Below are positions 1 to 64,000 of a stretch of 64,000 nucleotides of DNA, in pieces. The notes beneath the pieces are model-generated. The model was given only the letters and a program-made list of their open reading frames with translations. It made no database searches and had not been told where the DNA came from. Both the position numbers and the translations under genes were made by a program. This DNA comes from Winogradskyella sp. (GTDB lineage: Bacteria; Bacteroidota; Bacteroidia; Flavobacteriales; Flavobacteriaceae): positions 31,474-95,473 of the forward strand of contig JABDKL010000115.1 in NCBI GenBank assembly GCA_013002225.1, read 5' to 3'. Numbering within the stretch: the first letter of the stretch is position 1; each line of letters begins with the position of its first letter.

Positions 1-1
1 A

Positions 2-685
2 TTGTTTAAAAACCTGTTAGGAGATGGTAAAAAATATGGTTGCGACTTTCAGTACGCAATTCAAGAACACCCTAATGGTCTTGCAGAAGCATTTATTATT
101 GCTGAAGATTTTATAGGAGATCAAAAAGTTGCCCTCGTATTGGGTGATAATATTTTTTATGGAACTGGGCTAGCAGATTTATTACAACAAAATAACAATC
201 CTGAAGGTGGAATTATATATGCTTATCACGTCCATGACCCAGAACGCTATGGCGTAGTAGAGTTTGATGAGGATGGTAATGCCGTATCTATTGAAGAAAA
301 ACCAAAAAAACCTAAATCAAATTATGCTGTTCCAGGTATTTACTTTTATGATAATACAGTTGTAGAAATAGCAAAAAACATTAAGCCAAGTAAAAGAGGA
401 GAACTTGAGATTACAGATATTAATCAAATCTATTTAAACAAAGGAAAACTAAAGGTAAGTGTGCTTGATAAAGGAACAGCATGGTTAGATACGGGTACAT
501 TTAAATCATTAATGCAGGCATCTCAATTTGTTCAGGTTATAGAAGAGCGTCAAGGCTTAAAAATAGGTGCCATAGAAGAAGCGGCTTTTAAAATGGGCTT
601 TATCGATAAAAATCAATTTAAAAAAGTTGTTAAGCCTTTAACAAAAAGTGGTTATGGCAAGCATTTAATGGGTTTATTATCCTAA
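2..685 (+). CDS. rfbA: Glucose-1-phosphate thymidylyltransferase, 5' end outside the window
   Basis: RmlA/RfbA makes dTDP-glucose from dTTP and glucose-1-phosphate, the first step of dTDP-L-rhamnose synthesis in the cytoplasm. The visible 227 residues start inside the family pattern around LLGDG and include the nucleotidyltransferase motifs [10 protein letters not shown], the [20 protein letters not shown] stretch and WLDTGTF. Compared with full RmlA proteins of about 290 residues, roughly 60 N-terminal residues, including the nucleotide-binding GGxGTRL loop, lie before base 1. The TTG at base 2 is therefore not the true start. The gene is 8 nt upstream of rfbC, which with rfbD forms a rhamnose operon; rfbB is not in the window and may lie further upstream. 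Confidence 0.95.
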
Positions 686-693
686 GACTAGAA

Positions 694-1245
694 ATGATTA
701 TAACAGAAACAAACTTAGAGGGGTGCTTTATTTTAGAACCTAAAATACATATAGACCGTAGAGGCTATTTTGTAGAGACCTATAATCACAAACAGTTCGA
801 AAACGAATTAGGCTTAGATATTAATTTTGTTCAGGACAACGAGTCTAAGTCCTCAAAAGGGGTTTTAAGAGGATTGCACTATCAGCGCGGGAAACACGCT
901 CAGGCAAAATTAGTAAGAGTCATAAAAGGTGAAATTTTAGATGTGGTGGTCGATATTAGAAAATCGTCTAGAACATTTGGAAAACATTTCTCTATTATTC
1001 TTTCCGAAAAAAATAAAAAGCAACTATTTATACCACGAGGCTTTGCACATGGCTTTTTAGTTCTAAAAGGTGAAACGGTGTTTAGTTATAAATGTGATAA
1101 TTATTATAATAAAGCATCAGAATCTGGTATTATATTTAACGACAGTCAGCTAAATATAGATTGGGTGATGCCGGCATCTGAAATAGTATTATCAGATAAA
1201 GATAAAAGGCTACAATCTTTTGAAACATATATTAATGAAAACTAG
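694..1245 (+). CDS. rfbC: dTDP-4-dehydrorhamnose 3,5-epimerase
   Basis: RmlC epimerises C3 and C5 of dTDP-4-keto-6-deoxyglucose, the third step towards dTDP-L-rhamnose. The 183-residue cupin has the usual family length. The catalytic histidine is in RGLHYQ (H62), a second conserved histidine lies in IPRGFAHGF (H119), and the expected active-site tyrosine is Y132 in FSYKCDNYY. It starts 8 nt after rfbA and overlaps the beginning of rfbD by 11 nt, so translation is probably coupled. Confidence 0.97.
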   Translation: MIITETNLEGCFILEPKIHIDRRGYFVETYNHKQFENELGLDINFVQDNESKSSKGVLRGLHYQRGKHAQAKLVRVIKGEILDVVVDIRKSSRTFGKHFSIILSEKNKKQLFIPRGFAHGFLVLKGETVFSYKCDNYYNKASESGIIFNDSQLNIDWVMPASEIVLSDKDKRLQSFETYINEN

Positions 1246-2095
1246 AGTCTTAGTTACAGGATCTAATGGTCAGCTTGGCACAACGCTAAAACAGCTATTT
1301 TTAGAGAATAGCGACGCTATTACCTTTGATTTTTGTGATAAGTCGAAGTTAGATATTACTTCAATAAATGCGCTTAGTACTCAATTTAATACTACTAAGT
1401 ACCAGTTTTGCATTAACTGTGCAGCATTTACCAATGTAGAATTAGCAGCAACTAAGAGTAAAGATGCATACAGAATTAATGCGGAAGGTGTCAAAAATTT
1501 AGCAGAAGTCTGTAAACAGAACAATACGACATTAATACATATTTCTACCGATTACGTTTTTGACGGGAACAAACACACATCCTATAATACAACAGATTGT
1601 ACTAATCCAATTAATGAGTATGGCAGGTCAAAACTTCAAGGCGAATTATATATCAAGGAGCTCTTAAGTAACTATTATATTATTAGAGCCTCATGGTTAT
1701 ATTCTGCTAACGGAAATAATTTTGTGAATTCGATTTTAAATAAATTAATAGATGGGGCCAATTTATCAATAACAACCTCACAAAGAGGTACTCCAACAAG
1801 TTGTATTGACCTTTCAAATTTTATATATTATATACTTAAGGCAAAAATTCCTTTTGGGATTTATCATTTTTCGGCTAAAGGCAGCACTACTTGGTTTGGT
1901 TTTGCTAAGGAAATAATCAAACAGGCTAATAGTATAAAAGATGTAAATATAACTCCTGTAGATAATTTTAAAACAATAGCAGACAGACCTAAAAACAGTG
2001 TTTTAAATATTTCTAAAACAGAAAAGGAGTATCGGCAATTGCCTAATTGGAAACAGAGTTTAAAAGAGGTTATGAAGCTTCTCAGAAATAATTAA
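1235..2095 (+). CDS. rfbD: dTDP-4-dehydrorhamnose reductase
   Basis: RmlD reduces dTDP-4-keto-L-rhamnose to dTDP-L-rhamnose with NAD(P)H. I chose the ATG at 1235, giving MKTRVLVTGSNGQLG, because the Rossmann motif TGSNGQLG then sits at residues 8-15 as usual; a TTG at 1220 would add five residues. STDYVFDG (residues 104-111) and Y129xxxK133 in YGRSK form the SDR active site. The 286-residue length is typical. Last gene of the rhamnose run; 138 nt separate it from pseB. Confidence 0.96.
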   Translation: MKTRVLVTGSNGQLGTTLKQLFLENSDAITFDFCDKSKLDITSINALSTQFNTTKYQFCINCAAFTNVELAATKSKDAYRINAEGVKNLAEVCKQNNTTLIHISTDYVFDGNKHTSYNTTDCTNPINEYGRSKLQGELYIKELLSNYYIIRASWLYSANGNNFVNSILNKLIDGANLSITTSQRGTPTSCIDLSNFIYYILKAKIPFGIYHFSAKGSTTWFGFAKEIIKQANSIKDVNITPVDNFKTIADRPKNSVLNISKTEKEYRQLPNWKQSLKEVMKLLRNN

Positions 2096-2203
2096 ACACT
2101 AGCAAATGGTATTCTGTATTCTCGGTTACAGGCGCTCAATTCTTAAATAATTAAATACTTATTCTATAATTCTATTGTTTATGGATTTAATCATTATTAA
2201 TGG

Positions 2204-2211
2204 TATTTTTG
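2204..2211 (+). promoter_or_regulatory. Probable -7 promoter box of the pse operon
   Basis: TATTTTTG matches the Bacteroidota -7 consensus TAnnTTTG and lies 22 nt before the pseB ATG at 2234. A TTG at the usual 19-nt spacing is not present. The 138-nt gap between rfbD and pseB has no other recognisable feature, so the pse run probably starts its own transcript here. Confidence 0.5.
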
Positions 2212-2233
2212 CCAAGTAATAATACAATCATAA

Positions 2234-3253
2234 ATGTTTAGTTTAAAAGATAAATCTATACTAATAACTGGAGGGACAGGGTCATTAGGGAAAGCGCTTA
2301 CTAGTCATATTTTAAGGCAATACCCTGAGGTCAAGAAACTTGTTATATTTTCTAGGGACGAACAGAAGCAATTTCAAATGGCTCAAGAATATCCTATAGA
2401 CAAATACCCCCAAATACGGTTTTTTATTGGAGATGTTAGAGACAAAGAAAGGTTAATTAGGGCTTTTCAGCGTATAGATTACGTTATACATGCCGCTGCA
2501 ATGAAACACGTGCATATTGCAGAATACAATCCAGATGAATGTATTAAAACAAACATAAATGGTGCAGAAAATGTAGTGGACGCCTGTTTAAGAACAAACG
2601 TTACAAGAGTCGTTGCCTTGTCGACAGATAAGGCTTGCGCCCCAATAAACTTATATGGTGCTACTAAATTAACATCAGATAAACTATTTATAGCAGCCAA
2701 TAATATTAAAGGAGATAATCCTATTAAATTTTCGGTAGTTAGATACGGAAATGTTATGGGGTCTAATGGCTCAGTGATACCATTCTTTATAAACAAAAAG
2801 AAAGAAGAGAACAAATTACCAATTACAGATCCAAATATGACGCGATTTAATATCTCACTTCAAGGGGGTGTTGAGATGGTCATGCATGCTTTAGAACATG
2901 CTTGGGGTGGTGAACTTTTTGTTCCAAAAATCCCATCGTACAAAATTATGGATGTAGCAGAAGCTATAGGACCAGATTGTGAGAAACCTGTGGTTGGAAT
3001 TAGACCAGGTGAAAAAGTTCACGAAGAAATGATAACCGCTTCAGATTCTTTTTACACATATGATCTGGGTAAGTATTACACAATTTTACCTGCAATGCAC
3101 CAATGGAATTTAGAAGATTATATTTCTGCCTTTAATGCAAAGAAGGTGGCACAAGGATTTAGCTATAATTCTGGTGAGAACGAGGATTGGGAAACAGTAG
3201 AGTCTTTACGCCAACTGATTAAAGAGCATGTCGATTCAACTTTTAGTGTATAA
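2234..3253 (+). CDS. pseB: UDP-N-acetylglucosamine 4,6-dehydratase (inverting)
   Basis: PseB dehydrates UDP-GlcNAc at C4/C6 and inverts C5, the first step of CMP-pseudaminic acid synthesis. The Rossmann motif ITGGTGSLG is at residues 11-19. The catalytic residues D132 and K133 in STDKA and Y141 in LYGATK fall at the same numbers known for the Helicobacter enzyme FlaA1. At 339 residues the length is typical. Its stop overlaps the pseC start by one base (TAATG), so the two genes are tightly coupled. Pathway assignment is strengthened by pseC, pseF, pseG and pseI downstream. Confidence 0.97.
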   Translation: MFSLKDKSILITGGTGSLGKALTSHILRQYPEVKKLVIFSRDEQKQFQMAQEYPIDKYPQIRFFIGDVRDKERLIRAFQRIDYVIHAAAMKHVHIAEYNPDECIKTNINGAENVVDACLRTNVTRVVALSTDKACAPINLYGATKLTSDKLFIAANNIKGDNPIKFSVVRYGNVMGSNGSVIPFFINKKKEENKLPITDPNMTRFNISLQGGVEMVMHALEHAWGGELFVPKIPSYKIMDVAEAIGPDCEKPVVGIRPGEKVHEEMITASDSFYTYDLGKYYTILPAMHQWNLEDYISAFNAKKVAQGFSYNSGENEDWETVESLRQLIKEHVDSTFSV

Positions 3254-4413
3254 TGGATAACAGTGTAATACCATACGGGAGACAAAACATAGATCAAAAT
3301 GATATCGATGCTGTAGTTAATACTTTAATCGCAGATTTTTTAACTCAAGGCCCTAAGGTTAAGGAATTTGAAGATAAATTCGCCAGATATGTCAATGCTA
3401 AGTACGCTGTTGCAGTATCTAATGCAACAGCAGGATTGCATATTGCTGTAATGGCGCTAGACTTAAAACCCGGTGAACGTGTAATCACCACACCCATTAC
3501 TTTTGCTGCCTCAGCTAACTGCGTAAGATATTGCGATGGTGAGGTTTGGTTTGCCGACATAGATAAAGATACTTATACATTATCTCTAGAAAGTACTAAA
3601 GAATTAATAGAGAGTAAACCCAAAGGTTTTTTTAAAGGTATTATACCTGTTGATTTTGCAGGCTTACCCGTAAATCTTGAAGCATTTAGAGCTTTAGCCG
3701 ATAAGCACGATTTGTGGATTATTGAAGACGCTTGCCATGCACCAGGAGGTTATTTTACAGATTCTAAAGGAAAACAACAATGGTGTGGTAATGGAAATTA
3801 TGCTGATATCGGTATTTTTTCGTTTCACCCTGTAAAGCATATTGCTTGCGGAGAGGGCGGTATGGTAACCACGAATTCAGAAGCATTATATAAAAGGCTT
3901 TCTAAGTTAAGAACCCACGGTATTACTAAAGAGAACATGGGAGAAAATCACGGAGGCTGGTATTATGAAATGCAAGAGTTAGGGTACAATTATAGACTTA
4001 CAGATATACAGTCTGCCTTAGGGATTACCCAACTTGCAAAAAACGATTTAGGTGTTGTTAGACGCAATGAAATTGCCAGTAACTACAAAAGGGCTTTTAA
4101 AGATAAAATAAAGTATCAGAGCCTGCCAAAGGGTGCTTATAATGCACATCATTTGTTTATTATAGAAGTTGAAGATAGAAAAGGACTTTATGACTATCTG
4201 AGGACTCAGAATATTTTTACTCAAATACACTACATACCAGTACATACTTTACCTTATTATAAAGAAATAGGATATGGTGATGCAGATCTGAATAATGCAG
4301 AAGACTATTACTCTAAGTGTATTAGTCTTCCGATGTATCCTACTTTAGAAGAAGAGAAACAAACTTATGTTATCGATAGGATATTAGAATTCCTGGAGAA
4401 AAACACTAAATGA
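3253..4413 (+). CDS. pseC: UDP-4-amino-4,6-dideoxy-N-acetyl-beta-L-altrosamine transaminase
   Basis: PseC is a PLP enzyme of the DegT/DnrJ/EryC1 family that transfers an amino group from glutamate to C4 of the PseB product. The PLP lysine is K195 in FSFHPVKHIACGEGGM, and the aspartate that contacts the PLP nitrogen is D159 in IIEDACHA. The length of 386 residues is usual. It follows pseB with a one-base overlap and overlaps the next gene by 4 nt. The free 4-amino group it creates is normally acetylated by PseH, which is not found in this cluster. Confidence 0.96.
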   Translation: MDNSVIPYGRQNIDQNDIDAVVNTLIADFLTQGPKVKEFEDKFARYVNAKYAVAVSNATAGLHIAVMALDLKPGERVITTPITFAASANCVRYCDGEVWFADIDKDTYTLSLESTKELIESKPKGFFKGIIPVDFAGLPVNLEAFRALADKHDLWIIEDACHAPGGYFTDSKGKQQWCGNGNYADIGIFSFHPVKHIACGEGGMVTTNSEALYKRLSKLRTHGITKENMGENHGGWYYEMQELGYNYRLTDIQSALGITQLAKNDLGVVRRNEIASNYKRAFKDKIKYQSLPKGAYNAHHLFIIEVEDRKGLYDYLRTQNIFTQIHYIPVHTLPYYKEIGYGDADLNNAEDYYSKCISLPMYPTLEEEKQTYVIDRILEFLEKNTK

Positions 4414-5285
4414 TAGATAAATTAATATTAGGAACAGTACAATTAGGCTTAGACTACGGTATTAACAATTTCTCAGGTAAACCCTCACAAGAGGAAGCCT
4501 TTTCTATATTAAATTATGCGTACGATCAAGGTCTTAGAAAACTTGACACTGCTGAGGCCTATGGAAATTCAATTGATGTCATCGGAGCTTATCACAATGC
4601 GTATCCTAACAAGCGATTTGATATTATAAGTAAACTAAGTCCATTGGTTGATGTAGCAAAAATAGATCTAAGAAGCCATGTTGATAAATCATTAAATATA
4701 CTATCCATAAAACAGTTATATGCCTACATGTTTCATAGCTATAACAGCTTAAAATCAAAGCCATCACTATTTAATGAATTTATAGAATTAAAAAATAAGG
4801 GAATCGTCAAAAACATAGGTATTTCAGTATATACTAATGATGAAATTGAAGATATTATTGAAAACTTTGATGAATTTGATTTTATCCAAATACCATTTAA
4901 CCTTCTAGATAATTCTAAAAGACGAAAGACCTTAGTAGAAAAAGCAAAACAAAAAGACATAGACACACATACCAGATCCACCTTTTTACAAGGGCTTTTT
5001 TTTAAAAATGATCAAGAATTACAATCTAAACTATTGCCTCTAAAACCCTATTTGTCTAGACTAAATTCTATTGCAAATCGCTGGCAAATTCCTATAGCAG
5101 ATTTGGCAATACAATATGTTTTACAAAAAGAATATATAAAAAATGTATTGATAGGTGTTGAAACCAGAGCACAATTAGAATCAAATCTTGTAATTTGCAA
5201 AAAATATAGAGCCTTAGATTGGACAGAGGTCGATGAAATCGACGTAAAAGAATTAGATTTACTTAATCCTGCAAATTGGATTTAA
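4410..5285 (+). CDS. Aldo/keto reductase in the pseudaminic acid operon
   Basis: This 291-residue protein has the aldo/keto reductase signature: LGTVQLGLDYGI at the N terminus and a catalytic tetrad D46, Y51 (LDTAEAYGNS), K75 (IISKL) and H109 (MFHSYN). It should be a cytoplasmic NADP-dependent reductase. It overlaps pseC by 4 nt, so it belongs to the operon. The standard CMP-Pse pathway needs no such reductase, so it probably makes or trims a sugar modification; that role is inferred from position only. Confidence 0.85.
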   Translation: MIDKLILGTVQLGLDYGINNFSGKPSQEEAFSILNYAYDQGLRKLDTAEAYGNSIDVIGAYHNAYPNKRFDIISKLSPLVDVAKIDLRSHVDKSLNILSIKQLYAYMFHSYNSLKSKPSLFNEFIELKNKGIVKNIGISVYTNDEIEDIIENFDEFDFIQIPFNLLDNSKRRKTLVEKAKQKDIDTHTRSTFLQGLFFKNDQELQSKLLPLKPYLSRLNSIANRWQIPIADLAIQYVLQKEYIKNVLIGVETRAQLESNLVICKKYRALDWTEVDEIDVKELDLLNPANWI

Positions 5286-5295
5286 AACATTTACT

Positions 5296-6069
5296 ATGAA
5301 CTTATTTAAAGACATAGAGAGTCGCGTAATCATAATAACGGGCGGATATGGTCACTTAGGCGCAACTATGTGTGAGGTATTAGCCGATTACGGAGGCAAG
5401 GTGTATGTGGCGGGCCGTAGCAAAGAAAAATTTGATGACCGTTTTAATGCTGTTAGTGGTGATATTAATTTTGTTAGAATGGATGTTAAAAATAAGGCCT
5501 CTATAACAACTGCTTTTGAATCTATATACAAGACCGAAAAGCAAATTGATGTACTAATTAACAATGCCCATTTTGGCGCTACAGACCATCCTGAGAAGCT
5601 TTCGGCAGAAGATTGGCGAATTGGTATGGAGGGAGGAATTAATCACTACTTTGATACTATAATGGCAGTTATTCCATTTCTTAAAAAATCGGAAAATGGT
5701 AAAATTATTAATATCGCTTCAATGTATGGTGTCGTTGTGCCAGATCTAAGTATTTATGATGGTAGGGAAGAACTGCTAAACCCTGCTAATTATGGGACTT
5801 CTAAAGCAGCCGTAATCCATTTGTCTAAATATTATGCAATGTATTTGGCAAAATATAATATTAATGTTAATTCTGTTTCTCCAGGACCATTTCCTTCAGA
5901 GGCTGTCCAAAAAGACTCCGCATTTATAAAACGATTGGAAGAAAAAAGCAAGTTAAAACGTATAGGAATGCCTAAAGACCTAAAAGGTATAGTTTTATTA
6001 TTATCATCAAACGCCTCTAATTATATTACAGGCCAAAATATAGTAGTAGATGGTGGTTGGACATTATAA
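5296..6069 (+). CDS. SDR family oxidoreductase (first of two)
   Basis: Classical short-chain dehydrogenase/reductase of 257 residues. The cofactor loop is TGGYGHLG (15-22), NNA lies at 89-91, and the catalytic residues are S142 (INIASMYG), Y166 and K170 (YGTSK). The C-terminal VVDGGWTL is typical of 3-oxoacyl-reductase-like and sugar-modifying SDRs. The gene overlaps pseF by 20 nt. It is not part of the known CMP-Pse route. The substrate cannot be read from sequence; with the aldo/keto reductase it may build a side group or alter a stereocentre. Confidence 0.85.
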   Translation: MNLFKDIESRVIIITGGYGHLGATMCEVLADYGGKVYVAGRSKEKFDDRFNAVSGDINFVRMDVKNKASITTAFESIYKTEKQIDVLINNAHFGATDHPEKLSAEDWRIGMEGGINHYFDTIMAVIPFLKKSENGKIINIASMYGVVVPDLSIYDGREELLNPANYGTSKAAVIHLSKYYAMYLAKYNINVNSVSPGPFPSEAVQKDSAFIKRLEEKSKLKRIGMPKDLKGIVLLLSSNASNYITGQNIVVDGGWTL

Positions 6070-6898
6070 GATAGGAGCAATAATTCAAGCAAGATTAGGG
6101 TCGTACCGCCTACCAAATAAGGTTTTAATGCCAATGCCCGTAGGTAGTAAGGAGAGTATATTGTCGCGAATTATCAAATCTTTGGGTAAAACAGCGATGA
6201 TAGATAAGATTTACGTGGCAACTTCGGTAAACCAACTGAATGATCCTATAGAAGAAATTTGTAAAAGTCTAACTATACATTGTTTTAGAGGAAGTGAAGA
6301 CAATGTATTATCTAGGTTTTATAATATTATTAAAAATGAAGATTTTGATTTTGTGCTTAGATTTACCGCAGACAACCCAATAATAGATCAGAATTATCTC
6401 GAGGTATTTATAATTAATCATTTAAAAAAGCAATTGGATTATTCCTCAAGTAAGGGCTTACCCTTAGGTTGCAATTTCGAAATGTTTAAATCCGAAACTA
6501 TTATTGCTGCTCAAAAACACACCTCAGACATCTATGACAAAGAGCACGTTACACCTTATATAAAAAGACATTACAACAACCTAGAGACCTATATTTTTGA
6601 AATGGAAGAAAAGGTGTCTAATTTTAGGTTTACTATTGATTATGCATCAGATTATGCATTTATTAATTTAATGTACAGTATGTTGAATAGAGAAAATAAA
6701 TATTCTGTTCATGATTTCATCAGTTTAATTAAAGAAAATCAATGGCTTAAAGATATAAATAGTATCAATATACAGAAAGTAAAGGTGGAGACTTTATATG
6801 AAGAAATTAATCTTATTTTACCAATAGCGAAACAATTGGAGCTGGGAAGATTGACTAATCTATTAGAAAATGAAAGGGAAAAAAACACTAATATTTAG
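6050..6898 (+). CDS. pseF: Pseudaminic acid cytidylyltransferase, SpsF/PseF type
   Basis: This 282-residue nucleotidyltransferase begins with the CMP-sugar synthetase motif IIQARLGSYRLPNKVL and continues with the acidic metal site FTADNP. It should activate the free nonulosonic acid with CTP. It is nested between a pathway SDR and pseG, overlapping the SDR by 20 nt and pseG by 29 nt, as expected for a coupled operon. It resembles SpsF-like family members more than short PseF proteins, so its exact sugar preference (Pse or a derivative) rests on context. Confidence 0.8.
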   Translation: MVVGHYKIGAIIQARLGSYRLPNKVLMPMPVGSKESILSRIIKSLGKTAMIDKIYVATSVNQLNDPIEEICKSLTIHCFRGSEDNVLSRFYNIIKNEDFDFVLRFTADNPIIDQNYLEVFIINHLKKQLDYSSSKGLPLGCNFEMFKSETIIAAQKHTSDIYDKEHVTPYIKRHYNNLETYIFEMEEKVSNFRFTIDYASDYAFINLMYSMLNRENKYSVHDFISLIKENQWLKDINSINIQKVKVETLYEEINLILPIAKQLELGRLTNLLENEREKNTNI

Positions 6899-7892
6899 AG
6901 CTGATGGTAACTCAGAAACTGGATTAGGACATCTTTATAGACTGTTTGCCTTGGTCGAAATGCTTAAACATAATTTTAACTTTGAGTTTGTAACCCAACA
7001 AGACTCTAATACAGAAGTCATTCCTGAATCATATTCCGTACATAAAATCCCCCAAGCAATAAGTTTAGAGGAGGAACCTAAATGGCTGTTTAAAATATAT
7101 AATCCAGAATCTCATGTATTAATCATAGATGGTTACCAGTTTGTTTCCAGTTACCAAAAGACCTTAAAAGAAATTGGTTTTCAATTTTTGTATGTAGATG
7201 ATTTAATGACCTACCATATGTTTGCAGATATTGTTGTAAATCACTCCTCTGCTGCCCGGTCCGATAATTTTATTTTAGAGCCATATACCAAACTTGCGTT
7301 AGGTGTAAATTATGCTTTAATTCGGCCAAGCTTCTTAGAAATTGCAAAGCGAAATCCTAAATTTCAACGTATTGATACGGCTTTTGTTTGTTTTGGCGGA
7401 TCAGACAAGTATAACCTCACTTCAAAAGCAACAGAGGCTCTACTTAAAGTGCCTTCAATAAAAAACATACATGTTGTAATCGGAGCTGCTAATAATGATG
7501 AGCACATCAAATCCATAAAAAACACGAACTCTTCTAAAGTAGTATTACATCAAAATCTTTCAGAGAAAGCATTATTAAATATTATGAAAAGCTGTAATTT
7601 TGCCATAGCACCGACTAGTACAATCTTATATGAATTAGTTTGCGTTAAAATGCCAATTATTTCAGGTTTTTTTGTTGATAATCAAAAATCTGTGTATTCC
7701 TGGTTTAATAAAAACCATTGTTTTTATGGTGTTGGAAATTTAACCAAATTTAATTTTGATCTAGTGGAATCTATAATTCTTAAATTAAACCAAAAAGCTT
7801 TTCAAACTGATATGTTAGCAAATCAGGCCAGAGTTATTGATGGAGACCAACAAGATAGATTTTTAAACTTGATACAGGATTTGATGAAATAA
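6870..7892 (+). CDS. pseG: UDP-2,4-diamido-2,4,6-trideoxyaltropyranose hydrolase
   Basis: PseG removes UDP from the doubly N-substituted altrose, giving the sugar that PseI condenses. It is a GT-B-fold hydrolase related to MurG. The N terminus carries FRADGNSETGLGHLYR, with the catalytic histidine of the GxGHxxR motif at H21. The UDP-binding half shows FVCFGGSD and the later APTSTILYELVCVKMP stretch. At 340 residues it is longer than the Campylobacter enzyme, but the C terminus shows no GNAT fold, so this is not a PseG-PseH fusion. Confidence 0.9.
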   Translation: MKGKKTLIFRADGNSETGLGHLYRLFALVEMLKHNFNFEFVTQQDSNTEVIPESYSVHKIPQAISLEEEPKWLFKIYNPESHVLIIDGYQFVSSYQKTLKEIGFQFLYVDDLMTYHMFADIVVNHSSAARSDNFILEPYTKLALGVNYALIRPSFLEIAKRNPKFQRIDTAFVCFGGSDKYNLTSKATEALLKVPSIKNIHVVIGAANNDEHIKSIKNTNSSKVVLHQNLSEKALLNIMKSCNFAIAPTSTILYELVCVKMPIISGFFVDNQKSVYSWFNKNHCFYGVGNLTKFNFDLVESIILKLNQKAFQTDMLANQARVIDGDQQDRFLNLIQDLMK

Positions 7893-7898
7893 CTACAT

Positions 7899-8588
7899 AT
7901 GCAAGCAGTCATTATTACAGGTATTAATAGAGGTCTTGGTGAAGCATTCTTTAATTTTTTTATTTCAAGAAGCGATTATTATATCATAGCAGTTTCGCGC
8001 AAAGTAACACCATCTCAAGAAAAGTTGCTTAAAGCCCAAAAGTTTACTATAGTTCACTTAGATCTAGCAGAACTTCGCAATCCGCAGGAGCAACTAAACC
8101 TTGATCAAATAATCCAAAACTACAAATCTATACTATTTATTAATAATGCCGCAACTATAAATCCAATAAACAGTATTGGTGATTTTAACAGTTATGATAT
8201 TTCAAAAAATATTGCTATAAACGTCACAGCTCCTTTAATTATTACAAATTATTTAATGAGTTTACTTGGTGAGAAATCTTTAAAAATTATTAATATTTCT
8301 AGTGGTGCCGCTAATAAAGCAATTGTAGGCTGGAGTTTATATTGCAGTTCAAAAGCTTCAACAGAAATGTTCTTTAATACCTTAAAGAAACAAGAGGCCA
8401 CAAATAAAAATATTGAAATTTATAATATTGATCCAGGCGTAATGGATTCTGGTATGCAGGAGTCTATAAGAAATTCAGACAGTGGTGTTTTCCCCAGAGT
8501 GGATGACTTTAAGAATTTGAAATCAAACCAACAGTTATTAAAACCAGAAAACGTAGTTAATTCACTGATCTCTAAATTAGGTATATGA
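7899..8588 (+). CDS. SDR family NAD(P)-dependent oxidoreductase (second of two)
   Basis: A 229-residue short-chain dehydrogenase with TGINRGLG at residues 7-14, NNA at 82-84, and catalytic S134/S135, Y148 and K152 (LYCSSK). The overall shape resembles sepiapterin or benzil reductase-like SDRs more than the first SDR of this cluster, so the two are not recent duplicates. It starts 6 nt after pseG and overlaps the phosphoesterase by 4 nt. Its role in the nonulosonic acid pathway is not known from any characterised system I can name. Confidence 0.83.
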   Translation: MQAVIITGINRGLGEAFFNFFISRSDYYIIAVSRKVTPSQEKLLKAQKFTIVHLDLAELRNPQEQLNLDQIIQNYKSILFINNAATINPINSIGDFNSYDISKNIAINVTAPLIITNYLMSLLGEKSLKIINISSGAANKAIVGWSLYCSSKASTEMFFNTLKKQEATNKNIEIYNIDPGVMDSGMQESIRNSDSGVFPRVDDFKNLKSNQQLLKPENVVNSLISKLGI

Positions 8589-9292
8589 AAATCGCAATAC
8601 TTTCTGATATTCATGGTAATTTTTATGCGTTTGATGCTGTATTAAAACAAATAGTAAAAAAAAATATTGATCTATATTTTTTCTTAGGCGATCAGTTAGG
8701 GTATTACTATGATGCAGAGGCAGTATACGATAAAATATCAGAACTTAATTGTCACATTATTGCAGGAAATCACGAAAGAATATTCTTAAAGTACCTTAAG
8801 GCAGATAGTTCCTATAGAGCAATGATAAATAAAAAATATGGCTCTAGCTTCTTTAAGTATGCTGAAAATTTCCCCGCACGTCTGACAGAATTTGTATCTA
8901 CACTGCCTAATAAGAAAGAGGTATTCATTGATGGTTATCGTTTTTTATTATGTCATGGTGCTCCACAAGATATGGATCAGTATATATATCCAGATGCAGA
9001 TTCAGAAGTATTAGAACAGGTAGATGCTGATAATTATGATTTTATATTTAATGGTCACACACACTATCCTATGATTTATGTGGGCTCCAAAACTTCGCTT
9101 ATAAATGTGGGTTCTGTAGGTCAATCGCGAACGGTAGGAGGGGTTGCAAACTGGGGTATTTTTAACACTAAAAACGGGTTATACGAACCACAAAATACTT
9201 TATATGATATTAAGGGCCTAGAAAACAGTTTAGACCCAAACGAAAAGGACTATTTATTTTCAATTTTGAGAAGAAACAATAATATAATATAA
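8585..9292 (+). CDS. Metallophosphoesterase (YfcE/MJ0936-like)
   Basis: Small calcineurin-like phosphoesterase of 235 residues. All metal-binding motifs are present: D8 and H10 (LSDIHGN), D36 (FLGDQ), N62 and H63 (AGNHE), a CHGAP motif and GHTHYP near the C terminus. It overlaps the upstream SDR by 4 nt. The UDP-linked pseudaminic route needs no sugar phosphatase, because PseI itself releases phosphate from PEP. The enzyme may act on a modification precursor; this is inference from operon position. Confidence 0.85.
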   Translation: MKIAILSDIHGNFYAFDAVLKQIVKKNIDLYFFLGDQLGYYYDAEAVYDKISELNCHIIAGNHERIFLKYLKADSSYRAMINKKYGSSFFKYAENFPARLTEFVSTLPNKKEVFIDGYRFLLCHGAPQDMDQYIYPDADSEVLEQVDADNYDFIFNGHTHYPMIYVGSKTSLINVGSVGQSRTVGGVANWGIFNTKNGLYEPQNTLYDIKGLENSLDPNEKDYLFSILRRNNNII

Positions 9293-9312
9293 ATTCAATT
9301 GAGATCAGCAGC

Positions 9313-10254
9313 ATGAGTTTAAATATACTAGTTACAGGATGTGGTGGAGATATAGGGCAGAGTATCGGGAAAATCTTAAATAGTCATAAGGACTTTAATA
9401 AGATCATAGGCTGTGATATCTCCGACAAAAACCCTAGTCAATTTATTTATGAGGATTTTTTCGTTAGCCTTCCATGTAGTCATCCAGACTATATAAAATA
9501 TATCGAAAGTGTGGTTGAGTCAAAAAAAATAGATATTGTTATACCTATAGCAGAACCAGAGCTTAGATTTTTTGCTCGTATCAACCATTTAGATAAAATA
9601 GGTGATGCAAAGTTGTTAACAGCCAACTTAAAGGCTTTACAAATAGGATTTGATAAATTAGAAACTTCAAACTTTCTAAAAAAGAATAATTTACCTTTTC
9701 CTAAAACAGAAGTCCTAGCAGATTCTAATAAACCTATAGAATATCCCGTGCTTATAAAATCGAGAACAGGATCTGGTTCTTCATCCATTTTTATAGCTCA
9801 AGATCAACACGATTACGATTACCTTAAAACAAAATACCCAGATTTTATAGTTCAGGAAGCGTTACCTTCCGAAGGCGGAGAGTTTACTTGTGGTTTGTTT
9901 AGAGACCAGCATGGCGAAATTAGAACTATAATTCTCAAAAGGGAATTGCAAGGTGGTTACAGCGGATATGGTGAGGTAATTATAAATAGCGAAATAGAAC
10001 AGTTGTTGATTGATATAGCAAAACATCTAGATTTAATAGGAAGTATAAATGTGCAATTAAGGCTTAGTAAAAGAGGCCCTGTTGTTTTTGAAATTAACCC
10101 TAGATTTTCAAGTACTGTACTGTTTAGGCATATGTTTGGATTTGAAGATTTAGTATGGACACTACAAACTTTGACCGACAAGCCTATCGATAATTATAAC
10201 AAAGTTACTAAAGGCCGAAAGTTCTATAAAGGATTTGAAGAATACATAATTTGA
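9313..10254 (+). CDS. ATP-grasp ligase in the pseudaminic acid operon
   Basis: A 313-residue protein with an N-terminal Rossmann-like preATP domain (TGCGGDIGQS) and an ATP-grasp fold: the lysine region VLIKSRTGSGSSSI, VQEALPSEGGEFTCG, and the Mg-binding motif FEINPRFSST. It resembles the carbamoyl-phosphate-synthase-like single-domain ligases found in sugar clusters. ATP-grasp enzymes join a carboxylate to an amine or similar nucleophile through an acyl-phosphate. It starts 20 nt after the phosphoesterase and overlaps the pseI region. With PseH missing, it is a candidate for adding an acyl or aminoacyl group to the 4-amino group (inference). Confidence 0.85.
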   Translation: MSLNILVTGCGGDIGQSIGKILNSHKDFNKIIGCDISDKNPSQFIYEDFFVSLPCSHPDYIKYIESVVESKKIDIVIPIAEPELRFFARINHLDKIGDAKLLTANLKALQIGFDKLETSNFLKKNNLPFPKTEVLADSNKPIEYPVLIKSRTGSGSSSIFIAQDQHDYDYLKTKYPDFIVQEALPSEGGEFTCGLFRDQHGEIRTIILKRELQGGYSGYGEVIINSEIEQLLIDIAKHLDLIGSINVQLRLSKRGPVVFEINPRFSSTVLFRHMFGFEDLVWTLQTLTDKPIDNYNKVTKGRKFYKGFEEYII

Positions 10255-10259
10255 AAGGA

Positions 10260-11312
10260 ATGATGAAAGAATTAAGCAAAAATAATGACTACATAAGCAG
10301 TGAAAAACCATGTTTTATAATAGCGGAACTTTCTGCAAATCATGGTGGTGATATCGAGGTGGCAAAAGAAACAATACGTGCCGCAAAATGGTCTGGAGCT
10401 GATGCAATTAAGATGCAAACCTATACGGCAGACACAATTACAATAAATTCTCGTAAGGACTATTTTAAAATTACCCAGGGCACACACTGGGATGGTAATT
10501 ATTTGTATGATCTTTATAAGGAGGCATCATTACCTTGGGAATGGCATAAACCGTTATTTGAAACTGCAAAAGAAGAAGGTTTAGTTTGTTTTTCTTCGCC
10601 ATTTGATAAAACTGCTGTAGATTTTTTAGAAGGATTAAATACTCCGATGTATAAAATTGCGTCTTTTGAAATAACAGATATCCCTTTAATTAAATATGCC
10701 GCATCAAAACAGAAGCCCATGATTATTTCAACAGGGATTGCAGGTGAAGAGGACATTAAGTTAGCAATAGAGGCATGTAATGAAGTCGGTAATGCCGATA
10801 TTACAATTTTAAAATGTACTTCAGCGTATCCTTCTTTACCAGAAGATTCTAACCTTTTGACTATACCAGATATAAGGGAGCGCTTTAAAGTAAAATCGGG
10901 ACTATCTGATCATACTATGGGAATTGAAGCTCCTATTGTGGCAGTTGCATTAGGTGCTAAAGTTATCGAGAAACACTTTATATTAGATAAGGCAATTGGC
11001 GGAGCAGATGCCCATTTTTCTCTTGATAAATTTGAATTTAAGAATATGGTAGATGCTGTAAGAAATGCAGAAAAAATCCTTGGCAAAGTTGATTACGAAC
11101 TGACAGATAAAAAAATGAAGAGTAGAGAATTTTCTAGGTCGTTATTTGTAACAACTAACGTTAAAGAAGGTGAGATAATAACAGAAAATAACGTAAAAAG
11201 TGTAAGACCTGGATACGGTTTACACCCAAAACATTACGCATCCTTAATGGGTAAAAAATTCAATAAGGATTTTGAAAAAGGAACACCGCTTAAATTGTCA
11301 ATGATCAATTAA
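10260..11312 (+). CDS. pseI: Pseudaminic acid synthase
   Basis: PseI condenses the PseG product with phosphoenolpyruvate to give pseudaminic acid. The NeuB-like barrel shows AELSANHGG, IKMQTYTAD, KCTSAYPSLP, GLSDHTMG and VIEKHFILD, and the C-terminal SAF/antifreeze-like domain is in about the last 60 residues with RPGYGLHP. I chose the ATG at 10260 because it follows the purine-rich GAAAGGA; another ATG is at 10263 and a TTG at 10251. The 350-residue length fits. It is the last clear biosynthetic gene of the run; a 128-nt gap follows. Confidence 0.96.
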   Translation: MMKELSKNNDYISSEKPCFIIAELSANHGGDIEVAKETIRAAKWSGADAIKMQTYTADTITINSRKDYFKITQGTHWDGNYLYDLYKEASLPWEWHKPLFETAKEEGLVCFSSPFDKTAVDFLEGLNTPMYKIASFEITDIPLIKYAASKQKPMIISTGIAGEEDIKLAIEACNEVGNADITILKCTSAYPSLPEDSNLLTIPDIRERFKVKSGLSDHTMGIEAPIVAVALGAKVIEKHFILDKAIGGADAHFSLDKFEFKNMVDAVRNAEKILGKVDYELTDKKMKSREFSRSLFVTTNVKEGEIITENNVKSVRPGYGLHPKHYASLMGKKFNKDFEKGTPLKLSMIN

Positions 11313-11440
11313 ATAGAAACTACCATATTAAGCTAGTGGAATATTTATATTAACGTATAATTAGAGGTTGAGAGTTCATTAAAGAAGTTCTTAGCTCTTA
11401 ATTGAAATAACCTTCATTAGTGTGCTAAGTTAATATTGTG

Positions 11441-12697
11441 ATGAATAAATATTTAATACCTTCTAAGTATAATTTGTTTAAGCTTTTAAACTTAGCACTA
11501 AGAGTGATGCCTCTTGCTGTGAAATTTCTATTTTTCACAGTACTATCTAAAGCAATGCATCCAGAGGCTTATGGTAGTTATACACTTATCACAACTACCA
11601 TAACAATTTCTATTTTCTTATTAGGTTTTGATTTTTATAATTATTCCATAAGAGAAGTTCTGTTAACGAAGACTAGAGAATCACAAAAATTGTTTAGCAC
11701 CTTTTCTTTATACCTTACTATTTATCTACTATTTTCATGTGTTGCTGCTGGATATGTTTTTATGTTTGAAGATACCATAGGATTCTCGATTGAGGTTATA
11801 ATATATCTTGTTTTAATATGTTTTTCAGAGCATTTCTGCCAAGAAGCCTATCGACTTCAGATTGCGTACAAAAAAATACTATTAGCAAACGTATTGTTTT
11901 TCTTTAGAATATTTACCTGGATGATTTACCTTACAATCAAGGTTGTTGTCTATAAAGAAAGCCCGTCAATTGAATTCATTCTATATATATGGATGGTGTT
12001 TAATTTAATTACAGTTGTACTCAATATTTTGTCATCCTTCAAACCTATAATCAATAATTTCAGTAATCTAAGGCTAGATCTTAACTTTATAAAAAAGGGA
12101 TTGATCATAAGTAGTCTGTTTTTTGCAGGTACATTATCATTAAAAACTATAGAATATTTTAACAGATATGTAGTTGACTTTTTTTTGGGAAAGGAAATTA
12201 CAGGTGTATTTAGTTTTTATTCAAATTTAGCTTTAGTTATTTCAGTTTATATAAATGCAATTGTCATTTCATTTGAGTTACCAGCTCTGATAGAAAAGGG
12301 GAATAGCTCTGACATTAATCAATATTTTAAATCATTTAAAAGGTCTTTTTTAAAACAAATAATTATTATAGTTACACTTTTAATAATCGCCATATTTCCT
12401 ATCTTAGAATGGCAGAATATACCTATGTATAGAGATTATTTATATATTTTCTTTATATTGATTTTCGCATCAGCACTGATAAATTATTCCTTAGTATATC
12501 ATTTTTACCTTTACATCAAGAAAAAAGATAAGACGATACTTATTTTAACCCTCAAGTCTGGTGTTTTTAATTTAATTACAACGATTGCCTTAACATATTT
12601 GTTGGGTGTATTAGGCACTTGTCTAGCCTTCCTGTCGACAAGTATTTGTTTAATTTATCTTAGAAAAGTCGGTTCAAAAAAAATTGGATATGAATAA
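11441..12697 (+). CDS. Wzx-type oligosaccharide flippase
   Basis: A 418-residue very hydrophobic protein with about 12 predicted membrane segments and the N-terminal SKAMHPEAYGSYTLITT pattern of the polysaccharide biosynthesis/MATE-like flippase family. It should move undecaprenyl-linked repeat units to the periplasmic side. I chose the ATG at 11441 over the overlapping GTG at 11438. The gene overlaps the following glycosyltransferase by 8 nt. The 128-nt region upstream (11313-11440) holds no gene and no clear TAnnTTTG box. Confidence 0.88.
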   Translation: MNKYLIPSKYNLFKLLNLALRVMPLAVKFLFFTVLSKAMHPEAYGSYTLITTTITISIFLLGFDFYNYSIREVLLTKTRESQKLFSTFSLYLTIYLLFSCVAAGYVFMFEDTIGFSIEVIIYLVLICFSEHFCQEAYRLQIAYKKILLANVLFFFRIFTWMIYLTIKVVVYKESPSIEFILYIWMVFNLITVVLNILSSFKPIINNFSNLRLDLNFIKKGLIISSLFFAGTLSLKTIEYFNRYVVDFFLGKEITGVFSFYSNLALVISVYINAIVISFELPALIEKGNSSDINQYFKSFKRSFLKQIIIIVTLLIIAIFPILEWQNIPMYRDYLYIFFILIFASALINYSLVYHFYLYIKKKDKTILILTLKSGVFNLITTIALTYLLGVLGTCLAFLSTSICLIYLRKVGSKKIGYE

Positions 12698-13709
12698 CCT
12701 ATTTATTGCCCTATCTACACACCATTTAAAGTACTGCGAAAAAATAGCAGATTTAGATAAAACATCAAATAATATTATTATAACTAATAGCGGCTTTAAT
12801 GTAGATACAAAAATTTTTGATAGAATTGTATTTTTGAATAAATCAGCCTATAACCAGTCTAATTCTTTTATATCTAAGGCTAAACATATTATTGATAAAT
12901 CGCGCTCCTACAGTAAAGCTGTTAATGAGATTTCTGACCTTAAAAACGCAGAAAGAATCCGTCTTTATTATTCGTCATTAGAAGATATTTTATCTAATTA
13001 CTTATTGTTTAACTTTAATAAAAATGTCGAGGGTATAGTTATAGAAGATGGTGTTTTAAATTATTATGAACATACTTTGGAAGATGTTTCAAAGCTTACA
13101 TTTAATCTAAAAAAACTTATTGGTCTTGCCTATGGCTTAAAACTAAAAAATTATGAAGGTCACACGACTGGTATTGACTACGATTTAGTTAAGTGTCAAT
13201 TAGTACGTGAACCAAGTTATTCTATACGACCTCAAAAATCTGCGAGATTACCTTTAGATAGCCGTAAATTATCAGGCTTAAATAACAATATCTTAATCGT
13301 TGGGCAGGAGCCTTACGGTAATATGTACGGTAAAAGAATTTACATAGATAAGTTAAAGCAGCTAATATCTCATATTAACTTAAATACCAGCTTTAAGCCT
13401 AGTAAAACCGTGTATTATAAGCCCCATCGCCATGGACCTAGGATAGACGTTAATACAATTAAAGAGGCTCTACCCAATAATCATTTTATATACTTAGATA
13501 ATGAAGTTGGAATGGAAGATTTATTTTTTGAAAATATAAAGTGTAAGAATATTTATACTTTTGATTCGAGTGCTGTATTTAGCATATATTCAGAGGCTCC
13601 AGATAAATTTAAAGACCAGTTAAATATTTATGTAATGCCATTTCACAGATCTGTGCTCAACAAATTATTTAAGCAACTAAAATTCACAATACTGAATAAT
13701 GATATTTAA
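12690..13709 (+). CDS. Putative sialyltransferase-like glycosyltransferase
   Basis: I do not recognise a close family, but the layout resembles bacterial sialyl/polysialyltransferases (GT52- or GT38-like, GT-B fold). There is a VIEDGVLNYYEHT motif near residues 112-125, a YKPHRHGPR motif around 245-253 in the place of the usual nucleotide-contacting HP motif, and FDSSAVFS near residue 290. Length is 339 residues from the ATG at 12690. It sits after the Pse genes and flippase, overlapping both neighbours, so it is the best candidate for transferring the nonulosonic acid from its CMP form. Other glycosyltransferase roles remain possible. Confidence 0.6.
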   Translation: MNNLFIALSTHHLKYCEKIADLDKTSNNIIITNSGFNVDTKIFDRIVFLNKSAYNQSNSFISKAKHIIDKSRSYSKAVNEISDLKNAERIRLYYSSLEDILSNYLLFNFNKNVEGIVIEDGVLNYYEHTLEDVSKLTFNLKKLIGLAYGLKLKNYEGHTTGIDYDLVKCQLVREPSYSIRPQKSARLPLDSRKLSGLNNNILIVGQEPYGNMYGKRIYIDKLKQLISHINLNTSFKPSKTVYYKPHRHGPRIDVNTIKEALPNNHFIYLDNEVGMEDLFFENIKCKNIYTFDSSAVFSIYSEAPDKFKDQLNIYVMPFHRSVLNKLFKQLKFTILNNDI

Positions 13710-14949
13710 TCTCATTACAATTTTAGTAGCAGTATTGATAGGTTATCATTTTTTTAAAAAGGAAAAAATGATCTTTATCTGTTTTTTACCGTTTATGATT
13801 CAGTACTTATGGATGTTTGCATCAATATTGGTTATTGAACAGGGCGCCTACATTAACGAACAGGAGCGCTACGGTAAATTTGTCTTTTCTAATTTTTATT
13901 TGTTAATATTCTTTATCACATCCGTCATTTCATTTATACTTTTTTTTAAAATTTTTAAAAGTAGCTTAAGGTTAGACCTCCCAACTATTAAAATTTTTAA
14001 GAGTAAAGAAATTTCTATTACCTATGCAATTTCAATTACCGTAATTATTATAGCCTATATAAGTCTTTTCTCTTCGCCATCGGTGTATTGGTCTGATGAG
14101 GTGACGAAATTCAATTATTGGGATACTGCGGCCTATCCTGGTTTAAAGGCCCTGTTAGGAAGTACAATTGGCTATCTGCCATTTATTTTTGGTTTAATTT
14201 TTAAAAGATACAAGAAAACAACCATCACACTAATACTTCTCTATTTGATATACCTTGTTGGGGTAGATCAAAAATTCACCGCCTTTTTGTATGGTTTTAT
14301 AGGGTTTATAACCTCATATTCATTCATTAATTTTAAAAGACAAAAGGAAAATAACATCTTAAATTTTAAGAAGCGATATTTAGCAGTTTTAGGGGCTTTA
14401 ATATTTACATTAGTGCTTATAAGGTATACTAAAAAAAATCCATTCGAGTATCTTAATCTTACACCTGTAGAATCTGTGTTTTATAGAGCTTTTGGACTCC
14501 AGGCTCATGTGTTTTGGGGCGTAAATGAAAAATACAATTATAACGACCATCCTCATTCATGGGATATTTCGGAATTAAATTACGGAATGCATGTTATGAT
14601 GAAAGATTTTACTCCAGAGTTTCATCAAAGATATTTAGAGAGATTATGGGCAAGTGGTGTAAGTTGGACCAATGCCTACCCTGCAGTCTTAATGCGTATA
14701 TTTCCACTGCCGATTGCTTTAGCCTTTCACTTTATCATATTTGCTATTGTTCCGTTGGTCTACGTTCTAATGATTAAAACAATTCAAAGAGATAATTATA
14801 TTATTGCAATCATTTTATTTCAATTGACCTTATGGTTAACAAATATTTATTCAATGGCATACTTTTATAGACTTACAAAAGTTGTTATTATATTCTTGCT
14901 GCTAGCTTTTGTAGCCCATATTTACAATAGAGCCAAAAAATTGACATGA
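13699..14949 (+). CDS. Polytopic membrane protein, probable Wzy-like polymerase
   Basis: A 416-residue integral membrane protein with about 10-12 hydrophobic segments and a large hydrophilic loop around residues 240-320 (containing NEKYNYNDHPHSWDISELNYG). Topology, a long periplasmic loop and position between a flippase and an O-antigen-ligase-family protein suggest the repeat-unit polymerase. Wzy proteins are poorly conserved, so this call rests on topology and context. It overlaps the upstream glycosyltransferase by 11 nt and the downstream ligase by 4 nt. Confidence 0.6.
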   Translation: MIFNLITILVAVLIGYHFFKKEKMIFICFLPFMIQYLWMFASILVIEQGAYINEQERYGKFVFSNFYLLIFFITSVISFILFFKIFKSSLRLDLPTIKIFKSKEISITYAISITVIIIAYISLFSSPSVYWSDEVTKFNYWDTAAYPGLKALLGSTIGYLPFIFGLIFKRYKKTTITLILLYLIYLVGVDQKFTAFLYGFIGFITSYSFINFKRQKENNILNFKKRYLAVLGALIFTLVLIRYTKKNPFEYLNLTPVESVFYRAFGLQAHVFWGVNEKYNYNDHPHSWDISELNYGMHVMMKDFTPEFHQRYLERLWASGVSWTNAYPAVLMRIFPLPIALAFHFIIFAIVPLVYVLMIKTIQRDNYIIAIILFQLTLWLTNIYSMAYFYRLTKVVIIFLLLAFVAHIYNRAKKLT

Positions 14950-16109
14950 AGCAACCCAACCTAAACACCATTTCAAAATATGCTTATTATGGCCTACTTT
15001 TCTTTTTGCCATTGTCTACATTTTTAAATAATATAGCTCTAATAGTACTGTTTATAACAGTACTATTATCGAAAAAAGAACGTTTCAGTCTTAAAAAAAT
15101 GCTATATACAACTTTGATACCTTTTTTGGCATATGTAGTTGTATTGAACTTAATAGACCTTAATTTTGAAACTAAAGTTTATATTAAACTATTACCTCTT
15201 TTAATAATTCCATTTGTTTTTTACAATTTGAAACAAGACATAATTTTAAAAGGTTTAATATACCTGTTTATAGGAATTATTATCGCCCAGATTATAGCCA
15301 TAGTTGGCATTGTGCAATATTTTTATTTTACAGAGGGAAAAACAGTGGCACTAAGAAGCTATGCCGGAATTAACGAAATTTTACATTCTGAAAGGCCTTA
15401 TCTGGGTTATTTTTCTGCGCTTAATATAATTGTAGCATACTATATTTTCAAAAGCAAAAAACTATGGGTTTTTGTTATTTCTGCATTGTTTTCAACGGCT
15501 ATAATTTTATTAATATCGGCGCGTCTTGCATTATTAATATCGGTGATTTCAATAGTATTTATCTTGTTCGCTAGGATAAAAATTAATGTCAAATATTTGG
15601 TAGGGATCCTTGGCTTATTTGTGGTGGTGTTAACCATTTTTCTAAGTTTCAATAACCCGTTAAAAAATCGATTTCAACAAATTAAGTATGACACAAGACT
15701 GGTAATTTGGCAGGGAGCCTATAAAATACTTAAGGAAACCTCATCGCCGGTCTTGGGATTAAAAAACCAGACAAAAGTATCTAATCACCTCAATAATTAT
15801 TACGAGAATGAGGCATTTTTTGACTATCCACCAGATAGAGTTAGATTTGTTACCAAAAAATATAATACACATAATCAGTATTTAAACGAAATATTAAGAG
15901 GTGGTGTTATTGGTTTAGGTTTTCTTTTACTACCTTTTATTTATTCAATTTATTATAATTTAAAACAAGGTAAATTAGAAATTACCCTTTTCATTCTTTC
16001 GTTAATGTTTTTCCTTTTTGTAGAAAACCTCTTAGCAAGACAGTTAGGGGTTTATATTATTGCAATTATTTTATCATTATCAAGTATACAATTACATGAG
16101 AAACATTAG
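14946..16109 (+). CDS. O-antigen ligase/polymerase family membrane protein (Wzy_C)
   Basis: A 387-residue protein with about 11 membrane segments. It carries the Wzy_C pattern: ISARLALLISVISIVFIL, then RLVIWQGAYKILKETS in the periplasmic loop and THNQYLNEILRGGVIGLG, which contains the conserved histidine of the family. Members either ligate undecaprenyl-linked glycan to an acceptor (WaaL, or protein O-glycosylating ligases) or polymerise it. With a separate candidate polymerase just upstream, the ligase role is more likely. It overlaps the following lipoprotein gene by 14 nt. Confidence 0.78.
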   Translation: MKQPNLNTISKYAYYGLLFFLPLSTFLNNIALIVLFITVLLSKKERFSLKKMLYTTLIPFLAYVVVLNLIDLNFETKVYIKLLPLLIIPFVFYNLKQDIILKGLIYLFIGIIIAQIIAIVGIVQYFYFTEGKTVALRSYAGINEILHSERPYLGYFSALNIIVAYYIFKSKKLWVFVISALFSTAIILLISARLALLISVISIVFILFARIKINVKYLVGILGLFVVVLTIFLSFNNPLKNRFQQIKYDTRLVIWQGAYKILKETSSPVLGLKNQTKVSNHLNNYYENEAFFDYPPDRVRFVTKKYNTHNQYLNEILRGGVIGLGFLLLPFIYSIYYNLKQGKLEITLFILSLMFFLFVENLLARQLGVYIIAIILSLSSIQLHEKH

Positions 16110-17118
16110 TATTTTATTAATTATCGCATTAACCTTTAGTTGCGGACAAAATAAAAAAAATGGCACTGAAGAATCGACAATAAATATGGAGTATATCGAT
16201 TCAATGTATGCTATAAACACTGAGTTTAAAATTGGAGATGTAAGAAGATATGGTGTAGAACCAAGTAAAAGTATTGGTCAGCATCCTAAATTATTAAAAG
16301 ATAAGCTGGAAGTACTTTTGGATATCTCAGAATTAGGAATAGAACTTTATTTTCCCAAAGGGGTCTATGACAGAACGTTTAACATTGACAATAGAAAAAA
16401 TGTAAATTTGGTTGCTGATAGTGCTATCTTCACTGGTGCAGTTAATATAAAAAATTCAATAGATATAAAGATTGAAGGTACTATTACCTCCTTATCTCGT
16501 TTTTATACGCAAAACTCAAGTGACATCGATATTAATACTATTGTAACAAAAACAGATACTTTAATTAAGGGGAATACGTTAAGAAGTACTGGGTGCTCTA
16601 TTCATGGTGGATCTCATAATGTTAGCATCAAAAAGGCACACATTTTTGACTCCGGTTCAGGATCTGAACTTTACAAATATATTAAGGGTGGCTTTTTAAT
16701 ACATGGACATAACAACGAGCCAACTAATATTAAAGTAGATACTGTGATTGTTGAGTCTTCGGATAGGCATGGGGCTTACCTTTCGGGCGAAGACATTGAT
16801 ATAAAATTTTTACATATTAAACAATTTGGAATAGGTACAGCCGACAACATGGCTCCAATGGAAGGTGGTATAGAAGGCGAGCAAAAGAATTTCGCAGGAA
16901 TTTGGATAAAAAACTGTCACAATTCTTTTATAGACTACGCAAGAGTAGATTTAAAAAACTCGGGTGGTACATACTCAGTGAATTTTGATATTGGTGAAGA
17001 TTTTAGACCAACAGTTATTGAGGATTTACTAATAAGTGGTGTAGAATTAAAGCCTGATTTAGATAAACGAATATTTTCCAGAACTGGTGTAAAGTACTAT
17101 AACCTTACTGAAAATTAA
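16096..17118 (+). CDS. Lipoprotein with beta-helix-like repeats in the glycan cluster
   Basis: A 340-residue protein starting at the ATG at 16096 (a TTG at 16060 would add 12 residues ahead of the signal peptide). The signal ends in the lipobox LTFSC with C16 as the lipidated residue. The body has short beta-strand repeats such as VNLVADSAIFTGAVNIKNS and SIHGGSHNVSIKKAHIFDSG, typical of right-handed parallel beta-helix proteins that bind or cleave polysaccharides. It lacks a recognisable catalytic signature. The gene is translationally coupled to the ligase-family gene, so it may act on the same polymer in the periplasm or outer membrane. Confidence 0.65.
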   Translation: MRNISILLIIALTFSCGQNKKNGTEESTINMEYIDSMYAINTEFKIGDVRRYGVEPSKSIGQHPKLLKDKLEVLLDISELGIELYFPKGVYDRTFNIDNRKNVNLVADSAIFTGAVNIKNSIDIKIEGTITSLSRFYTQNSSDIDINTIVTKTDTLIKGNTLRSTGCSIHGGSHNVSIKKAHIFDSGSGSELYKYIKGGFLIHGHNNEPTNIKVDTVIVESSDRHGAYLSGEDIDIKFLHIKQFGIGTADNMAPMEGGIEGEQKNFAGIWIKNCHNSFIDYARVDLKNSGGTYSVNFDIGEDFRPTVIEDLLISGVELKPDLDKRIFSRTGVKYYNLTEN

Positions 17119-17156
17119 GCCTGAATTGAACGCATAATAAAAACGTTTTTTACCAA

Positions 17157-18266
17157 ATGAAAAAAGCATTAGTACATGATTGGTATTATATAAGCGGTGG
17201 AGCCGAGAAAGTAGTTCACTCTTTCAATGCTATCTGGAGTGACTTTGATCATTATGCGTTGGTAGATTTTTTAAATGACAAGGACAGGAATTATATATTA
17301 AATGGCGCTAAGGTAAATACTAGTTTTATACAAAATTTTCCGACTGCTAAATCTAATCATCGAAAATTTCTGCAATTTTTTCCTAGAGCCATTGAGGAAT
17401 TTGATCTAAGTGACTACGAGTTAATATTAAGTTCATCGGCTTCTGTTGCGAAAGGCGTTTTGACTCACCAAAATCAGCTTCATATTTGTTATTGTCACTC
17501 ACCTATGAGATATGCATGGGATTTGTATCATCAATATTTGGAAGAGTCTAATTTTGGTCTTTTAAAAGGTCTCTATGCAAAGCGCGTTTTGCATAAAATG
17601 AGAACTTGGGATATTATTAATACCAATAGAGTAGATGTTTTTATAGCTAATTCTAACTATATTAAGGGGAGAATAAAGAAAATTTACAATAGAGAAGCTA
17701 TAGTAATATACCCTCCAGTAGATGTTAATGCTTTCGCTTTGGAAGAAAAGAAAGATAACTACTATTTCACAGCGTCTAGATTAGTGCCTTATAAAAAAAT
17801 AAAACTTATTGTTAGTGCCTTCAATAACATGCCGGACAAAAAACTAATAGTTGCAGGTGAGGGACCAGAGCTAAAAAATATAAAAGCAATTGCAAACAAT
17901 AATATTGAAATTTTAGGCTTTTTAGAGAGCCAAGAACTAAATAAATATATGTCTAAGGCTAAGGCATTCGTATTCGCAGCAGAAGAAGATTTTGGCATTA
18001 TCCCTGTAGAAGCTCAAGCCTGTGGCACACCCGTTATTGCTTACAATAAAGGTGGCACAAAAGAAACCGTTGTAGATCAAGAGACAGGGTTACTTTTTAA
18101 TCACCAAACTGAGGATGCCATAATGGAAGCCGTTCATAAATTTGAGAATCTCCAGTTTGACCCAAAAGTAGTAAGACAAAACGCATTAAGATTTTCTAAA
18201 GAGAGATTTGAAAAAGAAATAAAAGATTTTGTTTTACAGCAATATGAAAACTTCAAGAACCGGTAA
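17157..18266 (+). CDS. Glycosyltransferase family 4
   Basis: A 369-residue GT-B retaining glycosyltransferase. The N-terminal acceptor domain begins MKKALVHDWYYISGGAEKVV. The donor domain shows FTASRLVPYKKI, VAGEGPELKNI and the EX7E motif E277-E285 in EEDFGIIPVEAQACGTP. It is closest in feel to WbaZ-like mannosyl/rhamnosyl transferases, so dTDP-rhamnose from the upstream rfb genes is a possible donor (inference). It stands 38 nt after the lipoprotein gene. Confidence 0.88.
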   Translation: MKKALVHDWYYISGGAEKVVHSFNAIWSDFDHYALVDFLNDKDRNYILNGAKVNTSFIQNFPTAKSNHRKFLQFFPRAIEEFDLSDYELILSSSASVAKGVLTHQNQLHICYCHSPMRYAWDLYHQYLEESNFGLLKGLYAKRVLHKMRTWDIINTNRVDVFIANSNYIKGRIKKIYNREAIVIYPPVDVNAFALEEKKDNYYFTASRLVPYKKIKLIVSAFNNMPDKKLIVAGEGPELKNIKAIANNNIEILGFLESQELNKYMSKAKAFVFAAEEDFGIIPVEAQACGTPVIAYNKGGTKETVVDQETGLLFNHQTEDAIMEAVHKFENLQFDPKVVRQNALRFSKERFEKEIKDFVLQQYENFKNR

Positions 18267-18404
18267 ACTCATTTAATTTTTGTATTCGGTACTATCAATT
18301 TCTTTCATTTAGCAAATAATCATTATGTAATTCCACATTTATTCTTAACTTAGGATATTCACAGAAATCTAATTCATATAAATAGCAGGAAATAGGAAAA
18401 TTAT

Positions 18405-18412
18405 TACTTTTG
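18405..18412 (+). promoter_or_regulatory. Probable -7 promoter box before the initiating transferase
   Basis: TACTTTTG fits TAnnTTTG and lies 22 nt before the TTG start of the sugar-phosphate transferase, in a 168-nt gap with no gene. No TTG occurs 19 nt upstream, so the -33 part is weak. Confidence 0.5.
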
Positions 18413-18434
18413 ACGTCAATTTTATTTCAAGAAT

Positions 18435-19790
18435 TTGAGTTTATTCAAACACGGAAGATATTCAGGGTATTTAAGACCTATTTCATATTTAATTGATCTA
18501 AGTATTATTAATAGCGTTGCTATTTTTTATCTTATTAAGCCTGAAGATGTTTTTATTTTTATAGCCTATATATCAGTAGGTTGGGTTTTACTTGCCATTT
18601 ATTCTAAATTTTATGAGGTTTATAGGTATACGCGACCTGTTAACATCCTTACATTAATATTTAGACAATTGGGTTTATTTACCCTGTTCGTTTTTGCGTT
18701 TTCTGGTTTATACCATGAACTAAATATTTATCCCAGGCCAATAGTAAAATATACCTTTTTCTGTTTTTTATTAATTACAATTATAAAATTTGCAATCTAT
18801 TATTTACTTCAAAAGTACCGTGTATCATTTGGCGGTAATTATAGATCAACAGTTATTCTGGGCTTAAATAAAAAAACAATTGCTTTAGAAAAGTTTTTTA
18901 AACATAACCCGGAATATGGTTATTCTCATAAAAGGACATTCAATCCTAAAATAGATAATTTTAATCTGGAAGAAGTATATCAATACATTTTAAACGAGCC
19001 TATAGATGAAATTTACTGTTCTATTACAGAGCATTCTAATAGCCAAATTGCAGATATTGTAGACTTTGCTGATAACAACCTTAAAATCTTAAAATTTATA
19101 CCAGATAGTAAAGAAATCTATTCAAAAAAACTGCGCTACGAGTATTACGATTATATACCTGTCTTAACCTTAAGAAATATACCCTTAGAGGACTCGGTTA
19201 ACACATTTATCAAAAGAGGATTTGATATTGTTTTTTCGAGTATAGTTATAATTTTCATCTTGTCTTGGCTCACACCAATTATCGCATTATTCATAAAATT
19301 AGAATCCAAAGGCCCTGTATTTTTTAAACAGTCACGTAATGGTTTTAATTTCAAGGAATTTGATTGTTATAAATTTCGATCGATGACTCCAAATAAGGAT
19401 GCTCACCTCTATCAGGCAACTAGAGGCGATCAGCGTGTTACAAAGATTGGTAAGATTATAAGAAAAACTAGTATTGACGAATTGCCACAATTTTTTAATG
19501 TGCTCTTTGGAGATATGTCTGTTGTAGGTCCGCGACCACATATGGTGAGTCATACAAACATGTACGCTAAAAAAATCGATAAATTTATGGTACGACATTT
19601 TGTAAAGCCTGGTATAACGGGTTTAGCACAAACGAGTGGTTATAGAGGTGAGGTAGAAACAGATAAGGATATTATAGGGCGTGTTAGATACGATATATTT
19701 TATATTGAGAATTGGTCATTATTATTAGATTTGAAGATAATATTTCAAACCTTTATGAATGCCGTTAAAGGTGATGAAAAGGCCTATTAA
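18435..19790 (+). CDS. Undecaprenyl-phosphate sugar-1-phosphate transferase (WcaJ/WbaP type)
   Basis: This enzyme starts the glycan by moving a sugar-1-phosphate from a UDP-sugar to undecaprenyl phosphate. About five N-terminal membrane segments (residues 10-130) and a soluble middle domain precede the bacterial sugar transferase domain in roughly the last 190 residues. Hallmark motifs are PVFFKQSRNG, CYKFRSM, KTSIDELPQFFNVLFGDMS, VVGPRPHM and KPGITGLAQTSGYRGE. The 451-residue length is usual. The start is TTG; no in-frame ATG lies near. It sits 8 nt before the GT2 gene. Confidence 0.93.
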   Translation: MSLFKHGRYSGYLRPISYLIDLSIINSVAIFYLIKPEDVFIFIAYISVGWVLLAIYSKFYEVYRYTRPVNILTLIFRQLGLFTLFVFAFSGLYHELNIYPRPIVKYTFFCFLLITIIKFAIYYLLQKYRVSFGGNYRSTVILGLNKKTIALEKFFKHNPEYGYSHKRTFNPKIDNFNLEEVYQYILNEPIDEIYCSITEHSNSQIADIVDFADNNLKILKFIPDSKEIYSKKLRYEYYDYIPVLTLRNIPLEDSVNTFIKRGFDIVFSSIVIIFILSWLTPIIALFIKLESKGPVFFKQSRNGFNFKEFDCYKFRSMTPNKDAHLYQATRGDQRVTKIGKIIRKTSIDELPQFFNVLFGDMSVVGPRPHMVSHTNMYAKKIDKFMVRHFVKPGITGLAQTSGYRGEVETDKDIIGRVRYDIFYIENWSLLLDLKIIFQTFMNAVKGDEKAY

Positions 19791-19798
19791 TTTTTAGC

Positions 19799-20572
19799 AT
19801 GAACCCATTAGTATCAATCATAACGCCAATGTTTAATAATGACAAGGTTATTGAGGAGACTATTGCAAGTGTTATTAATCAAACGTACAGTAATTACGAA
19901 CTTCTACTAATTGACGATTCGTCGTCAGACTTAACCCTACAAAAAGTGTTGCCATTTGTAAGGTCTAATGATAGAATTCAGGTATTTCAACACACTGATA
20001 ATAAAGGGGCAGCAGAAGCACGGAATTTAGGAACAAAAATGGCAAAAGGAAAGTACATTGCTTTTTTAGATGCCGATGATTTGTGGGTAGAAAATAAATT
20101 AGAGCTTCAGGTCAATATATTAGAAGCTGGTGTATGTGATGTTTGTTTCGGAAGCTATGGTTTGATAGATGGTAATAGCCAGCCATTAAATAAAGAAGTT
20201 GTAGCGCTAGATTCCCTCTCATATGATAAATTAATTAAAGCCAACTATATTGGTAATTTAACCGGGATTTATAATTGTGAAACTTTGGGTAAGATATACA
20301 CTAAAGATTTGAAAAAACGCCAAGACTGGTTATTGTGGATTACTGCTCTTAAAAGAAGTAAAACGTCTGCAATTGGGATTAAAAAGATAATAGCTTTTTA
20401 TCGGATTTCAGACGGATCATTATCGTCAAACAAATTCAATTTAATAATGCATAATTATAATTTGTACAGAGTAGGATTAGGATTTACATTTTTTAAATCG
20501 ATATACCACTTAATTGTTTTTTTCTTTGAGCATCTTATTGTTAAACGAAGTTTAGTAAAAACTACAAACTAG
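19799..20572 (+). CDS. Glycosyltransferase family 2
   Basis: A 257-residue GT-A inverting transferase. It has PLVSIITPMFNN at the N terminus, LLIDDSSSD for nucleotide binding and FLDADDLW as the DXD-like metal site. A hydrophobic stretch near the C terminus (FFKSIYHLIVFFFEHLIV) may attach it to the membrane. It follows the initiating transferase by 8 nt, so it may add the second sugar. Its 3' end overlaps the convergent CapK gene by 11 nt. Confidence 0.9.
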   Translation: MNPLVSIITPMFNNDKVIEETIASVINQTYSNYELLLIDDSSSDLTLQKVLPFVRSNDRIQVFQHTDNKGAAEARNLGTKMAKGKYIAFLDADDLWVENKLELQVNILEAGVCDVCFGSYGLIDGNSQPLNKEVVALDSLSYDKLIKANYIGNLTGIYNCETLGKIYTKDLKKRQDWLLWITALKRSKTSAIGIKKIIAFYRISDGSLSSNKFNLIMHNYNLYRVGLGFTFFKSIYHLIVFFFEHLIVKRSLVKTTN

Positions 20573-21869
20573 ATATAAATTGTTTTAATTTCCCTGCTTT
20601 TGTTCGATGTAATCTATCTACCCTTTTAAAATGTACGTGTATACCTGGTTCTAAATAATTTTCCATTTCTTTAGTAATTAGATTCATTTTTGTTAATGAT
20701 AATACTTCTCGACTTAAATAACGGATTTCAAATTGATCTAAAGTTAATTGTTCAATTATAAACTCAGAAACATTGCCATCATTTTCAATCACACTTTTAG
20801 TAATATAATAAAAAGTGAGGCCAGCAGCTTTTTTACCACTCGGTAAAACTGCAATATCATTAGTTCTGCCAGTAAGTGTTTTTAAAATGGGTTTTTTTAT
20901 ACTACTTGTTTCTGCTAATGTGCCTATATCTCCTATTTCATACCTTATAAAAGGATGGGCTTTATTAAATAATGAGGTAATCACAATTCGTCCTTCATGT
21001 CCATAGGGCAATACCTTATCATTTTTGTCTAATATTTCAACATATAAGGTTTCACTATTCACTTGCCATTGATTAGCTGTGTTTTCAAAGGCAATTAAAT
21101 CTAATTCTGACGCACCATATTCATTAATAACAGTGACTCCAAATTGAGTTTCCATTAACTTCTTATCTTCTTTAAAGAGCATTTCCGAAGTAACAATACA
21201 TACCTTGAGTGATGGACAAATTGTTGTTAATTTAATATCTTTTTCTCTCAGGTATTTTGCGAATTGTACGATAGGACTTGTATAGCCATTTATAAACTCA
21301 AATGGTGTAGTTTTAAATTTCGATAATGTTTTATCAAAAGCAGTTTCACTTAGGTCAAAAACAGAAAATCTATATCGCCTGCTAAACCAATCTTTTAAAC
21401 GTTCTTTGTAATAACCTTTTTTATCTAATGGAATCCCATAAAAACGGGCCTGAAGTGAAGTGTTAAAATCTACATTATACCAGGAAAAGCGATTCATAAT
21501 TTCTGCCCACGTCATTGCATGGCACCATTTGTCTTTTGCAAAAATAAATGGATGCCCAGAGCTACCTGACGTTTTATTGATATAACTATTCTTTACTGTA
21601 AACCCCTTCGAAAGTCTATTTTCTATAGGTTGTTGCAAATCCAATTTTGTCATTACAGGAACGGAATTCCAATCATCTACAGAAACCGTCTTAGCAAAAG
21701 ATTTATAAAAGGGGTTCTGATTTAAATGGAACGATAAAATACCCCTTTTTTGATTTTCAACATAACCTGTGAAATCCTCATTGTATTTATTCTGAATTTT
21801 GGCCAACTCGCGCTTCGCTTCATCTATTTTAAAGCCATTTATTTTCAGAGAAAAATCAAATACCCGCAA
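20562..21869 (-). CDS. CapK-like phenylacetate-CoA ligase family protein
   Basis: A 435-residue member of the adenylate-forming family containing PaaK and CapK. It has INKTSGSSGHPFIF (AMP-binding P-loop), a VINEYGASE motif (adenine binding) and GRIVITSLFNKAHPFIRYEIGDIG. CapK-type members occur in capsule loci and are thought to activate an acid for attachment to the polymer; the substrate is unknown. It is on the opposite strand from the rest of the cluster, converging on the GT2 gene, and marks the boundary with purD. Confidence 0.85.
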   Translation of the reverse strand: MRVFDFSLKINGFKIDEAKRELAKIQNKYNEDFTGYVENQKRGILSFHLNQNPFYKSFAKTVSVDDWNSVPVMTKLDLQQPIENRLSKGFTVKNSYINKTSGSSGHPFIFAKDKWCHAMTWAEIMNRFSWYNVDFNTSLQARFYGIPLDKKGYYKERLKDWFSRRYRFSVFDLSETAFDKTLSKFKTTPFEFINGYTSPIVQFAKYLREKDIKLTTICPSLKVCIVTSEMLFKEDKKLMETQFGVTVINEYGASELDLIAFENTANQWQVNSETLYVEILDKNDKVLPYGHEGRIVITSLFNKAHPFIRYEIGDIGTLAETSSIKKPILKTLTGRTNDIAVLPSGKKAAGLTFYYITKSVIENDGNVSEFIIEQLTLDQFEIRYLSREVLSLTKMNLITKEMENYLEPGIHVHFKRVDRLHRTKAGKLKQFISSL

Positions 21870-21903
21870 GTTAAATTATGTGTTTAAGGTTTCTGTAAAA
21901 TAA

Positions 21904-21935
21904 TTGTTTTTTATTCTCAAAACCAATTATTTTTG
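21904..21935 (+). promoter_or_regulatory. Probable purD promoter
   Basis: TATTTTTG (21928-21935) matches TAnnTTTG and sits 17 nt before the purD ATG at 21953. A TTG at 21904-21906 is 21 nt upstream of it, close to the usual 19. The element lies in the 83-nt intergenic stretch between the divergent capK-like gene and purD. Confidence 0.6.
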
Positions 21936-21952
21936 AGCAAACAAAATTTAAT

Positions 21953-23224
21953 ATGAATATTTTAGTACTTGGGTCTGGAGGTAGAGAGCATACATTTGCA
22001 TGGAAAATAGCTCAGAGTCCTTCTTGCAAAAACCTTTATGTTGCACCTGGTAACTCAGGTACTGACGACGTTGCCACTAATATAAATATTAGTGTTACAG
22101 ACTTCGAAGCCATTAAGGATGTGGTGCTTAAAAACGCTATTGATTTAGTCGTAGTGGGTCCTGAAGATCCATTGGTTCAGGGTATTCATGATTTCTTCTT
22201 GGAGGATATGCTCCTTAAAGATGTTGCTGTTATTGGCCCACAAAAAGCGGCAGCTCAGTTAGAAGGCAGTAAAGAATTTGCAAAAGAATTTATGACACGT
22301 CATAATATCCCAACAGCGGGATATAAAAGTTTTACCAAAGATAATGTTGATGAGGGTTATGATTTTTTAGATTCATTAAATGCACCTTATGTATTAAAAG
22401 CTGATGGTCTCGCGGCAGGCAAAGGGGTCCTGATACTAAACGATTTAGAGGAAGCCAAGACCGAACTTAAGAATATGCTGGTGAACGAAAAATTTGGTGC
22501 TGCAAGTACGAGAGTAGTAATTGAAGAATTTTTAGATGGCATAGAATTAAGCTGTTTTGTTGTAACTGATGGTAAGGACTACAAAATTTTACCAACTGCA
22601 AAAGACTATAAACGTATTGGAGAAGGAGATACCGGATTAAATACAGGAGGCATGGGTGCGGTATCACCAGTTCCATTTGCAAGTGAAAGATTTTTAGACA
22701 GAATTGAAAATGAAATTGTAAAACCTACGGTAGAAGGTCTAAAAAAAGATAACCTACCTTATATTGGTTTTATATTTATCGGTTTAATTAAAGTTGGTGA
22801 TGACCCTAAAGTAATTGAGTATAATGTAAGAATGGGTGATCCAGAAACGGAGGTTGTATTACCAAGATTGAAAACTGACCTGGTTACAATTTTCAAAGCA
22901 ATGGCCAACCAAACATTAAATAACGTAATAATAAATGTAGACGAACGTGCAGCGACAACAATTATGTTGGTGTCTGGCGGTTATCCGGAAGCCTATGCCA
23001 AAGGTAAAGAGATAAGTGGGTTGAGTCATGTAAAAGACTCCATAGTATTTCATGCAGGTGCACAAAATAATGAAGGAAGAACAGTGACCTCTGGAGGTAG
23101 AGTACTCGCAATTACATCTTTTGGAGAAACGTACCAAGAAGCCATAAAAAAATCTTATCAAAGTATAGAAAAACTATCTTTTGATAAGATGTATTATCGC
23201 AGGGATATTGGTTTCGACCTATAA
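21953..23224 (+). CDS. purD: Phosphoribosylamine--glycine ligase
   Basis: GARS joins glycine to phosphoribosylamine in purine synthesis. The 423-residue protein starts MNILVLGSGGREHTFAWK, the family N terminus, and has LKADGLAAGKGV, VIEEFLDGIELSCF and the metal-binding VIEYNVRMGDPE of its ATP-grasp fold. Length is normal. It converges on the small DUF6341 gene with a 6-nt overlap. Confidence 0.98.
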   Translation: MNILVLGSGGREHTFAWKIAQSPSCKNLYVAPGNSGTDDVATNINISVTDFEAIKDVVLKNAIDLVVVGPEDPLVQGIHDFFLEDMLLKDVAVIGPQKAAAQLEGSKEFAKEFMTRHNIPTAGYKSFTKDNVDEGYDFLDSLNAPYVLKADGLAAGKGVLILNDLEEAKTELKNMLVNEKFGAASTRVVIEEFLDGIELSCFVVTDGKDYKILPTAKDYKRIGEGDTGLNTGGMGAVSPVPFASERFLDRIENEIVKPTVEGLKKDNLPYIGFIFIGLIKVGDDPKVIEYNVRMGDPETEVVLPRLKTDLVTIFKAMANQTLNNVIINVDERAATTIMLVSGGYPEAYAKGKEISGLSHVKDSIVFHAGAQNNEGRTVTSGGRVLAITSFGETYQEAIKKSYQSIEKLSFDKMYYRRDIGFDL

Positions 23225-23446
23225 ATACGAGTGCGCTGTGACGCTTTTGTCTTCTTCGTTATTGTCGTTATATTTTTTTAGTTGAAGCATCCAATATGTA
23301 AATGCCACAAACCCTATAATGGTGAAAATCCAGGACATTATATTAGCAGCAGTCCAACTTTCTAATTCTAAGGCTCTCAATGCATCAAAAGGTGCAAATA
23401 AACCATCTACAAATAAATCTTGTATTCCGTAAAAGAAATCCTTCAT
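23219..23446 (-). CDS. Small membrane protein, DUF6341-like
   Basis: A 75-residue protein with one clear membrane segment (IMSWIFTIIGFVAFTYWMLQL, residues about 37-57) and a conserved amphipathic N terminus MKDFFYGIQDLFVDGLF. It matches the small conserved protein found next to purD and upp in Flavobacteriaceae, which I remember as DUF6341; its function is unknown. The gene is real despite its size: it has a well-spaced promoter at 23467-23496 and a protein-like composition. Confidence 0.8.
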   Translation of the reverse strand: MKDFFYGIQDLFVDGLFAPFDALRALELESWTAANIMSWIFTIIGFVAFTYWMLQLKKYNDNNEEDKSVTAHSYL

Positions 23447-23466
23447 AACTTTTTAAATTTACAGAA

Positions 23467-23496
23467 CAAAAATACAAAAAGAGTTAATGATTACAA
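23467..23496 (-). promoter_or_regulatory. Promoter of the DUF6341 gene
   Basis: On the minus strand TTG (23496-23494) is followed after exactly 19 nt by TATTTTTG (23474-23467), the ideal Bacteroidota arrangement. The ATG is 20 nt further on. The element overlaps the first codons of the divergent DUF6427 gene at 23487, so the two transcripts may interfere. Confidence 0.75.
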
Positions 23497-24404
23497 GCAT
23501 TTTTAGTAAATCTAAACCCATCAACATTATATTAGTTGTTGTTTTTCTTGTTTTACTATTTATTCTATCTGGTTATACCACGGTTTTTAATAATCTAGAC
23601 GCCATTGCAGGAGGAGCTGCTAAACTTTTTATTACATTATTCTCTGTCTTTTTACTAGACTTTATTATTTCTAAAAACAGTTTGACCAAAAGAAACAGTT
23701 ATGCTATTATGACCTTTGGCTTACTCTTTGGGCTGTTTCCAAATGCTTTAAAGTACTCAGACTTATTGCTGTCTAACCTATTTATCTTATTTGCCCTTAG
23801 AAGAATTATTAGCCTACATACGAGAGTAAGTCTTAAAAAGAAATTCTTTGATGCTGCATTCTGGATTGCAATGGCAACTCTTTTTTATTTTTGGGCCATC
23901 TTGTTTTTTGCCATTCTTATAGTGGCATTAATTTATCATTCTCAAAATGATATTAAAAATACAATTATACCTTTTACCGGAATTGCAGCAGTCGCTATTC
24001 TTTTATTTTCCTACAATATTATTTTCTACGACCAATATTTAAGAGCAACTAATTTTGATCTGAGTGCAAGTTTAGACTACACGCCTTATAATAGTGCAGA
24101 AAGCATAATAAAGCTTACCGCACTATTTGTAGCCTTTATATGGATTATAGTATATTATTTCAGAACTCTTGGTGATAAAAATAAAAAGTTAAGACCCTCC
24201 TATTTTTTAATTGCCTGGTCCGCTGTCATTGCCATTTTAATTGCGATTATTGCACCAATAAAAAACGGAAGTGAATACTTATTCTTGTTTGCGCCGTTTT
24301 CAGTAATTATGGCTAATTATATCGAAATAATTACAGAACGTTGGTTCAAGGAAATATTCGTTGCTATGTTTATAATAATACCAATTGTAAGTTTATTGCT
24401 GTAA
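23487..24404 (+). CDS. Multi-pass membrane protein, DUF6427-like
   Basis: A 305-residue hydrophobic protein with about eight membrane segments and the N terminus MITSIFSKSKPINIILVVVF that is conserved in flavobacteria, remembered as DUF6427. Function is unknown; topology resembles membrane glycosyltransferase-associated or regulatory proteins, but no catalytic motif is visible. It is divergent from the DUF6341 gene (40 nt apart) and overlaps the convergent upp gene by 12 nt. Confidence 0.8.
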   Translation: MITSIFSKSKPINIILVVVFLVLLFILSGYTTVFNNLDAIAGGAAKLFITLFSVFLLDFIISKNSLTKRNSYAIMTFGLLFGLFPNALKYSDLLLSNLFILFALRRIISLHTRVSLKKKFFDAAFWIAMATLFYFWAILFFAILIVALIYHSQNDIKNTIIPFTGIAAVAILLFSYNIIFYDQYLRATNFDLSASLDYTPYNSAESIIKLTALFVAFIWIIVYYFRTLGDKNKKLRPSYFLIAWSAVIAILIAIIAPIKNGSEYLFLFAPFSVIMANYIEIITERWFKEIFVAMFIIIPIVSLLL

Positions 24405-25052
24405 CTTAATACCAAATGCTAAATCGCCAGCATCACCCAGTCCAGGGATAATATAACCCTTATTATTTAATACTTTATCTACAGAGGCAATCCACAAATG
24501 GGTTTTACTATTAAAATTCTGAGCGACGTAATCAATACCATCTTGTGCTCCTATTACACTTACAAGATGAATTTCTTTTGGAGTTCCAAAAGGCTTTAAG
24601 GCCTCAAATGTAGCAACCATAGATTGACCTGTTGCTAACATAGGATCCGCAAGTATTAAAGTCTTATCTTCTAAGCTTGGACAGGCTAAATATTCTACAA
24701 CGATTTCAAAACTTGCTGGATTTTGTTTATGTTGTCTGTATGCAGAAATAAATGCATTTTCAGCGGCATCAAAATAATTTAATAAGCCGTTGTGCAAGGG
24801 AACACCAGCTCTTAAGATTGAGCATAACACTACGTCACTTTTTGGCAGTAGGGTTTCAGATTTACCTAAGGGAGTCGTTGTACTATGATTCATAAAATCT
24901 AAGGTTTTACTCAATTCATACCCCAAAATTTCACCTATTCGTTCAATGTTTCTTCTAAAGCGCATACTATCTTTTTGAATGTCCTTATCTCTTATTTCAG
25001 AAATAAATGTATTGAGTATCGATGGTGTTTCAGACAGGTTATGAATTTGCAT
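24393..25052 (-). CDS. upp: Uracil phosphoribosyltransferase
   Basis: Upp salvages uracil with PRPP to give UMP. The 219-residue protein has LCSILRAGVPLHNGLL and the PRPP loop LILADPMLATGQSM; the C terminus shows GLGDAGDLAFG, the uracil-binding segment of the family. It converges on the DUF6427 gene and is divergent from the DUF4254 gene, with 70 nt between the start codons. Confidence 0.95.
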   Translation of the reverse strand: MQIHNLSETPSILNTFISEIRDKDIQKDSMRFRRNIERIGEILGYELSKTLDFMNHSTTTPLGKSETLLPKSDVVLCSILRAGVPLHNGLLNYFDAAENAFISAYRQHKQNPASFEIVVEYLACPSLEDKTLILADPMLATGQSMVATFEALKPFGTPKEIHLVSVIGAQDGIDYVAQNFNSKTHLWIASVDKVLNNKGYIIPGLGDAGDLAFGIKLQQ

Positions 25053-25093
25053 AGAATGACTTTTAGTTAAGTGGCTAAGTTAATAATTCAGAC

Positions 25094-25101
25094 TATATTT
25101 G
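25094..25101 (+). promoter_or_regulatory. Probable -7 box of the DUF4254-GT9 unit
   Basis: TATATTTG fits TAnnTTTG and lies 21 nt before the ATG at 25123. It shows that a longer reading from a TTG at 25099, inside the box, is not the start. No TTG is found 19 nt upstream. Confidence 0.55.
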
Positions 25102-25122
25102 CATATTAAAATTAAAATCAAG

Positions 25123-25731
25123 ATGTTTTCAGATAAAGCAAATTCAATATTTCAAGACGCAATAAAGACTTACAAAATCTTAAATTCGGTAGATCAATCC
25201 TTTACTAATAAGTACAATAAGAACGAAGACTTGATCGCTCATTTATTATATAGAAAATGTTGGATTGACACTGTGCAATGGGCTTATGAGGATATTATTA
25301 GAGATCCAAATATAGATCCTGTGGCAGCATTAAAGTTAAAGCGAAAGATAGATGCTTCCAACCAAGACAGAACCGATACAGTAGAGTTTATAGATAGCTA
25401 CTTTCTGGAAAAATATAAAGACGTTGAGGTAAAACCAAATGCTAAGATTAATTCTGAAAGTCCTGCTTGGGCTATTGATCGCCTTTCTATTTTGGCTTTG
25501 AAAATATACCACATGCACCTCGAAACTATAAGAGAGGATGCTACAGAAATGCATAAGGCGGCTTGTATCGCAAAATTAAATGTTTTGTTAGAACAACGTA
25601 AAGACCTGAGCACTGCGATAGACGACCTTTTGAATGATATAGCTAACGGAGATAAGTACATGAAAGTTTACAAGCAAATGAAGATGTACAATGACGATGA
25701 GTTAAACCCGGTCTTAAGAGGACAAAAATAA
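25123..25731 (+). CDS. DUF4254 domain protein
   Basis: A 202-residue soluble, charged, helical protein starting MFSDKANSIFQDAIKTYK. It corresponds to the DUF4254 family, which is regularly found upstream of an ADP-heptose:LPS heptosyltransferase-like GT9, as here (40 nt apart). Function is unknown; the pairing points to a role in lipopolysaccharide core assembly. The start is fixed by the promoter box at 25094-25101. Confidence 0.8.
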   Translation: MFSDKANSIFQDAIKTYKILNSVDQSFTNKYNKNEDLIAHLLYRKCWIDTVQWAYEDIIRDPNIDPVAALKLKRKIDASNQDRTDTVEFIDSYFLEKYKDVEVKPNAKINSESPAWAIDRLSILALKIYHMHLETIREDATEMHKAACIAKLNVLLEQRKDLSTAIDDLLNDIANGDKYMKVYKQMKMYNDDELNPVLRGQK

Positions 25732-25771
25732 AAATATCTAAGAAGACGAAAGTGTCTTCAAAAATGTTGAG

Positions 25772-26788
25772 GTGCCAAAACCCAAACACATATTAGTTAT
25801 TAGGTTTTCCGCAATGGGCGACGTGGCTATGACAGTGCCAGTTTTAAGAGCGCTAACCACGCAAAATCCTGATTTAAGAATTACAGTAGTTACAAGAGCT
25901 TTCTTTGAGCCTTTTTTTGCGGATATTGATAATGTTGAGGTTTTTCCGGCAGATCTAAAAGGAAAACATAAAGGAGTTATCGGGCTTTTTAAACTGTCGA
26001 AGGAGCTTAGAGCATTAGGTTTTGATGCAGTTGCAGATTTACACAATGTGTTACGAAGTAAACTATTAAAACTGTTTTTTACAGGTAAAAGGGTTATTCA
26101 AATTGATAAAGGAAGGGCAGACAAAAACGCCTTGATTTCAGGCAAGCTATTTCAACAATTAAATACCACACATCAGCGCTATGCCGATGTGTTCGAAAAA
26201 CTTGGTTATCAGGTAAACTTATCTCAACCAAAATTTCCTCATAAAGCGGGGTTGACTTCAAAATTAAAAACTTTTATTTCTAATGCTGACAATAAAATTA
26301 TTGGCATTGCCCCATTTGCGGCACATAAAAGTAAAATGTACGCATTGGATAAAATGAAGGAGGTTATTTCTGAACTTTCAAAAGATTACAATGTCATTTT
26401 ATTCGGAGGCGGAACTAATGAGGTCCAAATCTTAAATCAATTTGAAACTACATATGACAATGTTAGTTCAGCCGCTGGAAAACTAAATTTAGAAGAAGAG
26501 CTCGACCTGATTTCTAATTTGGATATCATGTTATCTATGGATTCTGGTAATGCTCATTTGGCGGCCATGTTTGGAATAAAGGTGGTAACAATTTGGGGTG
26601 TGACACATCCTTATGCTGGATTTGCACCCTTCAATCAACCAGAGGAGTTTGCGCTAACTGCGAATAGAGAGCAATACCCTTTGATACCGACTTCGGTTTA
26701 CGGTAATCAATATCCTGAATCTTATGAAAATGCTGCTGGTAGTATTGCTATAGATGAGATCGTCACTAAAATTAAGTCAGTGATCTAA
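25772..26788 (+). CDS. Glycosyltransferase family 9 (heptosyltransferase-like)
   Basis: A 338-residue GT-B protein starting with GTG: MPKPKHILVIRFSAMGDVAMTVP, the typical GT9 N terminus. The donor half has IGIAPFAAHKSKMY, VILFGGGTNE and MLSMDSGNAHLAAMFGIKVVTIWGVTHP. Members transfer heptose or a similar sugar to LPS core. No in-frame ATG is available near the N terminus. It ends 6 nt before the convergent reductase gene. Confidence 0.88.
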   Translation: MPKPKHILVIRFSAMGDVAMTVPVLRALTTQNPDLRITVVTRAFFEPFFADIDNVEVFPADLKGKHKGVIGLFKLSKELRALGFDAVADLHNVLRSKLLKLFFTGKRVIQIDKGRADKNALISGKLFQQLNTTHQRYADVFEKLGYQVNLSQPKFPHKAGLTSKLKTFISNADNKIIGIAPFAAHKSKMYALDKMKEVISELSKDYNVILFGGGTNEVQILNQFETTYDNVSSAAGKLNLEEELDLISNLDIMLSMDSGNAHLAAMFGIKVVTIWGVTHPYAGFAPFNQPEEFALTANREQYPLIPTSVYGNQYPESYENAAGSIAIDEIVTKIKSVI

Positions 26789-26794
26789 TACCGA

Positions 26795-27853
26795 TTAAAC
26801 ATCATCATAATCCACGACGACATTAGCAGTCGTAGGATGGGCTTGACACGTTAATATTAAGCCTTCAGCAACCTCACTATCTGTTAATATATTGTTTTGA
26901 CGCATTTTAGCTTGTCCATCTGTTAATCTTGCGATGCAACTACTGCAAATACCACCTTGACAAGAATAAGGGGCGTCAATATTTTGATTGAGCGCTGCTT
27001 CCAAGATCGATTTATCTTGAGACATTTCAAATTCAAACTCCTCATCATCGACAAGAACTTTTATTTTTGAGTTTCCATCTGGTAAATCAGTATCAGCACT
27101 AGTTTCAGTTTCTACAGGTGCTGTGAATAACTCAAATAAGATGTCTTTTTCTCTAATACTATTTTCTATTAAAACATCTTTAACTGTATAAATCATTTGC
27201 TCTGGGCCGCATAAATAGAACTTGTCAATAGATACACCTTTATACTTATTTTTTACAATAAGATTTACCGTGCTTTTTTCTATCCGTCCAAATAAGGCGT
27301 CTTCCTCACGCGTTTGACTATATATAAAATGAACATGAAATCGGTTCTCATAGACCTTCTTAAGTTCTAATAGGTCTTCTATAAACATAGCGTCGGCTAA
27401 AGACTTGTTTCCATAAACTAAAATAAAATTACTAAAAGGCTCATTTTCCAAAAGGGTCTTTGCAATACTTAAAACTGGTGTTATACCACTTCCTGCAGCA
27501 AAGGCAGCAATTGTTCTGGTGTTAGCCGTATTGGCCTCAAAAGTAAATCTACCATTTGGTTCTGCTACATCAATCGTGTCACCTACGCTTAACATATCAT
27601 TGGCATATACCGAAAAAGTACCATCCTCAACAGCCTTTATGCCAACTGTTATCTCACCACTTTTTACAGATGAGCAAATAGAATAGTCTCTTCTCACCTC
27701 CTCTCCATCAATTTTAGTTTTAAGTGTAATATACTGGCCTGCTTTAAAGGTGAATTTCTCTTTTAAACTTTCAGGTATTGTAAAGGTTATAGCTACAGAA
27801 TGATCTGTAACCTGTTTAATAGACTCTACGCTAAGTGAATGAAATTGTGACAT
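26795..27853 (-). CDS. PaaE-like ferredoxin--NADP reductase with 2Fe-2S domain
   Basis: A 352-residue flavoprotein reductase. The FAD-binding barrel has RRDYSICSS, the NADP half GSGITPVLSIAKTLL and YLCGPEQMI, and the C-terminal plant-type ferredoxin domain has CX4CX2C in YSCQGGICSSC plus a last cysteine in LILTCQAHP. This is the PaaE/HmpX architecture, passing electrons from NADPH to a di-iron or similar partner. No phenylacetate genes are near, so a general redox partner is more likely. I start at the ATG at 27853, because the promoter box lies just upstream; an extended frame to 27937 is not credible. Confidence 0.9.
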   Translation of the reverse strand: MSQFHSLSVESIKQVTDHSVAITFTIPESLKEKFTFKAGQYITLKTKIDGEEVRRDYSICSSVKSGEITVGIKAVEDGTFSVYANDMLSVGDTIDVAEPNGRFTFEANTANTRTIAAFAAGSGITPVLSIAKTLLENEPFSNFILVYGNKSLADAMFIEDLLELKKVYENRFHVHFIYSQTREEDALFGRIEKSTVNLIVKNKYKGVSIDKFYLCGPEQMIYTVKDVLIENSIREKDILFELFTAPVETETSADTDLPDGNSKIKVLVDDEEFEFEMSQDKSILEAALNQNIDAPYSCQGGICSSCIARLTDGQAKMRQNNILTDSEVAEGLILTCQAHPTTANVVVDYDDV

Positions 27854-27867
27854 TAAAATTTTTTTTG

Positions 27868-27875
27868 CAAAAGTA
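27868..27875 (-). promoter_or_regulatory. Probable -7 box of the reductase gene
   Basis: Read on the minus strand, TACTTTTG matches TAnnTTTG 14 nt before the ATG at 27853. The expected TTG 19 nt upstream is absent. It confirms that the coding region starts at 27853. Confidence 0.55.
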
Positions 27876-27956
27876 AGGAAGCGCACTTTTAAAGTAAACT
27901 TTGTTTGTAACAAATTAACAATTATGTTTACTAACAATCAAACCAAATTAATTACC

Positions 27957-29435
27957 ATGATAAAGCATTTTATAAGTTTAGAGTGGAAACAATATTTTCG
28001 TTCATCCTACTGGCAAAAAAGTATCGCACTTAATATCTTATTGGTATTTTTTGCACTTTACTTTGTAGTTATGTTTTTAGGTTTGGGATTTGGTCTTCTT
28101 TTTATTATAAAGAAAACCTTTCCAGAGCAAGATGCGTTCGTGGTTGCTAACGGATTTTTGTTCTATTGGATAGTGGTTGATTTGGCATTGCGCTTTTTTC
28201 TGCAAAAGCTTCCTGTAATGAGTGTAAAGCCCTTATTAACCTTACCTATAAAACGATTTACTGTTGTCAATTACGTATTGGGAAAATCTGCATTATCTTT
28301 TTTTAATTTTTTACCACTATTTGCTATTATTCCTTTCAGTATTATGCTTATGGGCGATGGCTATGAAGCCTCATTAATTCTACCATGGATGTTCACCATG
28401 ATTATTATTGTGCTTATCATTAATTTTTTGAACTTTATTATTGAAGCGTTTTCGGCAGAAAAAGAACTCTCATTTTTACCAATGATAGTATTCGTAGGTG
28501 CTCTAGTAGCTTTAGATTATTTCGAAGTTCTACCAATGACATCGCTTATTGGAGATGGGCTTATAAATATTGCTAATAATCCAATTTTTATCTTAATTCC
28601 TATCACAATATTATTATTGTGTTATGGCTATAATTATAAAATTTTAAAAGCCAAATTATTTTTAGACAGCTCTTTAAAATCTAAAGTAACAGAGGTCAAA
28701 TCCGCAGATTTATCCTGGACAAATCGCTTTGGTGACATTGCTCCTTTTATGAAATTAGATTTGAAGTTGATTTGGAGAAATAAACGAACAAAATCTATGG
28801 CGATGCTTTTAGTGATAGGATTGCTTTATGGTTTATTCTTTTATCCACAACCTATGTACAGGGACATGGAGTTCATGTTTGCCTTCATAGGTGTTTTTTC
28901 GACAGGTTTTTTCTTGATCAATTTTGGACAATTTATACCAGCTTGGGATAGTGGTTATTACAAAATGTTAATGAGTCAGAATATTAAATACGAACAATAT
29001 TTACGTTCAAAATTTATATTAATGATCATGAGCGTGGTGATATTATTTATTCTGGGCATTCCTTACGTTTATTTTGGCTGGAAAATCCTAATCGCTCACT
29101 TTGCTGCTGCGATTTATAATGTTGGTGTTAATTCTCATGTCATTTTATATGGAGGTTCGTTCAACAGAAAGAAAATAGACCTAGATAAAAAAGCGGCTTT
29201 TAATTATCAAGGCACAGGCGCTGTACAATGGCTTATTGGTATTCCTCTAATGATTATTCCCATGGCCCTATTTGGTGTCACCAATTGGCTTGTTGGTTTT
29301 GAGGCTGCAATAGCAATTCTATTAATATTGGGTATTACAGGCATTGTACTCCATAAAAAATTAATAAAACTAATCACTCAAAAATATCTAGACTCAAAAT
29401 ATAAAATGATTGATGCTTTTAGTCAAGACAACTAA
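27957..29435 (+). CDS. ABC-2-like permease, DUF5687-like
   Basis: A 492-residue polytopic membrane protein with about 12 hydrophobic segments in two blocks. The N terminus MIKHFISLEWKQYFRSSYWQ is conserved in flavobacterial permeases annotated DUF5687. I start at the ATG at 27957; an upstream ATG at 27924 would add 11 polar residues. The ATPase gene follows after 15 nt, so the two form an ABC exporter of unknown cargo. Confidence 0.82.
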   Translation: MIKHFISLEWKQYFRSSYWQKSIALNILLVFFALYFVVMFLGLGFGLLFIIKKTFPEQDAFVVANGFLFYWIVVDLALRFFLQKLPVMSVKPLLTLPIKRFTVVNYVLGKSALSFFNFLPLFAIIPFSIMLMGDGYEASLILPWMFTMIIIVLIINFLNFIIEAFSAEKELSFLPMIVFVGALVALDYFEVLPMTSLIGDGLINIANNPIFILIPITILLLCYGYNYKILKAKLFLDSSLKSKVTEVKSADLSWTNRFGDIAPFMKLDLKLIWRNKRTKSMAMLLVIGLLYGLFFYPQPMYRDMEFMFAFIGVFSTGFFLINFGQFIPAWDSGYYKMLMSQNIKYEQYLRSKFILMIMSVVILFILGIPYVYFGWKILIAHFAAAIYNVGVNSHVILYGGSFNRKKIDLDKKAAFNYQGTGAVQWLIGIPLMIIPMALFGVTNWLVGFEAAIAILLILGITGIVLHKKLIKLITQKYLDSKYKMIDAFSQDN

Positions 29436-29450
29436 ATAATTACGTAAACC

Positions 29451-30173
29451 ATGATTTATACAAAAGACCTATCAAAAGCCTATAATGGCGTAAATGTTCT
29501 TAATATTGAAGAATTGTCTATACCTAAAGGACAAAGCTTTGGCCTTGTTGGAAATAATGGTGCAGGAAAAACCACATATTTCAGTTTGTTGTTAGACTTA
29601 ATTAAACCAACGACAGGTAATATTACCAATAATAACATAGTAGTGAATGAAAGCGAGGCATGGAAACCATTTACGTCCTCGTTTATAGATGAAAGTTTTT
29701 TAATTGGCTACTTAACACCTGAAGAATATTTCTATTTCATAGGCGATTTAAGAGGGCAAAATAAAGCAGATGTTGATACGCTGATCTCTAAATTTGAAGA
29801 TTTTTTTAATGGCGAAATTATTGGTAAGAAAAAGTACCTTAGAGATCTAAGTAAGGGTAATCAGAAGAAAGCGGGAATTGTAGCGGCACTTATTGGTAAT
29901 CCTGAGGTCATTATTTTAGACGAGCCGTTTGCCAACCTGGACCCAACGACACAGATTCGATTAAAACAAATACTTAAAGACCTGGCCGAAAAACAGGGCG
30001 TTACCGTGTTAATTTCTAGTCATGATTTAATGCATGTAACCGATGTCTGCGAACGCATAGTCGTTTTAGAAAAAGGGAATATGATCAAAGATTTAGAAAC
30101 CAATCCTGCAACGTTAAAAGCACTTGAGACTCACTTTGCAAATGGCGCCTTTGCAACACAAGAAGAAGAATAA
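29451..30173 (+). CDS. ABC transporter ATP-binding protein
   Basis: A 240-residue ABC ATPase: Walker A GNNGAGKTT near residue 35, signature-like DLSKGNQKKAG, Walker B VIILDEPFANLDP, and the switch histidine in LISSHDL. It closely follows the DUF5687-like permease (15 nt), its likely partner. A possible terminator follows at 30199-30227. Confidence 0.93.
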   Translation: MIYTKDLSKAYNGVNVLNIEELSIPKGQSFGLVGNNGAGKTTYFSLLLDLIKPTTGNITNNNIVVNESEAWKPFTSSFIDESFLIGYLTPEEYFYFIGDLRGQNKADVDTLISKFEDFFNGEIIGKKKYLRDLSKGNQKKAGIVAALIGNPEVIILDEPFANLDPTTQIRLKQILKDLAEKQGVTVLISSHDLMHVTDVCERIVVLEKGNMIKDLETNPATLKALETHFANGAFATQEEE

Positions 30174-30198
30174 ATAAGTATCGCTCTACAGTTTATAG

Positions 30199-30227
30199 GC
30201 TCACAATTAAAATTTGGGAGCTTTTTT
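30199..30227 (+). terminator. Possible terminator after the ABC exporter
   Basis: A 10-position imperfect stem (eight pairs, left arm from GCTCACAATT, three-base loop, right arm ATTTGGGAGC) is followed by six T. It lies 26 nt after the ABC ATPase stop. The rest of the 187-nt gap to 30360 shows nothing clear. Confidence 0.55.
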
Positions 30228-30360
30228 AGTGCCCCAAAAGCGCTTCAATGCCTTAAAAACATTCAAATACAACTTCTATTTCAAAAAGATGTTTATTTTT
30301 ACCAGATAGCACACTAAAATCCCAATAGTTTAGTTATCTATTAATCAAATAGAATCAACG

Positions 30361-32934
30361 TTGAAGACCTATTTTAAAATTATTTTATCTCTTTTTTGCT
30401 TGACTTTGATTGTTCAAGGTTGTTCGCGAAAAAAAGACACTTTTATCAACAGAAATTTTCACGCATTAGGGACCAAATACAATATTCTCTATAATGGTAA
30501 TATTGCTTTGGAACGTGGCATAGAAGGTGTTAATAACGAATTTACTGAAAATTTCTGGGAGTTATTACCTGTAGAACGAATGGTAATTAATGAAGAAATT
30601 TTTCTACCTGGTCAAAATAAAAACGAAGATTTTGAACGCGCAGAAGAAAAAGCTATAAAAGCCGTTCAGCTTCACGGAATGAATATTAACGGGAAAGAAA
30701 AAAACCCTCAAATAGACGAGGCTTATCTTTTACTTGGAAAAGCACGTTATTACGACCAACGCTTTGTGCCTGCACTGGCAGCATTCAATAATATTCTAAA
30801 TAAGTATCCTACAAGCGATAAAATTAATCAGGTTAAAATATGGCGCGAAAAGTCGAGTATGCGTTTGGATAACGATTTAGGAGCTATTAAAAAACTTAAG
30901 CGATTGCTCGAGGAAGAAGATTTAGAAGATCAAGATTTAGCAGATGCCACATCCACCTTGGCGCAAGCCTATATTAACACAAAATCTAAAGATAGTGCAT
31001 TAACCCAATTGGGTATTGCCGCCGAAAACACAAAAATTAAAAGAGAAAAAGCCAGATACCACTACATTAGAGGGCAATTATATAACGAGTTTGGAAAAAA
31101 AGATAGCGCAAATTTAGAATTTGATCAAATTATAGACATGCATAGACAGATACCTAGATCTTTCTATATAAATGCACATCTGGAAAAAATTAACAATTTT
31201 GAAGAGTTAGATGAAAACTCAGAAGAATTTATTGAATATCTTACAGATTTAGAACTGGACAGAGAGAACAGGCCTTTTTTAGATAAGATCTATTATCGCA
31301 TTGCAGAATTTCACAAGGCGAACGCAGCAGATAGTCTTTCTGAGATCTACTACAACTTGTCACTAACTAAAAGTAAATCAGATAAGTATTTAACTGCTTT
31401 AAACTATGAGACGCTAGGCGACATGTATTTTGACCGTAATAACTATAAGGTTGCGGGTGCTTATTACGATAGCACCATGACAGCAATGGTTGCAAACACA
31501 AAGCCATTTAGGCTTATTAAAAAGAAACGTGAGAATTTAGACGATGTCATCTATTATGAAGGTATTGCTCAGGTTAATGACAGTATTCTAAATATTGTAA
31601 GCCTGTCTAAAGAAGACCAATTGGCAGTTTATACCCAACTTACAGAAAGGTTAAAGGCAGAAGCGATTGCCACTCAAGAACAAGAAGAAGCAGCGAAGAG
31701 AAGAGAGGGAAATGCCTTATCTGGAAACAATACTAATCCCATAGGGTCTAATGCTTCCAATAGAAATGCAGCAGCTGAAACCAGTAATTTCTACTTCTAT
31801 AATTCATCTACAGTAGCCTACGGAAAGAATGAATTTATTAAACTTTGGGGCAATAGGGAACTACAGGATAACTGGAGGCTCTCTGACAAAAAAGCTGGGA
31901 TAGATAATACCGCCATAGAGAATGAGGTTGTAAATATTACCGAAGATAAAAAGTACGACCCAGAAACGTATTTAGCATCCTTGCCTACAAAGCAATCTGA
32001 TATAGATAGCATAGCCAAAGAAAGAAATTTTGCCTATTACCAATTAGGGATCATCTATAAAGAGAAGTTTAAGGAGTTAATATTAGCAAAAAACAAATTG
32101 GAAACACTGTTGCAAAATAATCCAGAAGATCGTTTAGTATTGCCCTCTAAATATAACCTTTTTAGGATTTACGAAGCAATAGGACTCGATCGAAAAGCTG
32201 AAGAGATGAAGAATAATATCATTCAGAATCATTCAGACTCACGATATGCCGAAATTCTTTTAAACCCGCAATCAGAATTGGCGAAAGACGAAAATAGTCC
32301 AGAAGTCATCTACACGAATCTTTATCGGAAGTATACCAATCAGGAGTATGCAGAAGTTATTGCATCTGCAGATGCTCAGATCAAAAAATTTGAAGGAGAT
32401 CCTTTAGTCGCTAAATTCGAAATTTTAAAAGCTTCAGCCAAAGGGAGATTATATGGATTTGAAGCTTATAAAGATGCTGTAAATTATGTTGCGCTTAATT
32501 ATGCAAACTCAGAGGAAGGAAAAAAAGCTCAACAAATTATAGAGAACGCATTGCCGGCTTTGGCTAAAAAAGATTTTATAGCTAATGAAAATGCAAAAAA
32601 CTTTAATGTAATTTTTCAGTTTAGTAAGGACTCGGTTGAAGATATTGCTGCTTTTATTAAACTATTGGAAGAAGAGGTGGCCAAAATTGAATATTTTGAC
32701 TTAACAGTTTCTAAGGACGTTTATGATGAAAACACAATATTTGTAGTGGTTCATGGGCTCAAAAGTTTTCAAGGCGCTTCCGGCTTTGCTCAACTGCTAC
32801 AATCCAATCACATCGATAAAAACGGACGTCCTGTTGAACCTAAAATTACTAAAGATTATATTGCCATTTCGTCACCCAACTATGCTATTGTTCAACGCCA
32901 TAAAAATTTAAATGCGTATTTAAAACTACAATAA
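30361..32934 (+). CDS. porW: SprE/PorW-type TPR lipoprotein of the type IX secretion system
   Basis: A 857-residue lipoprotein whose N terminus, lipobox IVQGC with C21 and the following RKKDTFINRNFHALGTKYNILYNG, matches SprE (PorW), needed for gliding and T9SS function in Flavobacterium. The body is rich in TPR-like helical repeats (for example DEAYLLLGKARYYDQRF), with a low-complexity segment near residues 440-475. The start is TTG at 30361; no ATG fits the signal peptide. It is 13 nt upstream of the bactofilin gene, and the ATP synthase genes follow. Confidence 0.88.
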   Translation: MKTYFKIILSLFCLTLIVQGCSRKKDTFINRNFHALGTKYNILYNGNIALERGIEGVNNEFTENFWELLPVERMVINEEIFLPGQNKNEDFERAEEKAIKAVQLHGMNINGKEKNPQIDEAYLLLGKARYYDQRFVPALAAFNNILNKYPTSDKINQVKIWREKSSMRLDNDLGAIKKLKRLLEEEDLEDQDLADATSTLAQAYINTKSKDSALTQLGIAAENTKIKREKARYHYIRGQLYNEFGKKDSANLEFDQIIDMHRQIPRSFYINAHLEKINNFEELDENSEEFIEYLTDLELDRENRPFLDKIYYRIAEFHKANAADSLSEIYYNLSLTKSKSDKYLTALNYETLGDMYFDRNNYKVAGAYYDSTMTAMVANTKPFRLIKKKRENLDDVIYYEGIAQVNDSILNIVSLSKEDQLAVYTQLTERLKAEAIATQEQEEAAKRREGNALSGNNTNPIGSNASNRNAAAETSNFYFYNSSTVAYGKNEFIKLWGNRELQDNWRLSDKKAGIDNTAIENEVVNITEDKKYDPETYLASLPTKQSDIDSIAKERNFAYYQLGIIYKEKFKELILAKNKLETLLQNNPEDRLVLPSKYNLFRIYEAIGLDRKAEEMKNNIIQNHSDSRYAEILLNPQSELAKDENSPEVIYTNLYRKYTNQEYAEVIASADAQIKKFEGDPLVAKFEILKASAKGRLYGFEAYKDAVNYVALNYANSEEGKKAQQIIENALPALAKKDFIANENAKNFNVIFQFSKDSVEDIAAFIKLLEEEVAKIEYFDLTVSKDVYDENTIFVVVHGLKSFQGASGFAQLLQSNHIDKNGRPVEPKITKDYIAISSPNYAIVQRHKNLNAYLKLQ

Positions 32935-32947
32935 AAACCAATTTATA

Positions 32948-33394
32948 ATGTTTTCTTCAGATACTAAAAAATCAAAACAAAAATCAATTATGGAAACAAG
33001 TACTCAACAAAATATCATAGCGCAAGGCACTAAAATTGTTGGTGACATAGCTAGCCAAGGTCCTTTTAGAATTGACGGTACAGTAGAAGGTAATGTTAAA
33101 ACAACAGGAAAGGTGGTTATAGGTAAATCCGGATTTATTAAAGGCACTTTACAAGGTGAAAACGCAGATTTTGAGGGTAAGTTTTCAGGGAAATTAATTC
33201 TTTCAGGAACCTTATCACTTAAAGCTACAGCACATATAGAAGGTGAAGTGCACACAACTAAACTTGCAGTTGAGCCTGGTGCTACATTTAATGCAACCTG
33301 TAGTATGAAAGGCACTGTAAAATCACTACCTAATGAGTCAACAAAATCACAATCACAACAAGCAGCCAGCCAAAGACCAGAAAGACAAGCTTAA
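32948..33394 (+). CDS. Bactofilin (polymer-forming cytoskeletal protein)
   Basis: A 148-residue protein with the bactofilin beta-helix: TKIVGDIASQGPFRIDGTVEGN, KVVIGKSGFIKGTLQGE, and further glycine-spaced rungs to about residue 125. These proteins polymerise without nucleotide under the membrane. The tail is rich in Q and S. An internal ATG at 32990 is possible, but the upstream MFSSDTKKSK start is common in relatives. Its last 62 bases also encode the start of the AtpZ-like gene in another frame. Confidence 0.9.
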   Translation: MFSSDTKKSKQKSIMETSTQQNIIAQGTKIVGDIASQGPFRIDGTVEGNVKTTGKVVIGKSGFIKGTLQGENADFEGKFSGKLILSGTLSLKATAHIEGEVHTTKLAVEPGATFNATCSMKGTVKSLPNESTKSQSQQAASQRPERQA

Positions 33395-33593
33395 TTCTTA
33401 TGCACGCTATTCTGGATTGGTCATTCAAATGGTAGCCATAATTTGTATAGGTACTTTTATTGGTATAAAACTAGACGAGCACTTTCCAAATAAAAATAAT
33501 CTTTACACATTATTTTTTACCCTGGCATTCGTCATTGCGTCAATTGTTTTTGTAATTAGGCGTATTATTGCAAACTCAAAAGATGATAATTAA
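33333..33593 (+). CDS. AtpZ/AtpI family membrane protein
   Basis: A 86-residue protein with a polar, Q/N/K-rich N terminus and two membrane segments (SGLVIQMVAIICIGTFIG and LYTLFFTLAFVIASIVFVI), the pattern of AtpZ/AtpI proteins encoded before ATP synthase genes; family members aid c-ring assembly or carry Mg/Ca. Its first 62 bases overlap the bactofilin end in a different frame. It shares one base with the next gene (TAATG). Confidence 0.85.
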   Translation: MSQQNHNHNKQPAKDQKDKLNSYARYSGLVIQMVAIICIGTFIGIKLDEHFPNKNNLYTLFFTLAFVIASIVFVIRRIIANSKDDN

Positions 33594-33994
33594 TGAGAAT
33601 GGAAGATTTCAAAAAACGACAAATAGTTTTTCTATTACAGCTTATAGGGTTTAGTGTGCTCCTGTTCGCTATTCATGCTTACTTATTATATCACTTCGCA
33701 AAAGATATATTATTATTTTTCCCAATTTGGCAGATCTACGCCTTTCACCTTATAATTACCTTGATCTTTTATAGTATTATAAATTATAGATTTTCGTCGG
33801 GTAAAAAAGATATTTTTAACTTGTTTATGGTAATGACATTTTTAAAAATGGTTTTGGCGATACTATTTTTATTACCATTATTAGTTTCGGATTTTGAAAA
33901 TAAGCAACCCGATGTTTTCAATTTTTTTATTCCATACTTCTTATATTTATTTTTAGAAGTTTTTGCACTAACAAGATTTCTTCAAAAGTCTTAA
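33593..33994 (+). CDS. Four-TM membrane protein upstream of atpB, DUF6168-like
   Basis: A 133-residue protein with four membrane segments starting near residues 12, 45, 75 and 108. Size, topology and place between AtpZ and atpB suggest the AtpI-like accessory subunit of flavobacteria, which I remember as DUF6168. Function is inferred. It overlaps the upstream gene by one base; the atpB promoter follows after 77 nt. Confidence 0.75.
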   Translation: MRMEDFKKRQIVFLLQLIGFSVLLFAIHAYLLYHFAKDILLFFPIWQIYAFHLIITLIFYSIINYRFSSGKKDIFNLFMVMTFLKMVLAILFLLPLLVSDFENKQPDVFNFFIPYFLYLFLEVFALTRFLQKS

Positions 33995-34071
33995 AAACAG
34001 CTTTTTAATCGCGTTTATTACAACTTGTTTTTACAACAATTACGTCGCGAAAATTATAGCAAAATTATTGT

Positions 34072-34101
34072 TTGTCAATTCATTTAATGTACGTACATTT
34101 G
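34072..34101 (+). promoter_or_regulatory. Promoter of the atpBEFHAG operon
   Basis: TTG at 34072-34074 (in a TTTG) is followed after exactly 19 nt by TACATTTG (34094-34101), an ideal Bacteroidota promoter. Transcription should start near 34107, 33 nt before the atpB ATG at 34140. A frame that could be read from 34068 would begin inside the -33 box and is therefore excluded. Confidence 0.8.
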
Positions 34102-34139
34102 CACCGAATTTAAAGCAAGGTATTTTTAAGCCCATTAGA

Positions 34140-35228
34140 ATGAGAATAAGCACCTTAAAAAACATCATATTATCTGCGTTATTTTTAACGGTTTTTAATA
34201 TTGGTTTTGCCTCAGAGACAAAAGAAGGCGGAGACGACGAAAAATTCGATCCTAAAGAGATGATCTTACATCACGTTAAGGATGCCTATGGAATGCATTT
34301 GTTCGATTGGAATGGCCACGCGGTTTCAATTCCATTGCCATTAATATTATGGACGGATAATGGGTTGACCACCTTTTCTTCTTCAGAATTTCATCACGAT
34401 TATAATGGCGAGGTTATCGTTGAAAAAAACGGTCAGAAATTCGTAAACGTACATGAAAAAGTTTATGTGCTCGATGAGGGTGCAACTAGTGTGAACTACG
34501 ACGAGGAGCATCACCCAACTAATGCGCACAGACCAAAACTGGATTTGTCTATAACAAGAAACGTATTTATGATGTGGGTTTCTATAGCGGTGTTGTTTCT
34601 AATATTTTTATCTGCAGCACGTCGTTATAAAAAGTCAGATAATTATGTGCCATCTGGAGTTGCTAGTTTTGTAGAGCCTCTAATTGTATTTGTTAGAGAT
34701 GAGATCGCTAGACCAATGATCGGAGAGCATAAGTATAAAAGATATATGCCTTACTTATTAACCATATTTTTCTTTATATGGATTAACAATATATTCGGTT
34801 TAATTCCAATACTTAATGGTGCTAACTTAAGTGGTAATATTGCATTTACATTTACCTTAGCTGCTATTACATTTATCATCACCACATTTAGTGGTAACAA
34901 AAACTATTGGAAACATATCTTTTGGATGCCAGGAGTGCCTGTACCAATGAAAATATTTTTAATGCCAATTGAGATTATAGGGATGTTTGTTAAGCCTATC
35001 TCATTAATGATACGTTTGTTTGCCAATATTACAGCAGGTCACGTTATCATTTTAGCATTAATGTCATTAATATTTGTGTTTAAGTCTTACGCGATTGCGC
35101 CAGTATCTGTAGCATTCTCATTGTTTATTACAGTTATCGAGGTTATTGTAACGGCAATACAAGCATATATATTTACAATATTGTCAGCCCTATATTTTGG
35201 GATGGCAACAGAAGAAGAACATCATTAA
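34140..35228 (+). CDS. atpB: F1Fo ATP synthase subunit a
   Basis: Subunit a forms the proton half-channels beside the c-ring. From the ATG at 34140 it has 362 residues. It starts with a signal-like hydrophobic segment (ILSALFLTVFNIGFAS) and an acidic, histidine-rich periplasmic stretch of about 120 residues, an extension usual in Bacteroidota. Then come about six membrane segments, with the essential arginine in SLMIRLFANITAGH and the final helix ending in a HH tail. It is 19 nt upstream of atpE. Confidence 0.96.
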   Translation: MRISTLKNIILSALFLTVFNIGFASETKEGGDDEKFDPKEMILHHVKDAYGMHLFDWNGHAVSIPLPLILWTDNGLTTFSSSEFHHDYNGEVIVEKNGQKFVNVHEKVYVLDEGATSVNYDEEHHPTNAHRPKLDLSITRNVFMMWVSIAVLFLIFLSAARRYKKSDNYVPSGVASFVEPLIVFVRDEIARPMIGEHKYKRYMPYLLTIFFFIWINNIFGLIPILNGANLSGNIAFTFTLAAITFIITTFSGNKNYWKHIFWMPGVPVPMKIFLMPIEIIGMFVKPISLMIRLFANITAGHVIILALMSLIFVFKSYAIAPVSVAFSLFITVIEVIVTAIQAYIFTILSALYFGMATEEEHH

Positions 35229-35247
35229 TTAATTTAAATTTTATATT

Positions 35248-35457
35248 ATGACTATTACTGGAATTGCAGCTATTGGAGCTGGTTTGGCAGCTATTGGAGC
35301 TGGATTAGGTATTCGTAAAATTGGTGGATCAGCTATGGAAGCTATGGCTCGTCAACCAGAAATGCACGGAAAGATTCAATCTTCTGCATTAATCTTAGCA
35401 GCCTTCGTAGAAGCGGTGGCACTATTTGGTGTTGTTGTTGCTTTCTTACAAGGGTAA
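35248..35457 (+). CDS. atpE: F1Fo ATP synthase subunit c
   Basis: A 69-residue hairpin of two membrane helices. Helix 1 is rich in GxG (IGAGLAAIGAGLG), the polar loop is ARQPEM (34-39) and the ion-carrying carboxylate is E55 in AAFVEAVALFG. There is no glutamine in helix 1 and an alanine follows E55, so the Na-binding signature is missing and proton coupling is expected. A strong hairpin lies 8 nt after the stop. Confidence 0.97.
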   Translation: MTITGIAAIGAGLAAIGAGLGIRKIGGSAMEAMARQPEMHGKIQSSALILAAFVEAVALFGVVVAFLQG

Positions 35458-35464
35458 GACATTG

Positions 35465-35503
35465 AAATACAGAAGTAACGGTTGGTTACTTCTGTATTTT
35501 TAA
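35465..35503 (+). terminator. Strong hairpin between atpE and atpF
   Basis: A perfect 15-bp inverted repeat (35465-35479 and 35485-35499, left arm AAATACAGAAGTAAC) with a five-base loop, followed by a T-rich stretch. It looks like an intrinsic terminator, but it is inside the operon, after the subunit c gene. It probably lets part of the transcripts stop, or protects the 3' end of atpBE mRNA, giving more c than b subunit. Confidence 0.75.
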
Positions 35504-35530
35504 AATTTAAGTTATTTAAAACAAAACAGA

Positions 35531-36025
35531 ATGGATTTAATTACACCGGAATTTGGATTAGTCTTTTGGACGTTAATAACATTTTTAATTTTACTTTTTA
35601 TTCTTAGAAAGTTTGCTTGGAAACCTATTTTAGGTGCGGTAAGTGATAGAGAAGAAGGGATTAAAAATGCATTAGCTTCTGCAGAAAAGGCTCGTTTAGA
35701 AATGGAAAATCTTCATGCAGATAACGAACGTATTTTACAAGAAGCACGTGCTGAGCGTGAAGCTATGTTAAAGGATGCTCGTGATATGAAGAATAAAATT
35801 GTTTCAGACGCTAAGGATGAAGCGCAAGCACAAGCAACGAAAATGATTGAGCAGGCGCAGGCAGCCATTGAGAGCGAAAAGAAAGCGGCTATGGCAGAAT
35901 TAAAAAGCCATGTGGCAGGATTATCGCTGGAAATCGCTGAAAAAGTAGTACGTGAGGAATTATCTAACAAGGACAAGCAATTAAAATTGGTTGAAGCTAT
36001 GTTGGGTGAAGCAACTTTAAACTAA
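35531..36025 (+). CDS. atpF: F1Fo ATP synthase subunit b
   Basis: The peripheral stalk subunit, 164 residues: one N-terminal membrane helix ([21 protein letters not shown]) followed by a long charged coiled coil rich in A, E, K and R, including the conserved [19 protein letters not shown]. It lies 73 nt after atpE with the hairpin between, and 5 nt before atpH. Confidence 0.97.
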
Positions 36026-36030
36026 GATAA

Positions 36031-36567
36031 ATGTCAGGATCAAGAGCAGCAATTAGATATGCAAAAGCAGTTTTAAGCTTAGCGACAGATCAGAAATCTG
36101 CCGAAGCCGTTAATAGTGACATGAAATTAATTACGAGCACTATTGGTCAAAGCGAAGATTTAAGTCAGATGCTTCAAAGTCCTGTAGTAAGATCTTCTGA
36201 TAAGAAAGCTGTATTAACATCAGTATTTAAAAATGCTAATGTTGCTACAACTAATCTAATAGACACTTTAATCTCTAATAAGAGGCTAGCGCTTTTAAAT
36301 GATGTAGCTGCTAGTTATACGCAGTTATATGATCAAATGAGAGGGACTCAGGTTGCAACAGTGACAACAGCAGTGCCTTTAACAGATGATTTAAAATCTA
36401 AAGTATTAGCGAAAGTGAAGGAGCTTACGGGTAAAGAGGCAGAAGTAGAAAATATAATAGATGAAAGCATTTTAGGTGGTTTCATTTTACGAGTTGGTGA
36501 CATACAGTATAATGCTAGTATCGCAAATAAACTCGACAAATTAAAAAGAGAATTTACATTAAATTAA
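36031..36567 (+). CDS. atpH: F1Fo ATP synthase subunit delta
   Basis: A 178-residue delta subunit joining the stalk to F1. It shows the N-terminal RAAIRYAKAVLSLATDQ, LLDTLISNKRLALL-like region (NLIDTLISNKRLALLND) and the C-terminal DESILGGFILRVGDIQYNAS signature. It sits 5 nt after atpF; 61 nt with small repeats separate it from atpA. Confidence 0.96.
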   Translation: MSGSRAAIRYAKAVLSLATDQKSAEAVNSDMKLITSTIGQSEDLSQMLQSPVVRSSDKKAVLTSVFKNANVATTNLIDTLISNKRLALLNDVAASYTQLYDQMRGTQVATVTTAVPLTDDLKSKVLAKVKELTGKEAEVENIIDESILGGFILRVGDIQYNASIANKLDKLKREFTLN

Positions 36568-36593
36568 TATAGTTTTAGATTGGCTATTTTTCT

Positions 36594-36621
36594 AATAGCT
36601 AACAGCTAAAAGCTAAAGACT
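36594..36621 (+). repeat. Four tandem heptamers before atpA
   Basis: Four imperfect 7-nt units (AATAGCT, AACAGCT, AAAAGCT, AAAGACT) run up to 7 nt before the atpA ATG at 36629. The first unit can also pair with GCTATT at 36583-36588 to form a six-bp stem. The repeat may be simple slippage; any role in translation of atpA is untested. Confidence 0.6.
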
Positions 36622-36628
36622 AAATAAA

Positions 36629-38209
36629 ATGGCAGAAGTAAAACCAGCTGAGATATCAGCAATCTTAAAACAACAACTTTCAGGTTTTGAAGCAGGAGCT
36701 TCATTAGACGAAGTAGGAACAGTATTAACTGTTGGTGATGGTATTGTACGCGCTTACGGATTAGCTAACGCTCAATATGGTGAGTTAGTTGAATTCGAAG
36801 GTGGTGCAGAAGGAATTGTACTAAACCTTGAAGAAGATAACGTAGGTATTGTACTTTTAGGTACTTCAGTAGGAGTAAAAGAAGGATCTACAGTAAAACG
36901 TACGGAGCGTATCGCTTCTGTAAAAGTAGGTGAAGGTATTGTGGGACGTGTTGTAGATACGCTAGGTAACCCAATTGATGGTAAAGGACCTATTACTGGT
37001 GAAACTTATGAAATGCCAGTAGAGCGTAAAGCACCAGGTGTTATCTACAGAGAACCTGTAACAGAACCATTACAAACAGGTATTAAAGCGATTGATGCGA
37101 TGATACCAGTAGGTAGAGGACAACGTGAGTTGGTTATTGGTGACCGTCAAACAGGTAAGACTACCGTATGTATTGACACTATCTTAAATCAAAAAGAATT
37201 TTACGATGCAGGTGAGCCTGTATATTGTATATATGTAGCGGTTGGACAAAAAGCATCAACGGTTGCGAATATTGCAAAAACCTTAGAGGAAAGAGGAGCC
37301 TTAGCTTATACAACTATTGTAGCGGCTAACGCATCAGATCCTGCAGCAATGCAAGTATACGCACCAATGACAGGAGCGTCTATTGGAGAGTATTTTAGAG
37401 ATACGGGTCGTCCGGCTTTAATCATTTATGATGATTTATCAAAGCAAGCGGTAGCTTACCGTGAGGTATCTTTATTATTACGTCGTCCTCCAGGACGTGA
37501 GGCGTATCCAGGTGACGTTTTCTACTTACACTCAAGATTATTAGAGCGTTCTGCAAAAATCATTAATGATGATGCTATTGCAAAAGAAATGAATGATTTA
37601 CCAGAGTCACTTAAGCCAATGGTAAAAGGTGGTGGTTCATTAACTGCTTTACCAATCATTGAAACACAAGCGGGTGACGTTTCTGCCTATATCCCAACCA
37701 ACGTAATTTCTATTACAGATGGTCAGATTTTCTTAGATGGTGATTTATTTAATTCTGGTGTCCGTCCGGCAATTAACGTAGGTATTTCTGTATCTCGAGT
37801 TGGTGGTAATGCACAGATTAAATCGATGAAGAAAGTTTCAGGTACTTTAAAATTAGACCAGGCTCAATTCCGTGAATTAGAAGCATTTGCTAAGTTTGGT
37901 TCAGATTTAGATGCTTCAACATTAAATGTTATCAATAAAGGTAAACGTAATGTTGAAATTTTAAAGCAAGCTCAAAATGATCCTTATACTGTAGAAGATC
38001 AGATTGCTATTATTTATGCAGGTTCTAAGAACTTGTTGAGAGATGTGCCAGTAGAAAAAGTGAAAGAATTTGAAAGAGATTATATCGAGTTCTTAAATGC
38101 TAAGCACAGAGATACTCTAGATACATTAAAGTCTGGTAAATTAACTGATGAGGTTATTGATACATTAACAAGTGTAGCAAAAGACTTAACAGGAAAGTAT
38201 AGAGCATAA
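36629..38209 (+). CDS. atpA: F1Fo ATP synthase subunit alpha
   Basis: The non-catalytic nucleotide-binding subunit of F1, 526 residues. The Walker A motif GDRQTGKT is at residues 171-178, and the family pattern [17 protein letters not shown] is near residue 390. A palindromic repeat starts directly after its stop. The catalytic beta and epsilon subunits (atpD, atpC) are not in this operon, a split seen in other Bacteroidota. Confidence 0.98.
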
Positions 38210-38210
38210 T

Positions 38211-38287
38211 TGTCATTCCTGCGAAGGCGGGAATCTCAAGTCTTGAAGTCAAATTAAAATAGATTTCGCATCAAGTGCGGAATGACA
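38211..38287. repeat. 77-bp palindromic repeat element between atpA and atpG
   Basis: The element starts two bases after the atpA stop. Its ends are a perfect 9-bp inverted repeat (TGTCATTCC and GGAATGACA). Inside are the pieces CTGCGAAGGCGGGAATCTC and TTTCGCATCAAGTGCGG, which are more G+C-rich than the surroundings. The TCATTCCTGCGAAGGC core resembles a short dispersed palindrome known from many bacterial genomes (REP/MITE-like). It fills nearly the entire 87-nt gap. Confidence 0.75.
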
Positions 38288-38296
38288 TAAGAGAAT

Positions 38297-39157
38297 ATGG
38301 CGAATTTAAAAGAAATACGTAACAGAATATCATCGGTATCTTCAACCATGCAGATCACCAGTGCCATGAAAATGGTATCTGCTGCAAAGTTAAAGAAAGC
38401 ACAAGATGCTATTACAGCGATGCGTCCTTACTCTAATAAGTTAACTGAATTATTACAGAGTCTAAGTGCAACTTTAGATGCAGACTCTGGAAGTAAATAT
38501 TCAGTTCAGCGAGAGGTAAAGAATGTTTTAATTGTTGCTATTACGTCTAACAGAGGTCTTGCGGGCGCTTTTAACTCTAATATTATAAAAGAGGTGAATA
38601 GATTAGCGACTGAAACTTACGCTAATCAGGAGGTTGCTTATTTAGCTATTGGAAAGAAGGCTAACGATGCATTTAAAAAGACCAATAAAGTCATTGCTAA
38701 TAAAAGCGAACTTTATGACGATTTAACCTTTGACAATGTTGCGGCTATTGCTGAGATGTTAATGGAGAAGTTTGTTGCTGGTGAGTATGACAAGATTGAA
38801 ATCGTTTATAATCACTTTAAGAATGCTGCTACCCAATTAGTAATTACAGAACAGTTTTTACCAATTCAACCAATTGAGGGTGATACAGTTTCTAATACTG
38901 ATTATATTTTCGAACCTTCAAAAGTTGAAATTGTAGAAGCGTTAATTCCAAAGGCATTGAAAACCCAATTATATAAAGGCATAAGAGATTCTTTTGCTTC
39001 TGAGCATGGTGCACGTATGACGGCAATGCATAAAGCTACTGATAATGCTACAGAATTAAGAGATCAGCTTAAACTTACCTATAACAAAGCTAGGCAAGCA
39101 GCAATTACTAACGAAATCTTAGAGATCGTTGGTGGTGCTGAAGCATTAAATAATTAA
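38297..39157 (+). CDS. atpG: F1Fo ATP synthase subunit gamma
   Basis: The central rotor shaft, 286 residues. It starts MANLKEIRNRISSVSSTMQITSAMKMVSAAKLKKAQ in family fashion (shown here in shortened form: NRISSVSSTMQITSAMKMVS) and ends in the conserved helix YNKARQAAITNEILEIVGGA. It is the last gene of the operon; a strong terminator follows at 39178. Confidence 0.96.
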   Translation: MANLKEIRNRISSVSSTMQITSAMKMVSAAKLKKAQDAITAMRPYSNKLTELLQSLSATLDADSGSKYSVQREVKNVLIVAITSNRGLAGAFNSNIIKEVNRLATETYANQEVAYLAIGKKANDAFKKTNKVIANKSELYDDLTFDNVAAIAEMLMEKFVAGEYDKIEIVYNHFKNAATQLVITEQFLPIQPIEGDTVSNTDYIFEPSKVEIVEALIPKALKTQLYKGIRDSFASEHGARMTAMHKATDNATELRDQLKLTYNKARQAAITNEILEIVGGAEALNN

Positions 39158-39177
39158 ATGAGACTCTAGTCTCTGCC

Positions 39178-39214
39178 AAAAAAAGCCTAATGCGATCGCA
39201 TTAGGCTTTTTTTT
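39178..39214 (+). terminator. Terminator of the atp operon
   Basis: A perfect long palindrome with stem AAAAAGCCTAATGCGA and its complement, centred on GCGATCGC and flanked by an A run and a run of eight T. It is 20 nt after the atpG stop and could work on both strands. A smaller palindrome GAGACTCTAGTCTC lies just before it. Confidence 0.88.
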
Positions 39215-39350
39215 ATGTTTCCCTATCTTAAGCTACTGATAACCTCTAAAAGCCATGACCTTGTTTAATTGATCACAGTTCAATGCAATTCTAAAAATTA
39301 GAGCAGATCAGTTAGACATTCAATTGTTTTAATAGCTGTTTAATATTCAA

Positions 39351-39358
39351 TACTTTTG
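39351..39358 (+). promoter_or_regulatory. Probable -7 box before the second flippase gene
   Basis: TACTTTTG fits TAnnTTTG. Because it covers the TTG at 39356 that could be read as a start, the coding region must begin later, at the TTG at 39380, with a leader of only about 15 nt. No -33 TTG is at the usual distance. Confidence 0.6.
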
Positions 39359-39379
39359 AGGTCAATATTAGAACTTCAA

Positions 39380-40840
39380 TTGAGCGGATTTAAATCTCTT
39401 TTTAAGCAAACTTTCATTTACGGTTTGGCTACGGTTATGCCTCGTATGTTAAGCTTTTTACTTGTACCACTCTACACGAGTGAAGCCGTATTGGCTAATC
39501 CTGCTGAGTATGGAAAAGTATCAGTCATTTTTTCGTACTTCGTACTGTTTAATGTGATCTTAGCTTATGGAATGGAAACAGCATTTTTCAGATTTTTTAA
39601 TAAGGAAGATAATAAAAGTGCTGTTATTGGAACATCAACGATTTCTATAATAGTTACATCATTTGCGTTTTTTTGCATCGCCTTGTTCTACCAATATCAA
39701 ATAGCAAATTACATTAATATCGACGTCAAATACATTGGATTAGTGATATGGATATTGCTATTAGATGCTTTAGTTATCATTCCCTTCGCGTGGCTTAGAG
39801 CAAACCAAAAGCCAACGCGCTATGCGATTATAAAAATTTTGAACGTATCCATAAATATCGGTCTAAACCTGTTTTTCTTATTGGCCCTAAAAGCCTTAGC
39901 TCAGCAAGGAGGCCTATTTGAAATGCTATATATTGCTGATTTTGAAGTTAGCTATATATTCATTGCCAATCTTGTGGCAAGCGCTTTCACATTAGTAATA
40001 ATGATATCCTTTTACCTTAACATAGAGTACATATTCGACATTAAGTTATGGAAACGCATGATTCGTTACGCAATACCAATTTTAATTGCAGGAATAGCGT
40101 TTTCAATAAATGAAACATTCGACCGAATTTTGCTAAAAGAATTACTACCTCAAAATATTGCTGATAGCGAAATTGGTATGTATTCGGCATGCTATAAATT
40201 GGCACTTTTTATGACCCTATTCGCAACGGCATATAGACTTGGAATAGAACCCTACTTTTTTAGTCATGCTAAAACTAAAAACCCTCAAAAAAACTATGCA
40301 AATATCCTAGAGTTTTTCGTGGCATTCGGTTCTGTTATATTATTAACCGTAGTTGTGTTTGCAGATCTTTTAAAACCTCTTATCATAAGAAGTGAAGCGT
40401 ATTGGGAAGCTATGTGGATAGTTCCCATCATTCTTTTAGCTAATTTATGTCTTGGCATTTATCATAATCTATCTGTATGGTACAAAATTACAGATAGAAC
40501 CAGGTTTGGTGCCTATATTTCGGTAATTGGTGCTATAGTGACATTGGCTATAAATTTTATGTTTATAGAAGCATATTCTTATAAAGCTTCTGCCGTAGCG
40601 ACACTTATTGCATATGCCGTAATGATGATACTTTCTTATTATTTTGGCAGACGCTACTATCCTATACCCTATAACCTTAAAAAAATAGGATTATACCTGT
40701 CTATATCAATTGGCCTATCCGCACTGTCTTTCTATAGATTTCGAGAAAATTATGTAGTAGGAATTGCGATGTTAATTGTATTTTTGGGAGTGATTATGAT
40801 GTTGGAAAAGAACCGATTAAAATTGGTATTAAAACGTTAA
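39380..40840 (+). CDS. Oligosaccharide flippase / polysaccharide biosynthesis membrane protein
   Basis: A 486-residue protein with about 14 membrane segments and the conserved flavobacterial N terminus [20 protein letters not shown] followed by LVPLYT. It belongs to the MVF/Wzx superfamily and should move lipid-linked glycans. I start at the TTG at 39380 because an earlier TTG falls in the promoter box and relatives start at this point. It is only 4 nt upstream of dut. It differs from the flippase at 11441 and is outside the glycan cluster. Confidence 0.85.
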
Positions 40841-40844
40841 AGAG

Positions 40845-41279
40845 ATGAAAATTAAAATTATTAATAAGTCGAGACACGAGTTGCCAAACTATGAGACTCT
40901 AGCATCTGCCGGAATGGATTTACGCGCTAACTTAACTGAAGCAAGAATTTTAAAGCCTCTTGAGCGTACAATAGTAGGTACAGGTTTATTTATGGAATTA
41001 CCGATTGGTATCGAAGCTCAGGTAAGACCTCGAAGTGGTTTGGCAGCCAAAAAAGGGATTACTGTTTTAAACGCACCTGGAACTATCGACGCAGATTATA
41101 GAGGAGAAATAGGTGTTATCTTGGTAAACCTATCTAATGAAGAATTCACAATTAATAATGGCGAGCGTATTGCCCAGTTGGTAATTGCAAAACACCAACG
41201 CGCCGAATGGGACCAGGTAGATGTACTAACTGAGACGGATAGAGGTGAAGGTGGTTTTGGCAGCACTGGAGTAAAATAA
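40845..41279 (+). CDS. dut: dUTP diphosphatase
   Basis: Dut hydrolyses dUTP to dUMP and keeps uracil out of DNA. The 144-residue trimeric-type enzyme contains all five motifs: [42 protein letters not shown] and the C-terminal [10 protein letters not shown]. It follows the flippase by 4 nt. Confidence 0.97.
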
Positions 41280-41343
41280 AAGCAAACATTAGGTCGACTG
41301 CTGTCAAGTCCTAATTAGAAATAAAGTTTAATATAATAAGATC

Positions 41344-41357
41344 CCTGCTTTAGCAGG
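41344..41357 (+). repeat. Small hairpin before the nucleotidyltransferase gene
   Basis: CCTGC TTTA GCAGG forms a five-bp stem that ends 8 nt before the ATG at 41366. A near copy (CTGC ATTA GCAG, 42391-42402) follows the same gene. The core resembles a piece of the 77-bp repeat at 38211. Confidence 0.5.
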
Positions 41358-41365
41358 CAATAAAT

Positions 41366-42385
41366 ATGAAAATAATAGTACCAATGGCAGGGCGAGGCTC
41401 TCGCCTTAGACCACATAGTTTAACAGTACCTAAACCTTTAATACCTGTAGCAGGCCAACCAATTGTGCATCGTTTGGTAAAGGATATTGCTAAAGTCTTG
41501 AAGCAACCTATTGAAGAAATAGCCTTTGTGTTAGGAGATCCTGCCTTTTTTGGAGAGGATGTCGTTAATAGCTTAACAGAACTTGCTCAAAATTTAGGTG
41601 CCAAAGCATCAATTTATCGACAAGACCAACCCCTGGGAACTGGTCATGCCATAATGAGTGCCAGACCTTCTCTGTCTGGTCCTGCTGTAATTGCCTATGC
41701 CGACACGCTAATTAGAGCAGAGTTTGAATTAGACCCAACGGCAGATAGTGTTATTTGGACCAAGCGAGTTAATAACCCAGAAGCTTATGGCGTCGTAAAA
41801 TTAGACGAAAATGATAATATTGTCGAATTGGTAGAAAAACCAGAAAGCTTTGTTAGCGACCAAGCGGTTATCGGAATCTATTATTTTAAAGATGTTTCTG
41901 TTTTAAAAGAAAAATTACAAGAGGTATTAGATGAGAATATTATGAATGGTGGTGAGTATCAAATCAATGATGGTATAAAAAGAATGATGACCGATGGTAA
42001 GGTTTTCAAAACCGGTACTGTTGATGAGTGGATGGATTGTGGAAATAAATCAGTGACCTTAGATACTAACGCTAAAATGCTAGGGTTTTTAGCTTCAGAT
42101 AATGAAGAACAATTAGTTGATGATTCTGTCGTTTTAGATAATTCAGAAGTTATAGAACCTTGTTATATTGGTAGGGGTACTGTATTAAAAAATGCAACTA
42201 TTGGACCTTACGTGTCAATTGGAAAAGACTGCGTTATTGAAAATACAACCGTTAAAAATAGCTTAATACAGAATCAAACCTCTATTAAAAATGCTAATTT
42301 AGAGGAAGCCATGATAGGTAATCACGTTAAGTATAATGGTGATTTTACCAAGATAAGCATTGGAGATTATTCAGTTTTGGAATAA
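41366..42385 (+). CDS. Sugar-phosphate nucleotidyltransferase with left-handed beta-helix
   Basis: A 339-residue enzyme. The N-terminal nucleotidyltransferase domain has VPMAGRGSRLRPHSLTVPKP, QPLGTGHAI and AYADTLI; the C-terminal hexapeptide repeats (IEPCYIGRGTVLKNATIGPY, IGKDCVIENTTVKNSLIQ) form a left-handed beta-helix. Such proteins make NDP-glucose or GDP-mannose-like donors; the exact substrate is unclear. It follows dut by 86 nt and precedes the TPR gene by 99 nt. Confidence 0.88.
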   Translation: MKIIVPMAGRGSRLRPHSLTVPKPLIPVAGQPIVHRLVKDIAKVLKQPIEEIAFVLGDPAFFGEDVVNSLTELAQNLGAKASIYRQDQPLGTGHAIMSARPSLSGPAVIAYADTLIRAEFELDPTADSVIWTKRVNNPEAYGVVKLDENDNIVELVEKPESFVSDQAVIGIYYFKDVSVLKEKLQEVLDENIMNGGEYQINDGIKRMMTDGKVFKTGTVDEWMDCGNKSVTLDTNAKMLGFLASDNEEQLVDDSVVLDNSEVIEPCYIGRGTVLKNATIGPYVSIGKDCVIENTTVKNSLIQNQTSIKNANLEEAMIGNHVKYNGDFTKISIGDYSVLE

Positions 42386-42390
42386 AATTT

Positions 42391-42402
42391 CTGCATTAGC
42401 AG
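42391..42402 (+). repeat. Small hairpin after the nucleotidyltransferase gene
   Basis: CTGC ATTA GCAG is a four-bp stem, a near copy of the hairpin at 41344-41357. The two bracket the nucleotidyltransferase gene. No T run follows, so it is not a terminator. Confidence 0.45.
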
Positions 42403-42484
42403 GATACTCTTAGCTTAAAGTTTGGAATAACTTTTGAAACAATTTTATTATTCAGAACAAGCGAATCAAAGTGAGCCATCTAAA

Positions 42485-43846
42485 ATGAAATTTGGAATTA
42501 GTATATCGAAGTTATTATTGGTGCTATTTTTAGTGCCCCACCTTGTTATTGCACAAGTCGATTTTAACAAAAGGCCTGATGATGATCTAGGTAACGTGGA
42601 AGATGAATTTCAAGAACATTTTTTTGAGGCTCTAAAGCAAAAAGGAATCGAAAATTATGATCGTGCTGTAGAAGCACTTCAAAAGTGTTTAAATCTCAAT
42701 AGTAAACTTCCTGTCATTTATTTTGAGTTAGGTAAAAATTATAATCAGCTTAAAAACTTTGGCGCAGCAGTAGACAATCTGAAGGAGGCAATAAGAATGC
42801 AACCAGATAATGAGTGGTTTTTGGACGAGCTTTACGATGTGTATTATCAACAAAATGATATTAGTAATGCCATAAAAACCATAAAGCAACTTGTAAAATA
42901 TCACCCAGACTATAAAGAAGATCTGGCAGCTTTGTATGTAAGGGAGGAAAAATATAAACAAGCACTAGAACTCTTAGATGAATTGGATTCAGAACTGGGA
43001 ATTAGTGAGGTTAGGGACGCTATGCGTAATGATATATATAGCGTTACAGGCAATGCAGATGACCGCATTGAGAATTTAGAACAACGTATTGCCAACAATC
43101 CCAATAATGAAGATAATCACTTAAAACTAATTTATAGGTACAGTCAGACAGGTGATAAAAAAAATGCATTTAAGGCTGCAAAAAAATTACTAAAACTAAA
43201 GCCAGACTCCAAGTATGTACATTTAGCCTTGTATAAGTTTTATTTACAAGATGGAAATATTCAGGATGCTATAAACTCTGTAAAAATAACACTTGTAAGT
43301 ACGGAGATTAACCCAGACGCCAAAGCAAAAGTACTCAAGGATTTTGTTTCCTTCGTTGCGAATAACCCAGAATACGAATCAGATCTAATTGATATTACCG
43401 CCTTGATTGATGAGAGTAAAGACGCAAAAACGCACGCCGAGTTAGCAGAGTATTATCTTAAAGCCGGAGATAAAGTTAAGGCACTTTCAAACTTTAAGGC
43501 TGCTCTAAAACAAAATCCTAAGGACTTTAAATTAATAAAAGATGTATTGCTGCTTCAATTAGATGTTGAGAATTATAAGGCAGTAATAGAACATAGTGAA
43601 ACTGCTCTAGAGTTATTTCCAGCACAGCCAATATTATATTTAACCAATGGTGTGGCTAATAACAGGTTATCCAAATATCAGCAAGCCATTGATAATCTTG
43701 AAATGGGACTGGATTTTATCGTTGAAAACCCTAAAATGGAATCCGATTTTTATTCAGAACTAAGCATTGCCTATAAAGGCGTAAATAATATTAGTCAATC
43801 TAGCGCGTTTGCTAAAAAGGCTAAAGCGATTAAAGCTCAACAATAA
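42485..43846 (+). CDS. Secreted or periplasmic TPR protein
   Basis: A 453-residue protein with a signal peptide (SISKLLLVLFLVPHLVIAQ) when started at the ATG at 42485; a TTG at 42434 would place 17 polar residues ahead of it. TPR units are visible, such as VIYFELGKNYNQLKNFGAAVDNLKEA (in part) and LAEYYLKAGDKVKALSNFKA. Role unknown; likely a scaffold in the envelope. Its stop is directly followed by the DUF4292 lipoprotein gene, forming a unit with the EnvC-like gene. Confidence 0.85.
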   Translation: MKFGISISKLLLVLFLVPHLVIAQVDFNKRPDDDLGNVEDEFQEHFFEALKQKGIENYDRAVEALQKCLNLNSKLPVIYFELGKNYNQLKNFGAAVDNLKEAIRMQPDNEWFLDELYDVYYQQNDISNAIKTIKQLVKYHPDYKEDLAALYVREEKYKQALELLDELDSELGISEVRDAMRNDIYSVTGNADDRIENLEQRIANNPNNEDNHLKLIYRYSQTGDKKNAFKAAKKLLKLKPDSKYVHLALYKFYLQDGNIQDAINSVKITLVSTEINPDAKAKVLKDFVSFVANNPEYESDLIDITALIDESKDAKTHAELAEYYLKAGDKVKALSNFKAALKQNPKDFKLIKDVLLLQLDVENYKAVIEHSETALELFPAQPILYLTNGVANNRLSKYQQAIDNLEMGLDFIVENPKMESDFYSELSIAYKGVNNISQSSAFAKKAKAIKAQQ

Positions 43847-44638
43847 ATGAACTTATACTATTTAAATACATTCTCAAAATTAACATTGCTGCTTTCTTTT
43901 ATTTTTATTTTAAGCAGTTGTAATTCTACTAAGAACGTAATTGCATCAGGTGAAGCAAGCGAAAAATTTTCGGCCAAACAGGTTATAAAACAGCATCAAA
44001 AAAGCGATGCCAATTTTAAATCGATGCAGGCACGTGTTCGTATTGACATAATTGAAGGTCAAAAAGAGCAGGGATTAACCTTTAGTTTTAGGATGGAAAA
44101 GGATAAAGTCATATGGCTTAGCGCTCCTTTAGGTCTTGCCAGAATGATGATTACTCCAGAAAAAGTTCAGTTTTATAATAAGCAAGACAATGAGTTTTTT
44201 GATGGTGATTATGCACTTCTGAGTAATGTAGCAGGAATTGATTTAGATTTTAACAAAGTACAGAACATCCTCTTGGGCCAAGCTATATTTAATCTAAAGG
44301 ATGAACCACATATAGTTGCTGTTAATGATAATTCGTATGCGCTCCAACCAAAAAATCAATCAGCACTTTTAGAGTTGTTTTACTTAATAAATCCTTCACA
44401 TTTTAAGATGAATAGCTTACAGCTTTTTCAACAGGCAGAGAAACGCATGCTCCAGGTGGATTATAAGACTTATCAGGAAGTGAAAAAACAAGTTTTACCA
44501 AAGGATATCAGGATTATTGCAGTAGAGGAAACCGATGAGGTGGCCATAAACCTGGAGTTTAAATCTATTAATTTAAATGGTGAAGTGAGATTTCCGTTTA
44601 ATATTCCTTCTGGATATAAAGAAATCGTTATAAAGTAA
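43847..44638 (+). CDS. DUF4292 lipoprotein
   Basis: A 263-residue lipoprotein with a lipobox LSSC (C25). The mature part has FKSMQARVRIDI, FSFRMEKDKVIWLSAPLGLARMMITP-type strands and LSNVAGIDLDFNKVQNILLG, the LolA/LolB-like half-barrel layout of DUF4292. It may handle lipids or lipoproteins at the outer membrane (family inference). It starts directly after the TPR gene stop and overlaps the EnvC-like gene by one base (TAATG). Confidence 0.85.
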   Translation: MNLYYLNTFSKLTLLLSFIFILSSCNSTKNVIASGEASEKFSAKQVIKQHQKSDANFKSMQARVRIDIIEGQKEQGLTFSFRMEKDKVIWLSAPLGLARMMITPEKVQFYNKQDNEFFDGDYALLSNVAGIDLDFNKVQNILLGQAIFNLKDEPHIVAVNDNSYALQPKNQSALLELFYLINPSHFKMNSLQLFQQAEKRMLQVDYKTYQEVKKQVLPKDIRIIAVEETDEVAINLEFKSINLNGEVRFPFNIPSGYKEIVIK

Positions 44639-45849
44639 TGACCCACAAAACTTTTTTTCTATTTGCGCTTCTATTCAGCTCCATTTCGATAGTCGCACAG
44701 AGTGAGCAGCAAAAAACATTAGAATTACAGCTTCAACAGGTTAAGAAAGAATTGAAGCAGATAAATGTGCTTCTATTTTCTAAAAAGAAAGAAGAAAAGT
44801 CTGCTATTACTTTAATTGAAGATTTAAATTATAAAGTGAGTGTACGAAAAAACCTGATTCGTCTAACAAATGAACAAGCGAATCTGCTCACAAGAGAAAT
44901 TAACGTTAATCAAAATGAAATTACCAATTTAAGGTTACAGTTGCAAGAGCTCAAAGAAGATTACGCTGCAATGGTGGTTAAGTCTTATAAGAGTAAGTCT
45001 GAGCAAAGCAAAGTAATGTTTTTGTTATCATCAGATAATTTTAAACAAGCCTATAAGCGTCTTCAATACATTAAACAATATGCAGACTACCAAAAAGAAC
45101 AAGGCCAAGCTATAAAGTTAAAAACAAAAGAGCTACAGGAATTAAACATTAGACTATCTCAACAAAAGGAAGAGAAGCAAAAACTAATTGAAGAAAATAG
45201 AGCGGCTAAACAAGAGTTAGAAAAGGAGTTAAAAGAACGTGAAATTCTAATGGCTTCTATAAAGTCTGATATGAGCAAATTTGCCTCTCAAATAAAAAAG
45301 AAGAAGCAAGAGGCAGATCGTTTAGATAAAGAAATAAACCGCTTAATTAGAGAGGCTATTGCTGCTTCTAACAAAAAAGCAGGTAATACGTCCTCAACGG
45401 GTAAATTTGTACTTACTCCCGCAGATAAAATTGTGGGAGAAAGCTTTGAAGCTAATAAAGGACGTTTAGGCTGGCCAGTGTCTCGTGGCGTTATTAAAGC
45501 CAAATTTGGTAAAGGGAGATCACTTACAGATAGTAGCGTTGAGGTTAATAATCCAGGAATAAAAATTGCTACTGAAGATAATGCAGAAGTAAAGGCCGTA
45601 TTTAATGGTGAAGTTTCAAAAGTAGTAATCGTAAAAAATGGTAATCCCGCTATAATTGTCAGACATGGTAATTACCTGACGATTTACACCAATTTATCAA
45701 AAATTTATGTAAAATCTGGTGATAGAATAAAAACAGGTCAAGCCCTTGGTCAAGTATTTACAAATAAAATAAACGGTGAAACCATGCTGGGCTTTAGAAT
45801 TTACAAAAATGATCAAAAACTTAACCCACAATATTGGTTAACAAAATAA
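44638..45849 (+). CDS. EnvC-like protein with coiled coil and degenerate M23 domain
   Basis: A 403-residue protein with a signal peptide (ending near SIVAQ), a long coiled coil over residues about 20-245, and a C-terminal LytM/M23 domain (about 275-403). The zinc ligands of active M23 enzymes are lost: the first histidine region reads VNNPGIKIAT and the HxH region reads ETMLGFRIYK. This pattern is that of EnvC, which activates amidases rather than cutting peptidoglycan itself. It ends 7 nt before the convergent small lipoprotein gene. Confidence 0.88.
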   Translation: MTHKTFFLFALLFSSISIVAQSEQQKTLELQLQQVKKELKQINVLLFSKKKEEKSAITLIEDLNYKVSVRKNLIRLTNEQANLLTREINVNQNEITNLRLQLQELKEDYAAMVVKSYKSKSEQSKVMFLLSSDNFKQAYKRLQYIKQYADYQKEQGQAIKLKTKELQELNIRLSQQKEEKQKLIEENRAAKQELEKELKEREILMASIKSDMSKFASQIKKKKQEADRLDKEINRLIREAIAASNKKAGNTSSTGKFVLTPADKIVGESFEANKGRLGWPVSRGVIKAKFGKGRSLTDSSVEVNNPGIKIATEDNAEVKAVFNGEVSKVVIVKNGNPAIIVRHGNYLTIYTNLSKIYVKSGDRIKTGQALGQVFTNKINGETMLGFRIYKNDQKLNPQYWLTK

Positions 45850-45856
45850 CCACCTT

Positions 45857-46072
45857 TTAGATCTTAACGAATACATAGCCTCTATTTGTTTTTCTGTAAT
45901 GTTTTCCGTTACTATAATAGTAGCGTTTTCCTTTAATTTTAACGATCTTATATTGTTGAGGTAGTTTTTTAACTACAGTTACTGAAGTAGGTTGTTTTAC
46001 TATAACGCGTCTAGCACAAGAATTAAAGCTTAATGAAAAAACAAAGACTAATGTGTAAGTTAAATATTTCAT
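45857..46072 (-). CDS. Small lipoprotein of unknown function
   Basis: A 71-residue protein with a lipoprotein signal ending in FNSC (C19). The mature part is basic and tyrosine-rich (RYYYSNGKHYRKTNRGYVFV), like short flavobacterial envelope lipoproteins of the DUF6515 kind; I cannot confirm the family. It converges on the EnvC-like gene. Signal peptide and composition support a real gene. Confidence 0.7.
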   Translation of the reverse strand: MKYLTYTLVFVFSLSFNSCARRVIVKQPTSVTVVKKLPQQYKIVKIKGKRYYYSNGKHYRKTNRGYVFVKI

Positions 46073-46124
46073 GATCTTAAATTTGGTTTAATAATAAGAC
46101 CAGATAGTTTTAAAAAGGTTTAAA

Positions 46125-46634
46125 TTACTCAAATAGGGCTTTTAACTCTGTAGCATCAATAGGCTTCATTTTACCAGCTAATACTAGACTCAACTGCTTG
46201 CGTCGTAAAGCAGCATCGAAGCGTTCCTTTTCTAATTTAGATTCAGGGACTAGCTCAGGCACTTTTACAGGTCTTCCTGTCTCGTCTACAGCGACAAAGG
46301 TATAGATAGCTTCATTAGCTTTAATACATTCGCCAGACTCCCTGTCTTCGATCCATACATCCATATACACTTCCATAGACGATGTAAATGCTCTTGAAAC
46401 TTTGGCCTCTATAGTAACAACGCTCCCTAGTGGTACAGACCGGTTAAAAGCAACATGATTTACGGAAGCGGTGACCACAATACGTCTAGAGTGTCTTCTT
46501 GCAGCAATGCTTGCAGCTCTATCCATACGCGCGAGTAATTCCCCACCAAATAAATTATTTATTGGATTGGTTTCACTAGGCAAAACTAAATCAGTGACTA
46601 TAGTTTTAGACTGAAAAGCTGTTCTTGATAGCAT
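46125..46634 (-). CDS. Acyl-CoA thioesterase (hotdog fold)
   Basis: A 169-residue hotdog thioesterase of the YciA/ACOT7 kind: TNPINNLFGGELLARMDRAA, with the asparagine/aspartate pair typical of the family (N and D in this stretch), and VTASVNHVAFNRSVPLG. It hydrolyses acyl-CoA in the cytoplasm; chain preference is unknown. A promoter box lies 18 nt before its start. Confidence 0.92.
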   Translation of the reverse strand: MLSRTAFQSKTIVTDLVLPSETNPINNLFGGELLARMDRAASIAARRHSRRIVVTASVNHVAFNRSVPLGSVVTIEAKVSRAFTSSMEVYMDVWIEDRESGECIKANEAIYTFVAVDETGRPVKVPELVPESKLEKERFDAALRRKQLSLVLAGKMKPIDATELKALFE

Positions 46635-46652
46635 AAATTATAAGAATTTATG

Positions 46653-46660
46653 CAAAGATA
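46653..46660 (-). promoter_or_regulatory. Probable -7 box of the thioesterase gene
   Basis: TATCTTTG on the minus strand fits TAnnTTTG and ends 18 nt before the ATG at 46634. No TTG is found 19 nt further upstream. Confidence 0.5.
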
Positions 46661-46693
46661 AGGTGCTTTAAATAAATAAAAGGAATAAAAGAA

Positions 46694-47632
46694 TTAATCT
46701 AGTTTCTTAATTAACAACCATGCATCGCTATTATGACTACGGCGTATTTTAAAAAGTTCTTGTTGAGCCTCTGCTCTGGTCTCAAAACTAGAATAAACCA
46801 CTTCATGTAATCCATAACGGTTCACGCCAATTTTACGCGCTTTAAACCCTTTATTTCTAAGTTGCTTAACTTTCTTATCAGAGTTTGCTTCTATCCTAAA
46901 TGCACCAGCAACGATATGATAATTGCCAGTTTGTTTTTCTAAATTCAGCGTCGCTGCAGGTAAGGGATTGCCTATAACAAAAGTAGCCTCTTGTACTTTG
47001 GCCTCGAGTTTTTTGTTAGCTTCCTCTTGGGCAAACTGGTTGTGGTTTTCGATCGAGTTATTATAATATTTAACAGCACCAAATCCACTAAGACCTAAAA
47101 CTATTACAGCAGCAGCTGCATATTTTAACCAATTTCTGTTAAACCGCTTTTCTGGAGTAAAAACTAGCGGAGTAGTGGCTTCAATTGTTTTAACGGTGTC
47201 TCTGTGTGCTTCTCTTGCAATGTTTCCAGAGGAAAAATGAGATAATCCAAACGCATCAGTAAGATAATTGATGTGGTTAGATGGATTGAACACAATATTT
47301 CCTTCAGAATTTAAAATCAGATTGCCAATGTTTTGAAACTCTAAGGTTTCTCCCTCAACTAAATAAGATTTAATAGACTTTACTTGCTTTGTCAATTTTT
47401 CTAAAGCGACTGTGTAAGGTATCTTTTCAATTTCAGAGATGTAATTGGCAAGTAGGCCATCGTTATTCTGTAATTGCTCATTAAAGGATAAGACCTTTTT
47501 TGGGGGATAAAATGTATGTGTAGAATCGTGCACTTTTGCTGAAACCCGATTGGTTAAGAAGGCACCGAATCCAGGTATTGTAACACAATCGTACCGATAT
47601 AAAAGATCACTGATGTAAGATTCTAATTGCAT
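46694..47632 (-). CDS. HU-like domain, membrane segment and SPOR domain protein
   Basis: A 312-residue protein in three parts. Residues 1-140 match the CCDC81-like prokaryotic HU domains (YISDLLYRYDCVTIPGFGAF at the start). A single membrane segment follows at about 170-190. The C terminus (about 233-312, GNYHIVAGAFRIEANSDKK onwards) is a SPOR domain, which binds denuded peptidoglycan in the periplasm. It might link the cytoplasmic side to sites of cell wall cleavage. It is divergent from dprA. Confidence 0.85.
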   Translation of the reverse strand: MQLESYISDLLYRYDCVTIPGFGAFLTNRVSAKVHDSTHTFYPPKKVLSFNEQLQNNDGLLANYISEIEKIPYTVALEKLTKQVKSIKSYLVEGETLEFQNIGNLILNSEGNIVFNPSNHINYLTDAFGLSHFSSGNIAREAHRDTVKTIEATTPLVFTPEKRFNRNWLKYAAAAVIVLGLSGFGAVKYYNNSIENHNQFAQEEANKKLEAKVQEATFVIGNPLPAATLNLEKQTGNYHIVAGAFRIEANSDKKVKQLRNKGFKARKIGVNRYGLHEVVYSSFETRAEAQQELFKIRRSHNSDAWLLIKKLD

Positions 47633-47639
47633 AGTGAAA

Positions 47640-47647
47640 CAAAGTTA
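47640..47647 (-). promoter_or_regulatory. Possible -7 box of the HU/SPOR gene
   Basis: TAACTTTG on the minus strand fits TAnnTTTG but ends only 7 nt before the ATG at 47632, so the transcript would have almost no leader. Either the mRNA is leaderless or the box is a chance match. Confidence 0.35.
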
Positions 47648-47739
47648 AAAATTTTTATTTCTGATGAAACTTTGTCGATATTTAGTTATTAACATCAGAA
47701 AAATTTAGTTTCTTGTATGTTTAAAATCAGCAATTTAAA

Positions 47740-48843
47740 ATGACCGAACAAGAACTTATTTATGCTTTGGCACTTCAACATGTACCAAAAATTGGTGCTA
47801 CCACGGCGAAAAAGTTAATAAATCATTGTGGTTCTGCAGAGGCTGTTTTAAAAGAAAAAAAATCGAAGCTTTTAAAAATTGATGGTATCGGAACTATTAC
47901 TATCGAAGGATTGTTTGATAAAATTCATCTTGAAGAGGCAGAAAATGAATTAAAATTCATCAAAGAAAACAATGTTATCACGCATTATTTTACAGAAGAT
48001 ACCTATCCTGAACGCTTAAAACATTGTGTAGATGGTCCAATTCTTTTATTTCAGTCCGGTAATATAAATTTAAAAGATCAGCACATTATAAGTATTGTTG
48101 GTACAAGGAAGATAACGACCAATGGCATAGCGTTTTGCGAAAAATTAGTCGAAACTTTAGCCCAATTTAATCCGGTAATTGTTTCTGGATTCGCATATGG
48201 AACGGACATTACTGCTCAAAGAGCTGCAGTAAAATATAATTTGCAAACGATAGGTTGTTTGGCTCATGGTTTAAATCAGATTTATCCGAAAGTGCACAAA
48301 AAATATGTTGCAGATATTGAGAGCTATGGTGGATTTTACACGGATTTCTGGAGTTCGGATGCCTTTGACAGAAACAATTTTTTAAAACGAAATCGTATTA
48401 TTGCCGGTTTAAGTGAGGCCACTATAGTCATTGAGTCTGCAGAGAAGGGAGGAAGTCTGGTTACAGCAGATATTGCAAATTCTTATAACAGAGAAGTTTT
48501 TGCTGTTCCAGGAAGAACTACGGATAGCCAGAGTGTTGGATGTAATAATCTAATTAAATTTCAAAAAGCACATTTACTATCTAATCCTCTGGATGTGCCA
48601 TACATTCTTAACTGGGAGCTAGAAAAAGACACCAAGCCTACAATACAAAAGCAACTATTTGTAGAGTTATTACCAGAGGAAAAAATCGTTTATAATTTTC
48701 TTAAAGATAATAACAAGGCGCTACTGGATGTAATTGCCATACAATGCCAAATGCCAACCTATAAACTTGCAGGTATTCTATTAAATATGGAATTAAAAGG
48801 CGTCGTTAGGCCTTTGCCAGGTAAATTATTTGAGGCGATCTAA
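47740..48843 (+). CDS. dprA: DNA-processing protein DprA
   Basis: DprA loads RecA on incoming single-stranded DNA in transformation. The 367-residue protein has an N-terminal SAM/HhH-like part (VPKIGATTAKKLINHCGSAE), the Rossmann-like core with SIVGTRKITTNG, VSGFAYGTDITAQRAA and KRNRIIAGLSEATIVIESAEKGGSL (in part), and a C-terminal winged-helix region from about residue 305. It overlaps trpS tail-to-tail by 4 nt. Confidence 0.95.
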   Translation: MTEQELIYALALQHVPKIGATTAKKLINHCGSAEAVLKEKKSKLLKIDGIGTITIEGLFDKIHLEEAENELKFIKENNVITHYFTEDTYPERLKHCVDGPILLFQSGNINLKDQHIISIVGTRKITTNGIAFCEKLVETLAQFNPVIVSGFAYGTDITAQRAAVKYNLQTIGCLAHGLNQIYPKVHKKYVADIESYGGFYTDFWSSDAFDRNNFLKRNRIIAGLSEATIVIESAEKGGSLVTADIANSYNREVFAVPGRTTDSQSVGCNNLIKFQKAHLLSNPLDVPYILNWELEKDTKPTIQKQLFVELLPEEKIVYNFLKDNNKALLDVIAIQCQMPTYKLAGILLNMELKGVVRPLPGKLFEAI

Positions 48844-49811
48844 TAACCAACTTTTTCTCTTACGCGTTTCAGAACCTTGTCAGCTATCATTTTTGCCTTA
48901 GTCGCACCTTTGGCCAGAGCAGCATCCACTTCGTTTAGATTATTCATGTAGTAGTTGTAGCGTTCTCTCGGCTCTGTAAATCGTTCTAAAGTAAGCTCAT
49001 ATAATGCTTGTTTAGCATGACCATAACCGTAGCCACCACTTTCATAGTTAACTTTCATTGTAGAAATCTGTTCTTCTGTGGCTAACAAACTATAAATCGC
49101 AAAACAATTACAAGTATTCCAATCTTTAGGATCTTCTAGTGGAGTACTATCGGTTTGTATGGACATTATTTGTTTACGCAGTTTTTTTTCTGGGAGAAAA
49201 ATGTCGATGATATTACCTTTACTTTTACTCATTTTAGTGCCATCCGTACCAGGAATAAGCATGGTATCTGATTGGATATCTGCTTTTGGCAGTACAAACG
49301 TTTCACCACCCATTTTGGCATGAAAACGTGCGGCAACATCCCGAGTCATCTCAATATGTTGTTCCTGGTCTTTCCCCACGGGAATGATCTCGGCATCATA
49401 CAGCAAAATGTCAGCAGCCATGAGCATTGGATACGTAAATAATCCACCGTTTACATCATCTAGTCTATCTGCCTTGTCCTTAAAACTGTGGGCTAATTCT
49501 AATCTCTTAAACGGAAAAAAACAGTTTAGGTACCACGCTAGTTCAGTGACCTGTGGCACATCACTTTGTCTGTAGAACACAGATTTCTCAATATCCAGAC
49601 CAAATGCTAACCAGGTTGCTGCTGTAGAGTAAGTGTTATTACGCAGTGTTTCTGCATCTTTTATTTGAGTTAAAGAGTGTAGGTCTGCTATGAATAAAAA
49701 AGAATCGTTAGATGCGTTTTCTGCCTGATCTATTGCAGGTAATATTGCACCTAGGATATTACCTAGATGAGGTGTTCCTGTACTTTGTATGCCCGTGAGT
49801 ATTCTTGCCAT
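48840..49811 (-). CDS. trpS: Tryptophan--tRNA ligase
   Basis: A class I tRNA synthetase of 323 residues. The HIGH-like motif is in GTPHLGNILG and the KMSKS motif in TKMSKSKGNIID. I choose the ATG at 49811 (MARILTGIQSTG), which follows an AGGGAAGTGG stretch that can serve for ribosome binding; an ATG at 49841 would add ten residues not seen in relatives. It overlaps the dprA end by 4 nt. Confidence 0.97.
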   Translation of the reverse strand: MARILTGIQSTGTPHLGNILGAILPAIDQAENASNDSFLFIADLHSLTQIKDAETLRNNTYSTAATWLAFGLDIEKSVFYRQSDVPQVTELAWYLNCFFPFKRLELAHSFKDKADRLDDVNGGLFTYPMLMAADILLYDAEIIPVGKDQEQHIEMTRDVAARFHAKMGGETFVLPKADIQSDTMLIPGTDGTKMSKSKGNIIDIFLPEKKLRKQIMSIQTDSTPLEDPKDWNTCNCFAIYSLLATEEQISTMKVNYESGGYGYGHAKQALYELTLERFTEPRERYNYYMNNLNEVDAALAKGATKAKMIADKVLKRVREKVGY

Positions 49812-49869
49812 GTCCACTTCCCTGGAAATAGGGAAAATCATTAAATTAAACTTAATTTTAAAAGTGAAA

Positions 49870-49877
49870 CAAAGATA
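49870..49877 (-). promoter_or_regulatory. Probable -7 box of trpS
   Basis: TATCTTTG on the minus strand fits TAnnTTTG, 58 nt before the trpS ATG at 49811. The leader of about 50 nt contains the alternative ATG at 49841. Confidence 0.5.
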
Positions 49878-49932
49878 AATTTTTGAAATAACTAATAGAA
49901 GCTATTTGAATTAAATACTTAGATTTGATGCC

Positions 49933-50685
49933 ATGGCAATTTTTAAGTATCCCTTTTGGATTTTTTACCGAATTTGGTTTTATGTATTGGTTGCAATACC
50001 CATTATAATTTTATTTCCGTTTTTATTGGTCTCGATCTCACGGGAGAAATGGTATCCTTATTTTCTTAATATCGCTCGGATATGGGCTAAATTCATTTTA
50101 TTAGGAATGGGTTTTAACTATAAAGTAATAAAAGAAGAAATACCCAAACCAAAGGCCAGCTACATGTTTGTTGCCAACCATACCTCTATGGTAGATATTA
50201 TGTTAATGTTGGTTACCGTACAAAATCCATTCGTATTTGTTGGTAAAAAAGAATTGGCAAAAATTCCTTTATTTGGTTTCTTCTATAAGCGTACATGCAT
50301 ATTGGTAGACAGAAGCAGTGCTAAAAGTAGACAAGCTGTTTTTCTAAGAGCCCAAAAACGACTTAAGCAAGGATTAAGTATTTGTATCTTTCCTGAAGGC
50401 GGTGTGCCTGATGAACATATTATTCTAGATCGTTTTAAAGATGGCGCCTTTAGATTAGCTATTAACCATCAAATACCAATTGTTCCGATAACGTTTTATG
50501 ATAATAAAAGACGATTTTCATTTACATTCTATAGCGGTGGGCCAGGTAAAATGAGAGCCAGAATACATAAATTTTTATCAACTGAAGGATTGACTTCTAA
50601 AGATACCAAAGCACTAAGTGATAAAACAAGAACTATTATTTTAAATGAACTTAGTCATGTATCAAAAACAGAAAAGCCACTCTAA
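49933..50685 (+). CDS. 1-acyl-sn-glycerol-3-phosphate acyltransferase (PlsC family)
   Basis: A 250-residue membrane acyltransferase. After two N-terminal hydrophobic segments (residues about 8-34) it has the catalytic NHTSMVD (HX4D) and the glycerophosphate-binding FPEGG, with VPITF further on. It should add the second acyl chain of phospholipids. A TAGATTTG at 49920-49927 resembles a -7 box but would give a leaderless mRNA. Confidence 0.92.
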   Translation: MAIFKYPFWIFYRIWFYVLVAIPIIILFPFLLVSISREKWYPYFLNIARIWAKFILLGMGFNYKVIKEEIPKPKASYMFVANHTSMVDIMLMLVTVQNPFVFVGKKELAKIPLFGFFYKRTCILVDRSSAKSRQAVFLRAQKRLKQGLSICIFPEGGVPDEHIILDRFKDGAFRLAINHQIPIVPITFYDNKRRFSFTFYSGGPGKMRARIHKFLSTEGLTSKDTKALSDKTRTIILNELSHVSKTEKPL

Positions 50686-50700
50686 CCAAGAGTAGCTTTT
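50672..50700 (+). terminator. Probable terminator of the acyltransferase gene
   Basis: The stem AAAAGC-C-ACTCT with AGAGT-A-GCTTTT has one mismatch and a five-base loop. It overlaps the stop codon (50683-50685). The T run is only four bases. Confidence 0.5.
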
Positions 50701-50760
50701 GTCATCATTGCATTCATCATTGCTTTTGTTTGCTTGCAATAACCTAAAACAAGTTTTTAC

Positions 50761-52314
50761 CTAAAACTTAAAACTTAATCCTGTATATACACCAATAAAA
50801 TAAGGCTTATAATTTCCAGACGTATTATTGAATGTATTTAGCTGATACTTAAATGTTGGCTCAAGATTCAAATTCCATTGTTTTGAAAGATTATAATCAA
50901 AACCTAAGCCAAAATTAGCACTGAAACTAGTACTGTTAATGTTATTTGCTTTACCGATTAAGGTCGAATTGCCCTCAATGTCTGCATAAATTTCGTTATT
51001 ATTTAAAAAGAAAGTACTAAAACCACCTATGACGTTAATACCAAATTTTTGATCCAATAAACTATATTCTAATTCTAAGGGCACTTCAATAAATCCAAAG
51101 CGTTGATCTACGTTACCAGCTTCTTTGGTGATAAACAATTCTGGTACAGTAGCACTGTTTAGCATTTTAGAACTCATGAGAGAAACAGATTGTACACCAT
51201 TATTAAAAGTGATATTACTAAACTGTGCATCGATACCTCTAAGCGCAGTCTCTGCACCTGAAAAAGCAAAAACATCGGTAGTTCTCTGGTTAAGATCAAC
51301 GCGATTAACACCTGCACGTACTTTTAGTTTATCAGAAATTGCATACGTTCCAGCTATACCGTAGCTCATACTTATGTCACTACTTTTATTATTCTCATTA
51401 AATTGTCTGTCTATTGAAGACCCTTGACCCATAGAACTAAAATAAACAGGCGCAACATTTGGTGCAACGCTCCACCTGCTTTGGTTTTCTTCTTCTTTTT
51501 CAATTAATGGGTTATCAGTATTCTGCGCAATAGCATCCTCTATAGATTGCTTTTTTGACGATTCAATAAGTTCAGATGCATCATTAGATTTATCATTACC
51601 ACTAGATTCTGAATTATTGTTTGAGTCCGTACGGTTTTCAGACGTATTATCATCTTGTTCATTTATGGCTACAGCAGATCTCTTATTGTCTAAAGTTTTT
51701 TCTATTTCAGACTTTATCTCAGATTCATTGGCGAGATTTGAAGTTTCAGAATTCTTTATCGCCTGTTTATCTTTATCTATAGTTGCCGCAACATTAGTAT
51801 TATTATTTTTAATTACGGGATTGTTAAAAATTTGCTGCGTTTGAGTTTCAGTAGCCTCATCACCTTTATTTGGAGTATTAGCTAAGTCATTTGTTTGCGT
51901 TTTGTTTGGTGCAAATAATTGTTTAGAAATTGTTTTCTCCTTAACAGAACTTGTCTCTTCCTCCACATTTCCGTCCTGTTCAGAGTCTACCATTCGAATA
52001 GTTTCATTACCTTCTTTGTCTTTTGGCAATTTTTTGGATTCGTCAATAGTCTTGTTTGATGTATTGATGTCGGTATTTACAATTGGTAGATCTATAGCAT
52101 CATTAGGCGAGAAAACAGAAACACCTACAGTTAGTAGTAACGCAATAACTGCAGCGACACCTCCAATTTGCCACCATAACGCGATAACTCTACGTTTTTT
52201 CTTAGTATTGGGCAGACTCTCACTAATACGATCCCAAACGGCATCATTCGGTGCGACTTCAAAGTCTTTAAACTTTTCTTGAAAAAGTCTGTCTATGTTT
52301 TTTTTGGTTTCCAT
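50761..52314 (-). CDS. Membrane-anchored protein with C-terminal beta-barrel, putative anti-sigma partner
   Basis: A 517-residue protein. The N terminus (KKNIDRLFQEKFKDFEVAPN, then AVWDRISESLP) resembles the cytoplasmic part of Bacteroidota anti-sigma or barrel hybrid proteins. A single membrane segment lies at about 46-66. Then comes a low-complexity stretch rich in N, S, E and D to about 290, and a C-terminal part with alternating strands ending in YFIGVYTGLSFKF, typical of outer membrane barrels with a final aromatic residue. It is encoded 2 nt after the ECF sigma gene, so a regulatory link is likely, but not proven. Confidence 0.7.
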   Translation of the reverse strand: METKKNIDRLFQEKFKDFEVAPNDAVWDRISESLPNTKKKRRVIALWWQIGGVAAVIALLLTVGVSVFSPNDAIDLPIVNTDINTSNKTIDESKKLPKDKEGNETIRMVDSEQDGNVEEETSSVKEKTISKQLFAPNKTQTNDLANTPNKGDEATETQTQQIFNNPVIKNNNTNVAATIDKDKQAIKNSETSNLANESEIKSEIEKTLDNKRSAVAINEQDDNTSENRTDSNNNSESSGNDKSNDASELIESSKKQSIEDAIAQNTDNPLIEKEEENQSRWSVAPNVAPVYFSSMGQGSSIDRQFNENNKSSDISMSYGIAGTYAISDKLKVRAGVNRVDLNQRTTDVFAFSGAETALRGIDAQFSNITFNNGVQSVSLMSSKMLNSATVPELFITKEAGNVDQRFGFIEVPLELEYSLLDQKFGINVIGGFSTFFLNNNEIYADIEGNSTLIGKANNINSTSFSANFGLGFDYNLSKQWNLNLEPTFKYQLNTFNNTSGNYKPYFIGVYTGLSFKF

Positions 52315-52316
52315 TA

Positions 52317-52862
52317 TTATATTGATTGCGAATTCACATTCGACTTGTGCGCTTCAATCTTACTTTTTAAAATAACTCTGGCTCTCGCTAAGTTAGATTT
52401 TGATGTTCCTGTTGATATATTTATTAACTCACCTATCTCCACGTGAGAATAACCATCTAATACATATAGGTTAAAAACTAAGCGATATCGATCTGGTAGT
52501 TCCTGTATAATACTGAGTAAAAAATCTAGACTTAAACTTTCGTCTTCAATATTTACCGTTACATCTTCAATATTGCCTTCATTAATAATGTCATACACTC
52601 CAGGGTCGTTTCTGTACCTCTGCAGAGATGTATTAATTACAATACGCTTTAACCAACCTTCAAAAGAACCTTTATTATTATACTGATCAATTTTGCTAAA
52701 TATTACTAAAAATGCGTCATGCAAATTGTCCTCTGCCTGGGCATAGTTTTTAGAATACTTAAGACAAAGCGAAAATAATTTACTTGCATATTGCCTGTAT
52801 AACTGGCTTTGAGCTTGAGCATCTTGTTTTATACAATTTTTAATGAGTTGTTCTAAACTCAC
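52317..52862 (-). CDS. ECF-type RNA polymerase sigma factor
   Basis: A 181-residue sigma factor. Region 2 contains EDNLHDAFLVIFSKI and GSFEGWLKRIVINTS; region 4 contains LPDRYRLVFNLYVLDGYSH, VEIGELINISTGTSKSNLAR and a recognition helix. It binds core RNA polymerase and an unknown promoter class. A lipoprotein gene precedes it by 29 nt and the barrel protein follows by 2 nt. Confidence 0.93.
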   Translation of the reverse strand: MSLEQLIKNCIKQDAQAQSQLYRQYASKLFSLCLKYSKNYAQAEDNLHDAFLVIFSKIDQYNNKGSFEGWLKRIVINTSLQRYRNDPGVYDIINEGNIEDVTVNIEDESLSLDFLLSIIQELPDRYRLVFNLYVLDGYSHVEIGELINISTGTSKSNLARARVILKSKIEAHKSNVNSQSI

Positions 52863-52891
52863 ATTAGATCTATAATTAATTAATACTTAGT

Positions 52892-53332
52892 TTAATTTCT
52901 ATCGCTTGAGGCATTTCTTTCACTTACAACCGGCACTTCTACCAAATGATACTGATCTACACCTTGTTCATCTTCGCCTTGATAAAACTTAAATAGGTAA
53001 GTTTCTGAGCCTACAACTAAAAAATCAAAACTTACGGTAACTGTTTCTATTTGTTGAGCACAGTTAAGATTGAGATAGACTGTATTTACTATCGCAATGG
53101 TTCTTTCGTGGCCGTTTATTTCATATATAAAGTCGTTAAACTCGTAGCAAGATGATGGTTTGGTATAGGTCATGAATATTTCGTAAGTTTCTCCTTGCAC
53201 AAATTGGTCAGGAACCTCTACACTGTCAATAGGTAAAACCTCCAAAGTAAAATTTGCGACAGGTTCACTATCTATACTACACGAAGTAAGAATAGAAGTA
53301 AAAAAAACCAGTAATAGTACTAACTTTTTCAT
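52892..53332 (-). CDS. Lipoprotein of unknown function upstream of the ECF sigma gene
   Basis: A 146-residue protein starting at the ATG at 53332, with a lipobox ILTSC (C18); an extended frame from 53395 would put 21 residues before the signal. The mature part is acidic and beta-rich (NFTLEVLPIDSVEVPDQFV) with two cysteines (SSCYEF and LNC) that may form a disulfide. No family is recognised. It probably shares a transcript with the sigma factor. Confidence 0.75.
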   Translation of the reverse strand: MKKLVLLLVFFTSILTSCSIDSEPVANFTLEVLPIDSVEVPDQFVQGETYEIFMTYTKPSSCYEFNDFIYEINGHERTIAIVNTVYLNLNCAQQIETVTVSFDFLVVGSETYLFKFYQGEDEQGVDQYHLVEVPVVSERNASSDRN

Positions 53333-53397
53333 GAATTCATTGATTAGTTTCGCTCTGTAGATGCAAAAAAACCAAAAGGGTTGCGTCAAAAACAAAA

Positions 53398-53425
53398 AAA
53401 ATCCTGATTTTTTTTATCAGGATTT
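53398..53425 (-). terminator. Terminator of recA
   Basis: A 10-bp perfect stem (AAATCCTGAT and ATCAGGATTT) with a loop of seven A on the minus strand is followed there by a run of T. It lies 9 nt after the recA stop. Confidence 0.85.
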
Positions 53426-53433
53426 AATTGTTG

Positions 53434-54438
53434 CTATTTTGCTTCGTTTATAATTGCTCTTACTTTTTCTTCCAGTTCATCCATTAAATCCGGATTATCT
53501 TTTATTAGAAGTTTTACTGCATCTCTACCTTGGCCTAATTTTGTGTCTTCGTAACTAAACCAGGAGCCACTTTTCTTAACAATATCATGAGCAACGGCTA
53601 AATCTAAAACTTCACCCACTTTAGATACTCCAGTACCATACATGATGTCAAATTCTGCAAGTCTAAATGGAGGTGCCACTTTATTCTTTACAACCTTTAC
53701 GCGCGTTTTGTTACCCATTACATTACCGTCTGTATTCTTAATTTGGGTTGAACGACGAATATCTAACCGAACTGATGCATAAAACTTTAGTGCGTTTCCA
53801 CCAGTGGTAGTTTCAGGATTCCCAAACATAACACCAATTTTTTCACGTAATTGATTAATAAAAATTACAGTACAGTTAGTTTTACTGATTGAAGCCGTTA
53901 ACTTTCTTAAAGCTTGAGACATTAAACGCGCATGAAGTCCCATTTTAGAATCTCCCATTTCGCCTTCAATTTCACTTTTAGGGGTTAATGCAGCAACGGA
54001 ATCAATTACCACAATATCTATCGCGCCAGATCTAATAAGGTTATCTGCAATTTCTAAAGCCTGCTCACCATTATCGGGTTGAGAAATAATTAAATTATCA
54101 ATATCGACACCTAAGTTTTCAGCATAAAAACGATCAAAAGCATGCTCTGCATCAATAAAAGCAGCAATGCCACCAGCTTTTTGAGTTTCTGCAATAGCAT
54201 GTAGCGTTAAGGTCGTCTTACCAGAAGACTCAGGGCCGTATATTTCAATGACTCTTCCTCTTGGGTATCCACCAACACCTAATGCGATATCTAAACCTAA
54301 TGATCCAGAAGAGATGGCATCTACATCCACAATGGCTTGGTCACTCATTTTCATAACCGTCCCTTTGCCGTATGCTTTATCTAATTTATCTAAGGTTAAT
54401 TTTAAAGCCTTTAATTTTGCGTCTTTTTCACTACTCAT
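53434..54438 (-). CDS. recA: Recombinase A
   Basis: RecA drives homologous recombination and triggers LexA-type cleavage. The 334-residue protein has Walker A GPESSGKT at residues 68-75, Walker B-like [12 protein letters not shown], and the L2 region [21 protein letters not shown]. The promoter at 54468-54497 gives a leader of about 25 nt. No LexA-like box is obvious near it. Confidence 0.98.
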
Positions 54439-54467
54439 CTCTTGTGTTTTTCATTTTTTAATGTCAC

Positions 54468-54497
54468 CAAAAATACCACTTATTTTACTTTTTTCAA
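54468..54497 (-). promoter_or_regulatory. Promoter of recA
   Basis: On the minus strand TTG (54497-54495), then exactly 19 nt, then TATTTTTG (54475-54468). The ATG at 54438 is 29 nt further on. This is an ideal Bacteroidota promoter. Confidence 0.8.
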
Positions 54498-54697
54498 TTT
54501 TATCACGCAACCATTTTACACTTTTTGCATCTATTAAATGTAAAAGGAATCAATTGCTATGAACCCCTTTTTAAAGACTGAATAAGTTTTTCAATTAGTT
54601 AGTAATCTAAGGGAAGTGAGTCATTTGGTTACAGGATGGCTTATAAACTTTAGTAACAATCTAACATTTTAATTAATTTTAAGTTTGTTAAATAAAG

Positions 54698-54727
54698 AGC
54701 ACTTTAATTTTATTAAGGTGCTTTTTT
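54698..54727 (+). terminator. Orphan terminator-like hairpin upstream of trhO
   Basis: An 11-bp stem with one G-T pair (AGCACTTTAAT and ATTAAGGTGCT), a three-base loop and six T. There is no plus-strand gene upstream, since recA runs away from it. A promoter-like TAAGTTTG lies just before it at 54680-54687. Confidence 0.65.
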
Positions 54728-54748
54728 ATGTTAAACCACTAAAATCTA

Positions 54749-54756
54749 TACCTTTG
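54749..54756 (+). promoter_or_regulatory. Probable -7 box of trhO
   Basis: TACCTTTG fits TAnnTTTG, 70 nt before the trhO ATG at 54827. No -33 TTG is at 19 nt. Confidence 0.45.
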
Positions 54757-54826
54757 CAGCTGCTACAAAAAAGCCTGTGCTTGATGTAGCTTTACAATAA
54801 TCTTTAATCTTAAAAATTAGTATAGC

Positions 54827-55900
54827 ATGCAACTGTACAATAACTTAAGTGCTAAAGAGAGAGCAGAACTTATTGAAGAAGCAGGTAAGGATCGCTTAAC
54901 AATCTCTTTCTACAAGTACGCCAAAATTGGCAATACCGAAATATTTAGAAACCATATGTTTTTAGCCTGGGACTCGTTAGAGGTTTTAGGTAGAATTTAT
55001 GTTGCTCACGAGGGGATCAATGCCCAATTATCTGTGCCTGCAGAAAACTTCGATAAATTTAAAGCACATTTAGACACCATCTCTTTCTTGGAGAATGTGA
55101 GACTAAACATAGCCATAGAGCATGATAATTTTGCCTTCTTAAAGCTTAAAGTAAAGGTGAGAAATAAAATTGTGGCAGATGGGTTAAACGATGACACCTT
55201 CGATGTAACCAATAAGGGTATTCATGTTAATGCAGAAAAATTTAATGAACTTATAGAAGACCCTGATACGGTTTTAGTAGATATGAGAAATCACTATGAA
55301 AGCGAAATAGGTCATTTCAAAAATGCAGTAACACCAGATGTCGATACCTTTAGAGAGTCATTAGATTTAATAGAAGAAGATCTTAAAGAACATAAGGAAG
55401 ACAAAAAGCTTGTAATGTATTGTACAGGAGGGATAAGATGCGAAAAAGCCAGTGCTTATTACAAACATAAGGGGTTTAAAAATGTTTTTCAATTAGAAGG
55501 TGGTATCATAAATTACGTCCGTCAAACTGAAGAGGAGGGCCTAGAAAATAAATTTATCGGTAAAAATTTTGTGTTTGACCAAAGACGTTCCGAGCGTATT
55601 TCGGACGATGTAATAGCAAATTGCCATCAATGTGGAGAACCAGCAGATCTTCATACCAACTGCGCTAACGAGGCTTGCCATTTATTATTTATTCAGTGCG
55701 AATCTTGTAAGGAGAAAATGGAAAATTGTTGTTCGTCAAACTGTATGGAAATTAATCGATTACCTCCTGAAGAACAAAAAGAATTGCGAAAGGGCCAGGG
55801 TAATAGCAATGATATTTTTAAGAAAGGTAGAGCAGACCATTTACCTTATAAAAAAGATTTGCGCAATATTTTTGAGTCTATTAAGACTAAAAAAAATTAA
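54827..55900 (+). CDS. trhO: tRNA uridine(34) hydroxylase, rhodanese-like
   Basis: TrhO (YceA) uses oxygen to hydroxylate U34 in certain tRNAs. The 357-residue protein has the N-terminal acylphosphatase-like domain with VAHEGINAQLSV, a rhodanese domain (about 145-235) with catalytic C199 in VMYCTGGIRCEKA, and a C-terminal cysteine-rich part with two CxxC pairs (CHQCGEPAD, CESCKEKM) that may bind zinc. Length and layout fit the family. Confidence 0.93.
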   Translation: MQLYNNLSAKERAELIEEAGKDRLTISFYKYAKIGNTEIFRNHMFLAWDSLEVLGRIYVAHEGINAQLSVPAENFDKFKAHLDTISFLENVRLNIAIEHDNFAFLKLKVKVRNKIVADGLNDDTFDVTNKGIHVNAEKFNELIEDPDTVLVDMRNHYESEIGHFKNAVTPDVDTFRESLDLIEEDLKEHKEDKKLVMYCTGGIRCEKASAYYKHKGFKNVFQLEGGIINYVRQTEEEGLENKFIGKNFVFDQRRSERISDDVIANCHQCGEPADLHTNCANEACHLLFIQCESCKEKMENCCSSNCMEINRLPPEEQKELRKGQGNSNDIFKKGRADHLPYKKDLRNIFESIKTKKN

Positions 55901-56041
55901 GAAATTACATTTATAAGAACGCAAATCTTAAACCTTTTAATTCTTACAGAAGTTGATAAATAGTCTTATCTTTACTTTTTAATTAATTACGAATCCTTAG
56001 ATCTGGATGTTATCATCTAGTAATAATATATACAATCTTTT

Positions 56042-57226
56042 ATGGCTTGCAACAGTTGCTCAACTGGTAAAGACGGTCAACCAAAAGGATGCAAAAACAA
56101 CGGAACTTGCGGCACTGATAGTTGCAATAAACTAACTGTTTTTGATTGGTTAGCCAACATGTCACTTCCAAACGGACAAGACCCATTTATTGGTGTTGAA
56201 GTCCGTTTTAAAAATGGTCGAAAACACTATTATAAAAACACTGAAAATCTTACATTAAGTATTGGCGACATTGTTGCTACACAAGCCAAATCCGGGCATG
56301 ATGTAGGCATGGTCACACTAACAGGTGAGTTGGTTCGCATTCAAATGAAGCGAAAAAAAATTAACATCGACGACTCAGAAAATGTTCTAAAAATTTATCG
56401 AAAAGCTTCTCAAAAAGACATTGATATTTGGTCTGCAGCTAGAGACAAGGAGGAGGCAATGAAGGTTAAGGCACGACAATTTGCGATTGATCTCAATCTT
56501 AAAATGAAGATTTCTGATATTGAGTATCAAGGCGATGGTAGTAAGGCGACTTTTTATTATACGGCCGAAGAACGTGTGGATTTTAGAGAACTCATCAAGG
56601 TATTTGCCAGAGAGTTTAAGACACGTATAGAAATGCGCCAGGTTGGTTTTAGGCAAGAAGCAGCCAGACTTGGAGGTATTGGTAGTTGCGGTAGAGAGTT
56701 GTGTTGCTCGACCTGGTTAACAGATTTTAGATCCGTAAGTACTTCTGCTGCGAGATATCAGCAGTTGTCCTTAAATCCTTTAAAACTAGCAGGACAGTGT
56801 GGCAAACTCAAGTGTTGTTTAAATTATGAGCTCGATGCTTACTTGGATGCACTCAAAGCATTTCCTAAAAACGATACAAAATTATATACAGAAAAAGGAA
56901 CAGCAGTTTGTCAAAAGACAGATATTTTTAAAGGGCTTATGTGGTATGCTTATGAGGGTGAGTGGATGAACTGGCACATTATCACAACAGATCAGGCCAA
57001 TGAAATTATTGCTAAGAATAAAAAAAGAGAAAAAGTGGCAAGTCTTGAAGAATATGCCGTAGAGCACATTCAAGATACTAAGAATGAGTTTGAAAATGTT
57101 GTTGGTCAAGATAGTTTAACACGTTTTGATGGTCCAAAACCTAAAAAGAAACGTAAAAACAATAGGAACAGAAATAAAAATCGCAACAGAAACCGAAATC
57201 AAAAACAAAATGCAAAAAAGAAATAA
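56042..57226 (+). CDS. PSP1 domain protein (RicT-like)
   Basis: A 394-residue protein with a cysteine-rich N terminus (MACNSCSTGKDGQPKGC), a central PSP1 domain with VGFRQEAARLGGIGSCGREL, LCCSTWL and AGQCGKLKCCLNYE, and a highly basic N/R/K-rich tail (from about residue 374). RicT homologues act with RicA/RicF in RNA processing in Bacillus; the cysteines may hold an Fe-S cluster. The tail codons overlap the gldH start by 17 nt. Confidence 0.88.
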   Translation: MACNSCSTGKDGQPKGCKNNGTCGTDSCNKLTVFDWLANMSLPNGQDPFIGVEVRFKNGRKHYYKNTENLTLSIGDIVATQAKSGHDVGMVTLTGELVRIQMKRKKINIDDSENVLKIYRKASQKDIDIWSAARDKEEAMKVKARQFAIDLNLKMKISDIEYQGDGSKATFYYTAEERVDFRELIKVFAREFKTRIEMRQVGFRQEAARLGGIGSCGRELCCSTWLTDFRSVSTSAARYQQLSLNPLKLAGQCGKLKCCLNYELDAYLDALKAFPKNDTKLYTEKGTAVCQKTDIFKGLMWYAYEGEWMNWHIITTDQANEIIAKNKKREKVASLEEYAVEHIQDTKNEFENVVGQDSLTRFDGPKPKKKRKNNRNRNKNRNRNRNQKQNAKKK

Positions 57227-57710
57227 GGGTTTAATCCTGGCATGTGCGTTTTGTTTTCTTTGCTTTAGTTGCGATTCTAAAGCGGTTTACGATGTTTATA
57301 ATTCTTTACCTAACAATTGGCATAAGGATTCAGTTGCAAGTTTTAAGTTTAAAGCACCTGACACAATAAACAACTATAACTTATACGTTAACTTAAGAAA
57401 TAACGATGATTATAAATTCAGCAATTTGTATTTAATTGTTGAATTAAATTATCCTAACGGCAAGGCAGTGAGAGATACTTTGGAGTATAAGATGGCAGCA
57501 CCATCAGGCGAGCTTCTCGGTGTTGGCTTCTCAGATGTAAAGGAAAATAAATTATGGTACAGAGGTTACAATGAACCATTTAAATTTACCGAAGAAGGGG
57601 AGTATAACGTGACTGTACAACATGCTATGCGAAGCAATGGTAAAGTCAATGGTGTTTTGGACTTAGAAGGGGTTACAGAGATAGGCTTTAGAGTAGAACG
57701 TATGCAGTAA
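57210..57710 (+). CDS. gldH: Gliding motility lipoprotein GldH
   Basis: A 166-residue lipoprotein: signal peptide with lipobox LCFSC (C21), then DSKAVYDVYNSLPNNWHKDS, the typical GldH N terminus. GldH is required for gliding in Flavobacterium, with the T9SS machinery. I use the ATG at 57210, because an upstream frame from 57126 reads through basic low-complexity sequence of the PSP1 gene. It lies 8 nt before the penicillin-binding protein gene, a known flavobacterial order. Confidence 0.9.
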   Translation: MQKRNKGLILACAFCFLCFSCDSKAVYDVYNSLPNNWHKDSVASFKFKAPDTINNYNLYVNLRNNDDYKFSNLYLIVELNYPNGKAVRDTLEYKMAAPSGELLGVGFSDVKENKLWYRGYNEPFKFTEEGEYNVTVQHAMRSNGKVNGVLDLEGVTEIGFRVERMQ

Positions 57711-57718
57711 TAATTACA

Positions 57719-60064
57719 ATGGCAAAAAAGAAAACAACACAGTCTAAATCAAAAGCTATTGATTTCTCAAAATATATTCGTTGGTTTTGGATGCTTTTTG
57801 CGGGTGGAATTTTAGCAATTGTACTCTTATTTCTATTTGCATCCTGGGGACTTTTAGGCGAAATGCCAGACCATACCAGACTTGAAAATCCTGAAACAAA
57901 TTTAGCAACAGAAATTATCTCATCAGATGGTGAAACTTTAGGTAAATTTTACTTTAATGATAATAGGACACCCGTAAGCTATGAGAATCTTCCTGAGAAT
58001 TTAATTGATGCACTTATTGCAACAGAAGATATACGATTTTATAGTCATTCGGGTATTGATGCTCGTGGTACACTTAGAGCTTTAACAGGCCGAGGAGGTG
58101 GGGCCAGCACTATTTCTCAACAACTTGCTAAGCAGTTGTTCACAGATCAGGTTTCAAATAATAAATTTGAGCGCGCCCTACAAAAGGTAAGGGAATGGAT
58201 CATTGCCATACGTTTAGAGCGCCAATACACTAAGGAGGAAATTATTGCTCAATATTTTAATATTTATGATTTTGGTAACAATGGAGATGGGATAAGATCT
58301 GCCTCACGAATATACTTCGGTAAAGAGCCTAAAGAGCTAGATTTAAAGGAATCGGCCATGTTAGTTGGAATGTTTAAAAACTCATCGCTCTATAATCCAA
58401 GAAGAAACCCCGTTGGTGTAAAAAATCGCAGAAATGTTGTCCTGGCTCAGATGTACAAATACGATTATATTTCTGAAACCCTAAAAGACTCATTGCAACA
58501 AACTGAACTAGATCTAAATTATACGCCCGAGTCGCACCGAGAAGGAATTGCGACTTACTTTAGGGAGTACCTAAAAGGGTTTATGAAGCAATGGGTTAAT
58601 GATAAGAAGAACCGAAAGCCAGATGGATCTAAATTCGATATTTACAACGATGGTCTTAAAGTTTTTACGACCATAGATTCTCGTATGCAACAGTATGCTG
58701 AAAATGCTGTTGCTCTTCATATGCCGAGATTACAGGCAGAATTTGATCATCAAAATACTCCGGATAGAAATAGAACAGCGCCGTTTCTAGAATTAGACCA
58801 AGCTGAGATCAATAAGTTGATGAACGATGGTATGAAACGCGGTGAACGCTGGCGAATTTTAAAAGGACAAGGAAAATCTGATAAAGAAATTAGAGCGTCA
58901 TTCGAAGTTCCAGTTGAAATGGAAGTTTTTAAATGGGTAGATGGTAAAGCAGCATATATTGATACCATTATGAAGCCCATTGATTCTATGCGCTATTATA
59001 AATCGTTTTTACGACCAGGTATGATGTCAATGGATCCCCAAACGGGTCATGTAAAAGCTTGGGTTGGAGGGATGAATTATAGACATTTTCAATACGATAT
59101 GGTAAAGCAGGGAAAGCGTCAGGTTGGCTCTACTTTTAAGCCTTTCGTTTATGCTACAGCTATAGATCAATTACAATATTCACCTTGCGATTCTTTTCCG
59201 AGAACACCAATAACCATAGAAGCTAATAAATACGGTAATCCAGAACCTTGGACCGTAAAAAACTCTGATGGTAATTACTCTGGTGTACAAACCTTAAAAG
59301 ATGCACTTGCAACCTCTACGAATACTGTTACAGCAAGATTAATGAACGAAATTGGGCCACAACCTGTTGTTGACATGGCGAAAAAACTTGGTGTAGAACA
59401 AGATATAGTCCCTGTACCAGCCATAGCATTAGGAACTCCAGATATTAGTGTATACGAAATGGTAGCTGCCTATTCAACCTTTGCCAACAAAGGAGTTTAC
59501 AATAAGCCAGTAATGGTCACTCGCATTGAAGACAAAAACGGTACCGTTTTATATCAAGTAGCCCCAGAAAGTAAGGATGTTTTAAGCGAGGAAGTGGCCT
59601 ACGTTACCGTTAACTTAATGGAAGGTGTTACTCAAGCAGGTTCTGGAAGTAGATTAAGGCATAATTGGGCAACGAAAGTGCCGGTTTACAAAGAAATAAT
59701 TACAGGGTATCCTTATGAGTTTGCAAATCCAATAGCGGGTAAAACGGGGACTACTCAAAATCAAAGTGATGGTTGGTTTATGGGAATGGTACCTAATCTT
59801 GTAACTGGTGTTTGGGTTGGTGCAGAGGATAGGGCAGCACACTTTGCTAGTATAACTTATGGACAGGGTGCATCTATGGCACTTCCTATTTGGGGTCTAT
59901 ATATGAAAGCCTGTTATGCAGATGAAACCCTCGATGTTTCTAAAGAAGCATTTGAAAAACCAGCAAACCTTACCATCAATCTCAATTGTGAAGTTACAGA
60001 TGAAGGGGATCTAGGGCAAGACTCAGAATCTAATGGAGATGAAGATGTAGAAATTGACTTCTAG
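57719..60064 (+). CDS. Penicillin-binding protein 1A (class A, bifunctional)
   Basis: A 781-residue peptidoglycan synthase. After a membrane helix (21-43) the GT51 domain has the catalytic E103 in ATEDIRFYSHSGID and ASTISQQLAKQLF. The transpeptidase domain has SXXK in VGSTFKPF, SXN in ATSTNTV and KTGTT. The C-terminal tail is acidic. It polymerises and crosslinks glycan strands in the periplasm. It follows gldH by 8 nt. Confidence 0.97.
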   Translation: MAKKKTTQSKSKAIDFSKYIRWFWMLFAGGILAIVLLFLFASWGLLGEMPDHTRLENPETNLATEIISSDGETLGKFYFNDNRTPVSYENLPENLIDALIATEDIRFYSHSGIDARGTLRALTGRGGGASTISQQLAKQLFTDQVSNNKFERALQKVREWIIAIRLERQYTKEEIIAQYFNIYDFGNNGDGIRSASRIYFGKEPKELDLKESAMLVGMFKNSSLYNPRRNPVGVKNRRNVVLAQMYKYDYISETLKDSLQQTELDLNYTPESHREGIATYFREYLKGFMKQWVNDKKNRKPDGSKFDIYNDGLKVFTTIDSRMQQYAENAVALHMPRLQAEFDHQNTPDRNRTAPFLELDQAEINKLMNDGMKRGERWRILKGQGKSDKEIRASFEVPVEMEVFKWVDGKAAYIDTIMKPIDSMRYYKSFLRPGMMSMDPQTGHVKAWVGGMNYRHFQYDMVKQGKRQVGSTFKPFVYATAIDQLQYSPCDSFPRTPITIEANKYGNPEPWTVKNSDGNYSGVQTLKDALATSTNTVTARLMNEIGPQPVVDMAKKLGVEQDIVPVPAIALGTPDISVYEMVAAYSTFANKGVYNKPVMVTRIEDKNGTVLYQVAPESKDVLSEEVAYVTVNLMEGVTQAGSGSRLRHNWATKVPVYKEIITGYPYEFANPIAGKTGTTQNQSDGWFMGMVPNLVTGVWVGAEDRAAHFASITYGQGASMALPIWGLYMKACYADETLDVSKEAFEKPANLTINLNCEVTDEGDLGQDSESNGDEDVEIDF

Positions 60065-60125
60065 CACATTTAATAAATTATTTTACCTGAAATTTGTATT
60101 TTTCAGTTGCTAAATTTTATAACTC

Positions 60126-60827
60126 ATGATTAATAAGAAAGTGGCAAATGTTACTGACGCACTAGAAGGTGTTGCCGATAATATGACCTTTATGTTCGGT
60201 GGATTTGGTTTATCCGGTATTCCTGAGAATGCTATTGCAGAATTGGTAAAACGTAACATTAAAGGTTTGACCTGTATATCTAACAATGCTGGAGTAGATG
60301 ATTTTGGTTTAGGACTTTTGTTACAACAGAAGCAAGTGAAAAAAATGATTTCGTCCTATGTAGGAGAAAATGATGAATTCGAAAGACAGATGCTCTCTGG
60401 CGAATTGGATGTAGAACTAATTCCTCAGGGTACTTTAGCAGAGCGGTGTAGAGCTGCACAAGCTGGCTTCCCTGCAATTTATACACCTGCTGGCTTCGGT
60501 ACTGAAGTTGCTGACGGAAAAGAAACCAGGGAGTTTGATGGTAAAATGTACGTACTTGAGCATGCTTTTAAAGCAGACTTCGCGTTTATTAAGGCTTGGA
60601 AAGGGGATGCTGCGGGAAATTTAATTTTTAAAGGTACCGCCAGAAACTTCAATCCTAACATGTGTGGTGCAGCAAAAGTTACCGTTGCAGAAGTAGAAGA
60701 ATTACTGCCTGTTGGTGAATTAGATCCAAATCAAATTCATATTCCTGGAATATTTGTACAGCGCATTTTTGAAGGTGCACATTTTGAAAAACGCATAGAA
60801 CAACGAACAGTAAGACAACGTAATTAG
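60126..60827 (+). CDS. scoA: 3-oxoacid CoA-transferase subunit A
   Basis: A 233-residue alpha subunit of succinyl-CoA:3-ketoacid CoA-transferase: [47 protein letters not shown]-type sequence and [14 protein letters not shown]. With subunit B it moves CoA between succinate and acetoacetate in ketone or leucine degradation. It ends one base before scoB. Confidence 0.95.
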
Positions 60828-60828
60828 T

Positions 60829-61482
60829 ATGTTAGATAAAAACGGAATTGCAAAACGGATTGCCAAAGAAGTGAAAGATGGCTACTACGTAAACTTAGGG
60901 ATAGGAATCCCAACCTTAGTGGCCAATTTTGTTAGAGATGATATAGAAGTAGAATTTCAAAGTGAGAATGGCGTACTTGGAATGGGACCATTTCCTTTTG
61001 ATGGCGAAGAAGATGCTGATATTATCAATGCTGGGAAGCAGACAATAACAACACTACCAGGTGCTAGTTTTTTTGACTCGGCAATGAGCTTCTCTATGAT
61101 TAGAGGAAAACATGTAGACTTAACTATCTTAGGAGCAATGGAAGTTGCTGAAAATGGAGATATTGCCAATTGGAAAATACCAGGAAAAATGGTAAAAGGT
61201 ATGGGTGGTGCTATGGATTTGGTAGCTAGTGCAGAGAATATTATTGTGGCTATGATGCATACTAACAGGGCAGGGGAGTCTAAATTACTAAAAACATGCT
61301 CCTTGCCATTAACAGGAGTGGGTTGTGTAAAAAAAATAGTAACTAATCTCGCTGTTATTGAGGTTACACCTAAAGGATTTAAATTATTAGAGCGTGCTCC
61401 AGGTGTTTCAGTCGATGATATTAAGAATGCCACAGAAGGTCATTTAATCATTGACGGGGAAATCCCAGAAATGATTTTATAA
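60829..61482 (+). CDS. scoB: 3-oxoacid CoA-transferase subunit B
   Basis: A 217-residue beta subunit with the catalytic glutamate in FQSENGVLGMGPFP, IGIPTLVANFV near the start and GAMEVAENGDIANW. One base separates it from scoA, so the two are coupled. A terminator follows 28 nt later. Confidence 0.96.
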   Translation: MLDKNGIAKRIAKEVKDGYYVNLGIGIPTLVANFVRDDIEVEFQSENGVLGMGPFPFDGEEDADIINAGKQTITTLPGASFFDSAMSFSMIRGKHVDLTILGAMEVAENGDIANWKIPGKMVKGMGGAMDLVASAENIIVAMMHTNRAGESKLLKTCSLPLTGVGCVKKIVTNLAVIEVTPKGFKLLERAPGVSVDDIKNATEGHLIIDGEIPEMIL

Positions 61483-61716
61483 TAAATTTGTCTAATTTTA
61501 AAATAATCTCACCACTCACATTGAGTGGTTTTTTTGTAGGAAAATTATTTACTGTAACATTAAAACGTTAAAATAAAGTGTATTTCATCGATTTATAAAG
61601 TATTTAGTCTGATTTATTGCGATTTTATTTCATCTTAGCAGTCCCAAAACAAAACAACCAAATTTACCCTAAAATTAATTTGTGATTTGCCCCAAATCTA
61701 TCATAAATTACTGCTT
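61483..61716. other. Gap after scoB
   Basis: Apart from the scoB terminator (61511-61536) this A+T-rich stretch holds no gene. It includes a 23-nt sequence at 61573-61595 similar to one at 63643-63665. A 10-nt direct repeat CCCAAATCTA occurs at 61691-61700 and again at 61731-61740. Confidence 0.6.
61511..61536 (+). terminator. Terminator of scoAB
   Basis: A seven-bp stem (ACCACTC and GAGTGGT) with a five-base loop is followed by a run of seven T. It begins 28 nt after the scoB stop. Confidence 0.85.
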
Positions 61717-61845
61717 ATGAAACAAAATAACCCAAATCTACCAGAACCTACTTTATTTGAAAACAATATGTTTTCAGGTTTCAAAAAAACATTGAGTTTA
61801 GTCTCAGGTGTTTTAAAGTTAGCTAAGAAAGTATTCATGCTATAA
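61717..61845 (+). CDS. Possible small peptide gene, 42 residues
   Basis: An ATG frame of 43 codons including the stop. The peptide begins MKQNNPNLPEPTLFENN and ends in an amphipathic, basic helix (SGFKKTLSLVSG, then [11 protein letters not shown]). It could bind membranes. The gap is otherwise empty and the codons look natural, but no clear promoter box or homology supports it. Its last six bases overlap the convergent ABC gene. Confidence 0.35.
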   Translation: MKQNNPNLPEPTLFENNMFSGFKKTLSLVSGVLKLAKKVFML

Positions 61846-63531
61846 CCCTTTTGGGATAGCATGAATAAGTTTCTTAGTATAGTCGCTTTTAGGAGATTCG
61901 TAGATAGAATCTGCATCGCCAATCTCTTCGATTTTACCGTTATTCATCACAATTAACTGGTCTGCCATATATTTTACTACCGCCAAATCATGGCTTATAA
62001 AAATATAGGTAAACTCAAATTCTTCTTTCAAATAGTTCAATAAATTAAGAACTTGGGCCTGAACTGAGATATCTAAAGCAGAAACAGATTCGTCACATAT
62101 AATGAGCTTAGGTTCTAAAGCGATGGTACGTGCAATACCTATGCGTTGTCTTTGACCACCAGAAAACTCATGAGGGTATTTGTTAAAAGCAGAAATATCT
62201 AAACCCACCTTGTCCAATAGATCTAATACCTTAGATTTTCTTTCTGCTCTAGAATTTCCAATATTATGAACCAGCATCGGCTCCATTATAGCGTGACCAA
62301 CAATCAATCTTGGGTTTAAGGATGCAAAGGGATCCTGAAATATAATTTGTATGTCCTTCCTTAACTGCCTTAATGCTGTTTTAGAAACATTAGTGATGTC
62401 CTGTCCTCTGTATTTAAGAACGCCTGAGGTGGCTTTGTCTAACTGAAGAATTGCATTTCCTAGTGTAGATTTACCACAACCAGATTCACCAACCAATCCT
62501 ACAGTTTCACCAGGATACACCTTAAAACTAACTTTATCTACAGCTGTAAAAGCTCTGTTTTTTGAAAACCAACTTGTTTTAGAAAGATAAATTTTCTCTA
62601 AATCAACCACTTCTAATAAAGGTGCTCTTGCATATATTGATTTATGACTAGCCTGACGATTGTCTTTTGAGATGATCTTAGAACTGAATTTACCGGCCAT
62701 AAAATCTGATATTGTGGGAAGCGCTTTCAATCTATATTTAGTAGATGGTCTTGCTTTTATCAACGCCTTTGTATAACTATGCTTAGGAGAATTAAAAATT
62801 GAGTCAGTAGCACCTCGTTCTACTATTTCGCCATTATACATTACGATGACAGTCTCAGCAAATTCTGCAACTAGGGATAAATCATGAGAAATAAATAAAA
62901 TACTCATTTCCGTTTCCTTCTGAATCTCCTTAAGTAATTCTAAAATGTCTTTTTGTACCGTAACATCCAGGGCAGTGGTTGGCTCATCTGCAATTAAAAG
63001 TTTTGGCTTGCAGGCTATAGCCATAGCAATCATAACACGTTGTTTTTGACCACCTGAAATTTCATGTGGATATCTTCTATATAACTCTTTTGGATGGGGA
63101 AGCTTCACCTTTTCGAACAGGTCTAAAACATTTTGCTTTATAATTTTTTGGCTAAGACTTGTATGTTGTTTTAAAATTTCTTCTACCTGTTTACCACAAC
63201 GCATTGAAGGGTTTAGTGAGCTCATTGGCTCTTGAAAAATCATCGCAATGTCTTTACCTCTTATATTTTGGTAGTGGTCTTCACTTAGGTTGACTAAGTT
63301 TTTACCGTTAAACGTAATCGTCCCAGATGTTACTTCTGAAATTTTAGGTGGCAATAAGCCCATTAATGCAAGTGAAGAAATGGACTTCCCAGATCCAGAC
63401 TCGCCGACAATGGCAGTAATACTATTTTTTTTTAATTGATATGAAATAGACTTAAGGATCTGTATTTCTTTTCTTTTATTAAAAAAGGATACAGAAAGAT
63501 CGTTTACTTCTAATAATGGAGATTCAGACAT
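61840..63531 (-). CDS. Peptide ABC transporter ATPase, two fused nucleotide-binding domains
   Basis: A 563-residue DppD-DppF-type fusion. The first NBD has Walker A GESGSGKS (43-50), signature ISGGQKQRV and [12 protein letters not shown]; a peptide-transporter C-terminal extension separates it from the second NBD, with GESGCGKST near residue 350, [12 protein letters not shown] and [11 protein letters not shown]. It drives import of peptides or similar substrates; the permease and binding protein are not in this window. It stands alone here. Confidence 0.93.
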
Positions 63532-63642
63532 GTGTAAAAATAGGCTTTTTTATAAAATTCAAGTTTTTATCCCTTTTGTAATAGAATTAGTCTAAAATCA
63601 TAACATTATTAAAAACAGCACATTATGAAATGTAAAAATTCT

Positions 63643-63665
63643 ACAAAATGCATTTCGTCGATTTT
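63643..63665 (+). promoter_or_regulatory. Possible shared upstream element of the secreted protein gene
   Basis: ACAAAATGCATTTCGTCG followed by ATTTT lies 76 nt before the start of the secreted protein gene. It aligns with 61573-61595 at 18 of 23 positions, counted by eye. Its left part is a near palindrome around ATGCAT. A TATATTAG at 63711-63718 may be a degenerate -7 box. Confidence 0.35.
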
Positions 63666-63740
63666 ATTTGCGTTTTATGGAGAAAATTCAAATAAAATTA
63701 TATATTAGCACCTCAATATAATTCATTAAACCCCAAACTA

Positions 63741-64000
63741 ATGACAAAATTTACCTGCTTGGTTGCATTATTATTTATAGTGGTGCAAACTTCATTTTCG
63801 CAAGAAAAGTATTCCCGTATTAAAATAACCAATCCTTCACAGCAAGCTGTCAATGCAATTTTATCTCAGGGTATAGATCTTAGTTGTGGCGCTAATCATC
63901 AAGGACATGAGTTAATTGTAGAGCTTTCTGAAACCGAAATAAATAAGCTTAATCAAAATAACATAGCATTTACTATTGTACAAGATGATATGTCTAAATT
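63741..64000 (+). CDS. Secreted protein, N-terminal part only (cut by window end)
   Basis: The frame opens with MTKFTCLVALLFIVVQTSFS, a signal peptide, and then QEKYSRIKITNPSQQAVNAI. Of this gene 86 full codons are visible and no stop is reached before base 64000. The segment IVELSETEINKLNQNNIAF looks like the propeptide found before M14 carboxypeptidases and other T9SS cargo in flavobacteria. The enzyme domain would lie outside the window, so the product is uncertain. Confidence 0.75.
   Translation, partial: MTKFTCLVALLFIVVQTSFSQEKYSRIKITNPSQQAVNAILSQGIDLSCGANHQGHELIVELSETEINKLNQNNIAFTIVQDDMSK

What the first reader, a model, noticed from the sequence alone, without database searches (positions are those of the whole stretch)
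2234..11312. Pseudaminic acid operon without PseH, but with an ATP-grasp ligase and extra reductases
PseB, PseC, PseG, PseF and PseI are all readable, with catalytic residues intact, but no GNAT-type PseH gene is present in the run or fused to PseG. In its place are an aldo/keto reductase, two unlike SDRs, a metallophosphoesterase and a carbamoyl-phosphate-synthase-like ATP-grasp protein. The known pathway needs none of these. A simple hypothesis is that the ATP-grasp enzyme acylates the 4-amino group with a carboxylate made by the reductases, giving a nonulosonic acid with an unusual N-substituent. The close overlaps between genes support a joint pathway.
Basis: partly seen in the sequence, partly recalled or inferred. 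Interest (0 to 1): 0.8.

Follow-up and report, generated by a model that had tools for sequence, protein, structure and literature searches.

The report
Sialic-acid-like sugar operon, PseH replaced
A bacterium appears to make a sialic-acid-like surface sugar in which the usual acetylating enzyme is replaced by a three-gene set (a reductase, a phosphatase and an ATP-driven ligase) that probably builds and attaches an unusual acid, and the same set turns up at the same place in related bacteria.

Summary
PseB, PseC, PseG and PseI are confirmed; the cytidylyltransferase is SpsF-type rather than PseF. No PseH lies in the run, fused to PseG, or (over cut-off) elsewhere in the 95%-complete genome. 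The idea that the ATP-grasp protein stands in for PseH gains comparative support, with a correction: only SDR2, the metallophosphoesterase and the ATP-grasp ligase (7899-10254) form the replacing unit; the aldo/keto reductase and SDR1 belong to a module that travels with SpsF. In 84 complete Pse operons, a PseH-type GNAT or a formyltransferase occurs in 59 of 73 without the unit and 0 of 11 with it (Fisher 2.4e-7). But 8 of the 11 hold some other acyltransferase, and L135 has a distant ATP-grasp/phosphoesterase pair together with a PseG-GNAT fusion. On the PseI tree the unit needs seven changes of state, so it moves. Best reading: the reductase and phosphatase make a short hydroxy acid (glycerate is my guess) that the ligase joins to the C4 amine of the PseC product, giving a Pse with an unusual 7-N-acyl group. 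The acid and the amide are unproven. Closest precedent: sfmE of Shewanella oneidensis.

The parts
2234..3253 (+). PseB, UDP-GlcNAc 4,6-dehydratase (inverting)
   Evidence: TIGR03589 503.8 bits, cut-off 407.75
3253..4413 (+). PseC, aminotransferase that makes the C4 amine
   Evidence: TIGR03588 457.7 bits, cut-off 423.5
4410..5285 (+). Aldo/keto reductase; part of a second module with SDR1 and SpsF, not of the acylation unit
   Evidence: PF00248 120 bits; distribution
5296..6069 (+). SDR1, classical short-chain dehydrogenase; same second module
   Evidence: PF13561 139.8 bits; distribution
6050..6898 (+). SpsF-type cytidylyltransferase, presumed CMP-Pse synthetase in place of PseF
   Evidence: PF02348 105.3 bits; no PseF-type gene in this operon
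6870..7892 (+). PseG, UDP-sugar hydrolase, without a fused acyltransferase
   Evidence: TIGR03590 181.6 bits, cut-off 153.55
7899..8588 (+). SDR2, sepiapterin/benzil-reductase-like; reductase of the three-gene unit
   Evidence: PF00106 93.4 bits; nearest PDB sequences an unnamed SDR (5if3), a ketoreductase, YIR035C and sepiapterin reductases; motifs invariant in 8 sequences
8585..9292 (+). Metallophosphoesterase; presumed phosphatase of the unit
   Evidence: PF12850 76.9 bits; model pLDDT 89.4, nearest 1nnw and SapH 3qfm
9313..10254 (+). ATP-grasp ligase (PRK12767 kind); presumed N-acyl ligase replacing PseH
   Evidence: NF009402 209.1 bits (cut-off 218, just below), PF02655, PF21360; model pLDDT 86.2, folds like 2pn1, PurK and PylC
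10251..11312 (+). PseI, pseudaminic acid synthase (start may be ATG 10260/10263)
   Evidence: TIGR03586 508.4 bits, cut-off 340.25

Best explanation
This is a pseudaminic acid operon in which the acetyl-CoA-dependent PseH step is replaced by an ATP-dependent amide ligation. SDR2 and the metallophosphoesterase prepare a small hydroxy acid from a phosphorylated keto precursor (or the phosphoesterase removes phosphate after ligation). The ATP-grasp enzyme activates the carboxylate as an acyl phosphate and joins it to the C4 amine of UDP-4-amino-4,6-dideoxy-L-AltNAc made by PseB/PseC. PseG, PseI and the SpsF-type cytidylyltransferase then finish a CMP-Pse bearing an unusual 7-N-acyl group. Shown: the genes, the lack of a PseH over cut-off, the exclusion of PseH-type GNAT and formyltransferase, the movement of the unit between Pse backbones. 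Inferred: which amine is acylated, the order of steps, the amide. Guess: the acid, glycerate being my first choice (about 0.25).
For: (1) Exclusion: GNATc (PseH-type) or formyltransferase between PseC and PseI in 59 of 73 complete loci without the unit, 0 of 11 with it, Fisher 2.4e-7. Without the four loci fetched through the ligase 0 of 7, 3.7e-5; without the window too 0 of 6, 1.4e-4. (2) Movement: the cassette label (12 rows) needs 7 changes, gains or losses, on the PseI tree; the window's PseI lies in a well-supported set of 9 rows, 7 of them GNATc loci. (3) Position: the unit stands between PseG (or GNATb) and PseI, where relatives have GNAT or formyltransferase alone or fused to PseG. 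(4) Linkage: in 359 genomes of the window's family the ligase (E up to 1e-60) occurs in 6, each at a Pse locus next to PseI. At 200 bits MPE and ligase occur together in 11 of 84 loci and apart in none. (5) Related ATP-grasps sit beside phosphatases of other folds and often a reductase: extended SDR + HAD (L127), HAD (L130), extended SDR + MPE (L083, L084, Acetoanaerobium L146), annotated histidinol-phosphatase + oxidoreductase (S. meliloti), HAD (Palleronia). (6) The window makes only one evident free amine: no PIG-L deacetylase and no ATIII aminotransferase in the operon. L070 is PseB-PseC-PseF-PseG-SDR2-MPE-ligase-PseI with no N-acyltransferase recognised in the operon. (7) In 12 genomes with the unit the best match to the PseH profile is 66.0 bits, against 181.8-199.3 in 3 controls. 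(8) The ligase model resembles PylC, an amide-forming ATP-grasp (recalled).
Against: Any acyltransferase that my models know (GNATa, GNATb, GNATc, FMT, FMT2, hexapeptide) lies between PseC and PseI in 8 of 11 loci with the unit and 66 of 73 without: not a significant difference (p 0.12). In those 8 (L005, L006, L007, L067, L068, L072, L076, L082) the unit could add a second acyl group; only the window, L070 and L083 are free of them, and L083 has a GNAT right after PseI. L135 is a counterexample at lower similarity: ATP-grasp (66 bits to my model) and a calcineurin-type phosphoesterase together with a PseG-GNAT fusion and PIG-L. PseI of the window is 72-77% identical to PseI of eight acetyl-type loci but 46-66% to PseI of the 11 other cassette loci, so nothing in PseI points to a special N-acyl. 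In S. oneidensis, which has sfmE (ATP-grasp) and no clear PseH, the nonulosonic acid seemed to keep a basic group such as an amine, and its outer part falls off easily in the source, unlike an amide (PMC3765264, passages; the contrast with an amide is mine). Fold and sequence do not fix the substrate of any of the three enzymes.
Confidence: 0.58

Rival explanations
1. The ligase unit adds a second substituent (on another nitrogen or later on CMP-Pse), and C4 acetylation is done by a non-homologous or unlinked acetyltransferase.
For: Eight of 11 complete cassette loci also hold a GNAT, hexapeptide transferase or small formyltransferase between PseC and PseI. L135 has an ATP-grasp/phosphoesterase pair with PIG-L and a PseG-GNAT. 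C. jejuni 11168 carries di-O-methylglyceroyl at C5 (PMC3068675, passages). The own genome has GNATs of 20.8-45.9 bits to the PseH model.
Against: The window and L070 have no linked N-acyltransferase that I recognise, no PIG-L and no class III aminotransferase, so no second amine is evident. PseH-type GNAT or formyltransferase occurs in 0 of 11 loci with the unit. GNATs of similar score to the own 48.2-bit one are also present outside the operon in the three acetyl-type control genomes (57.9, 55.0, 45.3 bits), so it looks unrelated.
Confidence: 0.25
2. The 7-amine stays free (mono-N-acetyl Pse) and the unit makes a group attached elsewhere in the glycan, as may be the case in S. oneidensis.
For: S. 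oneidensis: 274 Da residue read as mono-N-acetyl Pse with a basic group; outer 236-264 Da part thought to lack nitrogen; no clear PseH; loss of sfmE gives a slightly smaller mass shift than loss of the other genes (PMC3765264, passages).
Against: PseG and PseI normally act on the N-acylated sugar (recalled). The unit sits where the N-acyl enzymes sit.
Confidence: 0.1
3. The ATP-grasp enzyme attaches an amino acid or makes a carbamoyl-type group rather than a hydroxy acyl group.
For: ATP-grasp ligases often join amino acids (recalled); the fold is close to PylC and PurK. A carbamoyltransferase holds the same position in L112 and L121.
Against: An amino acid needs no dedicated phosphatase or reductase, yet such genes accompany related ligases with changing folds. 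One ATP-grasp of this length is not a full carbamoyl-phosphate synthase (recalled).
Confidence: 0.15

Closest known systems
Canonical CMP-pseudaminic acid pathway (PseB-C-H-G-I-F)
   Same: PseB, PseC, PseG and PseI orthologues
   Different: No PseH; SpsF-type instead of PseF; extra AKR/SDR1 module and SDR2-MPE-ligase unit
Shewanella oneidensis sfmABCDE flagellin modification (SfmE, ATP-grasp)
   Same: ATP-grasp protein and an SDR-like reductase in a Pse-like pathway without a clear PseH (PMC3765264, passages)
   Different: SfmE is of the ATP-grasp_4 kind (412 aa), with a methyltransferase and a TPP enzyme; no phosphatase named in what I saw; S. oneidensis also lacks clear PseG, PseI and PseF
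Pse operons with PseG-formyltransferase or PseG-GNAT
   Same: Same backbone and same acyl position before PseI
   Different: They use formyl or acetyl donors (by family) instead of an ATP-driven ligase
Clostridium acetobutylicum CA_C2186-2199 nonulosonic cluster
   Same: ATP-grasp ligase (CA_C2189) beside spsE, spsF and an epimerase (PMC4000134, passages)
   Different: Function not shown; no phosphatase in the part of the table I saw
Tannerella forsythia Pse5Am7Gra pathway
   Same: Pse with a non-acetyl 7-N-acyl group (glyceroyl) whose gene was called elusive (PMC6120980, passages)
   Different: A pseH is annotated there; I could not check whether the unit is present

Membership tests
Canonical Pse pathway | PseB, PseC, PseG, PseI orthologues | tested here: met
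   All four over NCBIfam cut-offs
Canonical Pse pathway | PseH GNAT acetyltransferase | tested here: not met
   Nothing over cut-off in run or genome
Canonical Pse pathway | PseF-family CMP-Pse synthetase | tested here: not met
   SpsF-type CTP_transf_3 protein instead; SpsF is a putative cytidylyltransferase of the Leg pathway of B. subtilis (PMC7439481, passages)
ATP-grasp carboxylate-amine ligases (PRK12767/PylC-like) | ATP-grasp fold with intact nucleotide and metal motifs | tested here: met
   Pfam, fold, invariant residues in 10 sequences; residue roles recalled
ATP-grasp carboxylate-amine ligases (PRK12767/PylC-like) | Forms an amide or peptide bond | not testable with these tools
   Needs enzyme assay
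NF009402 (carbamoyl phosphate synthase-like protein) | Score over curated cut-off of 218 bits | tested here: not met
   209.1 bits, slightly below
YfcE-family phosphodiesterase (TIGR00040) | Score over curated cut-off 56.25 | tested here: not met
   46 bits; Pfam Metallophos_2 is met

The most novel reading that the evidence does not exclude
Pse operons have an exchangeable acyl position that sets the 7-N group, filled by acetyl-, formyl-, carbamoyl-, KASIII/FkbH-linked or ligase-type enzymes. The window shows a little-described type: a reductase-phosphatase-ATP-grasp unit that makes a free hydroxy acid and ligates it to the amino sugar, a unit whose relatives recur in other amino-sugar and polysaccharide loci, also in Bacillota and Alphaproteobacteria.
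Probability: 0.47. Interest if true: 0.75.

Novelty: new variant of a known kind. Interest (0 to 1): 0.6.

Why it matters
Nonulosonic acids such as Pse resemble host sialic acid, and their N-acyl groups vary; for some, such as the glyceroyl of Tannerella, the gene was called elusive (PMC6120980). A simple rule (read the gene before PseI to predict the 7-N-acyl group) would help predict sugar structures from genomes, and the ligase could offer a way to attach chosen acids to amino sugars.

Tried and rejected
Distant PseH in the genome: not found, best 45.9 and 48.2 bits. PseH hidden as a PseG fusion: rejected. All five extra enzymes as one pathway: rejected by distribution. MPE as a substitute for PseG (LpxH-like): rejected for the window, which has both; loci with GNATb and no PseG occur with and without MPE. 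VIA-align was not available. Sequence and fold searches did not identify the acid. An ACP beside FkbH in L108: the 134-aa ORF is a glyoxalase-family protein instead.

Limits: bit-score thresholds for the domain counts were set by me after seeing the annotation, and the models were built from part of the same loci. Counts are for genes anywhere between PseC and PseI. Of 95 loci scanned, L084 has no PseI (94 left) and 10 incomplete loci (L036, L069, L071, L075, L102, L103, L109, L111, L113, L133) were dropped; L129 holds two operons and is counted once. L005, L006, L007 and L076 were fetched because they hold the ligase; L082 and L083 were ligase hits too, but both genomes came up independently in the PseI search. 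That the window's family and phylum are Flavobacteriaceae and Bacteroidota is my inference from the three named relatives. Mending after a recheck: L135 and the test with any acyltransferase were added; for these I lowered the best reading from 0.63 to 0.58, raised the first rival from 0.20 to 0.25 and set the novel case from 0.50 to 0.47 and the interest from 0.62 to 0.60.
Full report
Observation. The window lies at G000:C139:31474-95473 of a 2.99 Mb draft genome. Ten tightly packed plus-strand ORFs run from 2234 to 11312. NCBIfam confirms PseB, PseC, PseG and PseI over their cut-offs. The 6050-6898 product is a CTP_transf_3 protein of the SpsF type rather than PseF; in B. subtilis spsF encodes a putative cytidylyltransferase needed for legionaminic acid transfer (PMC7439481, passages). 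The remaining genes are an aldo/keto reductase (AKR), SDR1, SDR2, a metallophosphoesterase (MPE) and an ATP-grasp protein. Upstream are dTDP-rhamnose genes and downstream a weak Polysacc_synt match, a Wzy_C protein and glycosyltransferases, so this is a surface polysaccharide locus.

No PseH. The run holds no GNAT, and PseG is not fused to one. Genome-wide, TIGR03585 finds four weak GNATs, the best 45.9 bits against a cut-off of 93.1. A profile of 22 PseH-type domains from Pse operons (A4) gives 48.2 bits at best in this genome and at most 66.0 bits in the 12 genomes with the unit that I searched (G987, found later, was not searched), against 199.3, 187.2 and 181.8 bits for the operon copies in three control genomes. 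The draft is 95.1% complete, so a missed gene is possible, but the same is seen in relatives at 99% completeness such as G240 (47.9 bits).

Comparative anatomy. I collected loci around PseI from 397 genomes of the window's family (37 over cut-off), 395 genomes of its phylum (56 over cut-off; some shared) and around the ligase, and annotated them with profiles built from part of these loci, checking representatives with Pfam and NCBIfam. Of 95 loci, 94 have PseI and 84 are complete from PseC to PseI. The usual order is PseB, PseC, an activation module (PseF, or SpsF with AKR and partners), PseG or a GNAT of about 188 aa here called GNATb, an acyl enzyme, PseI; there are exceptions.

The acyl position. 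Between PseC and PseI, often fused to PseG, stands a PseH-type GNAT (GNATc; 44 of 84) or an ArnA/Fmt-like formyltransferase (16 of 84; L050 has both). Eleven of 84 have MPE plus ATP-grasp ligase, with SDR2 in nine (L072 has a methyltransferase and L083 a methyltransferase and an extended SDR in its stead). GNATc or formyltransferase occurs in 0 of 11 loci with the unit and 59 of 73 without (Fisher 2.4e-7); without the four fetched through the ligase 0 of 7 (3.7e-5), and without the window 0 of 6 (1.4e-4). The remaining 14 loci hold a carbamoyltransferase (L112, in exactly the window's gene order, and L121, with one extra ORF), KASIII plus GNAT (L060), FkbH-like plus glyoxalase, GNAT and methyltransferase (L108), other GNATs (L044, L056, L106, L123, L128), ATP-grasp with HAD phosphatase (L127 fused to an epimerase-type SDR, L130 fused to GNATb), a methyltransferase and WbqC (L122), an amino-acid-ligase-like ATP-grasp downstream of PseI (L132), or a hexapeptide protein and unassigned ORFs (L073).

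Evolution. On the PseI tree of 85 rows the cassette label (12 rows, the partial L036 included) needs seven changes, gains or losses, as many as supported branches force; the window's PseI falls in a supported set of nine rows of which seven are GNATc loci. So the unit has moved among Pse backbones. In 359 genomes of the family the ligase (E up to 1e-60) occurs in six, all at Pse loci already annotated (WIN, L036, L067, L068, L070, L072). In eight of nine loci SDR2 and MPE overlap by four bases. A further copy, SDR2-MPE-ligase-PseI-PseF, is in G987, a genome placed in another order.

Relatives outside Pse backbones. More distant ATP-grasps sit beside a phosphatase and often a reductase in other loci: L084 (ligase, extended SDR, MPE, DegT-type aminotransferase), Acetoanaerobium noterae L146 (DegT-type aminotransferase, ligase, extended SDR, MPE, a few genes from PseI, PseG and PseC), S. 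meliloti (annotated histidinol-phosphatase, ATP-grasp, oxidoreductase) and Palleronia (formyltransferase, ATP-grasp, HAD). I looked at three of 111 plasmid records with a match. The change of phosphatase kind suggests that removal of phosphate is what matters; this is inference.

Mechanism. The ligase model (pLDDT 86.2, pTM 0.86) is closest to 2pn1, PurK and PylC; PylC forms an amide bond (recalled). The MPE model (pLDDT 89.4) is closest to uncharacterised archaeal proteins and to SapH, an Ap4A hydrolase and phosphodiesterase, so phosphatase against phosphodiesterase is open. SDR2 is closest to an unnamed SDR, a ketoreductase and sepiapterin reductases. With one evident free amine in the window's pathway, the simplest scheme is reduction and dephosphorylation of a small phospho-keto acid, then ligation to the C4 amine. 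Known hydroxy-acyl groups on such sugars support the type of product: 3-hydroxybutyryl, 2-hydroxyglutaryl and malyl amides in Flexibacter maritimus and Flavobacterium psychrophilum (PMC3210612 and PMC4052302, passages), glyceroyl in Tannerella Pse (PMC6120980, passages), dimethylglyceroyl at C5 of C. jejuni Pse (PMC3068675, passages). An FkbH-domain gene cj1302 lies in the C. [quoted passage not shown] Glycerate is my first guess because of the phosphatase and the methyltransferase variants; it is not shown.

The other extra genes. AKR occurs with SpsF in 24 of 28 AKR loci and with ATIII or SDR1 in 27 of 28. AKR and the cassette are also associated (8 of 11 against 20 of 73, p 0.005), but L070, L005 and L082 have the unit without AKR. 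A plausible role is oxidation and reduction or amination at another carbon; an 8-amino nonulosonic acid is known from Flexibacter maritimus (PMC3210612). This is inference.

Counter-evidence. If every acyltransferase my models know is counted, 8 of 11 loci with the unit and 66 of 73 without have one between PseC and PseI (p 0.12): the exclusion is specific to PseH-type GNAT and formyltransferase. Free of any are the window, L070 and L083, and L083 has a GNAT just after PseI. L070 has an AlgX-like protein upstream of PseB, which by family is an O-acetyltransferase (recalled), and a 173-aa ORF without a Pfam match. L135 combines a distant ATP-grasp and a calcineurin-type phosphoesterase with PIG-L and a PseG-GNAT fusion; counting it as a unit locus gives 1 of 12 against 58 of 72 (2.4e-6). 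It suggests that, where PIG-L frees another amine, such a pair may act there. The S. oneidensis case, closest in print, was read as mono-N-acetyl Pse with a basic group, not as an amide.

Literature. Searches for 'pseudaminic acid' with 'ATP-grasp' gave three papers, of which I read passages of one (PMC3765264) and saw two only in the listing; 'ATP-grasp' with 'nonulosonic' gave that one paper. The library is open-access only. None of the passages I read describes this unit. A Vibrio operon with an SpsF-AKR fusion and a dehydrogenase, but with PseH, was described earlier (PMC7371886, passages).

Noticed in passing
L006, L007, L044, L047, L050, L052, L059, L061, L067, L068, L074, L076 and others: A GNAT of about 188 aa (GNATb) stands where PseG should be: 19 of 84 loci have GNATb, 63 PseG, none both, two neither. 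The 12 GNATb genomes searched show no PseG match at E up to 1e-8, against 3 of 3 PseG genomes. A Pse pathway without its UDP-sugar hydrolase is unexplained.
   Followed up: partly
L007, L045, L047, L053, L067, L068, L086, L101 and others: A module of AKR, SpsF and a class III aminotransferase, often with a GNAT, takes the place of PseF; it may make an 8-amino nonulosonic acid.
   Followed up: partly
L005, L058, L064, L065, L125, L126; L072 downstream of PseI: A small formyltransferase (FMT2) goes with a PIG-L deacetylase in 6 of 6 complete loci that have it between PseC and PseI, perhaps exchanging the 5-N-acetyl for formyl.
   Followed up: no
L112:10549-12228 and L121:7687-9363: The window's gene order (L121 with one extra ORF) with a carbamoyltransferase in the acyl position, hinting at a carbamoylated Pse.
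   Followed up: partly
L108:4643-9179: PseG, methyltransferase, GNAT, a glyoxalase-family protein and an FkbH-like protein before PseI, suggestive of an unusual, perhaps O-methylated acyl group.
   Followed up: partly
L135:10543-15309: PseG-GNAT fusion, distant ATP-grasp, calcineurin-type phosphoesterase and PIG-L in one operon: a possible second-site ligase.
   Followed up: partly
L083:16699-17697: A second NeuB-family synthase (PF03102, 142.9 bits) inside a Pse operon with the ligase unit; its product could be a precursor of the acid.
   Followed up: no
G000:C102:28462-29187 and G000:C148:27089-28048: The window's genome has two more NeuB-family matches below the PseI cut-off (232.9 and 226.1 bits).
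   Followed up: no
window 12684-13709 and 16060-17118: Two ORFs of the same locus without any Pfam match; the first could be the Pse transferase by position.
   Followed up: no
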